Source: Microvirga brassicacearum | Lineage (GTDB): Bacteria; Pseudomonadota; Alphaproteobacteria; Rhizobiales; Beijerinckiaceae | DNA: 64,000 bases | Assembly (NCBI RefSeq): GCF_008757455.1 | Contig: NZ_VCMV01000003.1 | Location: 1-64,000 of the forward strand | Direction of reading: 5' to 3' | Shown: piece by piece, positions 1 to 64,000 of the stretch | Layout: every line of letters starts with the position of its first letter | Position numbering within the stretch: the stretch's first letter is position 1 | Notes under the pieces: generated by a model | Told to the model about the DNA's origin: nothing | The model's database searches: none | What the model saw: only the letters and a program-made list of their open reading frames with translations | Made by a program: the position numbers and the translations under genes

Positions 1-560
1 GGCGGTCGCGACTACATGGCGACCTTCGCTTCGCTTGCCGGCGTAAAGCTGCCCGAGAACGATCGTGAGGGCCAACCCATCATCTTCGATAGCTACGACA
101 GGTCGCCGATCCTGTTCGGGAAGGGTCAGTCTGAACGCAAAAGCTGGTTCTACTTCACCGAGAACGAACTGACGCCCGGGTCGGACACTACAAGGCGGTC
201 TTCAATCTGCGTGGCGACGATGGCGCGAGCACGGGCGGCCTGGCTGTCGACTCGAACCTCGGTTGGAAAGGGGCGCAGTCTTACGTCGCGACCGTTCCCC
301 AGGTGTTCGATCTCTGGCAGGACCCGCAGGAACGCTATGACGTCTTCATGAACAACTACACGGAGCACACCTGGACGTTGGTCACGATCAACGCGGCAAT
401 CAAGGAGTTGATGCAGACCTATCTCAAGTACCCGCCGCGCAAGCTCCAAAGCGAGGGCTATTCGGGTCCGGTCACCATCACGCAATATCAGAGATTCCAG
501 TACCTGCGAGAGCAGCTTGCAAAGGATGGTTTCAACATCGGGCTGCCGACGGGCAACTAG
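1..560 (+). pseudogene. Arylsulfatase, 3' part, frameshifted and cut by window edge
   Basis: The sequence shows an open frame entering from the left edge, with GGRDYMATFASLAGVKLP and then YFTENELTPG. A second frame carries on with RVGHYKAVFNLRGDDG and FDLWQDPQERYDVFMNN, ending in GLPTGN. Together these match the C-terminal third of secreted type I arylsulfatases, which hydrolyse sulfate esters. The catalytic N-terminal Cys/Ser motif lies outside the window. The break is at about 178-180, where TPG is followed directly by R-V-G in another frame, so a few bases appear lost between the two blocks. I cannot tell decay from an assembly error. A formylglycine-generating enzyme, the activator of such sulfatases, is encoded about 18 kb away. 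Confidence 0.75.
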
Positions 561-581
561 CGGCAAGAAAGCACCCGGAAG

Positions 582-606
582 CGCGGTGGCCGAGGAGGCC
601 ACCGCG
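582..606. terminator. GC-rich hairpin after the arylsulfatase frame
   Basis: A perfect 10-bp inverted repeat (582-591 CGCGGTGGCC, 597-606 its complement) with a 5-base loop starts 22 bases after the sulfatase stop codon. It is not followed by a T run, so it could be a terminator of weak or Rho-assisted type or simply a transcript-end hairpin. Confidence 0.4.
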
Positions 607-680
607 TCCAAGGACTGGCCAGTTCCCATACCGGCTTGGGATAGCATGATGCCCGTTCTCCTGAACTGGGATGACCCACA

Positions 681-1142
681 ATGGTTGAGAATATCACCAG
701 ACAATCCGGTTCGGATCAGGTTTCCGTCGAGCTGTCGTCGCGGCGGACCGGCATGTCGTTCCAGCGTACCCGCATGAGCGCCGACCGCACGCTGATGTCG
801 GTGATCCGCACGTCGTTGTCGCTGATCGGCTTTGGATTCACGATCTTCCAGTTCTTCCAGAAGCTGCGCGATGCGGGAACGCTCGCAAGTGCGGCCGCGC
901 CGCGCAATTTCGGCATCTCCCTCGTGGCACTCGGCATCGCCATGCTGACGATCGGCATCGTTTATCACGTGCAGTTCATGATCGGCTTGCGCACGGAGCG
1001 CCGGAGCATGACTGAGGCTGGGCTCATCCACGGTCAAAGCCATTTCCCCGTCTCACTTACGCTGATTACCGCGGTGATCCTGCTGTTGATCGGCATCATG
1101 GCCATCGTCAGCATGGTCTTCGAGGTTGGCCCGTTCGATTGA
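681..1142 (+). CDS. DUF202 family inner-membrane protein
   Basis: A 153-residue protein with an N-terminal cytoplasmic stretch (RTRMSADRTLMSVIRTSLSL, a typical DUF202 entry into the first helix). Three hydrophobic segments lie near residues 45-60, 78-98 and 125-147. This is the size and layout of YidH/DUF202 membrane proteins, whose function is not established. It starts at an ATG 120 bases after the sulfatase frame and is followed 59 bases later by a DUF1622 membrane protein, so the two may be co-transcribed. Family assignment is from the RT-hydrophobic signature and topology. Confidence 0.75.
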   Translation: MVENITRQSGSDQVSVELSSRRTGMSFQRTRMSADRTLMSVIRTSLSLIGFGFTIFQFFQKLRDAGTLASAAAPRNFGISLVALGIAMLTIGIVYHVQFMIGLRTERRSMTEAGLIHGQSHFPVSLTLITAVILLLIGIMAIVSMVFEVGPFD

Positions 1143-1201
1143 GGACAACGGCATGAGACCGAGACGTCACCCCTTGGCAAGTGTGAGGGAACCGAGCGGA
1201 G

Positions 1202-1546
1202 ATGGTCGAAATCAAGCAATGGCTGATCGCAGTTACCGAGCCGACCATCGTGATCATCGATGCGCTGGCGTTGATCCTGATCATCGTCGGCACGGCCGAG
1301 GCGTTCGTCAAAGGCCTGCGCGCGATGCTCTCCTCGCCGTCGGGCCATGAAACGCGGGAGATCTGCCTTCGATACGGGCGCTGGCTGGTGGCGGCCCTGA
1401 CCTTTCAGCTCGCCGCCGACATCGTTGAGACCTCGATCACCGATAGCTGGGTGGCGATCGGACGTATCGCGGCGGCTTCGCCATCGGGCAATTGCGGGCG
1501 CGAAGCGGCAGCATCCCGCTCGACAGTTCGAGGCAACTTCGTTTGA
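1202..1546 (+). pseudogene. DUF1622 membrane protein, C-terminus replaced
   Basis: The first about 90 residues read as a DUF1622 protein. There is a hydrophobic helix (IVIIDALALILIIVGTAEAF), then a cytoplasmic loop with the family-like string REICLRYGRWLVAALTFQLAADIVET, then SWVAIGRIAA. Normal family members continue with an AVIRTFLNYFL-type second helix end. Here, after IGRIAA (about position 1475), the sequence turns into an Arg/Ser-rich tail with no resemblance. The DNA beyond that point belongs, in another frame, to an autotransporter barrel end. I infer that a deletion fused the two genes. Function of intact members is unknown. Confidence 0.65.
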
Positions 1547-1679
1547 GATCGGCGGCGGCGTCGCGGCCGCGGTCAACGAACAGATCAGCCTCTATGCGAC
1601 GGCTTCCTACGAGACCAACCTTGGCGGATCCCATCGGGAGACCATCAAGGGTAACCTCGGCTTGCAGGTGACGTGGTAG
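1475..1679 (+). pseudogene. Autotransporter beta-barrel C-terminal remnant
   Basis: Frame 3 through this stretch reads FEIGGGVAAAVNEQISLYA followed by TASYETNLGGSHRETIKG and ends in NLGLQVTW before a TAG at 1677-1679. This is the last two strand pairs of an autotransporter outer-membrane barrel (GGG-strand, LYA strand, terminal G-L-x-V-x-W/F). No start codon, passenger or remaining barrel is present, and the upstream neighbour in register is the DUF1622 gene in a different frame. It is therefore a relic left by a deletion. The intact autotransporter at 11.7-15.5 kb ends in a similar last strand but differs in sequence, so this is not a simple copy of it. Confidence 0.65.
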
Positions 1680-1722
1680 GTTAAGGCTGATGCCGGTCCA
1701 CGGATTGTCCATTTACCAACGC

Positions 1723-2235
1723 ATGGGAGGTTGTCATGCACGCGTGCAGATTCATCCAGAGCCGGCTCGGAGTCATTGGATTTCGCTGGCTGTGCTGACA
1801 GCGCTAGCTATACCGGATACCGCAATGGCTAGTCCCTTGATGTCCACTCGGTCGCTTGTGGATGCCGCGCCAGGGCTCATCGAAACGGTGCAGGCGCGTG
1901 GCGGGCACGTCCGCGGGGGAGCGGTTGCGCGCGGTCCCCGTGGTGGGGTTGCGGTTCGCGGACGATCCGGTGCGGCGGTCAGTGGCCCCCGCGGGAACGT
2001 CGCGGCGGCGCCTCGGGGTGTCGTCCGCCGTCCGGTTGTGGTAGCGCCCGGGTGGCGGAGGCCGGCAGCCTATTGGTGGCGCCCCGGCGGAGCCATTGCC
2101 GCCGGCGCCGCGGTCGGGTTCGTCACCGCGGCAGCCGCCGCCTCGTATGCCGGTTCGCCACCGGCCGCAGGCTACTGCTGGTACTACACCAATCCCCAGC
2201 GAACCCAGGGCTTTTGGGACATCTGCCCGCGGTGA
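1723..2235 (+). CDS. Arg/Gly-rich exported hypothetical protein
   Basis: A protein of about 170 residues. The N-terminal hydrophobic stretch ISLAVLTALAIPDTAMA looks like a signal peptide ending A-M-A. It is followed by a low-complexity region of RG-rich units (RGGHVRGGAVARGPRGG, VAVRGRSGAAVSGPRG), an Ala-rich hydrophobic helix (about residues 125-145) and a conserved-looking end CWYYTNPQRTQGFWDICP. Proteins with this tail are common in Rhizobiales but uncharacterised. ATG 1723 is preferred to 1690. A GGAGG at 1726-1730 sits before an out-of-frame ATG at 1736 whose frame closes at 1798, so the 5' end may carry an indel and the start is uncertain. Confidence 0.55.
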   Translation: MGGCHARVQIHPEPARSHWISLAVLTALAIPDTAMASPLMSTRSLVDAAPGLIETVQARGGHVRGGAVARGPRGGVAVRGRSGAAVSGPRGNVAAAPRGVVRRPVVVAPGWRRPAAYWWRPGGAIAAGAAVGFVTAAAAASYAGSPPAAGYCWYYTNPQRTQGFWDICPR

Positions 2236-2326
2236 CGAAGACGAGTCGCCTTTTGGCGCAAGCGAATCCCCCGTCCGTATGGTAGAGTTGCGCGCGTGCT
2301 CAGGCTCGACCACCCAGGAGGTGTCA

Positions 2327-2450
2327 ATGCCAATGCATCATACCAAGATCGCGTGCAGACACCGCCAACGAAGCCGCTCAATGCATCGTGTCAACTGCCG
2401 TCGCGGGCGACAAGGCGGTCGGCCCTCCATACCCGATTGCCGCTGACTAG
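2327..2450 (+). pseudogene. Small frameshifted ORF with strong ribosome site
   Basis: A clear AGGAGG six bases before ATG 2327 begins MPMHHTKIAC. The same frame then becomes Arg-rich, whereas frame 3 gives a smooth reading DTANEAAQCIVSTAVAGDKA and ends in PYPIAAD before TAG at 2448-2450. Removing one base near 2357 would join both into a protein of about 40 residues. I do not recognise the family. The evidence is the ribosome site plus the coherent second half only. Confidence 0.3.
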
Positions 2451-2505
2451 TGGAAACGTCCGGTGACCGGCACTCGCACGGCACCCTATTCCCAAGGAGC
2501 TGGAT

Positions 2506-3159
2506 ATGAGCAGTACTCAGGCGCGCAGCGAAACTGCGATCGATGCCCCGAGAGCGCCGGCGGTTGATATGAAGCTCGAGGTTGTCGCCATCCCGGTCGC
2601 GGATGTCGATCGCGCCAAGCGCTTCTACGACGATCTGGGTTGGAGGCTCGACGCTGACTTCGTCAAGGGCGATGCGTTTCGGGTCGTGCAGGTCACGCCT
2701 CCCGGCTCGTCGTGCTCGATCCACTTCGGTACGGGGGTCACGTCGGCTGCGCCGGGCTCGGCATCCGGACTTTTCCTCGTCGTGTCCGACATCGAGGCAG
2801 CGCGCGCCGAGCTCGTCGGTCGCGGTGTCGACGTGAGCGAAGTGTTCCACCGTGCGGTCGGGGAGGACCCCTTGCGCGGTCCGGATCCGGCGCGGCGCAG
2901 TTACGGCTCATACGCCACGTTCAACGATCCGGATGGTAACGGCTGGCTCGTGCAGGAGGTCACCGCGCGCTTGCCCGGACGGGTGGACACGGACGACACG
3001 ACCTTCACCTCTTCGACTGACCTCGCAACCGCGCTCCGACGTGCGGCGGCGGCACACGGCGAGCACGAGAAGCTGATCGGCCACCACGATGAGGGCTGGC
3101 CGGACTGGTACGCCGAGTACATCGTCCGGGAGCAGACCGGTAAGCCGCTGCCGTCATGA
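2506..3159 (+). CDS. VOC-superfamily (glyoxalase/bleomycin-resistance fold) protein
   Basis: A 217-residue protein whose residues about 25-150 form one VOC unit. It opens with the beta strand LEVVAIPVADVDRAKRFYDDLGW and closes with FNDPDGNGWLVQEV, the classic metal-side Glu motif. The C-terminal extension (about residues 165-217) carries ALRRAAAAHGEHE and HDEGWPDWYAEYI and is typical of a large subset of VOC proteins found in actinobacteria and rhizobia. The substrate is unknown; members include dioxygenases, lyases and binding proteins. The ATG at 2506 has a ribosome site AAGGAG eight bases upstream. It stands alone between unrelated genes. Confidence 0.8.
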   Translation: MSSTQARSETAIDAPRAPAVDMKLEVVAIPVADVDRAKRFYDDLGWRLDADFVKGDAFRVVQVTPPGSSCSIHFGTGVTSAAPGSASGLFLVVSDIEAARAELVGRGVDVSEVFHRAVGEDPLRGPDPARRSYGSYATFNDPDGNGWLVQEVTARLPGRVDTDDTTFTSSTDLATALRRAAAAHGEHEKLIGHHDEGWPDWYAEYIVREQTGKPLPS

Positions 3160-3235
3160 GCGGTGGGCTTAGCTTTGGCTTTCGGAAGGATCGACTTTCC
3201 GCCATCTCGGCGCAGAACTCATCGTGAGCCGTATC

Positions 3236-4615
3236 ATGAACCAATTCTTTGACGCCATCGTCATCGGCGCTGGACAGGCGGGACCATCCCTGGCCGGGCG
3301 TCTCACCGCCGCTGGAATGCAGGTCGCGCTCGTCGAACGCAAATTGGTCGGCGGAACCTGCGTCAACACCGGCTGCATACCGACCAAGACGCTGGTCGCC
3401 AGCGCCTACGCGGCCCATCTCGCGCGGCGAAGCAGCGAATATGGGATCACGATCGAGAGTCCAATCAAGATCGACATGAAACGAGTCAAGGCTCGGGCCG
3501 AAACCGTCTCAATGAATGCCCGCCAGAACGTCGAAACATGGCTGCGCGGCATGGACGGCCTGACGGTCATCGAAGGGCATGCCCGGTTCGAGGGCCCCGA
3601 CGTCGTCCGGGTAGGCGAGAGCCTGCTGAAGGCGCCCCGCATTTTCATCAATGTCGGCGGCCGCGCGAGCGTGCCTGACATGCCGGGCATCGGCACGGTC
3701 GACTATCTCACCAACACGTCGATCCTCAAGCTCGAGAAGGTCCCGCGACACCTCGTCGTCGTCGGCGGAAGCTACATCGGGCTTGAGTTCGCTCAGATGT
3801 ATCGACGCTTCGGCGCGCAGGTCACGGTCGTCGAGATGTCACCGCGGCTGATCGCCCGCGAGGACGAGGACGTATCGGAGACGGTTCGGGAGATCCTCAT
3901 CGACGAGGGGATAACGGTGCGCACCAGCGCCACCTGCATTGGCTTCAAGCCGCATGCGGACGGCGTGGTGGTCGACGTCGATTGCACCTCCGGAGAGCCG
4001 TCCACGGTGGGTTCGCATGTGCTGCTTGCGGTGGGACGTCGGCCCAACACGGACGACCTCGGCCTCGAGAAGGCCGGAGTCGCGCTCGATGCCCGGGGCT
4101 ACATCGGGGTGGATGACAGTCTGGCCACCAATGTGTCGGGCATCTGGGCCATGGGCGACTGCAACGGCCGCGGAGCCTTCACCCACACGTCCTATAACGA
4201 TTACGAGATTGTCGCCGCCAACCTTCTCGACGGCGAGAAGCGCCGGGTGAGCGACCGGATTTCCGCCTACGCGCTCTACGTCGACCCGCCGCTCGGGCGT
4301 GTCGGCATGTCGGAGACGGAAGCGAGGCGCATGGGCCGGAAGCTGCTGGTATCCAAACGCCCGATGACCCGGGTCGGGCGCGCGATCGAGAAGGGTGAGA
4401 CCAAGGGCTTCATGAAGGTGGTCGCCGACGCCGAGACGAAGCAAATCCTGGGGGCCGCTATCTTGGGAGTGGGTGGCGACGAGGCAATCCACGGCATCCT
4501 GGACATGATGAATGCCGGAGCGACCTATCCGGTCCTGAAATGGGCGGTGCCCATTCACCCGACCGTCTCGGAACTGATCCCCACCGTTCTGGCAGACCTG
4601 AAGCCTCTGAATTGA
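3236..4615 (+). CDS. FAD-dependent pyridine nucleotide-disulfide oxidoreductase (mercuric reductase-like, class I)
   Basis: A protein of about 459 residues with a Rossmann FAD site (DAIVIGAGQAGPSLAGRL), the redox-active disulfide GGTCVNTGCIPTK (Cys42 and Cys47), an NAD(P)H-binding motif VVVGGSYIGLEFAQMYRR, the FAD-contact string IWAMGDCNGRGAFTHT, and a C-terminal dimerisation domain with the catalytic-type IHPTVSE. This is the class I family of lipoamide, glutathione and mercuric reductases. The C-terminal vicinal cysteines required by true MerA are missing, so mercury reduction is unlikely and the electron acceptor is unknown. ATG 3236 is preferred over GTG 3224 because the family begins a few residues before the FAD strand. 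Confidence 0.85.
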   Translation: MNQFFDAIVIGAGQAGPSLAGRLTAAGMQVALVERKLVGGTCVNTGCIPTKTLVASAYAAHLARRSSEYGITIESPIKIDMKRVKARAETVSMNARQNVETWLRGMDGLTVIEGHARFEGPDVVRVGESLLKAPRIFINVGGRASVPDMPGIGTVDYLTNTSILKLEKVPRHLVVVGGSYIGLEFAQMYRRFGAQVTVVEMSPRLIAREDEDVSETVREILIDEGITVRTSATCIGFKPHADGVVVDVDCTSGEPSTVGSHVLLAVGRRPNTDDLGLEKAGVALDARGYIGVDDSLATNVSGIWAMGDCNGRGAFTHTSYNDYEIVAANLLDGEKRRVSDRISAYALYVDPPLGRVGMSETEARRMGRKLLVSKRPMTRVGRAIEKGETKGFMKVVADAETKQILGAAILGVGGDEAIHGILDMMNAGATYPVLKWAVPIHPTVSELIPTVLADLKPLN

Positions 4616-4660
4616 TGCTGCGGCTTTGCAGGACTTTGGCTGGGGAGCGGCTCGCGATGG

Positions 4661-5335
4661 CTAGCTAAGGAGCTTGATCAGTTCCTGAGCGGCTGCCGTC
4701 GACGAGGCGGGGTTCTGGCCGGTGACCAAGCGGCCATCGACGATAGCGAAGCTCTCCCAGTCAGCAGCCTTCTCATAGCGTCCTCCGAGCCGCTTCAGTT
4801 CGTCCTCGACGAGAAACGGCACGACGTCGGTGAGCTGGACGGCTTCCTCCTCGGAATTGGTGAAGCCCGTGACGCGCTTGCCCTTGACGATCGGCTGACC
4901 TTGATACTTGACGCGCTGCAGTACGGCTGGCGCATGACACACGGCGGCAACAGGCTTGCCGGCGTTGTAGACGGCCTCGATCAGGGCGATCGAAATTGGA
5001 TTGTCGACCAGATCCCACATCGGGCCGTGACCGCCCGGATAGAAGACGGTGTCGTAATCGTCGGCCTTGATGTCACTGAGCTTGACGGTGTTCGCCAGAA
5101 CCTTTTGCGCGGCCGGATCGTTCTTGAACCGCGCCATCGCGTCAGTCTGGTTGCCGGGTTCATCGCTCTTGGGATCGATTGGTGGCTGGCCGCCCTTCGG
5201 CGAGGCGACGGTGATGTCGGCGCCGGCGTCCTTGAAGACATAATAGGGTGCGGCGAATTCCTCGAGCCAGAAGCCGGTCGGCCGGCCCGTATTGCCGAGT
5301 TGGTCATGCGAGGTAAGCACCATCAGGATTTTCAT
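4661..5335 (-). CDS. DJ-1/PfpI-type class I glutamine amidotransferase-like protein
   Basis: A 224-residue protein starting MKILMVLTSHDQLGNTGRPTG. The nucleophile elbow is AAVCHAPAVL (Cys133) and the oxyanion loop YPGGHGPMWDL is upstream of it, as in Hsp31/HchA-like and plant-type DJ-1 proteins. Family members act as glyoxalase III, deglycase-type or chaperone proteins against carbonyl stress; which of these applies here cannot be read from sequence. It is transcribed toward the end of the preceding oxidoreductase gene (convergent, 45-base gap). It is followed upstream by a separate epoxide hydrolase-like gene on the same strand. Confidence 0.8.
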   Translation of the reverse strand: MKILMVLTSHDQLGNTGRPTGFWLEEFAAPYYVFKDAGADITVASPKGGQPPIDPKSDEPGNQTDAMARFKNDPAAQKVLANTVKLSDIKADDYDTVFYPGGHGPMWDLVDNPISIALIEAVYNAGKPVAAVCHAPAVLQRVKYQGQPIVKGKRVTGFTNSEEEAVQLTDVVPFLVEDELKRLGGRYEKAADWESFAIVDGRLVTGQNPASSTAAAQELIKLLS

Positions 5336-5499
5336 GTGTGGACTCCTTAGCGCAGCGGATTAGCCGAACGTGAACGAAAAAACCTCCAACTCGATCTCGA
5401 ACTGGCGAGCGCTGACGAGTTCCGGTTGTCGGATCAACTGGTACAACCGCTGTTCGGTCACCGTGCCGTCGCGAATTCCGGCGCATCGCGCCCGAAGTT

Positions 5500-6801
5500 T
5501 CAGATCGATTTGCGCAGGGGGCTGAACGCCTCCCGGAGCTCGGCACTGAAAAGCGCAGGCTGTTCCCACGCAGCGAAGTGTCCGCCCCTGTCGACCTCGT
5601 GGAAATAGATCAGGTTGCGATAGGCGCGCCGGGCCCATGTCTCCGGGGCTCGATAGCTCTCCCCCGGAAAGACCGTGATGGCCACCGGGAGCGCGATCTC
5701 GGCGGTCCTCTCCGGGGCCGCAAAAGCGGGACTGCGTCCGCCGTATTCCCAGTACAGCCGCCCCGAGGAGGTCGGGGTGTTCGTCAGCCAATACAGCGAG
5801 ATGTCGTCCAATATCTCATCGGGCGACTTTTCCGGATCACTGCTGCTGTAGGTCCACGTCGCAAAGCCTGGATGCCCGAGCATCCACGCCGCAAGGCCGG
5901 CAGGGGAGTCCGTTATGGCGTAGCCGATCGTCTGCGGCCGCGTGCCCATCATTACAGCATACGACCGGTTCCCCATTTTGCCGGCGGCGCTGAGCTCGTC
6001 GAACGTTGCGCGTTCCTTCTCGGACAGTCCCGCCGGCGCCGGCCCACCGGTGGCGAGCACTGCCGCGATCTCGGGCGGTATGATCGCCGGCAGGTTGATA
6101 TGGATGCCCACCAAGCCGGCCGGCGCCTGACGCGCCATCGCGCCGGAGACGGGAGAGCCCCAGTCACCGCCCTGGGCGACATAGCGGGTGTAGCCGAGGC
6201 GCTTCATCAGCTCCGCCCAGGATCGCGCGATGCGGTCGGGCCCCCAACCGGTATCCGTCGGCTTGTCAGAGAAGCCGTAGCCAGGCATCGAAGGGAGAAC
6301 GAGGTCGAAAGCGTCCTCCGCGCGCCCTCCATGAGCTGGCGGATCGCTCAGCGGGCCGACTGTCTTGAGCAGTTCAAACACGGAGCCGGGCCAGCCATGG
6401 GTCATGATCAGCGGCAGCGCATTGGGATGCTTCGAGCGAACGTGAACGAAGTGAATGTCGACGCCGTCGATCTTGGTGACGAACTGCGGTAGGTTATTCA
6501 GCTTCGCTTCCGCCTTCCGCCAGTCGTAGCCGGTGCCCCAATACGCGACGAGCGGCTTGATCTTCGCGAGCTGTATGCCTTGCGACTGGTCATCGACCGT
6601 CTCTCGGTCGGGCCACCGTGTCGCCGCGATCCGGCGTCGGAGGTCGACGAGTTGCTCTTCGGGAATATTGACGCGGAAGGGACGGATCGCATCGCCTTCT
6701 GCTGCTTTGGTCACGCCTACGGGAAGCACATTCAAAGCACCTGCCGCGGCCGACACAACCAGGAAGTCGCGTCGGTTCGGGAGTGATAATGGCTCCGACA
6801 T
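5500..6801 (-). CDS. Tat-exported epoxide hydrolase family alpha/beta hydrolase
   Basis: A 433-residue protein. Residues 9-35 contain a twin-arginine leader (NRRDFLVVSAAAG). The EHN domain follows (FRVNIPEEQLVDLRRRIAATRWP), which caps microsomal-type epoxide hydrolases. The alpha/beta hydrolase core shows the HGWPGS oxyanion motif (135-140), the nucleophile QGGDWGSP (Asp213) and the terminal catalytic His in DRGGHFAAWEQP. These enzymes open epoxides to diols through an ester on the Asp. Folding in the cytoplasm and export by Tat is inferred from the RR motif. ATG 6801 has GGAGAAGG seven bases upstream. Confidence 0.85.
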   Translation of the reverse strand: MSEPLSLPNRRDFLVVSAAAGALNVLPVGVTKAAEGDAIRPFRVNIPEEQLVDLRRRIAATRWPDRETVDDQSQGIQLAKIKPLVAYWGTGYDWRKAEAKLNNLPQFVTKIDGVDIHFVHVRSKHPNALPLIMTHGWPGSVFELLKTVGPLSDPPAHGGRAEDAFDLVLPSMPGYGFSDKPTDTGWGPDRIARSWAELMKRLGYTRYVAQGGDWGSPVSGAMARQAPAGLVGIHINLPAIIPPEIAAVLATGGPAPAGLSEKERATFDELSAAGKMGNRSYAVMMGTRPQTIGYAITDSPAGLAAWMLGHPGFATWTYSSSDPEKSPDEILDDISLYWLTNTPTSSGRLYWEYGGRSPAFAAPERTAEIALPVAITVFPGESYRAPETWARRAYRNLIYFHEVDRGGHFAAWEQPALFSAELREAFSPLRKSI

Positions 6802-7087
6802 CGACCTTCTCCATACGTTGAGGTCGCCGCAAGTGGCGAGCGTCGAGGGGAGCGGGCAACGCCCGATTCCCAGCTTTGTGCAAAGCCCCCGCAGCGCTAG
6901 ACCCGCCTCTCATTACGTCGATGGAGGCTGCGGCTCTTGCGAGCAGGTCCTCCTCCGTCGGGTTACGCAACCACTCGGTTCAGGAACGAGATCGGCCAAA
7001 GCTGCCGATCAAAAGCGCAGGATGAAGAGAGTAGGCCTCGGCCGCCGGCCTAGCAAGCGGCGCCGTTGATGATCATCATGAGTGTGT

Positions 7088-7684
7088 TCAACTTGCCGTC
7101 GATGACCGCGCGTTGCGCGCGGGATTGCCGATCACCGTTGCGCCCTCGGAGACATCTCGCGTCACCACGCTTCCGGCACCCACGACGGCATAGTCGCCAA
7201 TCGTGATGCCGGGGAGGATGATCGCTCCGCCTCCGATCCAGACATGACGGCCAATGTGGACAGGACGTCCGAACTCAAGACCAGCCCGACGCTGTTCAGG
7301 ATCTCGCGGGTGATCGGCGGTGTAGATTTGGACTGCTGGTCCGATTTGCGCTCCGTCGCCAATCGTTACCTCCACCACGTCGAGGATGACGCAGTTGAAG
7401 TTGAGGAAGGCGTGAGCTCCAATCCGGATGTTGAAGCCATAGTCGCAAAAGAAGGGAGGTCGGATGACCGCTCCTTGGCCGACCTCGGCGAACCGCTCCG
7501 AGAGAAGAGCATGCCAATGATCCGGCGACTGGCCGAGCGCCTCATTGTATCGCTTCAGCCAAGCGCCTGTGGCGAGCAGGTCGGCTTGGATCTCCGGGGA
7601 TCCCGCATTGTAGAGCTCGCCTGCCAGCATCTTGTCTTTTTCGCTACGGCTCATCATCGCTTCCCACGTTCCAGCTTGACTCAC
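7088..7684 (-). CDS. Sugar O-acetyltransferase (maltose acetyltransferase/NodL-type hexapeptide protein)
   Basis: A 198-residue protein with an N-terminal Mac domain (SEKDKMLAGELYNAGSPEIQADLL) and a left-handed beta-helix of hexapeptide repeats. Its landmarks are PPFFCDYGFNIRIGAHAFLNFNCVILD, the catalytic His in IYTADHPRDPEQR, and HIGRHVWIGGGAIILPGITIG followed by VIGNPARN. The family transfers acetyl from acetyl-CoA to sugar hydroxyls. An internal start (ATG at the second or third Met, MMSRSEKDKM) is possible. It is divergent from an arsR-type gene, with only 53 bases between them, which hold an inverted-repeat operator, so the two may share control. Confidence 0.85.
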   Translation of the reverse strand: MSQAGTWEAMMSRSEKDKMLAGELYNAGSPEIQADLLATGAWLKRYNEALGQSPDHWHALLSERFAEVGQGAVIRPPFFCDYGFNIRIGAHAFLNFNCVILDVVEVTIGDGAQIGPAVQIYTADHPRDPEQRRAGLEFGRPVHIGRHVWIGGGAIILPGITIGDYAVVGAGSVVTRDVSEGATVIGNPARNARSSTAS

Positions 7685-7696
7685 ATATATCTCAGT

Positions 7697-7728
7697 GGTT
7701 ATGCGTCAATCAATAACCAATAGGTTAT
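7697..7728. promoter_or_regulatory. Probable ArsR-family operator in divergent promoter
   Basis: A perfect inverted repeat ATAACC-AATA-GGTTAT (7713-7728) lies 10 bases before the ArsR-type start codon. A third half-site GGTTAT sits at 7697-7702 and also pairs with the central ATAACC. ArsR proteins bind such short palindromes overlapping their own promoters. Autoregulation, and possibly co-regulation of the divergent acetyltransferase gene, is inferred. Confidence 0.5.
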
Positions 7729-7737
7729 CGAACCCAG

Positions 7738-8061
7738 ATGACGCACGCTCCCGATATGCTCTTCAGAACGTTAGCCGACCCAACTCGGCGGGCTCTCTTC
7801 GAACGGCTGTGCCGCGAAGGAGAGCAGACGGTGGGCGCCCTGACGGCGCGGGCCGGCGTCTCGCAACCGGCTGTCTCAAAGCATCTCGGCATTTTGAGGC
7901 AGGCCGGGCTGGTACGCGACCGTCATGAAGGACGACAGACCCATTATAGCGCGCAACTCGGCGCGCTGGCTCCGCTGATTGACTGGACCAGCCAGATGGC
8001 CGGGTTCTGGCAGAGTCGGTTCGACGACCTCGAAGATTTGCTGAAAAGGATGGACCAATGA
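7738..8061 (+). CDS. ArsR-family winged-helix transcriptional regulator
   Basis: A 107-residue protein. LFRTLADPTRRALFERLCREG is the typical first helices, VGALTARAGVSQPAVSKHLGILRQAGLV the helix-turn-helix, and VRDRHEGRQTHY the wing. The C-terminal MAGFWQSRFDDLEDLL belongs to the subfamily always paired with AHSA1/SRPBCC proteins. Metal-binding Cys clusters of classical ArsR are absent, so a metal ligand is unlikely. The stop codon overlaps the next start (ATGA), which indicates translational coupling with the SRPBCC gene. The upstream palindrome suggests autorepression. Confidence 0.9.
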   Translation: MTHAPDMLFRTLADPTRRALFERLCREGEQTVGALTARAGVSQPAVSKHLGILRQAGLVRDRHEGRQTHYSAQLGALAPLIDWTSQMAGFWQSRFDDLEDLLKRMDQ

Positions 8062-8468
8062 CCAATACTGCGACCGAAGCGCTCTCCGTCGTTGTCGAGC
8101 GCCAGATATCTTTTCCGCCGGAAAAGATCTGGCGCGCGCTCACGCAACCACACCTGATCGAGGAGTGGCTCATGAAGAACGATTTCATGCCCGTCGTTGA
8201 CCACCGTTTCAATCTTCGCGCAGATTGGGGCGCCGTCGATTGTCAGGTCCTCGCAATCGAGCCGAACAAAACGCTGTCTTACACGTGGGCGGCCTATGGT
8301 CTCGAGAGTGTCGTCACCTGGACTCTCACCGCGACGAGCACCGGGACCCATCTGCGCATGGAGCAGTCGGGCTTCCGGCCGGATCAGCAGCAGGCCTACA
8401 ATGGCGCCAAGGGCGGATGGCAGCAGTTCTTTGCAAACCTGGAGCAGGTCCTGGCGCGGATAGATTGA
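8058..8468 (+). CDS. SRPBCC/AHSA1 domain protein
   Basis: A 136-residue protein with the START-like fold typical of activator-of-Hsp90-homologue 1 proteins. The marks are VVERQISFPPEKIWRALTQPHLIEEWLMKNDF at the N-terminus, a KTLSYTWAAYGLESVVTWTLT central sheet, and AYNGAKGGWQQFFANLEQVL as the C-terminal helix. The fold forms a deep cavity for a small hydrophobic ligand; what it binds is not known. It is coupled to the ArsR gene by a 4-base overlap, the usual arrangement in alphaproteobacteria, suggesting that the protein may sense or modify the ligand that releases the repressor. Confidence 0.85.
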   Translation: MTNTATEALSVVVERQISFPPEKIWRALTQPHLIEEWLMKNDFMPVVDHRFNLRADWGAVDCQVLAIEPNKTLSYTWAAYGLESVVTWTLTATSTGTHLRMEQSGFRPDQQQAYNGAKGGWQQFFANLEQVLARID

Positions 8469-8572
8469 GCTCCGCCGGTCCAACAAAGCAACACGCTGTC
8501 TACGACGTTGCATGGTGTGGGTATCTGCGGATCGCCGCAACATGAAGCGTGCCGAGGAAGGAGCGGAGAAGC

Positions 8573-9076
8573 ATGCCGGTTCAAAAGCCAACCACCAACA
8601 GCAAGGCATCCGCGAAGGGCAAGCCAGGCGCGTGTGAGGCCAAGCCGATCAAAATGCGAAAAGACCAGAAGGTTCCCGTCCTCCTTTCGGGCGGCAACCC
8701 GCAAATCGCGAAGGCGGACGGCGACGTGCCGGTGCAGGCGTACATCGCCGCGATGCCAGGCTGGAAGCGCGATCTCGGGAAGCGTCTCGACGCGCTCATC
8801 GTGCGGACCGTGCCCAACGTGCGCAAGGCCGTGAAATGGAACTCGCCATTTTACGGCATCGAGGGCCAAGGTTGGTTCCTGTCGTTCCATGTCTTCACCC
8901 ACTACGTCAAAGTGACCTTCTTCCGCGGCACGTCGCTGCGGCCGGTCCCGCCCGGTGGCACGGCGCGCAGCAAGGACGTGCGTTGGATCGACATCCGCGA
9001 AGGTGACGCGCTCGACGAGGCGCAAATGGCGGACTGGATGAGACAGGCGGCTGCGTTGCCCGGCTGGATTCCGTAG
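8573..9076 (+). CDS. DUF1801 (YdhG/iron-chaperone-like) protein
   Basis: A protein of about 167 residues. After a Lys/Ala-rich disordered N-terminus (to about residue 40), it shows the DUF1801 fold: VQAYIAAMPGWKRDLGKRLDALI, the core VRKAVKWNSPFYGIEGQGWFLSFHVFTHYVKVTFFRG, and a C-terminal helix MADWMRQAAALPGW. The family is structurally frataxin-like/YdhG and its function is unproven. ATG 8573 is chosen because GGAAGGAG stands nearby, whereas the alternative GTG 8549 has no ribosome site. It lies between the AHSA1 gene and a relic of a second ArsR gene. Confidence 0.75.
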   Translation: MPVQKPTTNSKASAKGKPGACEAKPIKMRKDQKVPVLLSGGNPQIAKADGDVPVQAYIAAMPGWKRDLGKRLDALIVRTVPNVRKAVKWNSPFYGIEGQGWFLSFHVFTHYVKVTFFRGTSLRPVPPGGTARSKDVRWIDIREGDALDEAQMADWMRQAAALPGWIP

Positions 9077-9084
9077 CAAGGCAA

Positions 9085-9150
9085 CAAATGGCCGGCTTCT
9101 GGCAAAGCCGGTTCGAGGACTTGAAGATCTTCAAAAGGACGGAACAATGA
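9085..9150 (+). pseudogene. Relic of a second ArsR-type gene (3' end only)
   Basis: These 66 bases translate to QMAGFWQSRFEDLKIFKRTEQ and a stop. The reading aligns almost residue for residue with the last 22 residues of the ArsR protein at 7738-8061 (QMAGFWQSRFDDLEDLLKRMDQ). The DNA matches with scattered, mainly third-position changes and one 3-base gap. The TGA overlaps the ATG of the next gene exactly as the intact ArsR overlaps its partner. The rest of this ArsR copy is absent; the DUF1801 gene lies where it should be. I infer a diverged duplicated ArsR-effector module whose regulator was lost. Confidence 0.7.
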
Positions 9151-9587
9151 GCAAACCCGCGACCGGAGCGGCCCCATCGGAACGGATCGACCAACTGATC
9201 GCAGGACTCACGGACTGGCGTCGCGAAACGTTCGCCAGCCTCCGCAAGAGCATCCTTGAGGCCGACCGGGGGATCATCGAGGAGTGGAAGTGGATGGGAA
9301 GCCCGGTGTGGTCTCACAACGGAATAATCGCGGTCGCCAACGCTCACAAAGGGAAGGTGAAGCTTACCTTTATGCACGGGGCGAGCCTCCCGGACCCCGA
9401 CAAGCTCTTCAACGCGGGCCTCGAAGGCAACGCGAGGCGAGCGATCGATTTTTTCGAGGACGATACGATCAACGAGGGTGCTCTAAAAAACCTTATCCGC
9501 GCTGCTGTTGATTACAATCGGGCCAAATTGAAGAAGAAGGCGGCTGGGGGGACGCGAGCAAAAGTCCGCAATGGTGAAAAGACATGA
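9147..9587 (+). CDS. DUF1801 domain protein
   Basis: A 146-residue protein with IDQLIAGLTDWRRETFASLRKSILEADRGI, the core WKWMGSPVWSHNGIIAVANAHKGKVKLTFMHG, and a Lys-rich C-terminus (LKKKAAGGTRAKVRNGEKT). It belongs to the DUF1801 family like the gene just before it but is clearly different in sequence. Its start overlaps the stop of the ArsR relic, which puts it in the position normally held by an ArsR-coupled effector. No catalytic residues can be named. It ends a row of four short genes (ArsR, AHSA1, two DUF1801). Confidence 0.8.
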   Translation: MSKPATGAAPSERIDQLIAGLTDWRRETFASLRKSILEADRGIIEEWKWMGSPVWSHNGIIAVANAHKGKVKLTFMHGASLPDPDKLFNAGLEGNARRAIDFFEDDTINEGALKNLIRAAVDYNRAKLKKKAAGGTRAKVRNGEKT

Positions 9588-9949
9588 AGCTATGGCTTTC
9601 TCTCGCTAAGTTGCCCTCATTGACGATTGCCGCCGCGCGCCGAGGGGCACGCACGTCGAGATGTCGAACCTGATCGGGCGTTGCCGGCGCTTCTTGATGC
9701 GAATGCGCGGCTCTCGTCTGGCGGGAGCGCCTGTGCTATTTTGCAGCTGGTGCACAGCTCGGGCGTGGCCTCCCAACCGTGCCGTGAACTGAACCGACCA
9801 ACGCTGACGCAACGGCGTTGGACCTGCGTTTGAGCCATGGCGCCGCGGGGAAGGATGAGCCACAATGTGGGCTCTGCGTCCATCTGAGGTCGGCCCAGCC
9901 AGGAACTGGCGCGCTGCCTTTCGAGAATCTTTCCGGTAAGAGGGCCTGC
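9588..9949. other. Intergenic region with one small inverted repeat
   Basis: This 362-base stretch shows no convincing coding frame on either strand; the open frames present are compositional. It holds a 7-bp inverted repeat CCAACGC (9798-9804) and GCGTTGG (9815-9821) with a 10-base loop and no T run. It probably contains the promoter of the following two-gene membrane-fusion operon, but no sigma-70 boxes stand out. Confidence 0.4.
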
Positions 9950-10423
9950 ATGACCGTGTCGCTTCACCCCGCTGCGCCCCATCACCTGCCGGCGTTCATT
10001 ACCGCTCCCGGCGAAACCGACGTCCTCATGGCCGTGATGGCCGTGCTTCTGGTGGTTGCCGTGCTGGCGATTGGCAACCTGTTCCTGACGGTGCACACCC
10101 TGCCGGAGCGCATTGCGCACAAATCCCAGAAACTTCAGTTCGAGATCGTGGCCGTGCTAGGCCTGTTGGCACTGTTCACTCATGTTCATCTCTTCTGGGT
10201 CATCGGCCTGTTGCTCGCCTTGATCGACATCCCGGATTTTGGCGGCACGTTGGGGCGAATGGCGGGATCGCTCGAGAAACTCGCGGGCATCCAGCCGGGC
10301 AAGGGTGCTGACGACGTGCCGGACGAGAACGGCCTCGATCGGCTGCACGAAGACGCGCACCCGGAAGGGCCGGACGATCCCGGCGCTCGCACCAGCGAGC
10401 GCAGGGAGCTGATCGATGCTTGA
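9950..10423 (+). CDS. Small inner-membrane protein (YibI/DUF3302-like position and pattern)
   Basis: A protein of about 157 residues starting MTVSLHPAAPHHLPAF. It has two hydrophobic helices: residues about 27-50 (VLMAVMAVLLVVAVLAIGNLFL) and 66-90 (FEIVAVLGLLALFTHVHLFWVIGLL), then a hydrophilic Asp/Glu/Pro-rich tail. Its stop overlaps the start of an HlyD-family protein by eight bases. In E. coli the HlyD protein YibH is preceded by the small membrane protein YibI (DUF3302), and the LFxxVHxLPxxIAxK segment resembles that family, but the tail is longer. I infer it is the partner of the next gene. ATG 9950 is chosen over upstream starts that would add a non-membrane, Cys-containing leader. Confidence 0.6.
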   Translation: MTVSLHPAAPHHLPAFITAPGETDVLMAVMAVLLVVAVLAIGNLFLTVHTLPERIAHKSQKLQFEIVAVLGLLALFTHVHLFWVIGLLLALIDIPDFGGTLGRMAGSLEKLAGIQPGKGADDVPDENGLDRLHEDAHPEGPDDPGARTSERRELIDA

Positions 10424-11648
10424 GCTTCTTCTCTGCTCCCTGCTCACGATCATCCCGGATTATCTTTATCGCCGCTATGCGCAGGGCAAGCGGTTGGGCC
10501 GGGAAATCACATTCTACTCGGTCTGGTACGAGCTGCGGTGGGGCATCACGGCCTGCCTGATGCTGACCGTCGGGCTGATCACGGTGATCTTCTACAATCA
10601 CCCCTCCACGACAAGCGCGACGCTGTTCTACCGGACCGTCCCGATTCTGCCTGAAACCAACGGGCGTGTTGCGGAGGTCTATGTGGGCTTCACCGGAGAC
10701 GTCAAACAAGGAGCGCCGATCTTCCGGCTGGACAGCGCGACGCAAGCGGCGGCGGCGGAAGCCGCCCGTCGGAAGATCGCCGAGGTCGAGGCCGCGATGG
10801 TGGCGGCGCGGACCGATATCGTGGCGGCCGAAGGAAGGATCCAGGAGGCCCGGAGTGCCTATCAGCAGGCCCTGGACGAATTGCAGACGAAACAGGAGCT
10901 GAACCAGCGCAACGCCGCCATTGTGGCGGCCCGCGAGATCGAGCGACTCCAGAATGTTGTCGACGGGCGCCGGGGGGCCGTTGCGGCGGCGACCGCCGCC
11001 AAGGATTCCGCCGAGGTGCAGATCTCCACGCTCCTGCCGGCCCAAAAGGCGAGCGCCGAAGCAGCCCTCGCTCAGGCCGATGTCGAACTGGCGAAGACCG
11101 TCGTTCGCGCTGGCGTGAGCGGGCGCGTGGAGCAGTTCGCATTGCGCGTCGGGGACATCGTCAACCCGTTCATGCGCCCAGCCGGGATCCTGATTCCAGA
11201 GGGCGCCGGCCGAGGACGCCTCCAAGCCGGCTTCGGGCAGATCGAGGCGCAGGTCATGAAAGTCGGAATGTTGGCGGAGGTCACGTGCATTTCGAAGCCC
11301 TGGACCGTGATCCCCATGGTGGTGACGGGGGTGCAGGATTTCATCGCCGCTGGCCAGTTCCGCAGCGGCGAGCAACTGATCGACGCGCAGCAGGTGATGC
11401 GGCCGGGAACCATCCTGGTGTTTCTGGAACCTCTCTATCAAGGCGGGCTCAAGGGCGTGACGCCCGGCAGTTCCTGCATTGCCAATGCCTATTCGAGTAA
11501 CCACGACCTCATCGCCTCGGGCGAGATCGGCAATGTCCGTTCTCTGGCGCTGCACGGCGTGGATGCGGTCGGGATTGTGCATGCGATGATCCTTCGGATG
11601 CAGGCGATGGTGCTGCCGATCCAGGCCCTCGTGTTCGGCGGCCACTGA
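10416..11648 (+). CDS. HlyD/EmrA-family membrane fusion protein (YibH-like)
   Basis: A 410-residue protein with one N-terminal membrane helix (about residues 44-64). A lipoyl/barrel-sandwich half follows (ETNGRVAEVYVGFTGDVKQGAPIFRLDS), then a long Ala/Glu/Gln-rich coiled-coil hairpin (about 110-225). The second sandwich half is VRAGVSGRVEQFALRVGDIVNP, and a beta-barrel domain completes the protein. Such adaptors bridge an inner-membrane pump with an outer-membrane channel. No pump gene lies beside it; only the small membrane protein overlaps, as in YibI-YibH. It ends 36 bases before the tail of the autotransporter gene (convergent). Confidence 0.8.
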   Translation: MLELLLCSLLTIIPDYLYRRYAQGKRLGREITFYSVWYELRWGITACLMLTVGLITVIFYNHPSTTSATLFYRTVPILPETNGRVAEVYVGFTGDVKQGAPIFRLDSATQAAAAEAARRKIAEVEAAMVAARTDIVAAEGRIQEARSAYQQALDELQTKQELNQRNAAIVAAREIERLQNVVDGRRGAVAAATAAKDSAEVQISTLLPAQKASAEAALAQADVELAKTVVRAGVSGRVEQFALRVGDIVNPFMRPAGILIPEGAGRGRLQAGFGQIEAQVMKVGMLAEVTCISKPWTVIPMVVTGVQDFIAAGQFRSGEQLIDAQQVMRPGTILVFLEPLYQGGLKGVTPGSSCIANAYSSNHDLIASGEIGNVRSLALHGVDAVGIVHAMILRMQAMVLPIQALVFGGH

Positions 11649-11684
11649 TGTGGATCCCGGTGGCTCGCCTCTCTGGGAGAGAAT

Positions 11685-14600
11685 TCAAAACCGCCAGGTG
11701 AGATCACCCTTGAGCGCGTGCTCCTGCGCATGGCTGCCGATCTGTCCCTGATAAGACGCACCGACGGTTATCGCCTTGCTGGCCTGCCACTCGAGGCCGG
11801 CTTCGGCAATGAGGGCGTCCTGGTCGATGGGTGCACCAGAGACCAGGAAAGCGGACGCGCTCCCGGCGAAGGCGGCGCGGGAGATCGGATCGATGTCGCC
11901 GAAGGCATGGCGCCAGCCGACGAGGCCCCGCAGGCGAAGCGCGTCGCCGACCTCAACCTGCGCCCGCATGCCGAGGGTGGCCGTCGTGAGGTTCTGGGCC
12001 TGGGCGAAGCCGGTCAAAGCCGCGGCGCCGCCATTCTCGGCAAAACCGCCGCGGTGGACGCGCAGAACCGCCCCGCCGAGGAAGGGCTCGATCTCGATCC
12101 CGCCCCAATCGATCCGGTAGCCGAGTTCGCCGAAGGCCTGCAAGGTCGAGCCATCGTAATCTGCCGTGAGCCGGTCGGCGAAGCCGGGGAGGGCCACGCT
12201 GCGGGTGGTGTCGAGATCGTTGAACGCATAGGCGCCGCCGAGGCGCAGGCGGATGTTGCCCCATGTGGTCGAACCGTAGACTGCACCGAACGTGGATTCG
12301 ACTGCGCTCGAGGAAAGTCGTGCATCAACGTCGAAAGTGGTGCGGCTGAAGCCGCCGGCGATGCCCAACATGGTGCCGGGTGCAAGGTGGGTTTCCGCAC
12401 CGATGACGAAGCCGCCGGTGGAGGTGTCGAGGGCGGCGGCGTTGCCGTTGGAGCGGGTCCGGCCGAAGGAACCGAAGCCCTCGCCCCACAGGGCGAAGCG
12501 CTCGGACGACGGGAGCATGATCGCGACCGGCAGCGTAGTCTCGGGACGATCCGCCGCATAGGCGGCGTGGATTGTTTGGCCGGTCAGCTCCTTGCGCATC
12601 CGGCCGAGCAGGGTGCTCTGCACCAGGGCCGCATCACCATACGACGTGGCGATAACGGAGGCGTGCGCCTCGCCGGAGAGAGCGTCGAAGGCTTGGCGGG
12701 CGCCGCCCGTGCTGGCGCCGATCAGGGTGTCGAACAGGCGGTTGCCCTCCCCCAAAGCCTCGAGCGCGTCGGCGGTGGCGTATTGGTTGGCGGTTGTCGC
12801 CGCCGTGTGGAAGGCGAGCGGTGCGGGCGGCGTGGGCGGCTCAGGCGGCCCGCTCTTTCGCACAAGGGTCAGGGTGACCACGTCCTTGGTGTAGCCGAGG
12901 GTCGGAATGACGAAGGCGAAATCGCCGCCGGTGCCGGAAAACGTGCCGGTGACGCTCTGCGCCGTGAGAATGGTGTAGGGGTTGAGGGAATAGGCGCCCC
13001 GGTCGGGCAGGATAGCAACGGTGCTGCCCGACAAGGTCGCGTTGCCGACGGCGGCGATGCGGTCGGAATTCCCGGCCCCGTCGATCTCGAGCTTGTAGGT
13101 GGCGTTCGCGCCGAAGGCGACATTGCCGGCGACATTGAGGGTGCCGATGGAATTGCCCGGCGCAACGATGGCGCCCGCCGCGGCGTCGATTCCGCCGACG
13201 GTGCCGGTGCCGGACAAGGTCGCGCCGTTGTGGATCGTCACCGCCGATCGGGCCAGAGAGCCGTTCACCGCAAGCTCGCCTGCCTTCACATGCGTCGCCC
13301 CGGACATCGCGCTCGCGCCGGTGAGCTCGGCGCGCCCGCCTCCCTTTTTGGTGAGCGTGCCGGTGCCGGAGATCGCGTTGGCGAAAACCACGTCATCGGA
13401 ATGGTTGAGGATCAGCGCGGCGTCGTTGACGATCGGGCCCAACACCGATCCCGACGCGCCGCCGTCGCCGATCTGCAACGCGCCGGCGCTGATGGTGGTG
13501 CCGCCGGTATAAGTGTTCGCGCCGGTGAGGGTGAAAGTGCCGCTGCCATTCTTGACGAGGCCGCCCGTGCCCGACATCACGCCGGAAAAAGTGGTGCTGG
13601 CGTCGTTGCCGCCCGTCGTCAGCGTCGCGGAGCCGAGAGTGACGCGGCCCGCTCCCGCCAGCGAGCCGACGGTCTGATTGTAGGAATCCAGATCGAGCGT
13701 GGCGAGATCGCCGAGGGTGTAGGCGGAGGCGGCGCTCAGGCTGTTGGCGTTCGTGGTGGCGAGCGTTCCCGAATCGAGGAAGGTCGCGCCGGTGCGCGTA
13801 TCGCTGCCGCCCAAGAAAAATTTGTTCGTGCCGGCCTTGATGCGAAGATCGCCCGGGCCGGAGATGTTCCACCTCGCTCCAAACTGGCTGATGTCGATTT
13901 CGACCGTCCCGCCGCGGCTGGAGACCGGAATGGCGTAGCTCGAGGCGAGACCCGTCCACATGCTGGAGTTTTTGAAGCGAAGCGTGCCGCCGTCGAAAGA
14001 CAGGTCGGCCATGATGTATAGCGGATCGAACTCGAGGACGCCGTCCTTCAATGCAAGACCCGCAAGCGTGTGGGTCATACGGTTCGTCTCTAGGACGACC
14101 GTGCCGGGGCCGTCCTTCACCACGGTCCCCCGGCCGAGAATATCGCCGCCATAGACGACATCGTCGGAGCGGTTGAAGATGAGGGAGGCGCCGCCGGCGA
14201 GCGAGATGTCGCCTGGGACCCATCCGGTGGTCCCGCCCGCGCCGATCCGCAGCGTTCCTGCGCTCACCGTCGTCGTTCCGGTATGGGTGCTGTCGCCGGT
14301 CAGGGTCAGCATGCCGGCTCCGCTTTTGGCCACGACGCCAGCGCCGGAGATCCTGCCGCTATAAGTGAAATCGTCGGAGCGGTCGAACGCGAGCGATGCG
14401 CTGTTCGCGATGTTTCCGGCCAAGGATCCCGATGTGCCGCCATTGCCGATCTGGAGCGCACCGGCGGCGACGGTGACCAGTCCGGTCTGCGGGCTGTCGC
14501 CGGTCAGGGTGAGCGTTCCCGCGCCTGTCTTGGTAATAGTGCCGGCGCCAGAGATCACGCCGCCATAGGTCGGATCGTCCGCTCGATCGAAGACGAGGTC

Positions 14601-15461
14601 GCTGTTGTTCGCGATGTTTCCGATCACCGATCCGATCGTGCCGCCATCGCCGATCCGCAACGTGCCGGCCTGAATCGCTGTCGTCCCGGTATAGGTGTTG
14701 GCTCCGGTCAGGGTGAGCGTTCCGGCCCCTTCTTTGTGAAACCCAGCGTTCCCGCCCATGGCGGAGGCGATTGTCACGGCGCTGTCGGACTGGAAGACGT
14801 TGCTCTTGCCCAGATAGGTAACGAGCCTGAGGGGGCGGGGGGGCCCGAGCGTCATCGGCCCGCTGAAAATCAGGGTTCCTCCCCACATTTCGACGGGAGC
14901 ATCGAATTGGCCCAGATTGGCGTCGCTCGAAATCGTGACGGGGGAAAAGATGAACGTGGTCCCGGAATAGGTGTTAACGGCGTTCAAGGTGATATTACCC
15001 GAATTCCGCAAGCCGCCGGACCCCGAGATCGGCTGATTGAAGATGATTGTGCCCTGCATGGAGAGGGGCTGGTTCAACTGGACGGCCTGATTGACGATGA
15101 CAGGTCCGGCCCAGGCGTTGAAAACGGGGTTTACACCGTCGAAGACCAGGCTGCCGTTGCCCGTTTGGCCGAACGTCGTGGTCGAGGGGTCGCCGATCAT
15201 CTCAATTAAGCGCAGGACGAGCGCGCCCCGGTCGTTGATCGTGGTGAAATTCCCGCTCGGGGAAACGAACATAATTTCGGTGTCGATGCCGGATTGAGGC
15301 ACCGCTCCGCTGTTCCACCCGGCCGGATTCGACCAGGCGAGGCCGGAGGCGCCGGTATAATAATAATCTATCGCTAAAGCCGGACGTCCGACGAAGACCC
15401 CCGCCGCCATCGCCGTCGAAGCCAACAGGACAAGGCGCAGTCGTGGTGCCGAACGGTTCAT
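11685..15461 (-). CDS. Type Va autotransporter with PATR passenger repeats
   Basis: A protein of about 1258 residues. It has a signal peptide (MNRSAPRLRLVLLASTAMA...RPALA), then a passenger of beta-helix repeats with the recurrent PATR signature K-x-G-x-G-T-L-T-L-T-G-x-N-T-Y-T-G-x-T and AGTLRIGDGG. After a linker (KSGPPEPPTPPAPLAF), a beta-barrel of about 280 residues (from ERFALWGEGFGSFGR) ends in Trp-Arg-Phe, the C-terminal Phe used by the BAM machinery. The passenger reaches the cell surface through the barrel; its role (adhesion, enzyme) is not evident. ATG 15461 is preferred because the signal peptide begins there, with a GGGGG stretch five bases upstream. An upstream frame extension to 15572 adds a non-signal leader. 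Confidence 0.9.
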   Translation of the reverse strand: MNRSAPRLRLVLLASTAMAAGVFVGRPALAIDYYYTGASGLAWSNPAGWNSGAVPQSGIDTEIMFVSPSGNFTTINDRGALVLRLIEMIGDPSTTTFGQTGNGSLVFDGVNPVFNAWAGPVIVNQAVQLNQPLSMQGTIIFNQPISGSGGLRNSGNITLNAVNTYSGTTFIFSPVTISSDANLGQFDAPVEMWGGTLIFSGPMTLGPPRPLRLVTYLGKSNVFQSDSAVTIASAMGGNAGFHKEGAGTLTLTGANTYTGTTAIQAGTLRIGDGGTIGSVIGNIANNSDLVFDRADDPTYGGVISGAGTITKTGAGTLTLTGDSPQTGLVTVAAGALQIGNGGTSGSLAGNIANSASLAFDRSDDFTYSGRISGAGVVAKSGAGMLTLTGDSTHTGTTTVSAGTLRIGAGGTTGWVPGDISLAGGASLIFNRSDDVVYGGDILGRGTVVKDGPGTVVLETNRMTHTLAGLALKDGVLEFDPLYIMADLSFDGGTLRFKNSSMWTGLASSYAIPVSSRGGTVEIDISQFGARWNISGPGDLRIKAGTNKFFLGGSDTRTGATFLDSGTLATTNANSLSAASAYTLGDLATLDLDSYNQTVGSLAGAGRVTLGSATLTTGGNDASTTFSGVMSGTGGLVKNGSGTFTLTGANTYTGGTTISAGALQIGDGGASGSVLGPIVNDAALILNHSDDVVFANAISGTGTLTKKGGGRAELTGASAMSGATHVKAGELAVNGSLARSAVTIHNGATLSGTGTVGGIDAAAGAIVAPGNSIGTLNVAGNVAFGANATYKLEIDGAGNSDRIAAVGNATLSGSTVAILPDRGAYSLNPYTILTAQSVTGTFSGTGGDFAFVIPTLGYTKDVVTLTLVRKSGPPEPPTPPAPLAFHTAATTANQYATADALEALGEGNRLFDTLIGASTGGARQAFDALSGEAHASVIATSYGDAALVQSTLLGRMRKELTGQTIHAAYAADRPETTLPVAIMLPSSERFALWGEGFGSFGRTRSNGNAAALDTSTGGFVIGAETHLAPGTMLGIAGGFSRTTFDVDARLSSSAVESTFGAVYGSTTWGNIRLRLGGAYAFNDLDTTRSVALPGFADRLTADYDGSTLQAFGELGYRIDWGGIEIEPFLGGAVLRVHRGGFAENGGAAALTGFAQAQNLTTATLGMRAQVEVGDALRLRGLVGWRHAFGDIDPISRAAFAGSASAFLVSGAPIDQDALIAEAGLEWQASKAITVGASYQGQIGSHAQEHALKGDLTWRF
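13340..14740 (-). repeat. PATR direct repeats inside the autotransporter passenger
   Basis: About four copies of a roughly 60-residue (180-190-base) unit are seen: LTLTG, TYTGTT or a variant, AGTLRIG(D/A)GG, IGNIAN, (V/A)FDRxDD, YxGxISGxGxxxKxG. Three lie in tandem at about 14.2-14.74 kb, with a diverged unit next to them and another at about 13.34-13.55 kb. Repeats of this type are rungs of a surface beta-helix; high DNA similarity lets copy number change by recombination. Confidence 0.7.
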
Positions 15462-15685
15462 GGTTCCCCCAAGGAATCGTCGGCTTTCAAGCACCGAATC
15501 CATCGCAAGGAGTGGCCTTACGCTAGGGCAGATTGAGGGAAAATACGGCAAATGCCGTAGTTTCTGCAGCATTGTGCGTGCCGCGGGCCTGCTAGGCCGT
15601 CGTTGTGATCCGCGGCCGTTGGATGGGGCAGAGGGTGCAGTTCACAAGTTCGGCGAACAGGCGACAGCTCGCCGCCCGCGAGGTG

Positions 15686-17545
15686 TTAATCTGTCGCCAA
15701 CGCCTCTTCGGGTCGGATTGGGCTTCCCTCGCTCAGTGTTCGGTCAATCGCCTCATACAGAACATCCGGATCGACAGGCTTGTGCAGCAGGGCGTGTCCG
15801 GTTTCGGTGAGTTTTCGCAATCGTTCGGGCGACGTATCGCCTGTGACAATCAACGCCGGAACGGCATATCCAAGATACTCTGCCAGATCCGCGATCGCGC
15901 TCGTACCCGTTAGGCCGCCGGACAGGCGATAGTCTGCGATGATCAGGTCGACGCGAGGGCGGCCGGCAGCCTTATGGTGTCGGTGAACATCGGCGGCAGT
16001 GGTGCCGGCATAGACTTGGTGCCCCCAGAGGGAGAGGAGTGTCTTCAAGCCCTCGACCAGTTGCGGATCGTCATCGACGATCATGATGCCCGCAGGTCGC
16101 AAGTCGCCCAATGAGCCCTTGGTGGTCGCGGCGGACAGAACAGGACGTTCGATCACAGGAACGCGAATCGAGAAAACCGATCCCCTGCCAGGGATCGACG
16201 CGAGCGTGACGGGGTGTTCGAGCAGGGTCGCCAACCGACGCACGATGGCCAAGCCGAGACCGAGCCCCTGTTCGGCCTCTCCTTCACTCTCGTGAAGCCG
16301 CGTGAACTCGTCGAAGGCCGCGACCTGCCGATCTGCTGGGATGCCGAAGCCGGTGTCGACAACCTGGATCGCGATTTCTTGGCCCCGACGCCGGCAGCCG
16401 ATGAGAACGCCGCCGGCAGGCGTGTATTTCAGGGCGTTGGTGACAAAGTTGTCCAATATGCGCTTGAGCAAGGCCGGGTCGCTGCAGGCCCATTCGCCCG
16501 AATTGACGACGCGCAACCGGATTCCCCGCGCTTCGGCGCGAGGCGTGAATTCATTGCAGAGCTGTGCGAGGAGTTGCGAAAGCGAAACGGGTTGTCTCTC
16601 GACAGAAACAAGTCCGGCCTCGATGCGAGAGATATCGAGAAGCCCATGCAGCAGCCGACCGAGTGCACCAACCGACAACTGAAGGCGACCAGCGATATCA
16701 CGCGCTTCGGCGCCGGACACATCGCCGTTCTTCGCAAGCGCCGCCAACGTCGCGGTGAAAAGCCCGATGGCGTGGATCGGCTGACGAAGATCATGACCGG
16801 CTGCGGCGAGAAAGCGAGTCTTTGCCTGGTCGGCGGCAGTCGCACGGTCGCGCTCGTGCTCCAGTCCCTCGATCAGCGAAAGGTTCTCGAACCGAAGCCG
16901 GACCGTCGTCATCAGAGCGATGTAAGTCTCGCGGCAGTAATAGAGATACACGCCGACGAGGCAGGCCTGGAAAGCCAAATATGTCAGCGCGATGGAATCG
17001 CCTTGCCCGATGCACCGCAGAGCGAAGGGGATCTGCATGGCAAGCAGCAGACCAATATAGGCCGGCGGATAGGCGGACAGCGAGGGAATCGCGCCGCCGG
17101 ACATTCCCGTCAAAACGATGCAGACGAAAGCGATGAAATGCGGCTCCTGCGGAACGAATCCAATCCAACCGATGGCACCCCAAAGCAGGCTCGAAAAAAT
17201 CGAGAGCACCGTGAAGTGCCGCGCCCATGAACCCGCGCGGCTCGCCTTTTCAGAATCGGCAAAATAGCGGTGCGAGAGCAGAATGCGCACTCCCGTCAAC
17301 AGCCAGATCGTTGCAATCCAGAGCAAGAGCCATCGCTCGGCGGCGACTTCCCAAAGGACGTATGCGACCGGAATAGGAATGATGAGATTGGCGAACAGCA
17401 CGGCGCGCGACTGGCGGAACAGAAGATCGACCAGAGCCGCCTTTTCTCGCCTGCCGGCCTTTCCGATTGTGCTATCAGGCTGCCCGGAGAAAAACTCCTC
17501 CTCCACCGCCTGATGGCGATCGCTCTCACCTGTGCCCTTGATCAT
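15686..17545 (-). CDS. Hybrid sensor histidine kinase/response regulator (HDLRQP type)
   Basis: A protein of about 619 residues. Six or seven membrane helices (about residues 45-205) form the sensor, without a recognisable periplasmic domain. A HisKA domain follows with the phospho-accepting His in AAAGHDLRQPIHAIGLF, then HATPase_c with NALKYTP, DTGFGIP and GLGLAIVRRLA. A C-terminal receiver domain completes it (IMIVDDDPQLVEGL, acceptor Asp in LIIADYRLSGG, Lys in LLHKP). Signals pass through the membrane sensor to the kinase and its own receiver. The gene is divergent from a NarL-type regulator, its probable partner, with overlapping start codons (17543-17546). An alternative start at 17587 would lie further inside the partner gene. 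Confidence 0.85.
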   Translation of the reverse strand: MIKGTGESDRHQAVEEEFFSGQPDSTIGKAGRREKAALVDLLFRQSRAVLFANLIIPIPVAYVLWEVAAERWLLLWIATIWLLTGVRILLSHRYFADSEKASRAGSWARHFTVLSIFSSLLWGAIGWIGFVPQEPHFIAFVCIVLTGMSGGAIPSLSAYPPAYIGLLLAMQIPFALRCIGQGDSIALTYLAFQACLVGVYLYYCRETYIALMTTVRLRFENLSLIEGLEHERDRATAADQAKTRFLAAAGHDLRQPIHAIGLFTATLAALAKNGDVSGAEARDIAGRLQLSVGALGRLLHGLLDISRIEAGLVSVERQPVSLSQLLAQLCNEFTPRAEARGIRLRVVNSGEWACSDPALLKRILDNFVTNALKYTPAGGVLIGCRRRGQEIAIQVVDTGFGIPADRQVAAFDEFTRLHESEGEAEQGLGLGLAIVRRLATLLEHPVTLASIPGRGSVFSIRVPVIERPVLSAATTKGSLGDLRPAGIMIVDDDPQLVEGLKTLLSLWGHQVYAGTTAADVHRHHKAAGRPRVDLIIADYRLSGGLTGTSAIADLAEYLGYAVPALIVTGDTSPERLRKLTETGHALLHKPVDPDVLYEAIDRTLSEGSPIRPEEALATD

Positions 17546-18194
17546 GCTCACAACCAGCGTTGTCCTCGCCGACGACCATGCCCTCATCCGCGAAGGACTG
17601 AAACGTCTGATTTCCCTGATCGATGGCTACACGGTCTTGGGCGAAGTTGCGAACGCCGCCAGCCTCGTCGAGGTTCTGAAGCGGCAGCCCGTAGACATCC
17701 TTGTACTCGACCTCGGGATGCCTGGTCTGACGGGCTTGAATTTCATTCGTGAGCTGCGGGACGCTTACCCAGGCTTGCGAATTCTGATTCTCACGGCCAA
17801 TACCGAAGCGCGAACCGTGAGAGCCGCCTTCGATGCCGGAGCAAGCGGCTACCTTGTCAAGAGCGGAGACCTCCAGGAGCTGAAAGCAGCACTCGACGCC
17901 ATGCGTCGCGGCGAAACGTATATCGATAACGCCCTCGGTGCAGCGCTCACCGAGAGTGTCAGTCGCAGCGGAGTCGATTTCGACGCTCTCTCGCCGGTCC
18001 CCCTCACGCCGCGGGAGCGCGAACTGCTCGCCCTCATCGCTCGAGGAGCGGTGACACGCGATATCGCCGAGCGGCTGGGCATCAGCCCGCTCACGGCGCG
18101 CAAACATCGGGAAAACCTGATGCGCAAGCTCGATCTTCACAATGCGGCGGAACTCGCCGCCTATGCGGTGCGGCTGGGGTTGCCGGGTGGCTGA
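17544..18194 (+). CDS. NarL/FixJ-family response regulator
   Basis: A protein of about 216 residues. The receiver domain spans residues about 5-120: VVLADDHALIREGL holds the acidic pocket, DILVLDLGMPG the phospho-acceptor Asp, ILTAN the Thr, and YLVKSGD the Lys. A LuxR-type helix-turn-helix follows (LTPRERELLALIARGAVTRDIAERLGISPLTARKHRENLMRKL). All phosphorylation residues are present, so it is a normal partner for the divergent hybrid kinase. ATG 17544 (or GTG 17532) overlaps the kinase start codon on the other strand, so each gene's promoter should lie inside the other. Target genes are unknown; the neighbouring autotransporter or FGE gene are candidates. Confidence 0.88.
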   Translation: MLTTSVVLADDHALIREGLKRLISLIDGYTVLGEVANAASLVEVLKRQPVDILVLDLGMPGLTGLNFIRELRDAYPGLRILILTANTEARTVRAAFDAGASGYLVKSGDLQELKAALDAMRRGETYIDNALGAALTESVSRSGVDFDALSPVPLTPRERELLALIARGAVTRDIAERLGISPLTARKHRENLMRKLDLHNAAELAAYAVRLGLPGG

Positions 18195-18306
18195 TGGTCG
18201 GCCGTTCGGCCGCCGCTAAGGCACGCCGAGCGACGGTCGATCCTGCGGGCGGATGAATCGATCTTGCGCAATCGGGATTGTCAGCTCCAGGTTCCGATCG
18301 CACGCT

Positions 18307-19263
18307 TTATGCGCGTCGGACGCAGCGAAAGCCGATATGGCTGGTCGACGTGTCGACGGGGTGCGGATGGCGCGCGGCGGGGCGATAGCGACGGCAATAA
18401 TTCGGGGCGCACAGAAACGACCCGCCCTTCACGACCTTGCGCGGGATCCTGATCTCGGGCTGACGGGAATCGTAACTTTGATCCTCGGGCCCGCCGCGCG
18501 GGTTCATCGGGATGCAGCAGCTCTTCGGCGCGTCTTCGACATGCTTGGGAGCATACCAATCGTCGGTCCATTCCCAGACGTTTCCGACCATATCGGACAA
18601 GCCGTATCCGTTGGCGGGGAACGAGCCCACCGGAGAGGTGCGCTCATAGCCGTCAAGCCGCGTGTTCTCGAACGGAAACTGTCCCTGCCATGTATTGGCC
18701 ATCTGCCGGCCGTCGGGCGCGAAGGCGTCACCCCAGGCGAACTCGGTGCCATCCGTGCCGCCTCGGGCGGCAAATTCCCACTCGGCCTCGGTTGGAAGTT
18801 CCTTACCGGCCCATCGCGCGTAGGCGAGGGCATCGGTGTAACTGACATGGACGACCGGATGGTCCTCCAAGCCCGTCAGCTTGCTGTTCGGGCCGAAGGG
18901 ACGCTTCCAACTGACCCCGAAGGCGAAGGTCCACCACTGGCTCCAATCGCGAAGGTCCACCGGGTGGTCCGGCGGAACAAACAGCATCGACCCTGCCTTC
19001 AGCATTTCGCGGCGGGCGCCGGGATAGTCCCTGGCATCGGGGATTTTCTCCGCCGTCGTGACATGGCCCGTCGCCTGAACGAAAGCCTTGAACTGGCGAT
19101 TGGTGACAGGCGTCGCGTCGATCCAGAACCCATCCACGGTCACCCGATGGACGGGCGCTTCCTCCGGATAGTGATCGTCGGAACCCATGGCGAACGTCCC
19201 CGCAGGTATCCAGGTCATGCCATCGTTTTCCGACGATTTGTGAGTGACGGTGGAATGTCTCAT
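18307..19263 (-). CDS. Formylglycine-generating enzyme (aerobic sulfatase activator)
   Basis: A 318-residue protein of the FGE-sulfatase family. MTWIPAGTFAMGSDDHYPEEAPVHRV opens the domain. ATPVTNRQFKAFVQATGH and PVVHVSYTDALAYARWAGKELPTEAEWEFAARGG form the core, and GYGLSDMVGNVWEWTDDW and KVVKGGSFLCAPNYCRRYRPAAR the active site. Cys285 and Cys290 keep the C-x4-C spacing of the copper-binding catalytic pair in true FGEs, unlike the many family members that lost them. It oxidises the sulfatase active-site Cys to formylglycine, using oxygen. Arylsulfatase sequence is present at the left edge of the window. Its ATG overlaps the stop of a MoxR relic. Confidence 0.9.
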   Translation of the reverse strand: MRHSTVTHKSSENDGMTWIPAGTFAMGSDDHYPEEAPVHRVTVDGFWIDATPVTNRQFKAFVQATGHVTTAEKIPDARDYPGARREMLKAGSMLFVPPDHPVDLRDWSQWWTFAFGVSWKRPFGPNSKLTGLEDHPVVHVSYTDALAYARWAGKELPTEAEWEFAARGGTDGTEFAWGDAFAPDGRQMANTWQGQFPFENTRLDGYERTSPVGSFPANGYGLSDMVGNVWEWTDDWYAPKHVEDAPKSCCIPMNPRGGPEDQSYDSRQPEIRIPRKVVKGGSFLCAPNYCRRYRPAARHPHPVDTSTSHIGFRCVRRA

Positions 19264-19364
19264 GAGAGTGACCCCTCGAGCAGGACGTTGCCATTGGCCA
19301 GGAGCGCGATGATCGGCTGGTTTATGCGGGCTTGCAGATCGAGGATGGTTTCACGTGCAGACAT
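19260..19364 (-). pseudogene. Short MoxR-type AAA ATPase relic
   Basis: This 34-residue frame reads ETILDLQARINQPI followed by IALLANGNVLLEG and then SLS and a stop. MoxR ATPases start this way, but between the two blocks they carry about ten residues including the GQExxVERLL helix, and after LLEG they continue into the Walker A loop (VPGLAKT). Both are missing here, as is everything downstream. The stop overlaps the ATG of the FGE gene. I infer an internal deletion and truncation; whether it is still translated as a leader for the FGE gene is open. Confidence 0.5.
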
Positions 19365-19572
19365 GCGGTGTTCTCTACTCTCGTCTGTTCGGCCGCAAAC
19401 GATGATGACGGTCGACCCTCTCGTGCAGGCAGACGTTCAGGATATCCTGAGCGGCGCGGCGATTCGTATCCTGGCAGCAAGACTGATGAATGAGGACGAG
19501 GATGCAAGTCACATGTTCCGCAAAAAGAGGTAGGACGCCCAGTCGGCACGGCTCCGAACGGGACGGCAGCAC

Positions 19573-19875
19573 TTACGATGATCCGGGCGGCGCGAAGAAG
19601 CAGATGATGGCCTTGGTCGTCGGTTCCTCGCACAGGTGAAATTTTTTGTCTGGTGATTGTTTGGCAGATCCACGCGAGGCAAGTCGGCCATCCCACAAGC
19701 GCCAACCGTCGGGTCCCTCCAGGGCCGTCTCGCCCTTTTCTTCCGAAAGCGCCCGACAATCCTTGTCGCTGCAACACCATGCGGGATACCAGTCATGCGC
19801 GCTGAGCGCCGATGAGCTCAGAACCCAAGCAGCCGCTGAGATCGCCAGAGCCATGCGGGATCGGGGACTTGGCAT
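19573..19875 (-). CDS. Small exported Cys-rich hypothetical protein (HDWYPAWCCS type)
   Basis: A 100-residue protein starting MPSPRSRMALAISAAAW. A signal peptide ends near SSALSA, followed by a compact domain HDWYPAWCCSDKDCRAL, a strand-rich middle (GWRLWDGRLASR) and a C-terminal KFHLCEEP...AIICFFAPPGSS. The four or five cysteines are likely paired in the periplasm. Proteins with the H-x-W-Y-x-x-x-C-C-S-x-x-D-C motif are frequent in Rhizobiales and have no assigned function. The upstream in-frame extension to 20235 is Arg-rich and overlaps another gene, so I reject it. Confidence 0.65.
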   Translation of the reverse strand: MPSPRSRMALAISAAAWVLSSSALSAHDWYPAWCCSDKDCRALSEEKGETALEGPDGWRLWDGRLASRGSAKQSPDKKFHLCEEPTTKAIICFFAPPGSS

Positions 19876-19909
19876 CAGGCCGATCCCGTCGAGTATTCGC
19901 GCACGTCCA

Positions 19910-20116
19910 TCAAAGCGTCGAACCTTTGCGTGCCTTCTCCTCTCGAATGATCTCCTCCAGCAGTTGATGTGCAAGGAGTTGGTGCGAGATCTTCGGAGAT
20001 ATCTCGGCGGCTTTCGTGCCGTAGGTCGTGGTGACCGTAAGAACTTTCCTGTCAACCACAAAAGTCCCCGAATACGTTCTCCCGTCCAGCTTGATGTGTA
20101 TCGCGTGGCCTGCCAT
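19910..20116 (-). CDS. Small hypothetical protein
   Basis: A 68-residue protein, MAGHAIHIKLDGRTYSGTFV, with a beta-rich first half (VDRKVLTVTTTYGTKAAEI) and a helical charged second half (LLAHQLLEEIIREEKARKG). It resembles short conserved proteins of rhizobia that have no name. A GGAGGGCTTCCCG stretch precedes the ATG. It lies 34 bases before the small exported protein on the same strand and may be transcribed with it. No membrane segment or catalytic motif is visible. Confidence 0.6.
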   Translation of the reverse strand: MAGHAIHIKLDGRTYSGTFVVDRKVLTVTTTYGTKAAEISPKISHQLLAHQLLEEIIREEKARKGSTL

Positions 20117-20224
20117 CGGGAAGCCCTCCTTGGCTGCGGCGGGATGGTGCCGGCCGCCTGATCCCGTTCCTCCGTCGTCATGAGAATACAGCCTCGCAGG
20201 CCGAAAGGTCTACGAGTCCGTCTC

Positions 20225-20917
20225 TCAAGCCGCATCGAGCAAGCGATAGCCGATGCCCGGCTCCGTCAGGATGAAGCGCGGATCGGCGGGTTTCGGTTCG
20301 ATCTTCTGCCTGAGTTGACCGATATAGACGCGCAGATATTGCGTGTCGTGCTCGTGGGCTGGTCCCCAGACGGCGGTCAGGATCTGCTTGTGGGTCACCA
20401 CGCGGCCGGAATGGCGCGCCAGGAAGGCGAGAAGCTCGAATTCCTTCGGGCTCAGGCTCACCTCGGTGCCCTCCCAGGTCACCCGGCGGCGCGCAACATC
20501 GATCACCAGGCCATCGATGTTGACGACCGGCGTCTCGCCCTTGCGCTGCATGCGATGGCGCAAGGCGGTTCGCAGGCGGGCCATCAACTCGCCCATGCCA
20601 AAGGGTTTGTTGACGAAGTCGTCGGCGCCGAAGTCGAGGGCCGCGATCTTCTCGGCCTCCCGATCCCGCGCCGACAGCACAATGATCGGCACGTCCGACC
20701 ACTGCCGAACGCGGGCGATCACGTCCTTGCCGTCCATGTCGGGCAGGCCGAGATCCAGCACGACCACATCGGGCGCATCGGCCGCAATGCGCTTCAACCC
20801 CTCTGCGGCGGTACCCGCGCTCAGGACTTCGTAGTCGTTTACCTCAAGCGCCGGCTTGAGAAAGCGATGGATCGCGTGTTCGTCGTCAACCACAAGGACG
20901 CGGGTTGCGCGAGTCAT
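20225..20917 (-). CDS. kdpE: KdpE, response regulator of potassium-uptake operon
   Basis: A 230-residue OmpR/PhoB-class regulator. The receiver domain has RVLVVDDEHAIHRFLKPAL, the acceptor Asp in DVVVLDLGLPDMDG, VLSARD, and DDFVNKPFGMGEL. The winged helix is VSLSPKEFELLAFLARHSGRVVTHKQILTAVWG then YLRVYIGQLRQKIE. It is activated by phosphate from KdpD and switches on kdpFABC in K+ limitation or osmotic stress. Its ATG overlaps the kdpD stop (20914-20917), so the two are translationally coupled. It is the last gene of the kdp operon. A direct TTTAT repeat upstream of the operon is a candidate binding site. Confidence 0.95.
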   Translation of the reverse strand: MTRATRVLVVDDEHAIHRFLKPALEVNDYEVLSAGTAAEGLKRIAADAPDVVVLDLGLPDMDGKDVIARVRQWSDVPIIVLSARDREAEKIAALDFGADDFVNKPFGMGELMARLRTALRHRMQRKGETPVVNIDGLVIDVARRRVTWEGTEVSLSPKEFELLAFLARHSGRVVTHKQILTAVWGPAHEHDTQYLRVYIGQLRQKIEPKPADPRFILTEPGIGYRLLDAA

Positions 20918-23637
20918 GAAATTTTCTCCCGAAGGGGCAATCGTATCACGATGCGGGTCCCGTGGCCGTCCGCCGCGGGGCTTCCCGCCGGGGGGCTTTC
21001 CGCCGTGATCGATCCCCCATGTGCATCGACGATGCCCTTCGCAATGGCAAGGCCGAGGCCCGCGCCTTCACCGCCGTCGCCGCCCGGCCCGCGACCCCGT
21101 GCGAACTTCTCAAAGACCGTTGCAAGCATGTCCGGCGCGATGCCCGGTCCATCGTCCATGACGGAAAGCAAAACTTCATCGTCATCACAGCTGGCCTCGA
21201 GCGTGATTCGGGCGTTGGATCCCGCGTAGCGAACGGCATTGCCGACGATGTTCGTCAAAGCTTGATCGAGCAACGATGGATCGACCGGAACAAACGGCAT
21301 TCCGGGCGCGACGATGGTTTCAAATGTCTGCGCGGCACCCCTGCGCTTGGCGAGTGCCACCACTCGGTCAAATGCCTCGCTCAGGTCTACCCAATCCGGC
21401 CGCATCTCAAGCGCGCCCGCTTCAACCCGGGTCATCGCGAGCAGATTGCGGACCATATTGTCCAGTTGCTCGGCTTCGTCCTTCACCTGGCCAAGAAGGT
21501 CTTGACGTGACGCATCGGACAACTTCGAACCAAAATAGATCAGGCTCGTCGCCGCTCCCAAGATGGACGCCAGAGGCGTGCGAAAATCATGACTGATGGA
21601 AGCCAGGAATGTATTGCGCACCCGTTCGGTGTCGGTTGCGGTCTTCGCAGCGGCGATCTCGCGCGCAAGCCGGGAACGCTCGAGCGCGGTCGCCGTCAGC
21701 TCGGCCAATGTTTCGAACAAGGTCCGGACTTCGGAATCCAACTTCGTGCCATCTCCGGCATGACTCGCGAATCGATCGGCAATGCCGATGACGCCCACGC
21801 ATCCGTGAGAAGCCCGAAGGGGGAAAAAGTACCAGGGCACATTTGGGAGCGTGCCCGTTCCCAGGCCTGCCGGTTCGTCCCGCTCGAACGCCCAGCGTGC
21901 GGCCGTCATGGAAGCGGTGTCGAGTTCATCCTCGGGCGGCCAGGCCGCAGCGACGGCCAGATCGTCATCCCGTGGCAAGAGAAGGATGGCCGGAGCGCCA
22001 AGCGACCTCTGGACTTCGGCAACCGCGCCCTCCGCCACCATCTGAGGCTCGGCAAGACTCGAAAGGTGACGGGCGAACTCGAACAGCCGCCTGGTCGCCT
22101 GAGCACGGGTGACAGCGATTTGGGCCTGCTCCCGGATGCGCCCCGCAATCGCCGAGAAAAGCACGGCAAATCCAAGAAAGATGAAAAGCGCAAGAAGCTC
22201 ATGCGGCCGCGCGACGGTCAGGGTGTAGAACGGCTCGATGAAAAAGAAATTGTAACCGAGGAAGGCCAGAAAGGAGGTGAAGACCGCAGGCCAGATCCCA
22301 AAGCGGACCGCCGCGAAAAGGACGGCCAGAAGAAAGATCATGGAGACGTTCGGCAACGACACGAGCGCCGTCATGAGGCGTCCGACCGCGATCGCGCATA
22401 CGACACCGGCCGCCGACCACAGAAAGTGCAGAGGGTGCAGGCCACGCTGCCGAAGAGAGGAGGGCAGAACCAATCGGAGCCGCGAGGGCGAACGTTTGGG
22501 CTCAGGGACGGTCACCACATGGATGGCGATATCCTCGGCGCACCGAACAAGCTGATGCGGCAGAGAACGCCCGAGCGCCTCCGCCAACCATCCACCGCGG
22601 GATCGCCCGACCACGATCTGCGTGATGTTCTCGAATTTGGCATAGCGCAGGAGTTCTTGCACCAGATCTGATCCAAGCAAGGTCTTGACCTCGTCGGCAC
22701 CGAGACTCTCCGCAAGCCGCAGGTGCTCTTCCACCTTCCGGCGTTCCGCGTCGCGGAGTTGCTTGAACGGGCGCTCCACCGTCACCGCCAGCCATGGGGC
22801 TCCAATCGATTCGGCCAAGCGCTTCGCGTGACGCACCACCATCGGCGAGGTGTCATCCGGACCGATGCAGACAAGGATGCGTTCGCCCGCCGCCCATGGT
22901 CCCTCGACGCCGCCGCTCTGCATGCGCTCAAGGAGATCGCTGTCGATGCGCGAGGCGGCACGGCGCAGCGCAAGTTCGCGTAAGGCGACGAGGTTGTTCG
23001 GGCGGAAGAAATTGTCGACGGCTCGTGCAGCCGTATCTTGAACGTAGACCTTTCCTTCGGCCAGGCGCTTGAGAAGTTCGTCGGGAGGCAGATCGACCAG
23101 GACAAGTTCGTCGGCCTTGTCGAACACCGTGTCGGGTACAGTCTCGCGCACGCGAACCCTCGAGATACGCTGAACGACATCGTTGAGGCTCTCGAGGTGC
23201 TGGATGTTGAGTGTGGTCCACACATCAATTCCGGCCGACAGCAATTCTTCGATGTCCTGCCACCGCTTCGGATGGCGGCTCCCCGGCGGATTCGAATGCG
23301 CGTATTCGTCGACGATGATCAATCGCGGATGCCGCTTGAGGGCGGCATCGATATCGAATTCCTGAATCATTTTGCCCCGGTGGAGGACCGGGAGACGGGG
23401 CAGGATCTCGAAACCCTGGAGAAGCTCGTCTGTTTCCCGGCGCCCATGGGTTTCCACCAAGCCGACGACCACACCGGGGCCGTCTTCCTGCGCCGTTTTG
23501 CCCGCCAGCAGCATGGCGTATGTCTTTCCAACGCCGGGCGCCGCCCCAAGAAAAATCTTGAGACGGCCGCGTCCTTCCCGATTGGCCAGGGCGAGAAGGG
23601 CATCCGGAGATGCGCGCGGGACGTTGGGCAGGGCCAT
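20914..23637 (-). CDS. kdpD: KdpD, potassium/turgor sensor histidine kinase
   Basis: A 907-residue protein with the complete KdpD plan. The N-terminal KdpD domain has a Walker A-like GAAPGVGKT (31-39) and DEYAHSNPPGSRHPKRWQD. A universal-stress-protein domain follows (RILVCIGPDDTSP, VVGRSRGGW). Four DUF4118 membrane helices span about residues 400-500 and a GAF domain about 525-660. HisKA comes next (SISHDFRTPLASILGAATSL) and then HATPase with NIVGNAVRYAG, DDGPGIAP and GLGLAIAKGIVDAHGG. It senses low K+/ionic conditions and phosphorylates KdpE. It is placed after kdpC with a 48-base gap, within the same transcription unit. Confidence 0.97.
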   Translation of the reverse strand: MALPNVPRASPDALLALANREGRGRLKIFLGAAPGVGKTYAMLLAGKTAQEDGPGVVVGLVETHGRRETDELLQGFEILPRLPVLHRGKMIQEFDIDAALKRHPRLIIVDEYAHSNPPGSRHPKRWQDIEELLSAGIDVWTTLNIQHLESLNDVVQRISRVRVRETVPDTVFDKADELVLVDLPPDELLKRLAEGKVYVQDTAARAVDNFFRPNNLVALRELALRRAASRIDSDLLERMQSGGVEGPWAAGERILVCIGPDDTSPMVVRHAKRLAESIGAPWLAVTVERPFKQLRDAERRKVEEHLRLAESLGADEVKTLLGSDLVQELLRYAKFENITQIVVGRSRGGWLAEALGRSLPHQLVRCAEDIAIHVVTVPEPKRSPSRLRLVLPSSLRQRGLHPLHFLWSAAGVVCAIAVGRLMTALVSLPNVSMIFLLAVLFAAVRFGIWPAVFTSFLAFLGYNFFFIEPFYTLTVARPHELLALFIFLGFAVLFSAIAGRIREQAQIAVTRAQATRRLFEFARHLSSLAEPQMVAEGAVAEVQRSLGAPAILLLPRDDDLAVAAAWPPEDELDTASMTAARWAFERDEPAGLGTGTLPNVPWYFFPLRASHGCVGVIGIADRFASHAGDGTKLDSEVRTLFETLAELTATALERSRLAREIAAAKTATDTERVRNTFLASISHDFRTPLASILGAATSLIYFGSKLSDASRQDLLGQVKDEAEQLDNMVRNLLAMTRVEAGALEMRPDWVDLSEAFDRVVALAKRRGAAQTFETIVAPGMPFVPVDPSLLDQALTNIVGNAVRYAGSNARITLEASCDDDEVLLSVMDDGPGIAPDMLATVFEKFARGRGPGGDGGEGAGLGLAIAKGIVDAHGGSITAESPPAGSPAADGHGTRIVIRLPLREKIS

Positions 23638-23685
23638 GAGGCTTGAGTCTCCTTCCCGTTAGATTAGAGCCTCGTGCGCGCGTCG

Positions 23686-24288
23686 TTAAGGTCCTGTTGC
23701 GTCGAGCGCCCGATTGACCCGAAGCACATTCACACGTGGTTGCCCGAAGACCCCGAAGGTTCGCTCCTCCGTCGAAGCGTCGATCAACTGCCTGACTCGC
23801 GGTTCAGCAAGGCCCCGGGCGGCGGCGATGCGCCCAGCCTGCGCCATTGCGAAGGCCGGCGAGATATGAGGATCGAGGCCGCTGCCCGACGTGGTGAGGG
23901 CATCGCCCGGGATGGGCGCGCCCATTGCGGAACTGTTCCAAGCTTGCGCGGAGGCGGTCAGGCGGTCCGCGAGCTTCCGTGAGGTGGGTCCCAGGTTAGA
24001 GCCGGAGGAGGCGGCTGCGTTGTAGGGCGCATCGACACTCCTCGATTGATCCGCCGGATCGGCAGCGCTTGTGGCCGAGGGCCGTGCCCAGAGATAGCGG
24101 CCGGATGTGAAGCGTTGTCCAATCAGATCGGAGCCCGCGATAAGACCATCCTGTTGCGTGATGAGGCTTCCATTGGCCTGCGCGGAAAGGAAGGCCTGTC
24201 CCAGCCCGGTGACGGCGAGCGGATAGGCAAGCCCTGTCAGGACGGTGAAGAGCAAGAGAAGAACGAAAGCGGGGCGAAGATAAGACAT
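23686..24288 (-). CDS. kdpC: KdpC, potassium-transporting ATPase subunit C
   Basis: A 200-residue protein: MSYLRPAFVLLLLFTVLTGLAYPL is the single N-terminal membrane helix. QFG-type surface features follow, with GSLITQQDGLIAGSDLIGQRF, FTSGRYLWARPSATS, GSNLGPTSRKLADR and the conserved SGSGLDPHISPAFAMAQAGRIA, ending in RVNVLRVNRALD. KdpC stabilises the KdpFABC complex and helps ATP binding. ATG 24288 is chosen because AAGGAGG lies seven bases upstream and the helix starts right after it; the frame itself extends to 24309. It follows kdpB after 11 bases. Confidence 0.95.
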   Translation of the reverse strand: MSYLRPAFVLLLLFTVLTGLAYPLAVTGLGQAFLSAQANGSLITQQDGLIAGSDLIGQRFTSGRYLWARPSATSAADPADQSRSVDAPYNAAASSGSNLGPTSRKLADRLTASAQAWNSSAMGAPIPGDALTTSGSGLDPHISPAFAMAQAGRIAAARGLAEPRVRQLIDASTEERTFGVFGQPRVNVLRVNRALDATGP

Positions 24289-24299
24289 GTCGGCCTCCT

Positions 24300-26357
24300 T
24301 CAGGCCCAACCCATCGCCGTAACGGCGAGGTCGATGATCTTGATGCCGATGAAGGGCACGAGGAGCCCGCCGAAGCCATAGATGAGGAGATTGCGGCGCA
24401 GCAGGCTCGCGGCGCCGAGCGGACGATAAGGAATGCCCCGCAAGGCCAGCGGGATGAGCGCGATGATGATGACCGCATTGAAGATCACCGCCGACAGGAT
24501 TGCGCTTTGCGGCGTCGACAATCCCATGACGTTGAGCGCGCGGAGTTCGGGGATCGCCGTGACGAACAACGCCGGGATGATGGCAAAGTATTTCGCCACG
24601 TCATTGGAGATCGAGAACGTCGTCAGCGATCCGCGCGTCATGAGAAGTTGCTTGCCGATGCCCACGATCTCGATGAGCTTTGTCGGATCGGAGTCGAGAT
24701 CCACCATGTTGCCGGCCTCGCGTGCGGCCTGCGTGCCGGATTGCATCGCGACGCCCACATCGGCCTGAGCCAGCGCCGGCGCATCGTTGGTGCCGTCGCC
24801 GCACATGGCGACGAGGCGACCCTCCGTTTGAGCCCGGCGGATATAGTTGAGCTTATCCTCCGGCGTCGCCTCGGCGATGAAATCATCGACACCCGCTTCC
24901 GACGCAATGGCCGCCGCCGTCACCGGATTGTCACCGGTCACCATGACGGTGCGGATGCCCATGCGGCGCAATTCCGAGAAGCGTTCCTTGATGTCCGGCT
25001 TGACCACGTCCTTGAGATGGATGACGCCCAGAAGTCGTCCGCCATCGGCCAGGCCGAGCGGTGTCCCGCCCGAGCGGGCGATGCGGTCCACGGAGGCCGC
25101 AAAGCCGTGATCGGAAACACCATGGTTGTCGACGTTCCGGACGAAACGGAGCACGGCGTCGACCGCTCCCTTGCGCAAACGCCGGCTGCCGAGATCGACG
25201 CCGGACAGCCGCGTTGTCGCCGAGAATTCGATGAAACGGGCATCCACAGGCGGCTCGCCGGGGACGCGCAGACCATATTTCTCTTGGGCCAGTGCCACGA
25301 TGGAGCGACCTTCGGCTGTCTCGTCGGCAAGACTTGCCAGGAGAGCAGCCTCGGCCGCTTCCCGTTCTGTCACGCCTGAAACCGGAATGATCTCGGACGC
25401 CATGCGGTTGCCGAAGGTGATCGTCCCGGTCTTGTCCAGCAGCAACGTGTCGACGTCGCCCGCGGCCTCTACGGCCCGTCCGGACATGGCCAGCACATTG
25501 AACCGCATGAGGCGGTTCATGCCCGCGATGCCGATGGCGGAGAGAAGGCCGCCAATAGTCGTCGGAATCAGCGTCACGAGCAGCGCGACCAGCACCGGCA
25601 CCGGCACATCGGCGCCCGAGTAACGTCCGGGGCCCGAGAGCGTCACGACGGCGATCAGAAAGATGATCGTCATGCCGGCGAGGAGGACATTCAGCGCAAT
25701 CTCGTTCGGCGTCTTCCGGCGCTCGGCTCCTTCCACGAGGGCGATCATCCGGTCCAGGAACGAGGAGCCGGATGCCGCAGTGATCCGCACGACGAGCCAG
25801 TCCGAGATAACGGCCGTTCCGCCCGTGACGGCGGAGCGGTCGCCGCCCGATTCCCTTATGACGGGCGCGGACTCGCCGGTAATCGCCGCCTCGTTGACCG
25901 ACGCGATGCCTTCCAGGACCTCGCCATCACCTGGGATGAGGTCTCCGGCTTCGACGAGCACGAGGTCGCCGATCTCCAGTTCGGCAGCAGACACCCTGGA
26001 AAACAGCTCCTTGCGCTCGGGATCGTAGAGTCGCTTGGCGAGCGTCTCGGTGCGGGCTTGGCGCAAGGTGTCGGCCTGCGCGCGCCCTCTCCCCTCAGCA
26101 ATGGCTTCGGCCAGGTTGGCAAAGATCACCGTGAACCACAGCCAGGCTGCAATCTGCCCTGTAAAGAAAACGGAAGCTCCCGTGATCAGATCGCGGATGA
26201 AGAGGATCGTGACGAGAAGCGCCACCACTTCGGTAACGAAGATGACCGGATTGCGGATGAGCTCGCCGGGATTGAGCTTTTTGACAGCATCGACACCGGC
26301 CTGACGCAGGATCGCTCCGTCGAACATCGAAATCTGCGTCTGAACGTGTTTGGTCAT
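24300..26357 (-). CDS. kdpB: KdpB, P-type ATPase subunit of the potassium pump
   Basis: A protein of about 685 residues. Phosphorylation motif [14 protein letters not shown] (Asp308), actuator motif [17 protein letters not shown], and hinge [42 protein letters not shown], preceded by [31 protein letters not shown]. There are seven membrane helices in the usual places. It hydrolyses ATP to drive K+ through KdpA. The start at MTKHVQ (26357) is chosen because the frame upstream (26387) overlaps kdpA and has no ribosome site. It sits 10 bases after kdpA. Confidence 0.97.
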
Positions 26358-26367
26358 TGAGCACCTG

Positions 26368-28077
26368 TCAGAACGTCTTGCCGGCAAGCATCAGCACCTG
26401 CTCGGCGATGGGACCGAGGGCGAGAGCCGGGAAGAACTGGAGACCGCCGAGGATCAGGATCACGCCGACCATAAGGCCGATGAAGAGAGGTCCGTGCGTG
26501 GGGAATGTCCCGGTCGAATTTTCAAGCTTCGTCTTCGCCGCCAGGGAGCCGGCGATGGCGAGCATCGGCACAATGTAGGCGAAACGACCGAGCAGCATCG
26601 CCAAGCCAAGCGTCGTGTTGTACCAGGGCGAGTTTGCGGAGAGCCCGGCAAAGGCCGAACCGTTGTTCCCCGCTGCTGACGAATAGGCGTAGAGGATTTC
26701 CGAGAGACCGTGCGGTCCGGCATTGAGCAAGCCGGCAAGCCCTTGCGGGATGACGGCGGCGACCGCCGAGAAGCCGAGGATCGCCGTCGGCAGGATCAGG
26801 ACGGCCAGCATCGCCATCTTGACCTCTCTCGCTTCGATCTTCTTTCCGAGATATTCGGGCGTCCGCCCCACCATGAGACCTGCCACGAAAACCGCGATGA
26901 TAGCCATGACGAGAATGCCGTAGAGCCCCGACCCGACGCCGCCCGGCAGGATTTCGCCGAGTTGCATCAGGAACATCGGAATCAGTCCGCCGATGGGGGT
27001 GAAGCTGGCATGCATGGCATTGACCGCGCCCGTAGACAGGCCGGTCGTCACGGCGGCCCACAGAGCAGACAGAGCGAGCCCGAAGCGAACCTCCTTGCCC
27101 TCCATGTTGCCGTCATCCGCATTGATGCTGGCCGCCTGAAGCGTGGGCGTTCCCGCGGCCTCGGCCGCATAGGTGATGGCGATTCCTGCAAGCAGCAGGA
27201 TTCCCATGACCGACAGCAGCGCTCGCGCCTGGCGGCGGTCGCCGACCATGCGGCCGAACGCAAACACGACCGCGACCGAAATCACCAGCATCTGCCAGAT
27301 CTCAAGGAAGTTCGTGAGCGCGGTCGGATTTTCGAACGGATGCGCAGCGTTCACGTTGAAGAAGCCGCCACCGTTGGTGCCAAGTTGCTTGATCGCCACC
27401 TGGCTTGCAACGGGTCCCAGCGCAAGAGTCTGCTTCGCGCCTTCGAGCGTTGTCGCATCGACGGAGGAGAGGAGAGTCTGCGGCAAGCCGAGTGCAACGA
27501 GAAGAACGGCGGTGACGAGGGACAGCGGCAGAAGGACATAGAGAACCGAACGGGTCATATCGACCCAGAAGTTCCCGACGGTGGCGGCCTTCGAGCGGGC
27601 AAATCCGCGAACGAGTGCCATCGCCAGGGCGAGGCCGGTGGCTGCGGAGAGAAAATTCTGCACCGTCAGTCCGGCCATCTGCGAGAAATGGCTCATGGTG
27701 GTTTCGCCGCCATACGATTGCCAATTCGTATTTGTGACGAACGACACGGCGGTGTTGAACGCAAGATCGGGAGCGATGCCCGCAAAACCCTGCGGGTTCA
27801 AAGGCAGAAAACCCTGCAGTCTGAGGATAGCGTAAAGCAGGAAAAAGCCTGCCGCGTTGAACAGGAGCATCGCAAGCGCGTATGAACGCCACCCCTGCTC
27901 ACGGGTGGGATCGACGCCGGCAACAGTATAGAAACCGCGTTCGACAGGACCGAGCACGGGCGAGAGAAGGTTGTGTTTGCCCCCATAGACCCTGGCCATG
28001 AAGGCACCGAGCGGAAAAGCCGTTAGCAGGACGGTTGCGAGAATAATGGCGATCTGGAGCCAGCCGTTGAGCGTCAT
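26368..28077 (-). CDS. kdpA: KdpA, potassium-translocating subunit
   Basis: A 569-residue membrane protein with about ten helices and the four selectivity-loop regions of the SKT superfamily. They are visible as [63 protein letters not shown] and [24 protein letters not shown]. It carries K+ across the membrane with high affinity in complex with KdpB, C and F. ATG 28077 follows GGAGG by several bases. It is 11 bases downstream of kdpF, so kdpF-A-B-C are co-transcribed. Confidence 0.97.
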
Positions 28078-28088
28078 GCGCGAGCCTC

Positions 28089-28178
28089 CTAGAAGCGTTC
28101 CGGCCTGAGCAGTGCCAGGACCAGATAGAGAGCAAGAGCCAAGGCGACACTGCCGCCGAGAAGGAGATCGAGAGTCAT
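28089..28178 (-). CDS. kdpF: KdpF, small stabilising subunit of the potassium pump
   Basis: A 29-residue peptide [20 protein letters not shown] followed by LALLRPERF and TAG, read on the minus strand directly before kdpA. It is a single membrane helix ending in L-x-R-P-E-x-F, the hallmark of KdpF. KdpF binds the KdpA-KdpB interface and stabilises the complex. It starts 13 bases after the stop of another tiny membrane peptide gene. Confidence 0.92.
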
Positions 28179-28191
28179 GAGCGGATCTCCC

Positions 28192-28275
28192 TCACAGCCG
28201 TTCGGCTGCGCGGGCATAAAGTGCCATCAGGGCGAAAAACCCGAGGCCGGTCAGGAGATAGAGGAAGTCAGACAT
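28192..28275 (-). CDS. 27-residue membrane peptide at the head of the kdp operon
   Basis: An ATG at 28275 opens MSDFLYLLTGLGFFALMALY followed by ARAAERL and TGA. It is one hydrophobic helix with a short Arg-rich cytoplasmic end. It lies immediately before kdpF on the same strand, so it is probably the first gene of the operon. Small peptides of this type (D-F-x-Y-L-x-x-G-x-x-F-F) precede kdpF in many alphaproteobacteria, as far as I recall, without an assigned function. It might be a second accessory helix of the pump or a leader peptide; translation is unproven. Confidence 0.6.
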   Translation of the reverse strand: MSDFLYLLTGLGFFALMALYARAAERL

Positions 28276-28351
28276 GGCAGCACCCATCATGTGAGTGCCG
28301 AAGGTACGCGGGAGGCGTATCAAATTTCGATTGGGAACCTTGCCGAAAGAA

Positions 28352-28367
28352 ATAAAGAACGCATAAA
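28352..28367 (-). promoter_or_regulatory. Candidate KdpE binding site upstream of kdp operon
   Basis: Read on the minus strand the region shows TTTAT-GCGTTC-TTTAT, two identical half-sites spaced 11 bases centre to centre (one helical turn), 77-92 bases before the first kdp start codon. E. coli KdpE binds a T-rich site with TTTAT/TTTAC half-sites. The match is by eye and no promoter boxes could be fixed between it and the first gene. Confidence 0.45.
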
Positions 28368-28436
28368 GGAATCGCTTCGAGACAAGACCGAATGAGCTTG
28401 TGCTCGCCTGTCTACCGGGATCCTCGCGCTATGCGG

Positions 28437-29009
28437 TCACGTCCGGCCAAGTGTATAGAATTCGTCGTTCGCCCGCATGTTGACGACATTGGCGATACGG
28501 TTTGACATGCCGAAAAACGCCGCGATGGCGCTGATGTCCCAAACGTCTTCATCGCTGAAGCCATGGGCGTTCAAGGCGGCGAAGTCCGTGTCGCCTACGG
28601 CATAGGCTTCGAACGCAACCTTCATGGCGAAATCGAGCATCGCCTTCTGCCGGTCCGTGATGTCGGCTTTCCGATAATTGACCGCAATCTGGTCGGCGAT
28701 CAACGGGTCCTTCGCACGGATGCGAAGAATGGCGCCGTGGGCGACGACGCAATATTGGCACTGATTGGCGCTGCTGGTCCCCACGACGATCATTTCACGC
28801 TCCGCCTTCGTCAGGTTGCCCGGCTTGTCCATGAGTGCATCATGGTAGGCAAAAAAGGCCCTGAACTCGTCCGGGCGGCGGGCGAGTATCATAAAGACGT
28901 TCGGGACGAACCCGGACTTTTCCTGCACCTCGAGAATTCGGCCGCGGATGTCTTGTGGAAGGTCGGTCAATTCGGGAACCGAGAAACGGCTAATTGCGGG
29001 CTGGCTCAT
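28437..29009 (-). CDS. AhpD/carboxymuconolactone decarboxylase-fold peroxidase-related enzyme
   Basis: A 190-residue protein of the peroxidase-related subfamily (YciW/uncharacterised peroxidase type). DIRGRILEVQEKSGFVPNVF and RPDEFRAFFAYHDALM precede the redox motif SANQCQYCVVAHG (Cys84, Cys87, His91). The Glu-rich helix KAEREMIVVGTS lies before it, and FGMSNRIANVVNMRANDEFY makes the end. The CxxC and distal His suit an alkylhydroperoxidase-like disulfide reductase; the natural substrate is unknown. It is monocistronic, facing away from the kdp promoter region, with a strong hairpin 58 bases upstream of its start. Confidence 0.85.
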   Translation of the reverse strand: MSQPAISRFSVPELTDLPQDIRGRILEVQEKSGFVPNVFMILARRPDEFRAFFAYHDALMDKPGNLTKAEREMIVVGTSSANQCQYCVVAHGAILRIRAKDPLIADQIAVNYRKADITDRQKAMLDFAMKVAFEAYAVGDTDFAALNAHGFSDEDVWDISAIAAFFGMSNRIANVVNMRANDEFYTLGRT

Positions 29010-29066
29010 CTGGTACCTCGTTTCTTGCGTTCGATCGACGAGGGCGTCTGGATAGGACGTCCACTA

Positions 29067-29095
29067 ACACCTCCGGTCCGTCAGACCGGAGGTGT
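29067..29095. other. Perfect 12-bp inverted repeat upstream of the peroxidase gene
   Basis: ACACCTCCGGTC (29067-29078), a 5-base loop CGTCA and the exact complement (29084-29095) form a hairpin with 12 pairs and no T run. It lies in the 5' region of the minus-strand peroxidase gene. It could be a bidirectional transcript end, an operator or a leader hairpin. No copy of it was noticed elsewhere in the window. Confidence 0.5.
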
Positions 29096-29338
29096 GCAGA
29101 TGCTTTGCGTTCCAGACACACGGTAGCATCGTCGATCGCCGTTTGTGAATGCGCTCAAGCAGGTTCGGAGTCCAAGGAGGATACAGCAGGCGCGCCGGGT
29201 TGGTTCGCCGGGAACTTCAGCTTGCACACCTTGGCCGAGGCGTGCGCCGGCTCATCCGACCTCGATCGGGATGCGGCCGGCAAAATTCTCCCAGGCCTGA
29301 TTTCGGTCGGCCGCGGACCCTGGCCTCGCGTTTCTTGA

Positions 29339-29928
29339 AGAGAATGCTTCCGCCGGGAACGACCGGCTTTCCGCATCGAGATTGGCAACGATGGTTGGTC
29401 CTGGCTCATCGGCGCGCCGATCAGCACCGCAGCCGATCTGGCTCGCACGGGATTGAAGGGCGGTGCCTTGGACGCGGCGTTGAAGCATCATGCGTCACGG
29501 CATGTGAGACTGGCGTCACTCGTCGAGCAATTGCGGATGCGGATAACCGGGTCACGCTGGCGCCGAGGGAGCGTGACATGTACGGCGTTCCCCTGCCGCA
29601 ACTCTCCTACCGCCTCGACGATTATATTCATGCCGGACTTGCGGCAACGCGCGCCGCTCACGCGGAGATCTTTGCCAGGCTGGGGACCACGCAGGTGCAG
29701 CATCAACCGGCCCCCGAGGGCGCGGGACACATCATCGGCACGGCGCGAATGGGTGCCGATCCCCGCACGTCGGTCGTTGATCGCGACCTGCGCAGCCACG
29801 ACCATCAAAACCTTTTCCTCCTCGGCTCCGCCGTGTTTCCGACGGCGGCGACGGCGAACCCGACTCTCACGATCGCGGCGCTCAGCCTGCGCGCCGCCGG
29901 TCAGATCAAAGCGACGCTGGGACAATAA
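29339..29928 (+). pseudogene. GMC-family oxidoreductase, truncated and frameshifted
   Basis: Frame 2 (29339 to about 29532) reads FRIEIGNDGWSWLIGAP and ASRHVRLASLVEQL. Frame 1 from about 29533 reads ADADNRVTLAPRERDMYGVP, GAGHIIGTARMGADP, then LFLLGSAVFPTAATANPTLT and AGQIKATL. This is the C-terminal half of a glucose-methanol-choline (FAD) dehydrogenase, with the catalytic-domain H and the FAD-proximal N-P-T-L-T end. The N-terminal FAD-binding Rossmann half is absent. One base appears lost at about 29533 (TTGCG where TTGGCG is expected). Traces further upstream (to about 29200) are too degraded to assign. A remnant of a periplasmic sugar/alcohol dehydrogenase is likely. Confidence 0.75.
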
Positions 29929-30222
29929 GCGGGTCGCCGCTCGAAAGGCCCGGCGCACGATTGCGCGGCAGAACGCTGATCCGGAGGCCGCTCTGGACGC
30001 CGGTCACGACGAATAGCCTTATCGGGCGATGCGGGATTAGTCGGATTGAGTGAGACTGCGACGAGAGTGGCGCCTTTCCTACCACCGCCGGGCTAGCGCG
30101 CCGGATTCCTTCGCAGGTCCTCGGCCGGGAACCCCACCAGACTTGGCGTCTACCCGCGCGTCGTCAAACACGGGATGATGGATCAGCGCCGGCGCCGGGC
30201 GCAGGTACCATGGAGACGCGCG

Positions 30223-30942
30223 ATGGAACCCGATGAGGCGGACGAGAGCGACGGGACACTGGATCTGCAGGACCTCGACCAGGAGGACGACGAGATCGAA
30301 GACACCGACGAGGGTTCGCCCTCCGAAGAGGCCGATGCGGCTAATCTCGATATCAATCTGGATCAGGATTCCGGCACGGACGATGACGCCGACATTGGCG
30401 TAGCGATCATCGGTTCGCAACCCACCACCGTGGAGATCGACACGGAGATCGACCAACAAGGTGAAGTCGATCAGGATGCGGACGTCGCCAGCGATGGTGG
30501 CGGCGCGGGTAGCTGGGCAATCGATGTTGCGGGCGTGCAACGGCCCGAGGTCGATCAGCGGATTGAGGTCGATGTCGAAGTCAGCGAAGGTGATGATGGC
30601 ACCGTTACCGTCGAGATTGACGTCGATATCGAGGACGATGTCGAGATCGAGAGCGACGCGGATATCGATGTGAGCGACGACGACGAAACCAGCATCCATG
30701 GTGAGATTGATCAGGATACGGAAAGCGACAGCAATGTGGATGCCGACGTGGAGATCCGTGACGACATCGACGCCGATGTCCTCGTCGACATCGATTCCCT
30801 CATCAAAGCGGCCGCGCAGGCTGCCGTAGACGTGGACGAGGATGATGAAGACACCGAGATCGGCGTCGATTTCGACGAGGACGCCGCGGTGGATGGAGAT
30901 GTCGACATCATCGTGGATGTGGGCGACACCGCTGATCTCTGA
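30223..30942 (+). CDS. Asp/Glu-rich repeat protein A (putative type I-exported)
   Basis: A protein of about 239 residues starting MEPDEADESDGTLDLQDLDQ. It is dominated by Asp, Glu, Val and Ile in alternating patterns, for example TVEIDTEIDQQGEVDQDADV, IDVDIEDDVEIESDADIDVS, GEIDQDTESDSNVDADVEIR and DGDVDIIVDVGDTADL at the end. There are no Cys residues and almost no aromatic ones. An alternating acidic/hydrophobic pattern suggests beta strands with one acidic face, suited to Ca2+ binding outside the cell. No family is recognised. ATG 30223 follows GGAG and avoids an Arg-rich leader that begins at 30175. A strong terminator follows. It shares its composition with the genes at 31226 and 37113 and stands beside a type I exporter. 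Confidence 0.6.
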   Translation: MEPDEADESDGTLDLQDLDQEDDEIEDTDEGSPSEEADAANLDINLDQDSGTDDDADIGVAIIGSQPTTVEIDTEIDQQGEVDQDADVASDGGGAGSWAIDVAGVQRPEVDQRIEVDVEVSEGDDGTVTVEIDVDIEDDVEIESDADIDVSDDDETSIHGEIDQDTESDSNVDADVEIRDDIDADVLVDIDSLIKAAAQAAVDVDEDDEDTEIGVDFDEDAAVDGDVDIIVDVGDTADL

Positions 30943-30968
30943 CGCTTGCTCGCCTTTCGATCCGAATC

Positions 30969-30993
30969 GAGCCGCTCGTTGCGGCTCTTTTTT
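30969..30993 (+). terminator. Rho-independent terminator after Asp-rich gene A
   Basis: GAGCCGC (30969-30975), loop TCGTT, GCGGCTC (30981-30987) and six T residues (30988-30993) make a textbook intrinsic terminator 27 bases after the stop codon. It separates gene A from the next transcription unit. Confidence 0.9.
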
Positions 30994-31225
30994 AGGTTGT
31001 CATCAAGCGGCCTCTTTGACCGGCGTCACCCAAGCGGGTGAGTCGTTTCTGCGCTCACCACCTTTTCGGCCGAATTCAAATTGGCAACTATTCTCTAAAA
31101 ACCGAAGCTGGGAAAATCGTTCATCGACCGGGCGTTGCAGTGATCCAACCGGATCGCCCGACCCGCCGATCCGCTCTGGATGATACGCTTGCCGGGGCGG
31201 CTTTCACGCACGGGGAGAGTGCATC

Positions 31226-31603
31226 ATGGCCGACTTTAAAGACAATGATTTCGACTTCGATATTGATGCCGATATCGATCAGGACCTCGATCAGGATCAA
31301 GATCAGGACGTGGATGTCGATACCGACCAGGATTCGGATGTCGATCAGGATAACTCGAATGACTCGGACGTCGACAACGACACCGATCAGGACGCGGATG
31401 CCGACGCCGATGCTGATGCCGATGATCACAGCGACGCCGACGCCGACGCGGATGCCGACAACGACAACGACACCGACGTGGATGTCGATCAGAAGAACGA
31501 CAACGACGCCGACGTCGACCAGGATCAGGACGTCGACGTGGACGTCAGCCAGGATCAGGATGCTGACCAGGACGCAACGATCGATATCGACTTCGATTTC
31601 TGA
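31226..31603 (+). CDS. Alternating-Asp protein B (poly X-Asp)
   Basis: A 125-residue protein with 57 Asp and no Glu. From residue 8 to the end it runs X-Asp-X-Asp almost without a break, with X drawn from Val, Ala, Gln, Asn, Thr, Ile and Ser: FDFDIDADIDQDLDQDQDQD near the start, DADADADADD in the middle, and DATIDIDFDF at the end. No Cys, Pro or Gly. An extended strand would put every Asp on one face. The tail -DIDFDF resembles type I secretion C-termini. ATG 31226 follows GGGGAGAG. It lies 128 bases before the secretion ABC transporter. I do not recognise the family; a role as a secreted calcium- or metal-binding, or mineral-contacting, polypeptide is inference. Confidence 0.65.
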   Translation: MADFKDNDFDFDIDADIDQDLDQDQDQDVDVDTDQDSDVDQDNSNDSDVDNDTDQDADADADADADDHSDADADADADNDNDTDVDVDQKNDNDADVDQDQDVDVDVSQDQDADQDATIDIDFDF

Positions 31604-31731
31604 TCGCTGATCGGACGCCGGTGGACTTTCACCGCGCCTTGGGCCGACGCCGGACGATGCGGTGCCGGTCCACACCGGCGATCCTCTGCTCCATCACTCG
31701 AAATGAATCCTCGCACGGGAGTTAAAGCTCC

Positions 31732-33567
31732 ATGGTTGTCACCTGGATGAAGACGCGATCACGAACCGAGATCGAGCGCGCCTTCGAGTTGTGCAAGACG
31801 TCCCTGCTTGTGGTGTTTGCGCTCAGCTTCTTCGTCAATCTTCTGGCGCTCACCGTGCCGCTTTATCTGCTGCAGGTTTACGATCATGTCCTGTCGAGCC
31901 GCAGTCTCGACACGCTCATGATGCTAACCTTCATCGTCGTCGTCGCCCTGGCGGCGCATGCATGCCTCGAAGCTCTCCGCCGCGAGATGCTCGCGCGGGT
32001 CGGCACCTGGTTGGACGACCGCTTGCGGGCATCCGTTCTGATCGCCGCCGTACAGTCAGCCTTGCGCAATGAACAAGCCGCCGCCGCACAAGCCTGGCGC
32101 GATCTCAGCGGCCTCCGCACGTTCTTCGGCGGCACCGCATGCACGGCTCTGTTCGATCTTCCCTGGACGCCGATTTTCATCTTGGCACTGATCATTATTC
32201 ATCCTTTGCTTGGCGGGATCGGCCTTGTGGCGTCGATCGTTCTGTTCGGGATGGCGATGCTCAACGAGGTGGTGACGCGCAAACCCATTGCCCGTTCGAG
32301 CGCGGCTGCGGTCGAGAGCCAGCACCGGTTTGAAACTCTCCTGCGCAACGTCGAGGCCATCAGCGCGATGGGAATGCTGCCCGGCGTGGCCCGCCTCCTG
32401 CATGACGATCAGTCGAACGCGAAAGAGGCCCAACTCTCCGCCTCCGGGCGCGCCGCCGCCATCCAGGCCCTCGCCCGTTTTGTCCGGCTCCTGACCCAGG
32501 TCATCGTCATGGCCTGCGCCGCATGGCTCGTGATCCTGGACACGGTCAGTCCCGCGGCCATTTTCGCAAGTTCAATCCTGCTGGGACGGTCATTGGGGCC
32601 CGTGGAAGGATCGATCAGCACATGGCGCGCGGTCACCGGCGTGCGCCTCGGCTATCACCGCCTGCACAAGATCATGGGCGGCCTGCCTCAATCCCGCAAA
32701 ACCATGTATCTGCCGCGCCCTAACGGAGCCGTCTCCGTCGAGCAGGTGACGTTCATGATGCCGGGCGCCGATATGCCCGCCGTCCGCCGGCTGACCTTCT
32801 CGGTCGAGCCGGGAGAAATCCTTGGGGTGGTCGGGCCGTCCGGTGCGGGCAAATCGACGCTCGGACGCCTGATCGCCGGCACCATCTCTCCCTCTGTCGG
32901 GCATGTGCGCCTCGACGGCGCCGACATGCGGATTTGGCTCGCCTCCGGTGGCCACCGCTATCTGGGTTATCTTCCGCAGGAGATCGAACTCTTCGGCGGC
33001 ACCGTTCGGGAGAACATCTCCCGCCTGCAGGACGCCCCGTCCGAACATGTGATCGCTGCCGCCGCCATGGTGGGGCTGCACAAGATGATCATGCGTCTTC
33101 CTCTGGGCTATGAGACCGATATCGGCGAGGGCGGCATGCGGCTCTCCGGCGGGCAGCGGCAGCGTCTCGGCCTCGCGCGGGCGCTCTTCGGCTTTCCGCG
33201 CCTCATCGTGCTCGACGAGCCCAATGCGAGCCTCGATGCTGAAGGTGAGGAGGCTTTGCGCCATGCCATTCAGGCGATGCGAGAGCGCGGGTCGACCATC
33301 ATCATCATCGCCCAGCGCTTCGGCGTTCTGAATATGTCGGACAAGCTCCTGGTGCTGGATAACGGCGTGATGAATGCCTTCGGGACGCGCCGCGATGTTG
33401 CCGAGAAGATCAGGAGTGGACGCACGGTCATTCCGGCGCGGAGCCAGCAGGTCGTGCTGACTCAACGGAGTATGAGGCCGCCAGCCGATGACGGCTTCGC
33501 GGGCTCGCCGCCGGGTAGAACGAAGAGGGCCAATCCCGGCGCGGCAACCGAGAGGGCTGCGTCATGA
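31732..33567 (+). CDS. Type I secretion ABC transporter (PrtD/RTX-exporter class, no C39 peptidase)
   Basis: A 611-residue fused membrane-ATPase exporter. The membrane region spans residues about 20-320 (start FELCKTSLLVVFALSFFVNLLALTVPLYLLQVYDHVL, typical of the PrtD/LapB-like group), with no N-terminal peptidase domain. The ATPase shows Walker A GPSGAGKST (368-376), Q-loop YLPQEIELFGGTVRENI, signature LSGGQRQRLGLARALF, Walker B LIVLDEPNASLD and an H-loop-like IIIAQRFG, in which the usual His is Gln. It would push unfolded proteins with C-terminal signals across both membranes together with HlyD and a TolC. Its stop overlaps the start of the HlyD gene (ATGA). Confidence 0.93.
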   Translation: MVVTWMKTRSRTEIERAFELCKTSLLVVFALSFFVNLLALTVPLYLLQVYDHVLSSRSLDTLMMLTFIVVVALAAHACLEALRREMLARVGTWLDDRLRASVLIAAVQSALRNEQAAAAQAWRDLSGLRTFFGGTACTALFDLPWTPIFILALIIIHPLLGGIGLVASIVLFGMAMLNEVVTRKPIARSSAAAVESQHRFETLLRNVEAISAMGMLPGVARLLHDDQSNAKEAQLSASGRAAAIQALARFVRLLTQVIVMACAAWLVILDTVSPAAIFASSILLGRSLGPVEGSISTWRAVTGVRLGYHRLHKIMGGLPQSRKTMYLPRPNGAVSVEQVTFMMPGADMPAVRRLTFSVEPGEILGVVGPSGAGKSTLGRLIAGTISPSVGHVRLDGADMRIWLASGGHRYLGYLPQEIELFGGTVRENISRLQDAPSEHVIAAAAMVGLHKMIMRLPLGYETDIGEGGMRLSGGQRQRLGLARALFGFPRLIVLDEPNASLDAEGEEALRHAIQAMRERGSTIIIIAQRFGVLNMSDKLLVLDNGVMNAFGTRRDVAEKIRSGRTVIPARSQQVVLTQRSMRPPADDGFAGSPPGRTKRANPGAATERAAS

Positions 33568-34919
33568 AAAGTTCGAGCGGCAGCATTGCCCACGATCTCG
33601 CGGCCATTCTGCAATCCCCGTCCGGCACGCCGCTCCAGCGCCTGCGCTTTCTTGCGGCGAGCGCCTTCGCAATTGTCGGTGTCTTCGTCGTCGGTTTTGG
33701 CGTCTGGGCGACGCAGGCTCCCCTCGAGAGCGCTGCTGTGGCGGGAGGGGCGATCGAGGCCGAGTCGAGCCGCAAGACGATTCAGCATCTGGAAGGCGGG
33801 ATCATCGGGCGCATTCTCGTCGCCGACGGGGACGAAGTGGCCGCGGGGCAGGCGCTCATCCACCTCGACGACACGGGGGCTCATGCGACCGTCCAAGTGC
33901 TGCAGGGCCAACTCTGGAATGCGCAAGCCCAGGAAGCGCGCCTGCTGGCGGAGCGTGACGCCCGGAATGAAGTCGAATTTCCGTTCGTGTTCATGCAGCG
34001 GAAGCCGAACGATCCCGATCTCGCGAGCATCATGAACGGCCAAATCAAGATCTTCGAGACGCGCAGAAAGTTGCAGGCCTCCCGGATCGAGGTCATCGAG
34101 CAGCGCAAGGCCCAGACCGAGCGGGAAATCGTCGGATTGCGTTTCCAGGAACAAGCGGCCGCCAAGCGCGCGTCGATTATCAAGGAGGAGATCGCGGTGG
34201 TGGCGCCCCTCGTCACCAAGGGCCTACAGACGCGTCCACGTCTCCTTCAATTGGAACGCGAGCAGGCTGAGATAGACGGGCGGCTCGGCGGGACACAGGC
34301 CCAAATTTCGCGGGCAGAGCAATCGATCGGCGAATCCCAGGCGATGATCCTCAAACTGGAGAGCGATTATTACTCCGAGATCGCCCAGGGCCTTCGCGAT
34401 ACGCAGGGCCAAATCTTCCAACTCCTCGAACGCCTTCAAGCAGCGCAGGACGTGCTTGCCCGAACCAAAATTCGCGCTCCCGAGGCTGGTATCATCACAG
34501 ATCTGCGCATCCACACCCCTGGGGGAGTTGTGGCCGCCGGTGAGCCATTGTTGGACCTCGTTCCTCGGCAGGATCGTCTCATCGTAAGAGCGCAGGTCAA
34601 GCCCGAGGACATTGATCTTGTGCGGCCGGGCCTCGAGGCCCGTATCCGCCTCCTGTCCTACAAGCACCGGCGCGTGCCCCCTGTTGACGGCGTCCTCACT
34701 TATGTCTCAGCCGACCGCCTCGTTGATAAGCAGACCGAGCGCGCCTATTACACCGCTCAGATCCGGATCGACCCAACGTCGCTGCGCGGGCTGCCGGAGG
34801 TAAAAATCATCCCCGGCATGCCGGTCGAGGTGTTAATCAAGACCGGGCAGTTCACGGTCGCGCATTATGTGCTGCGCCCCTTCCTCGACAGCTTCAACCG
34901 TGCCTTCCGGGAGGATTGA
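33564..34919 (+). CDS. HlyD-family type I secretion membrane fusion protein
   Basis: A 451-residue periplasmic adaptor. A short cytoplasmic N-terminus is followed by one membrane helix (about 34-54, AFAIVGVFVVGFGVWATQAPLESAAVA). Residues near 60-105 form the first barrel-sandwich half with RKTIQHLEGGIIGRILVADGDEV. A long coiled coil follows (about 150-290) with the RAQxxIVxxR-type regions, then the second half TKIRAPEAGIITDLRIHTPGGVVAAGEPLLDLVP, and a barrel domain with VKPEDIDLVRPGLEARI. The pattern is PrtE/HlyD type I, not an RND adaptor. It is coupled to the ABC gene by a 4-base overlap. A TolC-like channel is not encoded in the window. Confidence 0.93.
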   Translation: MKSSSGSIAHDLAAILQSPSGTPLQRLRFLAASAFAIVGVFVVGFGVWATQAPLESAAVAGGAIEAESSRKTIQHLEGGIIGRILVADGDEVAAGQALIHLDDTGAHATVQVLQGQLWNAQAQEARLLAERDARNEVEFPFVFMQRKPNDPDLASIMNGQIKIFETRRKLQASRIEVIEQRKAQTEREIVGLRFQEQAAAKRASIIKEEIAVVAPLVTKGLQTRPRLLQLEREQAEIDGRLGGTQAQISRAEQSIGESQAMILKLESDYYSEIAQGLRDTQGQIFQLLERLQAAQDVLARTKIRAPEAGIITDLRIHTPGGVVAAGEPLLDLVPRQDRLIVRAQVKPEDIDLVRPGLEARIRLLSYKHRRVPPVDGVLTYVSADRLVDKQTERAYYTAQIRIDPTSLRGLPEVKIIPGMPVEVLIKTGQFTVAHYVLRPFLDSFNRAFRED

Positions 34920-34926
34920 TCTGGTG

Positions 34927-35844
34927 ATGAAGCGGAATCGTCACGGATGGGGGCTGGTCCTCGCGATCGCCCTGATATTCGTCTCGCCGGCTCTGCGGAG
35001 CGAGCCTTTCGCGGTGGGCAAGTCGGAACGGGACATCCAAGCCGGCGAGGCGATCTGGCAGGTCTATGCCTACAAACCGTCCTGTTATGGCAATGGCCTT
35101 CTCATCGTGGTGTTCCACGGCTCGGATCGTAATCCTCGGCTCGCCCGCGACAACGCTGTTCCGTTGGCGGAGGCCGGCTGTGCTCTGGTGGTGGCGCCCC
35201 TCTTCGACGAGGGACGGTTTCCTCGCTGGGCATACCAGTTCGGCGGCATCGGCAACGTTGTCGAAGAAAACGGCACCAGGAAGTTTCGGCTGAAACCAAA
35301 AGGCCGCCGCACCGGCCAGTTGCTCCTTGATCTGATCGAGGCGCTGCGCGAACGCGAGGGATCGCGAACGCTGCCTTACTCCCTCATCGGCCACTCGGCC
35401 GGAGCGCAGTTTCTCAGCCGGTTCGCAGCGTTCGTCAAGAACGAGGCGCAAAGGATCGTGCTCGCGAATCCGGGCAGCTACGTCGTTCCACTCTGGGAGC
35501 GAAAATATCCGTATGGTCTCGGAGGGCTCGCCATCGTCGATGAGGCGGATCGCAGACGCTATCTCGGCTCGCCCATCGTCATCCTTCTGGCGAACGGGGA
35601 TTTGCAGCGGGAAGGGTTGGACAAAAGCCCGGGCGCGGAACGGCAGGGGCCGACGCGATACGCCCGTGGCCGGGCGGTGTTCGAGGTGGCGCGGGCGAGT
35701 GCTGCGGCCGATGGTTCGGATTTCAACTGGTCTCTGGTCGAGGTTGCGGGTCTCGGACACGGTAGCGCCAAGCTCTACGCACGCTCCGAAACCGCCGCGG
35801 CATTGTTTGGAACCCTTGAGATAGGAGGCGTCCCGCTTCAATAG
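34927..35844 (+). CDS. Exported alpha/beta hydrolase
   Basis: A protein of about 305 residues starting MKRNRHGWGLVLAIALIFVS with a signal peptide ending near ALRS. The alpha/beta hydrolase core has the oxyanion strand LIVVFHGSDRNPR, the nucleophile elbow LIGHSAGAQF (Ser157), an acid candidate and a C-terminal His in EVAGLGHGSAKLY. It resembles PHB-depolymerase/feruloyl-esterase-like secreted hydrolases; substrate unknown. A ribosome site GGAGG is 10 bases upstream, and the gene starts 8 bases after hlyD, so it forms an operon with the secretion genes. Its stop overlaps the end of the convergent regulator gene by seven bases. Confidence 0.75.
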   Translation: MKRNRHGWGLVLAIALIFVSPALRSEPFAVGKSERDIQAGEAIWQVYAYKPSCYGNGLLIVVFHGSDRNPRLARDNAVPLAEAGCALVVAPLFDEGRFPRWAYQFGGIGNVVEENGTRKFRLKPKGRRTGQLLLDLIEALREREGSRTLPYSLIGHSAGAQFLSRFAAFVKNEAQRIVLANPGSYVVPLWERKYPYGLGGLAIVDEADRRRYLGSPIVILLANGDLQREGLDKSPGAERQGPTRYARGRAVFEVARASAAADGSDFNWSLVEVAGLGHGSAKLYARSETAAALFGTLEIGGVPLQ

Positions 35845-36620
35845 GTGCCGAGTTGGGAGACGGAGAGAACCACCGCCTCGGTCCGGTTCGTCGCGTGCAA
35901 TTTGCGCATGATGTGCTGGATATGAACCTTGATCGTATTCTCCGAGAGCTTGAGGTGATCGGCGATCCATTTGTTGGAGTGCCCCTTCTGGAGCAAGGCC
36001 AGAACATCGGCTTCGCGCGTCGTGAAGGTGACGCGCGCGCCGTTCGTGCGAAGCAGGGGCGGTGGGTCCTCGTCGAAACTGGAGGGTGAAATTTTTTCGC
36101 TTACCGCGATCGGCCCCGGCGCTACCGGGGACGAATGAGACGGTTGGAAGGGATCCGAATGGCCGTTCCTCGTCGCGCCGTTTGGTGAAGCAAGATCGTT
36201 TAAGCCTGGCCGTGGATAATAGGTTCCACCGGCCATGACCAACCGGAGTGCAGCCACTCCGACCCTGAGAGAAGCCGTCACGGGCACCACGCCTTGCACG
36301 CCCGCAGCGATCGCCTTGAAGACGTCGATGGCGTCATTCGCGGAGATCAGCACAACGGGTGCTTTAGGGGAGTAACGCTCAAGAGTCTTGACGGCTCTCG
36401 AGATGGCGTCCCACGTCGGAAAACCCGCGGCCTTCAGCAGCACGAGCGCAACGGTCATTCCATCGGGGCGATAGAGATCCTCGACCGACGCCACTCCGTC
36501 GACCATCGCACCAGGGAACGACCCCCGCAGGGCCTCGACGACGCATTCCTGGGAAAATGGCTCATCGTCAACGACAATGATCGCCTCACCCATTCCCTCG
36601 TCTGCACGATATGCTGGCAT
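35838..36620 (-). CDS. LuxR-type regulator with degenerate receiver domain
   Basis: A protein of about 260 residues. Residues 10-130 are a receiver fold (EAIIVVDDEPFSQECVVEAL, APVVLISANDAID, GVVPVTASLRVGVAALRLV). The strand that should carry the phospho-acceptor Asp reads TVALVLLKAAGFP (Asp replaced by Lys), and the conserved Lys of the last strand is absent (VVPVTAS instead of LLKS). A disordered linker leads to a C-terminal LuxR helix-turn-helix, VTFTTREADVLALLQKGHSNKWIADHLKLSENTIKVHIQHIMRKLHATNRTEAVV. It should act without phosphorylation. ATG 36620 has AAAGGGGGG upstream. It is transcribed toward the hydrolase and divergent from Asp-rich gene C, so it may control the secretion cluster. 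Confidence 0.8.
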   Translation of the reverse strand: MPAYRADEGMGEAIIVVDDEPFSQECVVEALRGSFPGAMVDGVASVEDLYRPDGMTVALVLLKAAGFPTWDAISRAVKTLERYSPKAPVVLISANDAIDVFKAIAAGVQGVVPVTASLRVGVAALRLVMAGGTYYPRPGLNDLASPNGATRNGHSDPFQPSHSSPVAPGPIAVSEKISPSSFDEDPPPLLRTNGARVTFTTREADVLALLQKGHSNKWIADHLKLSENTIKVHIQHIMRKLHATNRTEAVVLSVSQLGTY

Positions 36621-37112
36621 AACGACCCCCCTTTGACAGGTCAAAGAGATCGTCTCAGGCAAAGCGCCGCACCAGCTTAAGAGCAACTGCTTTGCCTTGA
36701 ACAATGAGATCAAAAATCAGGAGCTAAGTCGTACATCTTTCAGAGTAATTCGCCACCATGATATTCCAGGAGCACCGTCCGATGCGCTGACTCGACGGCA
36801 CGTCACGCTATGCTTGCCCTGAACTGAGCAAGTCTACGTTAACACAAGTTGTGCATTGCCAAACATTTCTTGCGTAATCCATGGTAGGGAATAAATGAAC
36901 TAAAAAGGGCTATTGTATATGAATACTATCTCGTTTCGTTATCACCCGTGGGTAGCCCGGAGGAATGTCCTTTCCTTCGGATAGATTGCGACGCCTGCAC
37001 GAGTGCCGTCGGCACAGTCGCGATTAACGCGAAGGCTCGCCCGAGCGGATTAACCCACCCTACCGAAAGAGGCCTCTGGAAGTGGGAGAGCGCGCGCGCA
37101 TGATGGGGTTAC
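36621..37112. promoter_or_regulatory. Long divergent intergenic region of the Asp-rich/secretion cluster
   Basis: About 490 bases between the LuxR-type gene and Asp-rich gene C, with an AT-rich middle (about 36690-36950) unusual for this genome. It contains one 13-base palindrome GTGCCG-T-CGGCAC (37003-37015) and no credible coding frame. It should hold both promoters; I cannot place -10/-35 boxes with confidence. Confidence 0.45.
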
Positions 37113-38171
37113 GTGCGATTGAGCGCCGAGGTCGAGATGCTTCCTGCCGACAAGGACACCCGCGATCTGCTGCCGCTCATGGCGGCTGCTCCGACCACAA
37201 TCGCCGCGGCTGAGAGTGAGGTCTGTCGAGGTCCCGTCCCGGAAGATGGTGCTGCGTTTGACGCCCCTGGGCTTCACCGAATTTCCGATGCTGCGGGCGA
37301 CAGCGAGGAAGAGCACAGCGGCACACCCACGCCGTTCGCGGCCATCCCGTCATCTCACCCTGTCTTCGATGCTCCAGAGGCGATTCAGGGTGAGGCTACG
37401 GGTCTTCACCTGATGCCCGCGCCAGCAATCCAGGCGATCTCCGTGTCGCAGCCATCCGGGAAAGAATCCACCGAAGGGACAGGCGATCACGATCCACGTA
37501 CCGTTGGACACAGTTCCCCCATCACTGCCAGGGGCGATGGCACCGCGGAATGGCCCACGGCCGGCAGCGCGGCGGGCGAGACCGATGATGCTCACAGCAT
37601 CAACCTGACGCAGATTGCAGAAGTCGACCAGGACGCGAGCATCGTCGTCCGCGGCTATGCGGGGGAGGTCGTCGCGCGCCTGCATATCGACCAAGATATC
37701 ATGATGGATCAGGACGTCGACTTCGGCTTCATCATCGATGGAGACGGACATTTCGTCATTCGGCTCGATCAGGACATGCGCATCGAGCAGGAGATCGATA
37801 TCGACCTCGAAATCTTCGGTGCCGACGGCGTGCTCTATGTGGATCTTTATGTGAGCGACTCGATCGAAATCGAACAGGACACAAAGCTGGACATGTGGAT
37901 TACTGACGGTCCCCCTGGCGGGACGGTTCAGGTTCACCAGGACATTGAACTCGAACAGGATGTCGACATCGACATCCAGATCGAGGACGATCTGGAAGAG
38001 CGCTACGCCATCAAGGTGGATATCGACGTGATCCAGGAGGTCGATGCCGATCAGGATGCCGCCATCGATGTGGCCTACGCCAACGGCGAGATCGATATGG
38101 ACGTGGATGCGGTGCAGATGGCGGCCGTCGATCAGGAAACGGTCGCACAAATCGATTTTGCGCTGGTCTAG
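37113..38171 (+). CDS. Asp-rich repeat protein C (QD-repeat)
   Basis: A protein of about 345-352 residues. Residues 1-165 look disordered (Pro, Ser, Glu, Gly). The second half consists of about five units of 27-31 residues, each a pair of alternating strands ending in a turn such as DGDG, ADG, DGPPGG or ANG. Examples are ARLHIDQDIMMDQDVDFGF, IRLDQDMRIEQEIDIDLEIF, YVSDSIEIEQDTKLDMWI and VQVHQDIELEQDVDIDIQI. It ends ETVAQIDFALV, an Asp-hydrophobic tail like type I signals. No known domain is recognised. GTG 37113 or ATG 37137 are possible starts. It is divergent from the degenerate LuxR regulator and shares its composition with genes A and B. Confidence 0.6.
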   Translation: MRLSAEVEMLPADKDTRDLLPLMAAAPTTIAAAESEVCRGPVPEDGAAFDAPGLHRISDAAGDSEEEHSGTPTPFAAIPSSHPVFDAPEAIQGEATGLHLMPAPAIQAISVSQPSGKESTEGTGDHDPRTVGHSSPITARGDGTAEWPTAGSAAGETDDAHSINLTQIAEVDQDASIVVRGYAGEVVARLHIDQDIMMDQDVDFGFIIDGDGHFVIRLDQDMRIEQEIDIDLEIFGADGVLYVDLYVSDSIEIEQDTKLDMWITDGPPGGTVQVHQDIELEQDVDIDIQIEDDLEERYAIKVDIDVIQEVDADQDAAIDVAYANGEIDMDVDAVQMAAVDQETVAQIDFALV

Positions 38172-38244
38172 ATAGGAATTCTAACCGAAACGTAACATTC
38201 CTGCCTATGGGCGGCCGCCGGCTGATGGATCGATGCTGATCCGA

Positions 38245-39012
38245 TCAGCGCACGAAGAAGTAAAGCGTCAGCGATGCGCCGACACCGATCACCAGCCAGC
38301 GGATGGCATGTGGCGGCAGGCGCCGGCCGAACACCACGCCGAGATATCCGCCAATGACAGATGCCGCGCCGACGATCATGGTTTCTCGCCAAGCCACGAT
38401 GCCGGCGGCAATGAACAGGATGACGGCGACGAGCTGGATCAGCGTCGAACACAGATGCTTCGCCGAATTGATCAGGTGAAAGTCGTCACCCTCGGTGATA
38501 GCGAGAGACGCCAGCATGACGATGCCCATGCCGGCGCCGAAAAATCCGCCATAGACCGCAACCGCGAACTGAAAAACAAGGCCGCCGAGCCACGCCTTGG
38601 TCGATGGATGGTGGCCCTCGTGCCGTGCGATCGACCGTGCGAGCGCCACAATTTTTGGACTCGCGGCGAACAGAACCGTGGCGAAGAGCAAGAGCCACGG
38701 CACGAGTTGGCGGAATGACGCGTTATCGGTGGTGGTGAGCACGTATGCCCCGCCCACACCGCCGAACAGGCTGACCACACCGAGGGCCGTGAAGCGCCTT
38801 GCATTCGCGGCCAGCTCACGGCGATAGGCCCAGGCACTTGCAAGATTGGCCGGAGTTACGGCGACCGCGCTCGTTGCATTGGCGACGATCGGAGGAAGTC
38901 CCGCCGCAAGCAGCGCCGAGAACGTAAAAAATGTTCCGCCTCCTGCGATCGCATTGACGAGGCCCGCCGCGAGGCCGGAAGCGGCAAGGAAGGCGACTGT
39001 TGCAGGATCCAT
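38245..39012 (-). CDS. TauE/SafE family sulfite/organic-sulfonate-type membrane exporter
   Basis: A 255-residue protein with seven or eight hydrophobic helices. The TauE signature GLVNAIAGGGTFFTFSALLAAGLPPIVANATSAVAVTPANLASAWAYRREL lies at the N-terminus, and the second repeat VYGGFFGAGMGIVMLASLAITEG matches the paired G-x-F-G-A-G motif. Members export sulfite, sulfoacetate or other anions; the substrate here is open. It ends the catabolic island on the left, convergent with Asp-rich gene C (74-base gap). The ATG at 39012 is favoured by the hydrophobic onset. Confidence 0.85.
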   Translation of the reverse strand: MDPATVAFLAASGLAAGLVNAIAGGGTFFTFSALLAAGLPPIVANATSAVAVTPANLASAWAYRRELAANARRFTALGVVSLFGGVGGAYVLTTTDNASFRQLVPWLLLFATVLFAASPKIVALARSIARHEGHHPSTKAWLGGLVFQFAVAVYGGFFGAGMGIVMLASLAITEGDDFHLINSAKHLCSTLIQLVAVILFIAAGIVAWRETMIVGAASVIGGYLGVVFGRRLPPHAIRWLVIGVGASLTLYFFVR

Positions 39013-39124
39013 GATGAGGCTTCGGTTCAGGAGAGATGTTGCGGCCTGCCTACCGCATGTCCTGAAAAAGTCCAGTGACCGTGGCCAACCGCGCAGGAGG
39101 TTGCGAGCACCACGCTGCCTTCAT

Positions 39125-40137
39125 TTAGATTCCGTAGCGGTCACCGTGCATGCGCGCTGCCACCTGTGAGTCAGGCAGGAAAGGCCGCTCGGCCGAAATG
39201 GTTCTGATCGGGCGATCACTCTGAAAGGCGATGAGATTTTCCAGCGACTGCTCGAAGAACAGTCGATAATTCTCCTCCGTGACGAAACCAATGTGTGGTG
39301 TGGCGACGACATTCGGGAGAACCCGAAAGGGGTGTTCCACCGGCAGAGGTTCGATCTCGAAGACATCGTTCCGGCGCCGGCGATTTTCCCGTTCTCGAGG
39401 GCTCGTATGAGGGCCGTCTGATCAACCAACCCGGGCCGCGATGTGTTGATGAGATAGGCAGAGCGCTTCATCGATGCGATTTCGCCCGCGCCGACGATAC
39501 CTTCCGTGGTGTTCGAATGGGGAATATGGATCGTGACGACGTCCGATCGGGCGAACAGATCGGCCTTTGACACACACTCGACACCATGTTCGGCCGTTCG
39601 CTCGGGCGTCAGGTTGGGGCTCCAGGCCACCACCTTCATCCCAAACGCCTGACCGATGCGCGCCACCGGCACTCCCATTGCGCCGAGTCCGAGAACACCG
39701 AGGGTCTTTCCCGCAAGACCGCGCCCGAGGCCGATTTGCCAGCCGCCGGCGCGGAGCGACGCCGTTTCTTGGGGAATGCGCCTGAACAACGAGAGGATCA
39801 TCGCCCAGGTCAGTTCGACAGTTGTCTGGTGCAGGGCATCCGTTGCGCAGACTGTAACCCCCAGTTCCTTCGCGGCCGCGAGATCAATCGACCGACCGTT
39901 GCGCATGCCCGTCGCCAGCAGAAGTTTTAGCCGCGGCAAGCGCGACAGGACTGAGCGCGGAAAGACAGTGCGCTCCCGGATGCGCATCACGGCATCGAAT
40001 TCGGAGAGCCGAGCCACCAACTGGGCTTCATCATGGACGTGGTCCGTAAACGGGACGACCGTCACGTTCGGCGCCTTGGACCAGTCCACAATCTTGAGCG
40101 TGATCGCCTGGTAGTCGTCGAGCACGGCAAGGCGCAT
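39125..40137 (-). pseudogene. D-2-hydroxyacid dehydrogenase (NAD), frameshifted copy
   Basis: It starts MRLAVLDDYQAITLKIVDWS and runs through the nucleotide-binding motif VLGLGAMGVPVARIGQAFGMKV and the catalytic Arg region INTSRPGLVDQ up to GKIAGAG. Then the frame breaks (about 39367-39371). Another frame continues with HPFRVLPNVVATPHIGFVTEE and LFFEQSLENLIAF to the stop at 39125. The intact paralogue at 58829-59776 reads GRIAGAGVDVFDIEPLPQNHP across the same point, so about one base is missing here. The ribosome site GGAG-N7-ATG and the first residues are shared with the paralogue. A true pseudogene or an assembly indel cannot be told apart. Confidence 0.8.
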
Positions 40138-40200
40138 GTTCATTCTCCGGGCGTTAAGTTCGTTTTGCGACGGGTGTTTGGTCAAGCGGACGGCGCAAGG

Positions 40201-40725
40201 TCAAACAAACCCCACCAGTCCCGCGGCCGCCGCAATGGCAAGCGGGATGAGAGGACTTCGGCGCGAGAAGAGCATGAACGCAATGGTGCTTCCGGTGAGC
40301 GCGTAACTCTTCCAGTCATCCGCCGCGCCGTCCGTCAGGATCACTCCGGTTGCCAGAATAAGCCCGACCGCGAACGGTGCCACGCCGCGTTCGAAAGTGC
40401 GGTACCAGCCCACATTGTTGTAGCGAGACCAGAAGCGAGAGACGGTGTAGGCGATCACGAGCGTCGGTAAACAGGCGGCTGCGGTGGCAAGTGCTGCGCC
40501 CGTGGCGCCTGCTATTTCCCAACCGACCAACGTCACCACGATCATGTTCGGCCCCGGCGCCGCTTGGGCAAGAGCGAACAGCGCCACGAACGTTCCGTCG
40601 TTCAGCCAACCGTGGACGTCGACGACGAAGCGATGCAGCTCTGGTACGGTGGTGATGAAGCCGCCGACCGCCACGGAGGACAAAAACAGAATCTGGAGAA
40701 CCAGAAGTGTAATGGGGCGGTCCAT
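40201..40725 (-). CDS. Short chromate-transporter-family protein, C-terminal-type half
   Basis: A 174-residue membrane protein, MDRPITLLVLQILFLSSVAV, with GGFITTVPELHRFVVDVHGWLN and FVALFALAQAAPGPNMIVVTLVGWEIAGATGAALATAAACLPT, the signature of CHR-family proteins (F-x-x-x-x-A-Q-x-x-P-G-P-N). Five or six helices. Short CHR proteins come in N/C pairs that work as heterodimers. Its ATG overlaps the stop of the preceding half (TAATG), so the two are coupled. The pair sits in an operon of prpF and mmgE, which suggests an organic anion as cargo rather than chromate; this is inference. Confidence 0.85.
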   Translation of the reverse strand: MDRPITLLVLQILFLSSVAVGGFITTVPELHRFVVDVHGWLNDGTFVALFALAQAAPGPNMIVVTLVGWEIAGATGAALATAAACLPTLVIAYTVSRFWSRYNNVGWYRTFERGVAPFAVGLILATGVILTDGAADDWKSYALTGSTIAFMLFSRRSPLIPLAIAAAAGLVGFV

Positions 40726-41300
40726 TACTTTCTGGTCCAATGAGCCGCGGCGAGACTTGCAGGCAGGATAAGGCAGAGCATCCAGACGAGCGGGACGCGA
40801 AAACCGACGGATGCAACAAGAACGATTGCCACGACGGCGAGAGCGCGCGGGCTCTTGCGCATGGGGTAGACCATGCGAATCCCCATCGCCACGATAAGTC
40901 CGGCAGCCGATGCGGCGGCCGCGTGTATCATGGACTGAGCCGCCGGGAGATGACCAAAGCTCCTGTATAATCCGCCGACAAGGCAGACAATGATCGCCGG
41001 CGGTGCCACGAGTCCGGCCAAAGCCGCAACAGAGCCGCCAAAGCCTCCAAGACGCGAACCGATGAGCACCGCAATGTTGACGACGTTGCCGCCGGGCAGA
41101 AAATTGCTGAGCGCGAAGAGATTGATGAACTCGTCTTCGGTGCACCAGCCGCGCTTTTCGACCAGAAGCCATCGCACCCAGGGCATGACCCCGCCGAAGC
41201 CGACAACCGCAATCGACGCAAACCCGATGAAAAGTTCGAGCGGCGTTGCTCTGTTTGGCAGAGCTGATATGACTTCACCCTCTTCAGCCTCGGTGCTCAT
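40725..41300 (-). CDS. Short chromate-transporter-family protein, N-terminal-type half
   Basis: A 191-residue membrane protein. Residues about 18-45 read ATPLELFIGFASIAVVGFGGVMPWVRWLLVEKRGW, the FGG-x-x-P/W motif of CHR proteins, followed by EFINLFALSNFLPGGNVVNIAVLIGSRLGGFGGSVAALAG, the second family signature. About six helices. It overlaps the stop of the MmgE/PrpD gene (ATGA at 41297-41300) and the start of the partner half, so three genes are translationally coupled. Export or import of a small oxyanion is expected from the family; the context points to a carboxylate. Confidence 0.88.
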   Translation of the reverse strand: MSTEAEEGEVISALPNRATPLELFIGFASIAVVGFGGVMPWVRWLLVEKRGWCTEDEFINLFALSNFLPGGNVVNIAVLIGSRLGGFGGSVAALAGLVAPPAIIVCLVGGLYRSFGHLPAAQSMIHAAAASAAGLIVAMGIRMVYPMRKSPRALAVVAIVLVASVGFRVPLVWMLCLILPASLAAAHWTRK

Positions 41301-42721
41301 GTGGGGTTTTGTCCTGCACTGGACGCGCTCGCCGGTTGATCCGTGCGGCCGCCCATCAGCCCCATCAGCGTGACAAATTGCTGATTGTTGAGACCCTCAA
41401 TGTCCTGCGCGAGCGGCAAAATACGTTCAGCATCCGTGTTGCCGAACGCGGCAGCAAGACAGCCGTGGGCCTTGTGCCGCAGCAGATCCGCGCCGGCCGG
41501 CCGTCCCCAGATGCCGGGTGGACCATCGCAACGCGTTTCCACGATGGTTCCGTCACTGCATTCGATCATGAGATCGACATGCATCCTGTCGAAGCGACCT
41601 TCTCGCGAGGGATCCGGCACAACCTCGATGCACTTCAGGAGAGTGACCAAATCCGGCGCAAAACGGCGCTCATCGGTAAAACTCCGATCGGTCACATCGC
41701 CGTCGAGGAGCGCTACCGCGGCGGTGTATTGGAAGCTGAATTTCCCGGCAAGACCGCTCACGGGCGTTGGTCGGTCCACATAGGGCATGAGCGGACATAT
41801 GATGCGCACATTGCGGATGGAGGCGCCGGCCGGAAGTTTTGCATGCGCCTCGCGGGCCGCACAAATAACGAAATGCGTTCCATACTGGCTTGGGTAAAGC
41901 TTGAAGGCTGGACCAGGTTCTGTGATGTGCGGCGCGCTGCGGGCTTTTGTCAGCTCCTCGGGCGCAAAGCCATCTCTGAAGAAGGCTGCGCCAAACCCGC
42001 GTGGCCCGGCCAGCGCATCGCCGTCGGCGGTGAAGCCTTTGGCGGCGAGAAGCGCGGCCTCGAGCCCGCTGGAAGCGGCTTGGCCGCAATGCAGAGCCTT
42101 GGTCATGCTGCCGACATTCGCAAGAATGCCGCCCGCACGCGATGCCGCGATGCCGATCGCGTGTGTCAGGTGATCGCCGTCGAGGCCGAGGAACACCGCG
42201 CACGCGACAGCACTGCCGATGGGTCCGACCGCACCCGGGGGGTGAAAGACCAGATCGGCGGGCTCGAACTGACCGGACGAGAGACGGAGTCGGGCTTGCG
42301 CCTCGATTCCGGTGGCCAGAGCCGACAAGATCCGGCTTCCGAGGGAGAGCGTGGTCGCGCTATGGACGTCGTTGGCCTCGCGTTCGGCCAATGCGAGAAC
42401 AGCCGGGAGGGTCGTCGACAACGCGTGATTGGCGGGATTCCACATGGGTTCGAAATCGAGCGCATGCATCGCCGCGCCATTCACGCGGGCGGCCTCCGCC
42501 ACGGAGCTTTTCGTCCCGTGCCCGATCAAGGTCGCCTGCGGACCGGCTCCTGATTCGATGGCGAGGTCGGCGATCAGACCTGGACCGGGATCTCTTGCTC
42601 CGAGCGCCGATACAGCCAGACCATCGACGAAGAGTGCAATCGCTGCGTCTCGTGACGACGCATCCAAAGGCCTGGCGGCAAAGGTTTGTAACTCTTGGGC
42701 GAACGCGTTCGTGAGATTCAT
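41297..42721 (-). CDS. MmgE/PrpD family protein (copy 1)
   Basis: A 474-residue protein with the MmgE/PrpD fold: FVDGLAVSALGARDPGPG, GTKSSVAEAARVNGAAMHALDFEPMWNPANHALSTTLPAVLALAE, HLTHAIGIAASRAGGILANVGSMTKALHCGQAASSGLEAALLA, and a C-terminal capping domain with KFSFQYTAAVALLDG. Family members include 2-methylcitrate dehydratase PrpD and cis-aconitate decarboxylase. The typical HLDFDD is here HALDFEP, so the substrate may differ. It is coupled to prpF upstream (42718-42721) and to the CHR pair downstream. The pathway is inferred from these partners. Confidence 0.85.
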   Translation of the reverse strand: MNLTNAFAQELQTFAARPLDASSRDAAIALFVDGLAVSALGARDPGPGLIADLAIESGAGPQATLIGHGTKSSVAEAARVNGAAMHALDFEPMWNPANHALSTTLPAVLALAEREANDVHSATTLSLGSRILSALATGIEAQARLRLSSGQFEPADLVFHPPGAVGPIGSAVACAVFLGLDGDHLTHAIGIAASRAGGILANVGSMTKALHCGQAASSGLEAALLAAKGFTADGDALAGPRGFGAAFFRDGFAPEELTKARSAPHITEPGPAFKLYPSQYGTHFVICAAREAHAKLPAGASIRNVRIICPLMPYVDRPTPVSGLAGKFSFQYTAAVALLDGDVTDRSFTDERRFAPDLVTLLKCIEVVPDPSREGRFDRMHVDLMIECSDGTIVETRCDGPPGIWGRPAGADLLRHKAHGCLAAAFGNTDAERILPLAQDIEGLNNQQFVTLMGLMGGRTDQPASASSAGQNPT

Positions 42722-43905
42722 TCAGCCGCCTGCGGCGTTCCAATTTCTGAAGAGAGGGGCGCCGGCCTGTAGAGAACGTGACCTTCGAACAGGCGACGGG
42801 TTGTGCGGTAAACCGCACCATGGAGTGCCTTGGCGCGTGAAGGATCGCCGGCGTTTTCGATTTTTGCATCCACGACGGTAACACCGGACGGATGGGCGAC
42901 CGAGATCGGGCCATCGCCCGCCGTCGACAACCCATGGGGTACGGAACCTTCGATGCGGGACGCAATTCCGAGACAAATCGCGCCAGTGATCGGAACGGCG
43001 CGATGGGGCCGACCGATGGAGATCATCCGGATCATGATCGACATCTCGGCACTACCGAGCAGACGGCCCGAAAGCGTGGGGGAAGGGCGTGGCGCGGCCA
43101 CCATCGCGACCTTGGGCACGCTTGGAATTGCGCGAGCGGTTGCGAGGTCCGGCGCGATCCCCATGGCAACGGATGCAGCGCAGCGGATGGCCTCCATCTG
43201 CGCCAGAAACGCAGCATCGCTTTCCAGCTTTTCCGGCAGGTCGGTGCCGTCTTTCCCCAGAATAGCCGCTTCAACGAAGACGCAGGGGTTGGCCGCATCG
43301 ACCATCGTGACTGTCACCGTGCCAAGGTTCGGAACATCAAGCTGGTCCCGGACCCGGCCGGTCGGCAGGAGCCGACCTGTTTTAGCGCCGCCGGGATCAG
43401 TGAATTCGAGCCGAACCGGCGCACCGGTGCCAGCGACGCCGTCGATTGCAAGATCGCCGCCCGTATCAGGAAGACCGTCGAGCACGGGAAAGCGGGATAT
43501 GATGATCTTGGACGTATTGGTGTTGTGGATGCGAACGGTCGCCTCACCGTCCATGGGCGCCGGCACAAGTCCGGACTCCACCGCGAGGGGGCCGATGGCG
43601 GACGACATGTTGCCGCAATTGCCGCTGTAGTCGACGCCGTCGCTGTTCACCGAAATCTGCGCGAAGGTGTAGTCCACATCCGCGTCGGGTCTAGTCGGCG
43701 GGCCCACGATGCAGATCTTCGACAAGGACGAGATGCCGCCGCCCATGCCGTCCAGTTGACGCCCGTTCGGATCCGGCGATCCCATGACGGCGAGAAAAAT
43801 GTCGTTCCACTCCGCCGGATCGGACGGTAGGTCGGAGCGATTGAAGACGACGGCCTTTGATGTACCGCCCCGCATGAACACGGCGGGAATACGTTTCTGC
43901 GCCAC
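42718..43905 (-). CDS. PrpF-family isomerase/tautomerase
   Basis: A protein of about 395 residues beginning MAQKRIPAVFMRGGTSKAVVF, the N-terminal signature of PrpF/4-oxalomesaconate tautomerases (R-G-G-T-S-K). QLDGMGGGISSLSKICIV, VDYSGNCGNMSSAIGPLAVE with the catalytic Cys-Gly-Asn, and VDAANPCVFVEA with the second Cys follow, as in the diaminopimelate-epimerase fold. The family isomerises double bonds of tricarboxylates such as aconitate, 2-methylaconitate or oxalomesaconate. GTG 43905 is chosen because GGGAGGGCAGC stands right before it; the upstream frame (44004) lacks this. It is the first gene of a coupled operon prpF-mmgE-CHR-CHR(-dehydrogenase) and divergent from GntR regulator 1. Confidence 0.88.
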   Translation of the reverse strand: MAQKRIPAVFMRGGTSKAVVFNRSDLPSDPAEWNDIFLAVMGSPDPNGRQLDGMGGGISSLSKICIVGPPTRPDADVDYTFAQISVNSDGVDYSGNCGNMSSAIGPLAVESGLVPAPMDGEATVRIHNTNTSKIIISRFPVLDGLPDTGGDLAIDGVAGTGAPVRLEFTDPGGAKTGRLLPTGRVRDQLDVPNLGTVTVTMVDAANPCVFVEAAILGKDGTDLPEKLESDAAFLAQMEAIRCAASVAMGIAPDLATARAIPSVPKVAMVAAPRPSPTLSGRLLGSAEMSIMIRMISIGRPHRAVPITGAICLGIASRIEGSVPHGLSTAGDGPISVAHPSGVTVVDAKIENAGDPSRAKALHGAVYRTTRRLFEGHVLYRPAPLSSEIGTPQAAE

Positions 43906-43995
43906 GCTGCCCTCCCTGGGACCCTGTGCCTCCCAATACGCGCCTGGGTCTCCGGCGGCCTGAGTCGGCGTCACTTGTCGATTACGGAGTACGAC

Positions 43996-44003
43996 TGTAT
44001 ACA
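43996..44003. promoter_or_regulatory. Palindrome TGTATACA, candidate GntR regulator operator (site 1)
   Basis: The perfect palindrome TGTATACA followed by TA lies between the divergent starts of prpF (43905) and GntR gene 1 (44087). The same TGTATACATA string occurs at 55677, in front of the TcuA-like gene. FCD-type GntR proteins bind short T/A-rich palindromes of this form. Which regulator binds it is inferred. Confidence 0.5.
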
Positions 44004-44086
44004 TAAAAATTCAAGAGCATTTCGACCGACTTTGCAATGTGATTGCAGTATGCTCGCCTCCAAGCATAACGAGGGCACAGACCGGA

Positions 44087-44773
44087 ATGACGATCGAGAC
44101 CGCGCTTGCTGCGCGAAACCCCGCTGAACGCGAGCGCTATGGTTCCGCTGCGGACTACGCCTATGCGGCGTTGCGATCGGAGATCGTTGAGGGACGATTT
44201 GCGCCCGGCCGCCGTATGCGGGAGATCGAGCTTGCGTCCTGGCTCGGCGTCAGCCGCACTCCGACCCGCCAGGCTTTATCACGGCTGGAGATTGAGGGCC
44301 TGCTTAATCTCAAGCCGAGGACCGGCCTTGTGGTGGCCTCGCTCGACGACGAAGCAATGGACGAACTGTATGAGATGCGGAGCGTGCTTGAGGGGGCCGC
44401 GGCTGCAATGGCTGCGCGGCACGCGAGCGCGCGGGATCTCGAGGCGCTGGTCAACCTTGTCGAGACCGAAGCGTCGCTGCCGGCGGATCCGATCGTGCGG
44501 TATCGACACAATCTGGCGTTCCACGGCGCCATCTACACCGCGGCGCATAATCGCTTTCTGATGAAAAGCCTTCATGCGCTCAACGATGCCATTGCGCTCC
44601 TGGGGCCGACGACCATGGCCGCCGAGGGGCGTCTTGCCGGCGCCGCTGCAGAGCACCGCATGATCGTCGAGTCGATCGGGCGACGGGATGCGGCGCAGGC
44701 CGAACAGGATGCTCGGGCTCATGTGCTGAAGGCACTGGATCTGCGGCGGGCCATGCGCAACAGCCCGTATTGA
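44087..44773 (+). CDS. GntR/FCD-family transcriptional regulator 1
   Basis: A protein of about 228 residues. The winged helix is YAYAALRSEIVEGRFAPGRRMREIELASWLGVSRTPTRQALSRLEIEGLLNLKPRTGLVV. The FCD effector domain follows, with DELYEMRSVLEGAAAAMAARH, FHGAIYTAAHNRFL and AEHRMIVESIGRRDAAQAEQDARAHV, keeping the D/H metal-ligand pattern. Such proteins bind carboxylates with a metal in the FCD domain. ATG 44087 is preferred because the upstream extension to 44039 covers the promoter. It is divergent from prpF, with the TGTATACA palindrome between, so it likely regulates the prpF operon. Confidence 0.88.
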   Translation: MTIETALAARNPAERERYGSAADYAYAALRSEIVEGRFAPGRRMREIELASWLGVSRTPTRQALSRLEIEGLLNLKPRTGLVVASLDDEAMDELYEMRSVLEGAAAAMAARHASARDLEALVNLVETEASLPADPIVRYRHNLAFHGAIYTAAHNRFLMKSLHALNDAIALLGPTTMAAEGRLAGAAAEHRMIVESIGRRDAAQAEQDARAHVLKALDLRRAMRNSPY

Positions 44774-44813
44774 CAGGAATCCATTGTCTGTGGAGCGACG
44801 CGCGATCGCCGCT

Positions 44814-45734
44814 TCAGACCTCGGCGTAGCGCTTCTCGATTGCGTCGTAGACATCTTTGCCGACGATGCGTTGGCGCTCGGCGAAAGTGGCAAGTTGGTC
44901 CTCTGCGCCTCTTAGCGACCCGTTGTTCTTGAGGATGAGCAACACATCCTGGATCGCCTTGACTGACGCCTGAAGAGCGGCGTTCGCATAAAGCGCGAGG
45001 GAGAACCCGCAGGATTTCAACTCCTCGAGTTCCAGCATGGGTGTCTTGCCGCCAATGACGACATTCACGAGTTGCGGCGCAGGCAGTTGCCCAATGCGGC
45101 GTAGTTCATCGGCGCTTTCCGGCGCTTCAACGAAGATGATGTCGGCTCCGGCCTCGGTCATCGCATGGGCACGCTCAAGCGCCCTGTCGAAACCCTCGAC
45201 GGCGCGCGCATCCGTGCGCGCAATAATCAGCGTGTTGGGATCCCGGCGCGCATCGAGGCAGGCCTTCAGCTTTCCGATGATCTCGGGCAGCGGCACAACG
45301 CCCTTGCCGGCAAAATGCCCGCACTTCTTGGGGAAGACCTGATCCTCGATCTGAAGCGCCGCGGCTCCGGCCCGCTCCAGCAATTGAACTGTCCGGTACG
45401 CGTTGAGCGCGTTTCCGAACCCGGTGTCGATATCCACCACCAGCGGCAGCGAACAAACATCGCTGATCCGCGCCGCAGATTCGGCGATCTCCGTTGCGGT
45501 GATCAGCCCGAGATCGGGCATGCCCAAATGTGTATTCGTGAGGCCGGCGCCGGTCAGGTAGACGGCCTGGAAGCCCAGATCTTCCACAATCCGCGCCGTC
45601 AGTGCGTTCGCGGCCCCCGGCAGCAACACTGAATCACGCGCTTCCACGAGGTTGCGAAACGCGCGGCGGCGCTCGGAGAGATCCCCGGAAAGCGGCCGGT
45701 CCGAAGCCCGGCTCGTTGGGAGTTGCAAGGTCAT
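44814..45734 (-). CDS. Isocitrate lyase/PEP mutase superfamily lyase
   Basis: A 306-residue TIM-barrel protein. LLPGAANALTARIVEDLGFQAVYLTGAGLTNTHLGMPDLG opens it. DIDTGFGNALN (101-111) carries the Mg2+ Asp, FPKKCGHFAGK (about 135-144) the catalytic Cys loop of isocitrate lyase-like enzymes, and IIARTDARAVEGFDRALERAHAM and IIFVEAPES follow. The KKCGH form separates lyases (2-methylisocitrate or dimethylmalate lyases, oxaloacetate decarboxylases) from true PEP mutases. It would cleave a branched C-C acid to pyruvate or glyoxylate plus an acid. It is divergent from the ABC importer, sharing a promoter region with the GTCAAC palindrome. Confidence 0.88.
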   Translation of the reverse strand: MTLQLPTSRASDRPLSGDLSERRRAFRNLVEARDSVLLPGAANALTARIVEDLGFQAVYLTGAGLTNTHLGMPDLGLITATEIAESAARISDVCSLPLVVDIDTGFGNALNAYRTVQLLERAGAAALQIEDQVFPKKCGHFAGKGVVPLPEIIGKLKACLDARRDPNTLIIARTDARAVEGFDRALERAHAMTEAGADIIFVEAPESADELRRIGQLPAPQLVNVVIGGKTPMLELEELKSCGFSLALYANAALQASVKAIQDVLLILKNNGSLRGAEDQLATFAERQRIVGKDVYDAIEKRYAEV

Positions 45735-45793
45735 CGCTTTGTCCAGTTCGATGCAGTGTCGGCTCGCTTATATCCGACGAACAACATGGATCG

Positions 45794-45806
45794 TCAACTG
45801 TTGACA
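45794..45806. promoter_or_regulatory. Palindrome GTCAAC-T-GTTGAC, candidate GntR operator (site 1 of 2)
   Basis: A perfect 13-base odd palindrome sits between the divergent lyase gene (start 45734, minus) and the ABC importer (start 45883, plus). The same half-sites recur at 54718-54730 (GTCAAC-A-GTTTAC) next to GntR gene 2. Recurrence at two divergent promoters of the same island makes it a likely operator. Confidence 0.55.
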
Positions 45807-45882
45807 GTTTCCAATTTGGTTCCTACTCTTTCGTCTGAGGCCCGGGAAGAGGCTTTTGTTTGCAGTCTTTGGGAGGATTTAA

Positions 45883-46953
45883 ATGCTGTCTTACCGGATA
45901 CCGACCCGGCGGTCGTTTGGCCTTGTTGCGGCTGCTGCCGGAGCGCTCGCCGTTGCCACTCTCGCTGGCCCTGCCGCGCAAGCGCAAGCGCCGTCACCTT
46001 CGTGGGATCAGGTCGTCGCCGCAGCGAAGAAGGAAGGAACTCTGACCTTCTACAACAACCTGCAGCCCAACGGCATCGAGCCGCTTCTTGCAAAGTTCAA
46101 AGAGGCCTACCCGGATATCCAGCCCGAGCAGATCCGCCTCGGCAGCAATCCACTGATCGAGCGCTTCCAGACCGAGTTCAATGCCGGACGCAACATCGCC
46201 GATGTGTTGATCACATTCCCGGACGAACGCATCAGCGAGGGAATGAAGGCTGGCTGGATGGCAGAGTGGACGCCGCCGGAACTGCCGAATTTCCCGCCAG
46301 AAATCAATGAGGCCAACAAGGTCTTTACCCTGCAATACGCGCGCGAAGCCATCATCTGGAACAAGTCGAAGGTGAAGCCAGCCGATGCGCCGAAAGAATG
46401 GACTGATCTTTTCGATCCGAAATGGAAAGGCAAGGTCGGCATGAACCCGCCTTGGCGTTCCGTCTCGATTCAGCAGGTCGTCGCGTTCTGGGAGGACAAA
46501 GGCATCACTAATCCCGCGCAGAAACTCAAGGATAACGAAGTTCGTTTCTTCGAAGGTTCCGGCGGCATCATCCAGGCAGTTCTGCGCGGCGATGTCAGCG
46601 TGGCCGAGCTCACCGATCTGCCCCTCAACCCGCTTCTGGAAGACGGTGCGCCGGTCGGGTTCGTCTATCCGGCATCAGGCACCACGCTCTCCGCCAACAA
46701 GGCTTTCGTCGCCGCCAAGGCGCCTCATCCCAACGCAGCGCGCGTCTTTGTGAATTGGCTGATGACGAAGGATGGTCAGGAAGCGCTGCAGAAATATTGC
46801 GGACTTTCGGTCACGCGGAAGGGTGCGCCCCCGCTGAGCAACCTGCCGGCGACCTCGCAGGTGCCGAATGTGGTGGACGGCGAAAAGATCCTCACGCCTC
46901 AACGTCAGGCCAAGATCATCAACGAATGGCGAACCGTCTTCGGCATTCAATGA
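45883..46953 (+). CDS. ABC transporter extracellular solute-binding protein (iron/AfuA-FbpA-like cluster)
   Basis: A 356-residue protein with an N-terminal export signal RIPTRRSFGLVAAAAGALA (possible Tat leader), cleaved near AAQAQA. The binding-protein fold follows: KKEGTLTFYNNLQPNGIEPLLAKFKEAYPDIQPEQIRLGSNPLIERFQTEFNAGRNIADVLIT, then WRSVSIQQVVAFWED and a C-terminal helix pair. This family is often annotated as Fe3+-binding but also carries phosphonates and organic acids; typical iron-ligand tyrosines are not evident. In this island a carboxylate substrate is more likely. ATG 45883 follows GGGAGGA. It begins the transporter operon with permease and ATPase. Confidence 0.85.
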   Translation: MLSYRIPTRRSFGLVAAAAGALAVATLAGPAAQAQAPSPSWDQVVAAAKKEGTLTFYNNLQPNGIEPLLAKFKEAYPDIQPEQIRLGSNPLIERFQTEFNAGRNIADVLITFPDERISEGMKAGWMAEWTPPELPNFPPEINEANKVFTLQYAREAIIWNKSKVKPADAPKEWTDLFDPKWKGKVGMNPPWRSVSIQQVVAFWEDKGITNPAQKLKDNEVRFFEGSGGIIQAVLRGDVSVAELTDLPLNPLLEDGAPVGFVYPASGTTLSANKAFVAAKAPHPNAARVFVNWLMTKDGQEALQKYCGLSVTRKGAPPLSNLPATSQVPNVVDGEKILTPQRQAKIINEWRTVFGIQ

Positions 46954-47013
46954 CAACGGCTCGGTGCGAGGGCGGCATGTGCCGCCCCGCATCTCCCGGC
47001 GAGAGGAGAAGGC

Positions 47014-48741
47014 ATGTCCGATCAGACCATCGGCCTGAGCGACGTTGTAATCGGGAAGCCTGCTTCCCGCCGAACCGGCAACACTTTGCTGAAATGCGCC
47101 TATGGCGCGACCTTCATCATCGTCGTCGCGATGGTGACGATCCCCATCGCGGCCTTGATATATGGCAGTTTCAGGACCGCCGCTCCCGGGATGCCCGCGG
47201 AGTGGACGCTGCGCAACTATGAGGGGCTGGCATCACCCGGTGTGATCGCAACGATCGGGACGACGCTGTGGATCGGCTTGCTGTCTTCTGCGCTGTGCAT
47301 CGTCATCGGAACCGCGATCGCTCTTTTGGTCCATCGCACTGATTTCAAATACGGCAAAGTCGTCACCATGCTGGTGGGACTCGCATTCTATTTTCCGTCC
47401 TTCATCCTTGCGATGGCGTGGATCATCATTGGCGCGCCCGGCGGAATCTTCAACGCCGTCGTCGACGACATGCTGGGTCTCTCGTGGCTTCGCATCGACA
47501 TTTACACCACAATGGGCATTGTCCTTGTGATGGTGCTTCATCAGGTGCCGTTCGTCTATCTGACGATGCGCGGCCCCATCATGGGCATGGATGGCATTTA
47601 CGAGGAGGCCGCGCGCACCGCCGGCGCAACACCGTCCCGGGTGATCACGCGCATAACGCTGCCGCTTCTCAGCTATTCGCTCATTTCAAGCTTCATCCTC
47701 ACCTTCATTATCACCATCGAGCAATTCGCGATTCCAGCGCTGATCGGGATTCCCGGTCAGGTGAATATGCTGGCGACACAGCTCTATCTCTTGGTGCGCT
47801 TCTCTCCCACCGATTACGGGCTCGCCGCCGCGATCGGCGTTGCGCTCAGCGCCATGACAGGCGCGGCGATCTGGGCTCAGCGTCGTGTGTCCAGCGCCGG
47901 GCGTCTCACCACGGTCACCGGAAAAGCCAGCCGGCTGAAGCCCATTCCGCTCGGCCGCTGGAAATGGTTGGCGTATATTCTTTGCTTCGGCTTCGGATTT
48001 CTCGCGCTCATCCTTCCAATGACGATCCTCATTTACACATCCGTGCTGAAATGGTTCACCGCCAATCCTTTCGATGGCCTGTATACGATCCGCAACTACG
48101 CCTACATCATCGAAAGTGCATCGACCATTCGCAGCTTCTGGAACACGCTTCTCGTGTCCGGCGTCGGTGCGGCGGCCGGCGTGCTGCTGGGTTTGATGTG
48201 CGCGTATTTCACGCTGCGGCTCCAGCCGCGGGGCTACCGGATCCTCGATTTCTTCGTCAGCTTGCCGTTTGGCGTGCCGGGAATCGTGCTCGGCCTCGGA
48301 TTGTTGTGGGCCTACGCCTACCTGCCCCTGCCGCTTTACGGAACGCTGGCGCTCATGATCATCGCCTTCGTGACCCGTTTTCTTCCCTACGCGACCGAGA
48401 CCATCGGAGGCCAGATGGTCCAAATCGACAAGAGCCTCGAAGAGGCCGCCTGGGTCAATGGCGCCACGCCGCTGGAAGGCGTGTCCAAGATCCTGCTGCC
48501 GCTCGTGCGGCCTTCGGTCCAGGGCGCCTATTTTCTTCTCTTCATGGCGTTCTTCCGAGAAATCTCGTCGGCCATCCTGCTCTACACGGCATCGACCGCC
48601 GTTGTGTCGATCTCGATCTGGTCGTTTTTCGAACAAGCGAACTGGGGTTTGGCGAGCGCACTTTCGGTCGTCGCAACCTTGATCATTTTCGTGGCCATGG
48701 GGCTGATCAGCCGGCTCGTGCCGGCGGCGCGGCAAGGCTGA
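47014..48741 (+). CDS. ABC transporter permease (fused double permease)
   Basis: A 575-residue membrane protein with twelve helices and two BPD_transp_1 cores. EAA-type loops are visible as GMDGIYEEAARTAGATPSRVITRITLPLLSYSLI in the first half and KSLEEAAWVNGATPLEGVSKILLPLVRPSV in the second, which contact the ATPase. Fused permeases are typical of the Fe3+/thiamine/phosphonate subfamily that goes with the binding protein upstream. It starts 60 bases after the binding protein and 13 bases before the ATPase gene. It carries the solute released by the binding protein. Confidence 0.93.
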   Translation: MSDQTIGLSDVVIGKPASRRTGNTLLKCAYGATFIIVVAMVTIPIAALIYGSFRTAAPGMPAEWTLRNYEGLASPGVIATIGTTLWIGLLSSALCIVIGTAIALLVHRTDFKYGKVVTMLVGLAFYFPSFILAMAWIIIGAPGGIFNAVVDDMLGLSWLRIDIYTTMGIVLVMVLHQVPFVYLTMRGPIMGMDGIYEEAARTAGATPSRVITRITLPLLSYSLISSFILTFIITIEQFAIPALIGIPGQVNMLATQLYLLVRFSPTDYGLAAAIGVALSAMTGAAIWAQRRVSSAGRLTTVTGKASRLKPIPLGRWKWLAYILCFGFGFLALILPMTILIYTSVLKWFTANPFDGLYTIRNYAYIIESASTIRSFWNTLLVSGVGAAAGVLLGLMCAYFTLRLQPRGYRILDFFVSLPFGVPGIVLGLGLLWAYAYLPLPLYGTLALMIIAFVTRFLPYATETIGGQMVQIDKSLEEAAWVNGATPLEGVSKILLPLVRPSVQGAYFLLFMAFFREISSAILLYTASTAVVSISIWSFFEQANWGLASALSVVATLIIFVAMGLISRLVPAARQG

Positions 48742-48754
48742 CCCGGAGACCATC

Positions 48755-49837
48755 ATGAGCATCACCGTCGAAAACCTGGTCAAACGCTATGGCGCCATGA
48801 CCGTCGTACATGGCATTTCCTTCGAGGTCGGTCGCGGCGAGTTCGTCAGTCTTCTCGGCCCGTCCGGCTGCGGCAAAACAACAACGCTGCGCTGCATCGC
48901 GGGTCTCGAGGATGCGGCAGGCGGCATCATCCGCATCGGCGATCGGATTGTCTCCGCGCCAGATCAGGACATCCTCATTCCGCCCCACGAGCGTCAAGTC
49001 GGCATGGTGTTCCAGAGCTACGCGATCTGGCCGCACATGACGGTCGGCGAAAATGTCGGCTTTCCGCTGTCGATCCGGAAAGTCTCCGCGGCGGATGTCG
49101 CAAAGCAGGTCGACGAGGCGCTCGGCATCGTGGGTCTCGGTCCCTTCAAGGACCGTCATCCATCGCAGTTGTCCGGCGGCCAGCAGCAACGCGTCGCTCT
49201 GGCGCGTGCCATCGTCGGCCGGCCGAAAGTGCTCCTGTTCGATGAGCCGCTCTCGAACCTCGACGCGAAGTTGCGAGAGGGGACGCGCGTTGAAATCAAG
49301 CGATTGCAGCGCAAGCTCGATGTGGCTGCGGTCTACGTCACCCATGATCAGGAGGAAGCGCTCTCCATGTCGGATCGCGTCATCGTCATGGACGGTGGCC
49401 GGATCGAGCAGGCGGGGACACCAAAGGAACTCTACCGCAGCCCGGTCAACCGCTTCGTCGCCGACTTTGTCGGCCGCGCGAGCTTCATCGATGTGGTGCG
49501 CGTCGAGGGAGGTGCTGGTTGGAGAACGCCGAGCGGCGCGCTCATCGATGTCGATGACAGCTCCTTCAACGGAGCAGGGACGTATCAAGCCATGCTGCGG
49601 CCTGAAGGGATCGACATCATGGAAGATGCGAACGCTGGAAAACCCGGTCGAAGTCTGCCCGGGACCATCAGCGACAGCCACTATCTCGGCGCTTACACCG
49701 AATATGTGGTCGATGCGGGAGGTGCGAAAGTGAAGGTGCATTCCAAGCGCGATTTCGACGTCGGTTCGCCGGTGATGCTCCGCTTCTCTCCAGAGAATTG
49801 CCGGCTCGTGTCGTCGCCCGCTGGAACCGGCAAGTGA
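48755..49837 (+). CDS. ABC transporter ATP-binding protein (CUT1/polyamine-iron type)
   Basis: A 360-residue protein. Walker A is GPSGCGKTTTLRCIAGLEDAAGG, Q-loop VGMVFQSYAIWPHMTV, signature LSGGQQQRVALARAIVG, Walker B VLLFDEPLSNLDAKLRE, and H-loop VYVTHDQEEALSMSDRVIV. The C-terminal TOBE/OB domain follows (MLRPEGIDIMED and PGTISDSHYLGAYTEYVVDAGG), usual for polyamine/iron importers. It energises the fused permease. Its TGA overlaps the ATG of the next gene by one base (49835-49839), so the Ldh-type dehydrogenase is coupled to it. Confidence 0.95.
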   Translation: MSITVENLVKRYGAMTVVHGISFEVGRGEFVSLLGPSGCGKTTTLRCIAGLEDAAGGIIRIGDRIVSAPDQDILIPPHERQVGMVFQSYAIWPHMTVGENVGFPLSIRKVSAADVAKQVDEALGIVGLGPFKDRHPSQLSGGQQQRVALARAIVGRPKVLLFDEPLSNLDAKLREGTRVEIKRLQRKLDVAAVYVTHDQEEALSMSDRVIVMDGGRIEQAGTPKELYRSPVNRFVADFVGRASFIDVVRVEGGAGWRTPSGALIDVDDSSFNGAGTYQAMLRPEGIDIMEDANAGKPGRSLPGTISDSHYLGAYTEYVVDAGGAKVKVHSKRDFDVGSPVMLRFSPENCRLVSSPAGTGK

Positions 49838-50934
49838 TGGCGCGAACAGCTTTGGGCGAGGTTGGGGCGAAGCCCGACGGAGTTCCGGTCAAGGCACTCG
49901 AAAATTTTGTCGCTGAGCTGTTCGCGACCCAGGGGCTCGCCACACACGATGCCTTCATTGTTGCGCGCTGCCTGGTGGAGGCGGATGCGCGCGGCGTCGT
50001 CTCGCACGGGGTTGGCCGCGTACCGATCTACCTGGAGCGGCTCCGCCTTGGCGTCGTAAAGCCGCGTCCGATGTTCGTGCTCGATGAACTGGCGCCGGCT
50101 GCAGCGCGGCTCGATGGCGACAATGGTCTGGGTTTCCTCGTCGCGCACCGAGCGATGGCTGAAGCGATCGAGCGGGCACGAAATTTCGGTATCGGCCTCG
50201 TTCTCGCCTATCACAGCAACCATTTCGGGATGGCGGCGAGCTATCTGCGACAGGCGATCGAGGCCGGTATGGCGGCCTTCGTCTTCACCAACGCGTCGCC
50301 GGCCATGCCGGTATGGGGCGGTCGCACGCCTTTTCTTGGAACGAGCCCGTTCGCCTTTGGCACGCCCGGCGGAACCCGAAGCGGCCCGCTTGTTCTCGAC
50401 ATGGCGACCTCGGTCGTGGCACGCGGGAAGATCCGGCGCGCGGTCGCGCAAAACCAGCCGATTCCGGAAGGGTGGGCGCTCGATTCGGAAGGGCGGCCCA
50501 CGACGAATGCACGCGAGGCTTATGAAGGCCTCATTCTGCCGCTCGGCGGTCCAAAGGGATCCGGCCTTTCGCTCATGATGGAGGTGCTGGCCGGCGTCAT
50601 GTCCGGCTCCGCATTCGGTGGCGAGGTTGGCAATCAATATCTGGACAAGAGCAGCCCTCAGAATGTCGGACACTGCTTCATCGCCTTGCGACCTGAACTG
50701 GCGGTGTCGGCCGATGAATATCGCGATCGCCTCGATGCTTTGGTCGAGCGTGCCAAGGCGACGCCCCGGATGGATGCGGCTCAGCCGATTCTGATGCCGG
50801 GGGAACCGGAGGCGTTGATCGAGGCAGCGAGACGCCGGGACGGCATCCCGCTCTCGACGGAGGACCGCGCTGCCCTTATCGCCGAAGCCGAAATCCTGGA
50901 TCTCGCGCTTCCTGCTTTCCTGTCAGAAACCTGA
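49837..50934 (+). CDS. Ldh2-family NAD(P)-dependent oxidoreductase (malate/ureidoglycolate/sulfolactate dehydrogenase type)
   Basis: A protein of about 365 residues. VSHGVGRVPIYLERLRLG carries the family's His (S-H-G), LAYHSNHFGMAASYLRQA the catalytic-site H-F-G, and FTNASPAMPVWGGRTPFLGTSPFAFGTPGG the NAD(P)-binding loop. LDMATSVVARGKI and LPLGGPKGSGLSLMMEVLAGVMSG complete the C-terminal half. The family oxidises 2-hydroxy acids ((S)-malate, 2,3-diketogulonate, ureidoglycolate, sulfolactate). The start at ATG 49837 matches the coupled stop-start overlap. The context suggests it acts on a hydroxylated di- or tricarboxylate brought in by the ABC importer. Confidence 0.88.
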   Translation: MARTALGEVGAKPDGVPVKALENFVAELFATQGLATHDAFIVARCLVEADARGVVSHGVGRVPIYLERLRLGVVKPRPMFVLDELAPAAARLDGDNGLGFLVAHRAMAEAIERARNFGIGLVLAYHSNHFGMAASYLRQAIEAGMAAFVFTNASPAMPVWGGRTPFLGTSPFAFGTPGGTRSGPLVLDMATSVVARGKIRRAVAQNQPIPEGWALDSEGRPTTNAREAYEGLILPLGGPKGSGLSLMMEVLAGVMSGSAFGGEVGNQYLDKSSPQNVGHCFIALRPELAVSADEYRDRLDALVERAKATPRMDAAQPILMPGEPEALIEAARRRDGIPLSTEDRAALIAEAEILDLALPAFLSET

Positions 50935-50935
50935 T

Positions 50936-51253
50936 ATGCAACTGCAACAGATCGCCAAGGTCATCCGCAGCAAAAATGCTGGACCCTGCCTCGTCACATT
51001 CGACTTGATATTCACCAACGTGGCGGATTTTGAGCTGGCGCGACAACAACTTGCGCATCTCAAGCGCGAAGTTGCCCTTCGTTACGGGCGTTCCGAGGAA
51101 AACGTCAGCGTCATCGATTTTGCACCGGCTCTCGCCGTCAAAATCACGATTCCGCGGGACGTCGTTTCCGGCGATATCGGAGACCGTGACGTCTACGGGG
51201 CCCAGCAGCACGCACCGCTTCTCGATATCGAACTTTCGGAGACCGGCCGATGA
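50936..51253 (+). CDS. DUF4387 domain protein
   Basis: A 105-residue protein MQLQQIAKVIRSKNAGPCLVTFDLIFTNVADFELARQQL that continues with AVKITIPRDVVSGDIGDRDVYGAQQHAPLLDIEL, the full DUF4387 core (K-N-A-G-P at the start, D-x-D-x-x-G-A-Q-Q near the end). The family has no assigned activity. It starts two bases after the dehydrogenase stop and overlaps the AtuA-like gene by four bases. DUF4387 genes regularly stand next to AtuA-like (DUF1446) genes, so the two are probably subunits of one enzyme. Confidence 0.85.
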   Translation: MQLQQIAKVIRSKNAGPCLVTFDLIFTNVADFELARQQLAHLKREVALRYGRSEENVSVIDFAPALAVKITIPRDVVSGDIGDRDVYGAQQHAPLLDIELSETGR

Positions 51254-52644
51254 GCGCGAGCGAACGGCTCATCGAGTCATTCGCCAGAGAACGCAGGCCA
51301 CTGCGCATTCTCGGCGCCTCCGGGCAACTCGGTTATGGCATCCCCACACCCGCATTGGAGGAAGGCCTGCGACGATCGCCGGACATGATCGGCTGCGACA
51401 TGGGCTCGATCGATATTGGGCCACATTACCTCGGCAGTGGGGAAATGGCGCCGACTCGCGTGGGAGCGAAACGCGACCTGCGGAAAGTGCTGAACGCCGC
51501 GCGCCGCCACGACATTCCGCTCATCATCGGCTCGGCCGGTTCGGCTGGCGCAAAGCCGCATCTCGATCAGACGCTCTCGATGATCCGCGAGATTGCGGCG
51601 GCGGACGGTCTGAAGTTCAAGCTTGCTTATGTGCCGGCCGACATTCCACGCGATGTGGTGAAGCGCGCGGTGCGGGCAGGCAAGACATTGCCCATGGACA
51701 CGATGCCGGCATTGACCGAGCAGGATGTCGACGAAGCGGAGAACCTTGTCGGCCAGATGGGGCTGGAGGCTTTTCGGCGGGCGTTGGAAACAGGCGCCGA
51801 TGTGGTCGTGACGGGCCGTGCCTGCGATACGGGCATCTTCGCCAGCATTCCGGCGATGTTGGGCTTCCCGCTGGGACTAGCGACCCATATGGCAAAGATC
51901 GTCGAATGCGCGTCTCTTTGCTGCGTGCCGGGCGGGCGCGACACGATCCTCGCCGTTCTTGACGATGAGGGGTTCGATCTCGAAAGCATGTCGTCGCAGC
52001 GCGCCGCAACCCCCACCTCGGTGGCCGCTCACAGTCTCTACGAACAGGCCGATCCGTACGACATTCGGGAGCCTGCCGGGCACACGGATTTGCGTGCCGT
52101 TACCTATCGTGCGTTGGACGAGCGGCGAACCCGCGTCACGGGAGCGGTTTTCGTGCCCGCGGAACGCCAGACGCTCAAGCTCGAAGGGGCATCGCGGGTC
52201 GGCTTCAGGGCTCTCCTTCTCGCGGGAGCAGCCGATCCCAACTTTATCGCGCAACATGAGACGATTTTTGCCGGCGTCCAGCGCGTTGTGCGCGATCTCG
52301 TCTGCGAGGACACCGCTGAGGACTACAACCTTTCCTTCCGCGTCTATGGAATAGACGGTGTGAGGGCCTGGTCGGATCAGACTGCGGTGCTGCCTCGCGA
52401 GGTGCTTGTCATGGGCGAATGCATCGCGCCGACGCTTGAGCGGGCGGAGGAAGTGGTGCGCACCACCAAGCAATATCTGCTGCATTACGGTTATGAGGGC
52501 CGCGTCTCTACCGCGGGCAATCTGGCGTTCCCCTTTACGCCACCCGAAGTCACAATTGGAGCAGCGTACCGTTTCAACGTCTTTCATCTGATGCAGGTGG
52601 AAGACATGGCCGAGTTGTTTCCGGTGGTGACGGAGACGTTCTAG
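51250..52644 (+). CDS. AtuA-like (DUF1446) acyclic-terpene-utilisation-family protein
   Basis: A 464-residue protein. LRILGASGQLGYGIPTPALEEGLRRSPDMIGCDMGSIDIGPHYLG is the family opening, and IPLIIGSAGSAGAKPHLDQTLSMIREIAA, VVVTGRACDTGIFASIPAMLGFPLGLATHMAKIVECASLCCVPGG and KYTRY-like ends (VSTAGNLAFPFTPPEV) follow. AtuA itself belongs to citronellol/geranyl degradation, but many homologues lie in carboxylate clusters with DUF4387, as here. Activity unknown. It is coupled to DUF4387 by a 4-base overlap and sits in the same operon as the importer and dehydrogenase. Several Cys (CDMG, CDTG, CASLCC) might bind a metal or participate in catalysis. Confidence 0.85.
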   Translation: MSASERLIESFARERRPLRILGASGQLGYGIPTPALEEGLRRSPDMIGCDMGSIDIGPHYLGSGEMAPTRVGAKRDLRKVLNAARRHDIPLIIGSAGSAGAKPHLDQTLSMIREIAAADGLKFKLAYVPADIPRDVVKRAVRAGKTLPMDTMPALTEQDVDEAENLVGQMGLEAFRRALETGADVVVTGRACDTGIFASIPAMLGFPLGLATHMAKIVECASLCCVPGGRDTILAVLDDEGFDLESMSSQRAATPTSVAAHSLYEQADPYDIREPAGHTDLRAVTYRALDERRTRVTGAVFVPAERQTLKLEGASRVGFRALLLAGAADPNFIAQHETIFAGVQRVVRDLVCEDTAEDYNLSFRVYGIDGVRAWSDQTAVLPREVLVMGECIAPTLERAEEVVRTTKQYLLHYGYEGRVSTAGNLAFPFTPPEVTIGAAYRFNVFHLMQVEDMAELFPVVTETF

Positions 52645-52667
52645 ACATTCGTTGAAAGAGAGAACCA

Positions 52668-53162
52668 ATGCCAATCAAGACTGCTGATCTTGTCGATACG
52701 CACGACGCCGAAACACGCTTTTGCCATCTGCCGCTGCGCCTCTTCGGCCGCCGCCGATTTTTCCACGGACGGATCGCAACCTTGCGGACATTCGAGGACA
52801 ACGTGATTCTGAAGCGGCGCCTGGAACAGGACGGCGAGGGGCAGGTTCTCGTCGTCGATGGTGGGGGCTCGACGCGCTGCGCGATCATCGGCGATCAGAT
52901 TGCTGCGATCGGGCACAAAAATCGCTGGGCTGGGATCATCGTCAACGGGGCCTTGCGCGATGTCGCGGAGATCGGCGCAATGGAATTCGGCATCTTCGCT
53001 CTAGGCCATTCACCGAAGAAGAGCACCAAGCTGAGAATCGGCACCGAAGGCGGCGTGGTAACGTTCGGCAACGTCGATTTCACCCCCGGCCATTGGGTCT
53101 ATGCCGATGACGATGGCATTCTGGTTGCGCCCCGCGCCATTCACGAGGACGCGCGCGGCTGA
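52668..53162 (+). CDS. RraA/HMG-aldolase-like protein
   Basis: A 164-residue protein, TADLVDTHDAETRFCHLPLRLFGRRRFFHGRIATLRTFEDNVILK. The phosphohistidine-like swivel fold shows GGGSTRCAIIGDQIAAIGHKNRWAGIIVNGALRDVAEI, which contains the conserved G-D-x-x-A and G-x-x-R-D pattern of RraA and of class II HMG/CHA aldolases. It is close in size to RraA. In this island, beside a PrpF-like protein, an aldolase or oxaloacetate decarboxylase role seems more likely than RNase E control. RBS AGAGAGAA precedes ATG 52668. Last gene of the plus-strand operon. Confidence 0.85.
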   Translation: MPIKTADLVDTHDAETRFCHLPLRLFGRRRFFHGRIATLRTFEDNVILKRRLEQDGEGQVLVVDGGGSTRCAIIGDQIAAIGHKNRWAGIIVNGALRDVAEIGAMEFGIFALGHSPKKSTKLRIGTEGGVVTFGNVDFTPGHWVYADDDGILVAPRAIHEDARG

Positions 53163-53220
53163 AGGCGTGATTCAGTGCGAGCCGATGCTTTTTGCATGAC
53201 CGCGTCGGAGCGGTAGCCTA

Positions 53221-53238
53221 CCAGGCGCAAGGGCCTGG
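53221..53238. terminator. Hairpin between convergent rraA-like and mmgE genes
   Basis: CCAGGC (53221-53226), six-base loop and GCCTGG (53233-53238) lie between the stop codons of the plus-strand RraA-like gene and the minus-strand MmgE/PrpD gene. There is no T run; the position between convergent genes is the main support. Confidence 0.3.
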
Positions 53239-53250
53239 CAGGCGCTGCTG

Positions 53251-54663
53251 TCAACGCGCTCGCAATGCCTGAGCCAATTGCCGAAGCGGACGGTTCTCGA
53301 TATCGAGTACGATGTCCCGAATCTCCTGCGCCTGTTCGAGCGGAATAGCGAGCGACGCCGAGGCAAAGAACTTTTCCGACACGCCGTCGCGATCGAGAGC
53401 GCGCTCGCCGGCACCGCTATTGATCCGCACGTGGCGCATGACCTTGCTGCCGTCGCGCAAGGTGACCTCGACCCCGCCGGAGAAAAACGTCGGGAAAGCC
53501 GAATTGCTGTCGACCGAGCATCGAACACGCCGGGTGAGGGCGAGAACATCCGCATCCGCAAGCGCCTCGGGCTGTAGTTCCGGAAGACCGAACCCTCCTT
53601 TGATGAGGCAGGTGGCCACCACGAATGGCGCGCTGAACTTTGCCTCATAGTCGGTGGTCGGGTTTTGTTTGGCCGCAGTGGGCTCTGCCACGATGGGCAT
53701 GGTGTCCTTCGGCAGAAAAGCTTCCACGTCCGCGATCTCGGCAGCGTCGACGATGCGGTTCAATTCGATTGCTGCGTCAGCGCAGCCATGAATGAAATGG
53801 CAGACCGGATAGGGCTTGATCGCGGTGTCGGCGAAGTTCCACGTTTCACCAAGTCCTTCGGCGATCAAGCCCAGATCGGCGTGTTCCGCATAGCTTTGCA
53901 GATAGGCATGAAGAAGACCGAATCTGCCTTCATAGGGACGCGAAGGACCCTTGAAACCCGCTTGGGCGAGGCGAGCGGCCGTGATACCCGCGACGGCGGC
54001 CCAGCCGGGGTGAAAGCGTTTGGTCCACGCTCCCTCCTCGAGGAAGACCTGCACGCCGGATGCCGTACTTGCGGCGATGCCCTGGGCGGAAATCATCTGA
54101 TCCGCGTCGAGGTCTAAGAGTTTTGAGGCGATGATGGCCGAACTGAAATGAGCGACGACGCCGGTGGCGTGGAATCCAACGTGGTGGAACCCGCCTTTCA
54201 CGGCCGCACCGACTCTGACGGCGGTTTCCATCCCGGCCATGTAGGCGAGGAGAAACTGCCGACCGTCGACGTCGAGGGATTCCGACAGGGACAACGCACA
54301 CGGAAGACAGGCAGCGCTGGCGTGAATGATGCTGGCGAGATGCGTATCGTCGAAATCGAGGCCGTGGATCAGGATCCCGTTGGCCAGCGCCGCGTCGCGC
54401 ACCGGGAGACGCTCGCGGCGGCCCAGCACGCTGCACGTGCCGTCCCGCTCGGCGAGCGCTACGATCCCCGCCATGGCGCGCTCGGAAAACGAATAGGCAT
54501 TCGACGCGAGCCCGACGCCGAGTGCGTCAAGGATGAGCAATTTCGCTCTTTCGGTCGCCGCCACCGGAACATCGTCAAAGACAAGTCGAGACGCAAATCG
54601 GGCCACGCTTTCAGCGGGCGGCGAAGCGATCGTGAATTCAGGGGCTTGCGACGTTGCGACCAT
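53251..54663 (-). CDS. MmgE/PrpD family protein (copy 2)
   Basis: A 470-residue protein: SVARFASRLVFDDVPVAATERAKLLILDALGVGLAS, ALANGILIHGLDFDDTHLASIIHASAACLPCALSLSES (with the typical H-x-L-D-F-D-D-T), VGFHATGVVAHFSSAIIASKLL, SGVQVFLEEGAWTKRFHPGWAAVAGITAARLAQAGFKG, and ending in PLRQLAQALRAR. This copy has the full active-site motif. The family dehydrates or decarboxylates 2-methylcitrate, aconitate and similar acids. It is divergent from GntR gene 2, with the second GTCAAC palindrome between, hence probably controlled by it. It is only distantly similar to the copies at 41.3 and 57.3 kb. Confidence 0.88.
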   Translation of the reverse strand: MVATSQAPEFTIASPPAESVARFASRLVFDDVPVAATERAKLLILDALGVGLASNAYSFSERAMAGIVALAERDGTCSVLGRRERLPVRDAALANGILIHGLDFDDTHLASIIHASAACLPCALSLSESLDVDGRQFLLAYMAGMETAVRVGAAVKGGFHHVGFHATGVVAHFSSAIIASKLLDLDADQMISAQGIAASTASGVQVFLEEGAWTKRFHPGWAAVAGITAARLAQAGFKGPSRPYEGRFGLLHAYLQSYAEHADLGLIAEGLGETWNFADTAIKPYPVCHFIHGCADAAIELNRIVDAAEIADVEAFLPKDTMPIVAEPTAAKQNPTTDYEAKFSAPFVVATCLIKGGFGLPELQPEALADADVLALTRRVRCSVDSNSAFPTFFSGGVEVTLRDGSKVMRHVRINSGAGERALDRDGVSEKFFASASLAIPLEQAQEIRDIVLDIENRPLRQLAQALRAR

Positions 54664-54717
54664 AGGTTCCTCCGGACGTCTTTCGGTGACAGAAAGCAGC
54701 CACGACCGATCTCTATT

Positions 54718-54730
54718 GTCAACAGTTTAC
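54718..54730. promoter_or_regulatory. Palindrome GTCAAC-A-GTTTAC, candidate GntR operator (site 2 of 2)
   Basis: Near-perfect copy of the 13-base palindrome at 45794-45806, found between the divergent starts of MmgE/PrpD copy 2 (54663, minus) and GntR gene 2 (54836, plus). Only one base differs between half-sites. The shared motif points to one regulator acting at both promoters, most simply GntR gene 2 itself. Confidence 0.55.
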
Positions 54731-54835
54731 ATCTTGGCTAAGTTGGCCTGGAGGACAGCATCTTCCGCGCGGCGTGATTTCGCGCTAGCAACATGATCAC
54801 GCCCATACCGGAGGCGGCCAACATTTGGTTTAGTC

Positions 54836-55591
54836 ATGTCGCAACTCCTTTCCGGTCGTGTCCGTGCCCAATCGTTGGTCGACGTCGTGACTCAGCGTCT
54901 GGAAGAGGCGATCATGAGCGGCGAATTCGCCCCCGGCAGCCGGCTCAGCGAGCATGCGCTCGCGACCTCGTTGGGTGTTAGCCGCGGGCCGCTTCGGGAG
55001 GCCATCCGCCGTCTTGAAGGCCGCAAGCTGGTCGAACGCACGCCCAATATCGGCGTCCACATTGCGGTTCTGTCGCTCAAGGATCTGGCGGACCTCCTCA
55101 TTGTCCGCGAGGCGTTGGAGGGAATGGCCTGCCGGCTTGCCGCAGAGCGGATGACCGACGAAGAGCTGTCGGGCCTGGACCAACTGCTCGAGGAGCACGG
55201 CGAGCAGGAGAGCGTGCGCGCCGGCACCGGCTATTACCAAGAGGGAAGGGATTTCGATTTCCACTTCCGCATCGTAAAAGCCAGCGGCAATGCCCAGCTC
55301 ATACAAATGCTCACGGGCGACCTTTACGATCTCCTGCGCGTCTATCGCTATAAATCCAGCACACTCGATGGCCGCGCCGCGAAAGCCTTCCAGGAGCACA
55401 AGGCGGTCGTAGCTGCGCTCAAATCCCGCGATCCTGACAAAGCCGAGGCCGCGATGCGCCTGCATGTCCGCAACGCGCGAATGCACGTGGCGACGCGCAT
55501 GGTCACGGAGGAGCCGGTGATTCCGGCTCCAAAGCGGCAGGGGGCTCGCGCGGAGACACCGCCCTCGAAGCAGCGCATCGTTCGCCTCTGA
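54836..55591 (+). CDS. GntR/FCD-family transcriptional regulator 2
   Basis: A 251-residue protein. The winged helix is VTQRLEEAIMSGEFAPGSRLSEHALATSLGVSRGPLREAIRRLEGRKLVERTPNIGVHIAVLS. The FCD domain follows, with LLIVREALEGMACRLAAERM, DFDFHFRIVKASGNAQLIQML and AFQEHKAVVAALKSRDPDKAEAAMRLHVRNARMH, keeping the Asp/His metal site. The tail (about 225-251) is basic and disordered. It is divergent from MmgE/PrpD copy 2 and probably binds the GTCAAC palindromes at 54.7 and 45.8 kb. The TcuA-like gene lies 169 bases downstream. Confidence 0.9.
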   Translation: MSQLLSGRVRAQSLVDVVTQRLEEAIMSGEFAPGSRLSEHALATSLGVSRGPLREAIRRLEGRKLVERTPNIGVHIAVLSLKDLADLLIVREALEGMACRLAAERMTDEELSGLDQLLEEHGEQESVRAGTGYYQEGRDFDFHFRIVKASGNAQLIQMLTGDLYDLLRVYRYKSSTLDGRAAKAFQEHKAVVAALKSRDPDKAEAAMRLHVRNARMHVATRMVTEEPVIPAPKRQGARAETPPSKQRIVRL

Positions 55592-55676
55592 ACGCCTCCA
55601 CCCTGGGACCAAAGCAGGCATCAAGCGGCTATCTCGCTTAAGTCACGACGCCTCGGGTCCCCCTCTTGCATATAAT

Positions 55677-55684
55677 TGTATACA
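55677..55684. promoter_or_regulatory. Palindrome TGTATACA, candidate GntR operator (site 2)
   Basis: Same TGTATACATA string as at 43996-44005, here 77 bases before the TcuA-like start codon and in an AT-rich patch (ATATAATTGTATACATA) that may include the promoter -10 region. It would place the TcuA-like operon under the same regulator as prpF. Confidence 0.5.
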
Positions 55685-55760
55685 TAGGTATGGAAAGGAA
55701 TGCATCTCGCGGGCCAGATCGTGCTCGCGCCAAAAACCGCAGGATCGAGGGGACGCCGCC

Positions 55761-57260
55761 ATGAAGGATGAAAAAGCAAAGGCTTACGACGTCATTGTCG
55801 TGGGAGCAGGGAACGCCGCCCTAGCGGCAGCTGTGTCCGCCAAGGAAAACGGCGCGGAGCGCGTTGTCGTTCTTGAGAAGGCGCCGCGGGATATGCGGGG
55901 CGGTAACACCCATTGGAGCGGCGGCGTGCTGCGCTTTGCCTATGACGATCCGCGTGAGATCGGCGATTTGCTGCCGGGCATCGAGAATGAGTACGACAAC
56001 TTCTATGACGGCATCTCGCCCTACACCAAGGATGATTTCCACGGAGACTTGATGCGCGTCACCAGCGGGCGCACTGACCCGGTGCTCTCGAAACTCCTCG
56101 TCGCCAATTCCCAGGAGACGGTGAAGTGGATGAAGAACACCGGCGGCGTCAAAATGGAGCCGGCGATTTCACTTTCAGCGGTGAAGAAGGGCAATGTCAT
56201 GGTCTGGGCGCGCGGCCTCGTTGTGCGTGCCGAGCATGAGGGTGTTGGCCTCTCCCGGAGTTGGTTCGCCACCGCCGAACGCCTCGGCATCGAGGTGCGC
56301 TATGGCTCCGCCGCCGTGGAGCTGCTGGTGGGAGAGGATGGCCGCATCAGCGGAGTGAAGGTCAAGGACGACGAGGGCATCTCGACCTTGAATGCCCGAG
56401 CCGTCGTTCTCGGTTGCGGCGGTTTTGAAGCCAACGTTCAGATGCGCACGCAACATATCGGTCCGCTTGTGGGCGCGGCCAAAGTTCGCGGCACACCGCA
56501 CAATCAAGGCGACGGTTTGCGCATGGCAATGAATATCGGCGCCATGCCGTGGGGTCAATGGAGCGGCTGCCACGCGACGCCGATCAGCGCGGATTGGGGC
56601 GATTTTGCGCCCCGCGAAATGACCGATCGCAGCAATCGCCTGAGTTACGTCTACGCCGTCATGCTCAACCGCAAGGGTCTCCGCTTCGTCGACGAGGGCG
56701 AGGACGGTGCGCTGTTCACCTATGCGAAATTTGGCCGGGCGATCCTCGCAGAACCGGGCGCCAAGGCATGGCAGATTTTTGACTCCAAGGTGGTGCACCT
56801 TCTGGAGCCACGATATCAGACCAGCAAGCCGATCGTCGCCGACACGCTGGAGGATCTCGTCGATCAACTCGATTTCGACAACAAGGTACAAGCCCTGAAG
56901 ACGCTGCGGGAATACAACGCCGCGGCGCGGGCACCGGAAGACGGTTACGATCCGACCGTAAAGGACGGCCTTTCCACCCAGGGGCTGGCGCTGGAGAAAA
57001 CCAACTGGGGCCTCCGGATCGATAAGGCGCCTTACTACGCCTACAGCGCCACAGGCGGGATTACATTTACGTTCGGCGGACTGAAAGTGAATGAGAACGC
57101 ACAGGTCGTCGGCACCGATTGGCGTCCGATCAAAGGGCTGTTCTGTTGCGGCGAGATGGTTGGCGGTTTGTTTTACGACAACTATCCGGCGGGAACGGGA
57201 CTGGTATCGGGCGCCACGTTCGGCCGGATCGCAGGCCGCAATGCGGCCACGATGAATTGA
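55761..57260 (+). CDS. FAD-dependent dehydrogenase, tricarballylate dehydrogenase (TcuA)-like
   Basis: A 499-residue protein of the succinate dehydrogenase/fumarate reductase flavoprotein family. YDVIVVGAGNAALAAAVSAKENGAERVVVLEKAPRDMRGGNTHWSGGVLRFAYDD is the FAD site and the opening typical of TcuA. AVVLGCGGFEANVQMRTQ, GTPHNQGDGLRMAMNIGA and MLNRKGLRFVDEGED follow, and YAYSATGGITFTFGGLKVNENAQVV and GLFCCGEMVGGLFYDNYPAGTGLVSGATFGRIAG end it. TcuA oxidises tricarballylate to cis-aconitate in Salmonella. A TcuB-type electron partner is not in the window, so the substrate is inferred, not proven. It begins an operon with MmgE/PrpD copy 3, dehydrogenase and aldolase. Confidence 0.85.
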   Translation: MKDEKAKAYDVIVVGAGNAALAAAVSAKENGAERVVVLEKAPRDMRGGNTHWSGGVLRFAYDDPREIGDLLPGIENEYDNFYDGISPYTKDDFHGDLMRVTSGRTDPVLSKLLVANSQETVKWMKNTGGVKMEPAISLSAVKKGNVMVWARGLVVRAEHEGVGLSRSWFATAERLGIEVRYGSAAVELLVGEDGRISGVKVKDDEGISTLNARAVVLGCGGFEANVQMRTQHIGPLVGAAKVRGTPHNQGDGLRMAMNIGAMPWGQWSGCHATPISADWGDFAPREMTDRSNRLSYVYAVMLNRKGLRFVDEGEDGALFTYAKFGRAILAEPGAKAWQIFDSKVVHLLEPRYQTSKPIVADTLEDLVDQLDFDNKVQALKTLREYNAAARAPEDGYDPTVKDGLSTQGLALEKTNWGLRIDKAPYYAYSATGGITFTFGGLKVNENAQVVGTDWRPIKGLFCCGEMVGGLFYDNYPAGTGLVSGATFGRIAGRNAATMN

Positions 57261-57285
57261 TCGTCAAAGATCTAGGAGAAGCGAG

Positions 57286-58755
57286 ATGACCCTGTCATCG
57301 ACGGCCGGCACCATCGTCCAGCTTTTGGCGGAAAAGATCTGCGCGTTCGACGCGCGCAGCCTCACGAAACGATCGATCGCGCAGGCGAGAACGTGCATAC
57401 TTGATACGGTCGGCGTGACGCTCGCGGGAATTCCCGAACCGTGCACGCAGATCCTGCTGAAAACGCCAGGGATTGCGGCGGCCCCTGGCTCGTCGCTGAT
57501 CTTCGGAAGCGCGCGTCGCACAAGCGCCCTCGATGCGACGCTGATCAATGGGACCGCTTCGCACGCGCTTGATTTCGACGACTTCAGCGGCGCGCTTGGC
57601 GGCCATCACTCGGTGCCGCTTGTGGCCATGCTGTTTGCTCTCGCCGAAGAAAGAGGGTCCACGGGCGAGGCGTTCATCTGTGCCTACGTGGTCGGGGTCG
57701 AAACCGAGATCAGGCTAGCGCGGGCGGTGAACTTTCACCATTACGACAAGGGTTGGCACCCCACTGCGACGCTCGGCACATTCGGCGCCGCTGCGGCGGC
57801 CGCCCGACTGCTCGATCTCGATCCGAGCAAGACCGCCATGGCGCTGTCGATCGCAGCGTCTCTGGCTAGCGGCATCAAGGCCAATTTCGGCACCATGACA
57901 AAGCCGCTGCATATCGGCCACAGCGCGCGCAACGGATTGCTCGCCGCATTGTTGGCCGAGGGCGGCTTCGAAGCAGCTGATGACGTGTTCGAGCACCATC
58001 AAGGTTTCCTGAATGTGTTCAACGGTCCCGGCACGTTCGATATCGAGAAGCTCTTCACGAACTGGGGCGAACCGTGGGAGATCGAGGCGACCTCCATCGG
58101 GCTCAAGCAGTTCCCCTGCTGCGGAAGCACGCATCCGGCGATCATGATGGCTCTTCAACTCCGACGTGAGGAGACGATCAACACCGAACAGATTGCACGC
58201 ATCGAAATCCTGCCGCATGGCCGGCGCCTGCGCCACACCGATACGCCTCAGCCGCAGACGTCGCTCGATGCCAAGTTCAGCGTTCAATACGTGGTCGCGC
58301 GCGCGCTCAAGGACGGCGCCGTCCGGCTCAAGGATTTCGAGGGAGACGCCCATTTCGATCCGGTGATCCGGCGCCTTCTCGACCTGACCGAGGCGAAACC
58401 TCATCCCGACATGGCGGACGATGCAGAAGAGCAATGGGGCGCCGAAGTCATCGTGACGCTCACGGACGGCCGCCGCGTCTCTCGACGTGTCGACAATCTT
58501 GTCGGGCGTGGCGGCGACAATCCAATGACCACCGACGAATTGTGGGAGAAGTTCAGCGATTGCGCGTCCCGTTCGCTTCCGCGGGAACAGATTGCCCCGC
58601 TGTTCGAACGTCTCGAGACCCTTGAATCCGTCAGTTCGATCGCGCAGGTAACCCGATTGCTTGAGGTCAGCGTATTGCACGAGGCGCCGGCAAAAAAAGT
58701 CGTGTTCGCGCCGCGAGGCGAACAGGAAGCGCCTGAAACAACCTGGGTTCCTTAA
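57286..58755 (+). CDS. MmgE/PrpD family protein (copy 3)
   Basis: A 489-residue protein: AEKICAFDARSLTKRSIAQARTCILDTVGVTLAGIPEPC, ALDATLINGTASHALDFDDFSGALGGHHSVPLVAMLFALAEE (H-A-L-D-F-D-D motif), GWHPTATLGTFGAAAAAARLLDL, GIKANFGTMTKPLHIGHSARNGLLAALLA, and FPCCGSTHPAIMMALQLRRE. It lies 25 bases after the TcuA-like gene and 73 before the D-2-hydroxyacid dehydrogenase gene. If TcuA yields cis-aconitate, this enzyme could dehydrate, hydrate or decarboxylate it; the family permits each. Differs well from the two other copies, so it is not a recent duplicate. Confidence 0.88.
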   Translation: MTLSSTAGTIVQLLAEKICAFDARSLTKRSIAQARTCILDTVGVTLAGIPEPCTQILLKTPGIAAAPGSSLIFGSARRTSALDATLINGTASHALDFDDFSGALGGHHSVPLVAMLFALAEERGSTGEAFICAYVVGVETEIRLARAVNFHHYDKGWHPTATLGTFGAAAAAARLLDLDPSKTAMALSIAASLASGIKANFGTMTKPLHIGHSARNGLLAALLAEGGFEAADDVFEHHQGFLNVFNGPGTFDIEKLFTNWGEPWEIEATSIGLKQFPCCGSTHPAIMMALQLRREETINTEQIARIEILPHGRRLRHTDTPQPQTSLDAKFSVQYVVARALKDGAVRLKDFEGDAHFDPVIRRLLDLTEAKPHPDMADDAEEQWGAEVIVTLTDGRRVSRRVDNLVGRGGDNPMTTDELWEKFSDCASRSLPREQIAPLFERLETLESVSSIAQVTRLLEVSVLHEAPAKKVVFAPRGEQEAPETTWVP

Positions 58756-58828
58756 GGCCGGTGCGGATCGACGAAAAGATCGCGTGCGAGGATGTAACCC
58801 CGCCGCCACAGCACCTGGAGGAATGGAA

Positions 58829-59776
58829 ATGCGTCTCGCCGTGCTCGACGACTATCAGGCCGCCACGACACAGATTGTCGATTGGTCGCCACTCGGTGAC
58901 GTGACGGTGGTTCCGTTCACGGATCACGTTCATGATGAGGACGGACTTGTCGCGCGCCTGAGCGATTTCGACGTCGTCATGCGAATTCGCGAACGCACCG
59001 AATTTCCCCGCTCTGTTCTTGAACGATTGCCGCGGCTGAAGCTCCTTCTCGCCACCGGCATGCGCAATGCCAGATCGATCGACATGGCGGCAGCGAAGGA
59101 ACTCGGCATCACCGTGTGCGGGACCGAGGTGCACCCGCATACGACGGTGGAGCTTGTCTGGGGGATGATCCTTTCGCTTTTCCGGCGCATTCCACAGGAG
59201 GCTGGCTCCTTGCGCGCCGGCGGATGGCAGGTCGGTCTGGGAACCGGTCTTCAGGGCAAGAGGCTGGGAATCGTCGGTCTTGGTTCGATGGGAGTGCCGG
59301 TCTCTCGGGTCGGGCACGCGCTTGGCATGAAGGTCGCGGCGTGGAGCCCCAATCTCACACCAGAGCGGACCGCCGGACACCAGGTCGCATGCGTGTCGAA
59401 GGCGGATCTCTTCGCAGGGTCCGATGTGGTGACGCTCCACATGCCGGACACGGATGCAACCCAGGGGATCGTCGGCGCGACCGAGATCGCCGCCATGCGA
59501 AGCTCCGCCTATTTCATCAACACGTCGCGGCCGAACCTCGTCGATCAGAATGCGTTGATCGACGCATTGCTTCACGGCCGCATTGCCGGCGCCGGGGTCG
59601 ATGTGTTCGATATTGAGCCGCTGCCGCAGAACCACCCGTACCGCTGGCTGCCGAACGTCCTCGCGACGCCGCATATAGGTTTCGTCACAAGCGAGAATTA
59701 TCGCGTCTTTTTCGAGCAATCGCTGGAGAACGCTGCCGCGTACCTGCGAGGAGCGCCCATTCGGGTGATCGGGTAG
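58829..59776 (+). CDS. D-2-hydroxyacid dehydrogenase (NAD-dependent), intact copy
   Basis: A 315-residue protein. MRLAVLDDYQAATTQIVDWS opens the substrate half. The NAD Rossmann motif is LGIVGLGSMGVPVSRVGHALGMKVAAWSPN, the catalytic Arg lies in FINTSRPNLVDQ, Glu in VFDIEPLP, and His in LATPHIGFVT. It reduces 2-keto acids or oxidises D-2-hydroxy acids. Start ATG 58829 with CTGGAGGAATGGAA mirrors the ribosome site of the frameshifted paralogue at 39125-40137; an upstream extension to 58661 would run through the end of MmgE copy 3. It is followed by an aldolase gene. Confidence 0.9.
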   Translation: MRLAVLDDYQAATTQIVDWSPLGDVTVVPFTDHVHDEDGLVARLSDFDVVMRIRERTEFPRSVLERLPRLKLLLATGMRNARSIDMAAAKELGITVCGTEVHPHTTVELVWGMILSLFRRIPQEAGSLRAGGWQVGLGTGLQGKRLGIVGLGSMGVPVSRVGHALGMKVAAWSPNLTPERTAGHQVACVSKADLFAGSDVVTLHMPDTDATQGIVGATEIAAMRSSAYFINTSRPNLVDQNALIDALLHGRIAGAGVDVFDIEPLPQNHPYRWLPNVLATPHIGFVTSENYRVFFEQSLENAAAYLRGAPIRVIG

Positions 59777-59862
59777 AACGTCTCGTCCCCGCGTGCGCAA
59801 GTGGCATGAGCAAGTGCCAGAAAGGCTCTAGTCTCCCGAGATAAAATCGGTAGGATCCGGCC

Positions 59863-60507
59863 ATGAACGCTCATACCGCCTCACTTCGCGCTTATGCGCG
59901 GCTTGCGCCTGTCATTCCTGTCGTCACGATCGAGGATGCCCGTCTGAGCATCGACCTCGCCCACACCCTTGTGGCGGCCGGGCTGCCTGTAATCGAAATC
60001 ACGCTTCGGACCCCGGCGGCACTTGACGCGATCGCTGCCATCGCCAAAGCTGTGCCCGATGCGGTGGTGGCCGCCGGGACGGTGTTGCACAAGAGCCAGA
60101 TCACTGAAGTCATCGACGCGGGGGCGAAGTTCATTGTGACGCCGGGCACGCCGGTGCAACTGGCCGAAGATCTTGCGGCTGCGTCGATTCCGGTGATGCC
60201 CGGGTGCTCGACAGTGTCGGAAGCCCTGACGCTTGCGGCGATGGGGTTCGAGATCCTCAAGTTCTTTCCGGCCGCGATATCCGGCGGCGCAGCTTGGCTG
60301 AAATCCGTCCATGGGCCGCTGCAGACAATTTCATTCTGTCCGACGGGCGGGATCGATCTGGCGAGCGCCCCATCCTATCTGACGCTCGCGAATGTTGTTT
60401 GCGTCGGCGGAACCTGGATCACGCCGATGGATGCGTTACGCGCGGCGGACTTTGTGCGGATCGGAAAGCTCGCCTCCGAAGCAGCGACCCTGCGCCCTCA
60501 AAGCTGA
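59863..60507 (+). CDS. KDPG/KHG aldolase (2-dehydro-3-deoxy-6-phosphogluconate / 4-hydroxy-2-oxoglutarate aldolase)
   Basis: A 214-residue class I aldolase. VIPVVTIEDARLSIDLAHTLVAAGLPVIEITLRTP (Glu45), AAGTVLHKSQITEVIDAGAKFIVTPGT, and the Schiff-base Lys in GFEILKFFPAAISGG (Lys133) followed by PTGGIDLASAPSYL are all in place. It cleaves KDPG to pyruvate and glyceraldehyde-3-phosphate or KHG to pyruvate and glyoxylate. Next to a hydroxyacid dehydrogenase and not far from a sugar-acid dehydratase (62.2 kb), it may close a pathway to pyruvate. It starts 86 bases after the dehydrogenase. Confidence 0.92.
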   Translation: MNAHTASLRAYARLAPVIPVVTIEDARLSIDLAHTLVAAGLPVIEITLRTPAALDAIAAIAKAVPDAVVAAGTVLHKSQITEVIDAGAKFIVTPGTPVQLAEDLAAASIPVMPGCSTVSEALTLAAMGFEILKFFPAAISGGAAWLKSVHGPLQTISFCPTGGIDLASAPSYLTLANVVCVGGTWITPMDALRAADFVRIGKLASEAATLRPQS

Positions 60508-60570
60508 ACCATTCGCCGTTCCTCTCGTTGTGTTCAGGAAGCCGCGCACGGGTCTGAACGGGAGGGCAGG

Positions 60571-61350
60571 ATGGTCAATTATAAGAAACTTCTGGATGCG
60601 GTGCTGGGCTCGATCGGCCGGACCGATCCTTCCGGATCCATCGGCGATGCGGCAGCCGGCTTTGGCAAACAGGTCGATCAGGCGGTTGATCGCGTCAAGG
60701 GACAGTCTCCCGACCAGCTTCTCCAGAAGGCCAAGAACCTCGTCGCGCAGCACCCGGGCTTGACGCAGGCGGCTCTTGTGGGTCTCGCGGGCCTCATGTT
60801 CAAGAACCGCAAGGGCGGTTTGTCGAGCGGGCTTGTGAAGCTCGGCGGTCTCGCGGTGATTGGTGCGCTTGCTTACAAGGCGATCCAGAGCCGCACGGCG
60901 CCGGTGACAGCCGGTGGTGCGCCATCCCAAGGGTTGGACGCCGACGATTTCGAGGCCGCCGCCGGCACGCGTTTCCATCCGGTGTCGCAGACCGAGGATG
61001 ATGCGCTTCTTCTCCTGCGCACAATGATCGCGGCCGCCTCGGCGGACGGCAAGATTGACGAACTGGAGCGCGCACGGATCGTCAAGGGAATGGCCGAGGC
61101 GGGAATCGATCCTCAGTCGAGTCAGTGGCTTGAGGACGAGATGGCATCCCCGGCCGATGTCGACACCCTTGCGGAACCGGTAAACGATCGCGAGACAGCC
61201 TCGCAGGTCTATGCGGCGGCGCGCATTACCATCGATCCGGACACGCTCCAGGAACGTGAATTCCTACGGCGGCTGGCGGAGGCGCTCGACCTCGACGAGC
61301 CTCTGCTGAGGGAGATCGATGCCGCGGTGGCGGCACTTCGAAAGCATTGA
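60571..61350 (+). CDS. DUF533/TerB-domain membrane-associated protein (YebE-like)
   Basis: A 259-residue protein. KLLDAVLGSIGR and GKQVDQAVDRVKGQSPDQLLQKAKNLV come first, followed by a hydrophobic Gly/Ala segment (about residues 70-110: LVGLAGLMFKNRKGG, VKLGGLAVIGALAYKAIQSR). The helical TerB-like domain holds LLLRTMIAAASADGKIDELERARIV, QSSQWLEDEMASPAD and EFLRRLAEALDLDEPLLREIDAAV. The D-G-x-I-D-x-x-E-x-x-x-I motif is that of TerB/DUF533, which binds divalent metal. Physiological role unknown. It is not related to the neighbouring catabolic genes. Confidence 0.85.
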   Translation: MVNYKKLLDAVLGSIGRTDPSGSIGDAAAGFGKQVDQAVDRVKGQSPDQLLQKAKNLVAQHPGLTQAALVGLAGLMFKNRKGGLSSGLVKLGGLAVIGALAYKAIQSRTAPVTAGGAPSQGLDADDFEAAAGTRFHPVSQTEDDALLLLRTMIAAASADGKIDELERARIVKGMAEAGIDPQSSQWLEDEMASPADVDTLAEPVNDRETASQVYAAARITIDPDTLQEREFLRRLAEALDLDEPLLREIDAAVAALRKH

Positions 61351-61402
61351 CGACGCGCTCCGCCGATTGACCAGCAGAGCGAGGCGCTTCGTCGCGCACG
61401 AA

Positions 61403-62003
61403 TTAACGGGCCTCGTCGCCGCCCATCGATTTGATCCTCTCGTAGAGGATGGTGGTCTGTCCCCCGTCGCGCTCATCGTATCGCTTTCCGAGCAGGAACC
61501 CAAGCTCGGGGGAGTAGAGGTCGGTGTCCTGATCGGTGACGCGCCCTTCCGCATTCATGAAGCGATTGCGAATGACCAGAACCTCATACGAACACGATCC
61601 GATCCGGATGTGCTCCTGCCCCGTGACGGTGAGCTCGAGGGAAACGGAAGCGCCCACCCTTTCCGGGTTGAGAGGGAGCGTAGGTCAGCGCCCGACGCGT
61701 TTTGACGGCGAGCGGGAAGATCGTGCGAAGGTCCGACAGCGGGATATTGATGCTTCGTGCGCTGTCGTCGAACCGGCTGACGGGAAAGAGGCCGCGAAAA
61801 TAGATCACATCCTGCTTTTTCCCGCCCGGATAGACATTTGTCACGTGCACGAAATGGTCAGAAGCCGGTCGGACCTCCGCCTTGGTGCCTTTCCGTTCCA
61901 GCACGAAACCGGCCCTGGCTGCCCGTGCGTCGGGGCAATCGGCGGCAAGCGCGGGCTGCAGGATGCCGCAGCTGACAGATAGGAGAAGAGAAAAGCGGAG
62001 CAT
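61403..62003 (-). pseudogene. Exported hypothetical protein, frameshifted
   Basis: The first frame reads MLRFSLLLSVSCGILQPALA (signal peptide) then ADCPDARAARAGFVLERKG, DVIYFRGLFPVSRFDDSARSINIPLSDLRTIFP and RRALTYAPSQPGK. There the coherent reading moves to another frame, VGASVSLELTVTGQEHIRIGS, NRFMNAEGRVTDQDTDLYSP and YERIKSMGG. One extra G in AAAGGG (about 61658-61664), or two lost bases, explains it. Joined, it is a secreted protein of about 195 residues with a beta-rich fold. Not recognised. It is convergent with the DUF533 gene and divergent from the dehydratase gene. Confidence 0.6.
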
Positions 62004-62187
62004 TCTGCGAGGCCGTTCATCAAAGTTTTTATCTAAGCGTTCATCATAATCGAACTGAATTACAAAAGCAACTTTATTGCCTTTGCGATCGGCACGCCTC
62101 TATCTTCCAGCAACACGGTTGATTTACGCGGCCTGAGCGAGTGAAATCGACAGGACTCCACGAGCGGCGAATTGAAAGGAACGACGA

Positions 62188-63993
62188 ATGGCTGACAGGC
62201 TCCTCAAACGTACGCCAGATCAGCTTCGTTCCCGACTCTGGTTCGACAACCCGGACAATCCGGGCATGACGGCCCTCTACCTTGAGCGCTATCTGAATTA
62301 CGGCCTCACCAGCAAGGAACTGCAGGGCAAGAAGCCGATCATCGGCATCGCTCAAACCGGCTCCGACCTTGCCCCTTGCAATCGTCACCATCTCGAACTG
62401 GCCAAGCGCGTTCGGGAGGGAATTACGGCTGCGGGTGGTGTGGCGTTCGAGTTCCCGTGCCATCCGATCCAGGAAACCGGAAAGCGGCCGACGGCAGCGC
62501 TCGACCGGAACCTCGCCTATCTGTCTCTGGTGGAGGTCCTCTACGGTTATCCGCTCGATGGCGTGGTCCTTCTGACCGGTTGCGACAAGACCATGCCGGC
62601 GTGTCTGATGGCCGCCGCGACCGTGAACATTCCGGCGATCTCCCTCAATGTCGGGCCGATGCTGAACGGATGGCATCACGGGGAACGCACGGGCTCGGGC
62701 ACAGTCGTCTGGAAAGCGCGCGAGCGGCACGCGGCGGGCGATATCGACTATCAGCAATTCATCGATATCGTCGGATCCTCCGCCCCGTCCGTCGGGCATT
62801 GCAATACCATGGGCACCGCATCGACCATGAACGCGCTGGCGGAGGCGCTCGGGATGGCTTTGACGGGTTCCGCGGCCATTCCAGCGCCTTACCGCGAACG
62901 TGGACAGATGGCCTATGAGACAGGCAAGCGCATCGTCGATATGGTGTGGGAGGACCTGAAGCCCTCCGACCTTCTCACGCGGGAGGCCTTCGAGAACGCC
63001 ATCGTGGTGAATGCGGCCATCGGCGGATCGACCAACGCACCGGTCCACATCAATGCCATCGCCAAGCATGTCGGCGTCGAACTGGATTGCGACGATTGGG
63101 AGCGGATCGGTTTCGAGATCCCGCTGCTTGTGAATATGCAGCCAGCCGGTGCCTATCTCGGCGAGGAATATTTCAGGGCGGGTGGTCTGCCGGCCGTGCT
63201 TGCCGAACTGATTGGCGCCGGCAAGATCCACGAAGATGCGTTGACCTGCACGGGCCGCACGATCGGCGAGGATTGCCGCGGCAAGTTCACGTGGGATCAC
63301 GATGTGATTCGATCCTACGACAACCCGTTGAAGGAGAAAGCCGGCTTCCTGAATCTGAAGGGCACGCTGTTCGATTCCGCGATCATGAAGACAAGTGTGA
63401 TCAGCCCGGAATTTCAGGAGCGCTATCTCAACAACCCGAAAGATCCCAATGCTTTCGAGGGTCGCGTCGTGGTGTTCGATGGGCCCGAGGATTACCACCA
63501 CCGCATCGACGACCCGTCCCTTGAGATCGACGACCAGACGGTCCTGATCATGCGCGGAGCAGGACCCATCGGCTATCCGGGCGCGGCGGAGGTCGTCAAC
63601 ATGCAGCCCCCAGCCGCCCTGATCCGCAAGGGCGTGCTCTCGCTTCCCTGCATCGGCGACGGACGGCAATCCGGCACCTCGGCAACGCCCTCTATTCTCA
63701 ACGCATCGCCGGAGGCCGCTCTCGGTGGAGGTCTCGCCCTGTTGCAGACAGGCGACCGCATCCGCGTCGATCTCAATAAGCGGCGAGCCGATATCCTGCT
63801 GCCCGAAGAGGAATTGCAGCGCAGGCGCGAGGAGCTCAAGGCGAAGGGCGGATATCCCTATCCGGCAAGCCAGACTCCCTGGCAGGAGATCCAGCGCAGC
63901 ATGGTCGATCAGCTTTCCGAAGGCATGGTTTTGAAGCCGGCGGTCAAATACCAGAAAGTCGCGCAAGGCTCCATGCCCCGCGACAACCATTAG
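62188..63993 (+). CDS. IlvD/Edd family sugar-acid dehydratase
   Basis: A 601-residue protein. The three Fe-S cluster cysteines are visible as [13 protein letters not shown] (Cys64), [16 protein letters not shown] (Cys132) and [27 protein letters not shown] (Cys205), with spacings of 68 and 73 as in sugar-acid dehydratases that bear a [2Fe-2S] cluster. [19 protein letters not shown], the substrate motif [21 protein letters not shown] and the end [21 protein letters not shown] follow. Compared with IlvD it fits L-arabinonate/D-xylonate/D-gluconate-type dehydratases (about 580-600 residues). It gives 2-keto-3-deoxy acids, which the KDPG aldolase or hydroxyacid dehydrogenase nearby could use. AAAGGAACGACG precedes ATG 62188; the stop is inside the window. 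Confidence 0.92.
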
Positions 63994-64000
63994 AGTCGGA

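What the first reader, a model, noticed from the sequence alone, without database searches (positions are those of the whole stretch)
31226..31603. Protein with Asp at almost every second residue (57 of 125, no Glu)
Strict two-residue periodicity with Asp only, never Glu, argues for selection rather than random acidic drift. An extended beta strand would show one fully carboxylated face, like the Asp-rich proteins that contact calcium minerals. At DNA level this is a 6-base periodic array of GA(C/T) codons with mixed use of GAC and GAT, so it is not a simple DNA repeat expansion.
Basis: seen in the sequence. Interest (0 to 1): 0.75.

Follow-up and report, generated by a model that had tools for sequence, protein, structure and literature searches.

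The report
Alternating-aspartate protein beside an export pump
A Microvirga bacterium carries a small protein in which almost every second building block is aspartate, a spacing kept by evolution, encoded next to what is probably its own export pump; its likely job is to bind calcium or help attachment outside the cell.

Summary
In detail: ORF 31226-31603 is a real gene (125 aa, 57 Asp, 0 Glu, 55 of 57 Asp on one parity). It is under selection. In 11 sequences (window plus 10 homologues from five genera) the distance between conserved anchors changes only by even numbers of residues, and Asp/Glu changes are 4-6 times rarer than in the neighbouring exporter genes. In Microvirga the same 14 of 48 genomes have a D125-like match and this adaptor clade. 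D125 is a short form of a modular family: conserved Asp/Gln/hydrophobic ends around a variable spacer. Most likely it is a T1SS-exported, calcium-responsive matrix or adhesion polyanion that works like Paracoccus BapA (891 Asp-Ala repeats, beside T1SS genes, needed for biofilm); homology to BapA was not tested. Export, calcium binding and function are inferred. No Pfam or PHROGs family matched. New variant of a known kind.

The parts
31226..31603 (+). D125: alternating-Asp protein, 125 aa
   Evidence: 11 sequences aligned
31226..31351 (+). D125 conserved N-module (aa 1-42), Asp alternating with F/I/L/V/Q
   Evidence: matches the N-module of seven long Gly-rich forms (hhalign E 3.2e-12; all 60 dipeptide-column shuffles scored lower)
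31352..31489 (+). D125 variable spacer (aa 43-88), Asp alternating mainly with A/N/V/S/T
   Evidence: the part that differs in length and make-up between homologues; the borders are my choice
31490..31600 (+). D125 conserved C-module (aa 89-125); candidate secretion signal (inferred)
31732..33567 (+). type I secretion permease/ATPase, PrtD type
   Evidence: TIGR01842 620.1 bits, cut-off 510.15
33564..34919 (+). HlyD-type adaptor of the same exporter, overlapping the ATPase gene by 4 bases
   Evidence: TIGR01843 367 bits, cut-off 208.65
30175..30942 (+). D255: Asp/Glu-rich protein, 255 aa, seen beside Asp-type but not Gly-type substrates
   Evidence: tblastn E<=1e-10 in 11 of 11 Asp-type loci (window included) and 0 of 11 Gly-type loci; in L040 the frame holds a stop near its beginning
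37113..38171 (+). P352: N-terminal linker plus a C-half predicted as seven long beta strands; conserved Gln columns; DF-small-hydrophobic-hydrophobic C-terminus
   Evidence: model confidence is modest (mean pLDDT 54.6, pTM 0.40)
35838..36713 (-). LuxR-type regulator gene; a LuxR-type match lies in each related locus
   Evidence: PF00196; (33-38% identity in the non-Microvirga Asp-type loci)
34867..35844 (+). ORF with an apparent signal peptide and a GHSAGA motif (both by eye), also in two other Asp-type Microvirga loci
   Evidence: no Pfam or NCBIfam match at E<=0.001
31078..31098 (+). conserved non-coding element AAATTGGCAACTATTC..., about 145 nt 5' of the D125 start codon
   Evidence: aligned upstream regions of 18 loci, window included; one exact copy in the window
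31026..31041 (.). inverted repeat TCACCCAAGCGGGTGA; similar palindromes by eye in several homologous upstream regions; possible operator
30969..30992 (+). intrinsic-terminator-like hairpin with T run between D255 and D125

Best explanation
D125 is the cargo of the type I secretion system encoded directly downstream. In the calcium-poor cytoplasm the chain (computed net charge about -55) should stay unfolded, which suits export. Outside, calcium should bridge the regularly spaced carboxylates and turn the alternating Asp/hydrophobic/Gln ends into beta-strand or cross-linked material, while the central stretch acts as a polyanionic spacer. The product would work in the extracellular matrix or in surface attachment, possibly with the neighbour P352, as BapA does in Paracoccus. 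Shown: a real, selected gene; conserved ends; co-inheritance with one exporter clade. Inferred: export, calcium response, matrix role, partnership with P352.
For: Exporter genes pass curated cut-offs. In 13 of 13 other Microvirga loci picked for a D125 match, the Asp- or Asp/Gly-rich protein lies directly 5' of this ATPase; of the best 80 named loci picked by the adaptor alone, the 16 closest (9 Asp-type, 7 Gly-type) have such a protein there. The same 14 of 48 Microvirga genomes have a D125 match at E<=1e-5 and the close adaptor (E<=1e-249; next best 5e-181). Carriers of the Asp type form one clade in the adaptor tree (99/96). Of 397 genomes of the order only the window's own has a D125-family match at E<=1e-12 and the close adaptor; the D125 profile finds 8 of 8 known carriers. 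Even-step length changes and Asp/Glu constraint. T1SS RTX cargo is unfolded at <100 nM Ca inside and folds at mM Ca outside (PMC3034196, passages). BapA, an Asp-Ala repeat protein encoded immediately upstream of T1SS genes, is needed for biofilm, which calcium stimulates (PMC5588039, passages). A TolC-type T1SS outer-membrane protein is encoded on another contig (349.3 bits, cut-off 225.15).
Against: No Gly in D125, so no RTX nonapeptide. No experiment shows export or calcium binding. The D125 model has no secondary structure. The C-terminus is not shown to be a secretion signal. In three of nine named Asp-type loci about 560-710 bp separate the gene from the ATPase match; I did not examine what lies between. 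hhalign finds no meaningful similarity of P352 and D125 (18 columns, probability 2%), so co-assembly has no sequence support. The two Mesorhizobium homologues carry 25 and 26 Lys+Arg, which weakens a pure polyanion reading for them.
Confidence: 0.6

Rival explanations
1. Mineral-templating protein: the exported alternating-Asp chain nucleates or shapes calcium carbonate or phosphate on or near the cell, a bacterial counterpart of aspein.
For: Asp register under selection. [quoted passage not shown] The BapA authors speculate that BapA might nucleate a calcium mineral (PMC5588039, passage).
Against: Nothing in the locus points to minerals; the Gly-rich forms in the same position have long stretches without alternating Asp, so templating by such a register is unlikely to be the shared role of the family.
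Confidence: 0.15
2. Exported metal scavenger or buffer (calcium, manganese or rare earths) rather than a structural protein.
For: Dense carboxylates beside an exporter.
Against: No metal-uptake family among the ten neighbouring ORFs scanned (the rest of the window was not scanned); the conserved hydrophobic and Gln positions of both ends are not needed for a simple chelator.
Confidence: 0.12
3. Cytoplasmic acidic protein (for example a nucleic-acid mimic or an escort of the real cargo), with P352 or another protein being the true cargo.
For: P352 ends in DF-small-hydrophobic-hydrophobic in 17 of 17 sequences, which resembles T1SS C-terminal signals as I recall them (a paper search for this, found nothing); D125 and D255 do not end so.
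Against: D125-like genes, in Asp and Gly-rich forms, and not P352, lie directly 5' of the ATPase.
Confidence: 0.1
4. Low-complexity non-coding or drifting tract.
For: Diverged tandem repeats at DNA level.
Against: Eleven sequences in five genera with a kept start and a purine-rich ribosome site, even-step length changes and Asp/Glu constraint.
Confidence: 0.02

Closest known systems
BapA of Paracoccus denitrificans (PMC5588039 and PMC13235738, passages seen)
   Same: Alternating-Asp chain (Asp-Ala) between divergent N and C termini; gene immediately upstream of T1SS genes; predicted T1SS substrate.
   Different: BapA has 2,211 aa and 891 Asp-Ala repeats with hydrophobic ends similar to adhesins; D125 has 125 aa, mixed neighbours (A, Q, V, N) and short ends. 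BapA's operon includes an outer-membrane gene; in the window's genome the only T1SS TolC-type match is on another contig. Homology was not tested.
RTX proteins (PMC3034196, passages seen)
   Same: Asp-rich, T1SS-linked; unfolded before export is assumed for D125.
   Different: D125 has no Gly, hence no nonapeptide repeats.
Ser-Asp repeats of SdrC, SdrD, ClfA, ClfB
   Same: Two-residue Asp periodicity gives profile matches (best E 2e-10, 38.8 bits).
   Different: Far below the cut-offs (2500 bits for SdrD); D125 has no room for adhesin domains.
Aspein of bivalve shells (as described in PMC5588039, passages)
   Same: Extreme Asp content with Asp-Ala repeats.
   Different: Animal shell matrix; resemblance of composition only, no sequence comparison made.
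[quoted passage not shown]
   Same: Asp alternating with a hydrophobic residue, as at the D125 C-terminus.
   Different: Synthetic and short; D125's neighbours are mostly A, Q, V and N.
Gly/Asn-rich proteins upstream of related T1SS in Rhizobium and Bradyrhizobium (visible part)
   Same: Same place before a related ATPase (about 43% identity) and adaptor, a LuxR-type gene nearby.
   Different: GNGGDG-like motifs, no alternating Asp; one is annotated 'PE-PGRS family protein'. Homology to D125 not tested.

Membership tests
PrtD-type type I secretion locus | ATPase and HlyD adaptor above curated cut-offs | tested here: met
   TIGR01842 620.1 of 510.15 bits; TIGR01843 367 of 208.65 bits
PrtD-type type I secretion locus | outer-membrane component available | tested here: met
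   TIGR01844 349.3 of 225.15 bits on another contig of the genome, not in the locus
T1SS cargo | C-terminal secretion signal and export shown | not testable with these tools
   only position next to the exporter and a conserved C-terminus
RTX family | Gly/Asp nonapeptide repeats | tested here: not met
   D125 has no Gly
BapA (Paracoccus) | alternating-Asp chain encoded directly before T1SS genes | tested here: met
BapA (Paracoccus) | homologous N and C termini | not tested
   I did not obtain the BapA sequence
BapA (Paracoccus) | required for calcium-stimulated biofilm | not testable with these tools
   needs a mutant
MSCRAMM Sdr/Clf | score above family cut-off | tested here: not met
   38.8 bits against 2500 for SdrD; the other three also far below
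D125/Gly-rich substrate family of Microvirga | shared N-module | tested here: met
   hhalign probability 97.6%, E 3.2e-12; rerun score 74.7-75.7, best of 60 dipeptide-column shuffles 43.1, though shuffles still reach probability 85%

The most novel reading that the evidence does not exclude
The locus makes a two-protein extracellular material: D125, a natural (X-Asp)n polymer whose alternating register is selected, and P352, a sheet of seven very long beta strands with conserved Gln columns, which assemble in calcium outside the cell into a fibrous or mineral-templating matrix, exported by one dedicated type I pump.
Probability: 0.15. Interest if true: 0.8.

Novelty: new variant of a known kind. 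Interest (0 to 1): 0.55.

Why it matters
It offers a very small, genetically tractable test of whether a strict Asp-every-second-residue register is selected for calcium, surface or mineral binding, with an exporter, a regulator and a predicted beta-rich neighbour in one locus. It also hints at where to look for cargo of rhizobial T1SS that have none: in R. leguminosarum the systems ToaDE and TobDE had no identified cargo (PMC2275737, passages). Whether those two are the relatives seen here was not tested.

Tried and rejected
Family libraries: Pfam and PHROGs gave no match for D125, D255 or P352; NCBIfam gave only matches far below cut-off, to Sdr/Clf proteins, for D125 and D255 and none for P352. 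PDB sequence search: for D125 only three entries of one protein (negative elongation factor E, E about 0.005), which I take as low complexity; for P352 none at E<=1. Fold search with the P352 model: no Foldseek match at E<=0.001 (best 1.9); VIA-align none at Z 2 among 147 chains. P352-D125 homology: hhalign probability 2%; tblastn of D125 in its own genome touches P352 at E 0.017 and D255 at E 0.36, which I do not count. Plasmids: 487 records with an adaptor match, all under 60% identity. Rfam and ARAGORN: none in the window. A sigma-54 reading of TTGGCAACT was dropped by eye. Papers: searches listed nothing that describes this protein family; I saw listings and starts of abstracts, opened passages of six papers and the abstract of one, and the library holds open-licence papers only.

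Limits: the sequences compared are related, so pairwise counts and length parities are not independent events; overall lengths (96-201 aa) do not all differ by even numbers, only the distance between the NDFD and IDxDF anchors does. The ATPase and adaptor controls used 10 species (not G038). The 2e-12 ignores relatedness of the genomes. In one search at most 4 candidates per genome were scored. One weak D255 hit in a Gly-type locus (L032, E 8e-4) falls in the P352 gene and was not counted. The output was cut, so remarks on Rhizobium and Bradyrhizobium rest on its visible part. The script stopped with an error after L056; I used its printed rows only. The tree used 36 of 86 adaptor rows: 22 Asp- or Gly-type carriers and 14 outgroups of my choice; eight named Microvirga rows had been left out before as the same contigs (by length) as unnamed ones already in. 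In one search an Asp-content filter missed four of the seven named Gly-type proteins, which one search then found by their start motif.

Full report
WHAT IS THERE. The ORF 31226-31603 is as described: 125 residues, 57 Asp, no Glu. 55 of 57 Asp lie on one parity. Lag-2 Asp pairs are 49 against a shuffle mean of 25.3 (sd 2.8, maximum 35 of 20,000), and adjacent Asp pairs are 1 against 25.5. Asp codons are 29 GAC and 28 GAT.

WHERE IT IS. D125 ends 128 bases 5' of a PrtD-type T1SS ATPase (31732-33567), which overlaps a HlyD adaptor (33564-34919); both pass NCBIfam cut-offs. Around them lie D255 (30175-30942, Asp/Glu-rich), an ORF at 34867-35844 without family, a LuxR-type gene (35838-36713, minus strand) and P352 (37113-38171). 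A terminator-like hairpin separates D255 from D125.

IT IS SELECTED. Eleven sequences (window, two other Microvirga, two Mesorhizobium, two Aminobacter, three Phyllobacterium, one Ensifer) span 96 to 201 residues. The distance between the conserved NDFD and IDxDF anchors is 81, 111, 111, 113, 123, 127, 147, 147, 149, 179 and 179: always odd, so between the anchors length changes by multiples of two residues and the Asp register is the same at both ends. Where both members of a pair have a GAN codon, Asp/Glu differences number 118 against 1025 synonymous Asp differences (0.12). In the adaptor the figures are 174 and 344 (0.51), in the ATPase 233 and 340 (0.69). Fourfold sites of those two genes give 2.9 and 3.2 transversions per transition, so without constraint Asp/Glu differences would be the commoner kind. 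Asp is therefore held against Glu. Glu is not forbidden: the other ten sequences hold 0 to 6. Related sequences are not independent, so no probability is attached.

IT GOES WITH THE EXPORTER. In all 13 other Microvirga loci fetched around a D125 match, an Asp-rich or Asp/Gly-rich protein lies directly 5' of the ATPase. Coming from the other side, of the 80 best named loci found with the adaptor alone, the 16 closest have such a protein there: nine of Asp type and seven of Gly type. Across 48 Microvirga genomes, 14 have a D125 match at E<=1e-5, and the same 14 have the close adaptor (E<=1e-249, next best 5e-181). Two 14-sets of 48 agree by chance with probability 2e-12 if genomes were independent, which they are not. 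In the adaptor tree the carriers of the Asp type form one clade (99/96) that joins three Microvirga with Phyllobacteriaceae and Ensifer. In 397 genomes drawn from the order only the window's own has a D125-family match at E<=1e-12, and only it has the close adaptor; four others have more distant ones. The D125 profile finds 8 of 8 known carriers.

ANATOMY. Compared with seven long forms (388-487 aa), D125 keeps an N-module (about aa 1-42) and a C-module (about aa 89-125) in which Asp alternates with F, I, L, V and Q. The middle differs: Asp with A/N/T/S in short forms, GGDGTGG-like in long ones. The N-module similarity exceeds composition: hhalign score 74.7-75.7 against at most 43.1 in 60 shuffles that keep dipeptide columns. 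AlphaFold gives D125 no secondary structure (mean pLDDT 53). For P352 it gives seven strands of 19-26 residues within residues 162-351, with block confidence 53-80, after a linker under 50; over the whole protein mean pLDDT is 54.6 and pTM 0.40, so this is a hint and not a structure. Eleven columns there are Gln in 14 or more of 17 sequences, and all 17 end DF-small-hydrophobic-hydrophobic. No PDB fold was matched. A P352 homologue is present in all 22 Asp- or Gly-type loci, window included. D255 accompanies only the Asp type at E<=1e-10: 11 of 11 against 0 of 11; in L040 its frame has a stop near the beginning. Upstream regions of 18 loci share an element like AATTGGCAACTATTC, in the window 145 nt before the start, and a purine-rich ribosome site.

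HOW IT LIKELY WORKS. RTX cargo of T1SS stays unfolded in calcium-poor cytoplasm and folds in calcium outside (PMC3034196, passages). A chain with a computed net charge near -55 would fit this route. The closest described case is BapA of Paracoccus denitrificans: 891 Asp-Ala repeats, gene immediately upstream of the T1SS genes, deletion deficient in biofilm, adhesion stimulated by 10 mM calcium (PMC5588039, passages); later work treats BapA as the surface adhesin (PMC13235738, passages). I infer that D125 is exported, binds calcium and works in matrix or attachment. [quoted passage not shown] None of these steps is shown for D125.

KNOWN OR NEW. It is not RTX (no Gly), not a Sdr protein (far under cut-off), and not shown to be a BapA homologue. 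It probably works like BapA in small. No family library searched matched it above cut-off, and the paper searches listed no description of it. I file it as a new variant of a known kind, the T1SS-linked alternating-Asp protein.

Noticed in passing
window 37113-38171 and the rows of alignment A5: P352, a conserved protein whose C-half is predicted (modest confidence) as seven long beta strands with conserved Gln columns and no PDB match; possibly a fibre-forming or exported protein.
   Followed up: partly
window 30175-30942: D255, an Asp/Glu-rich protein found with Asp-type substrates (11 of 11 loci) and not with the Gly-rich type (0 of 11).
   Followed up: partly
window 31026-31098 and 17 homologous upstream regions: Conserved non-coding element and palindromes before the substrate gene, perhaps a promoter and an operator.
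   Followed up: partly
L052-L056, L085, L094, L116:3351-3920: Gly/Asn-rich proteins (GNGGDG-like) before related T1SS in Rhizobium and Bradyrhizobium, one annotated PE-PGRS; candidate unrecognised T1SS cargo.
   Followed up: partly
L065:6050-6996: Microvirga roseola: three tandem similar ORFs (SDHDATA..ADSG..) directly 5' of a related T1SS.
   Followed up: no
window 29149-29928: ORF matching only the C-terminal domain of GMC oxidoreductases, perhaps a gene remnant.
   Followed up: no
G448:C154:2425-2787: The genome behind L037 (Mesorhizobium alhagi) holds a second, weaker D125-profile match (E 2.9e-7) in a 549-aa open frame.
   Followed up: no
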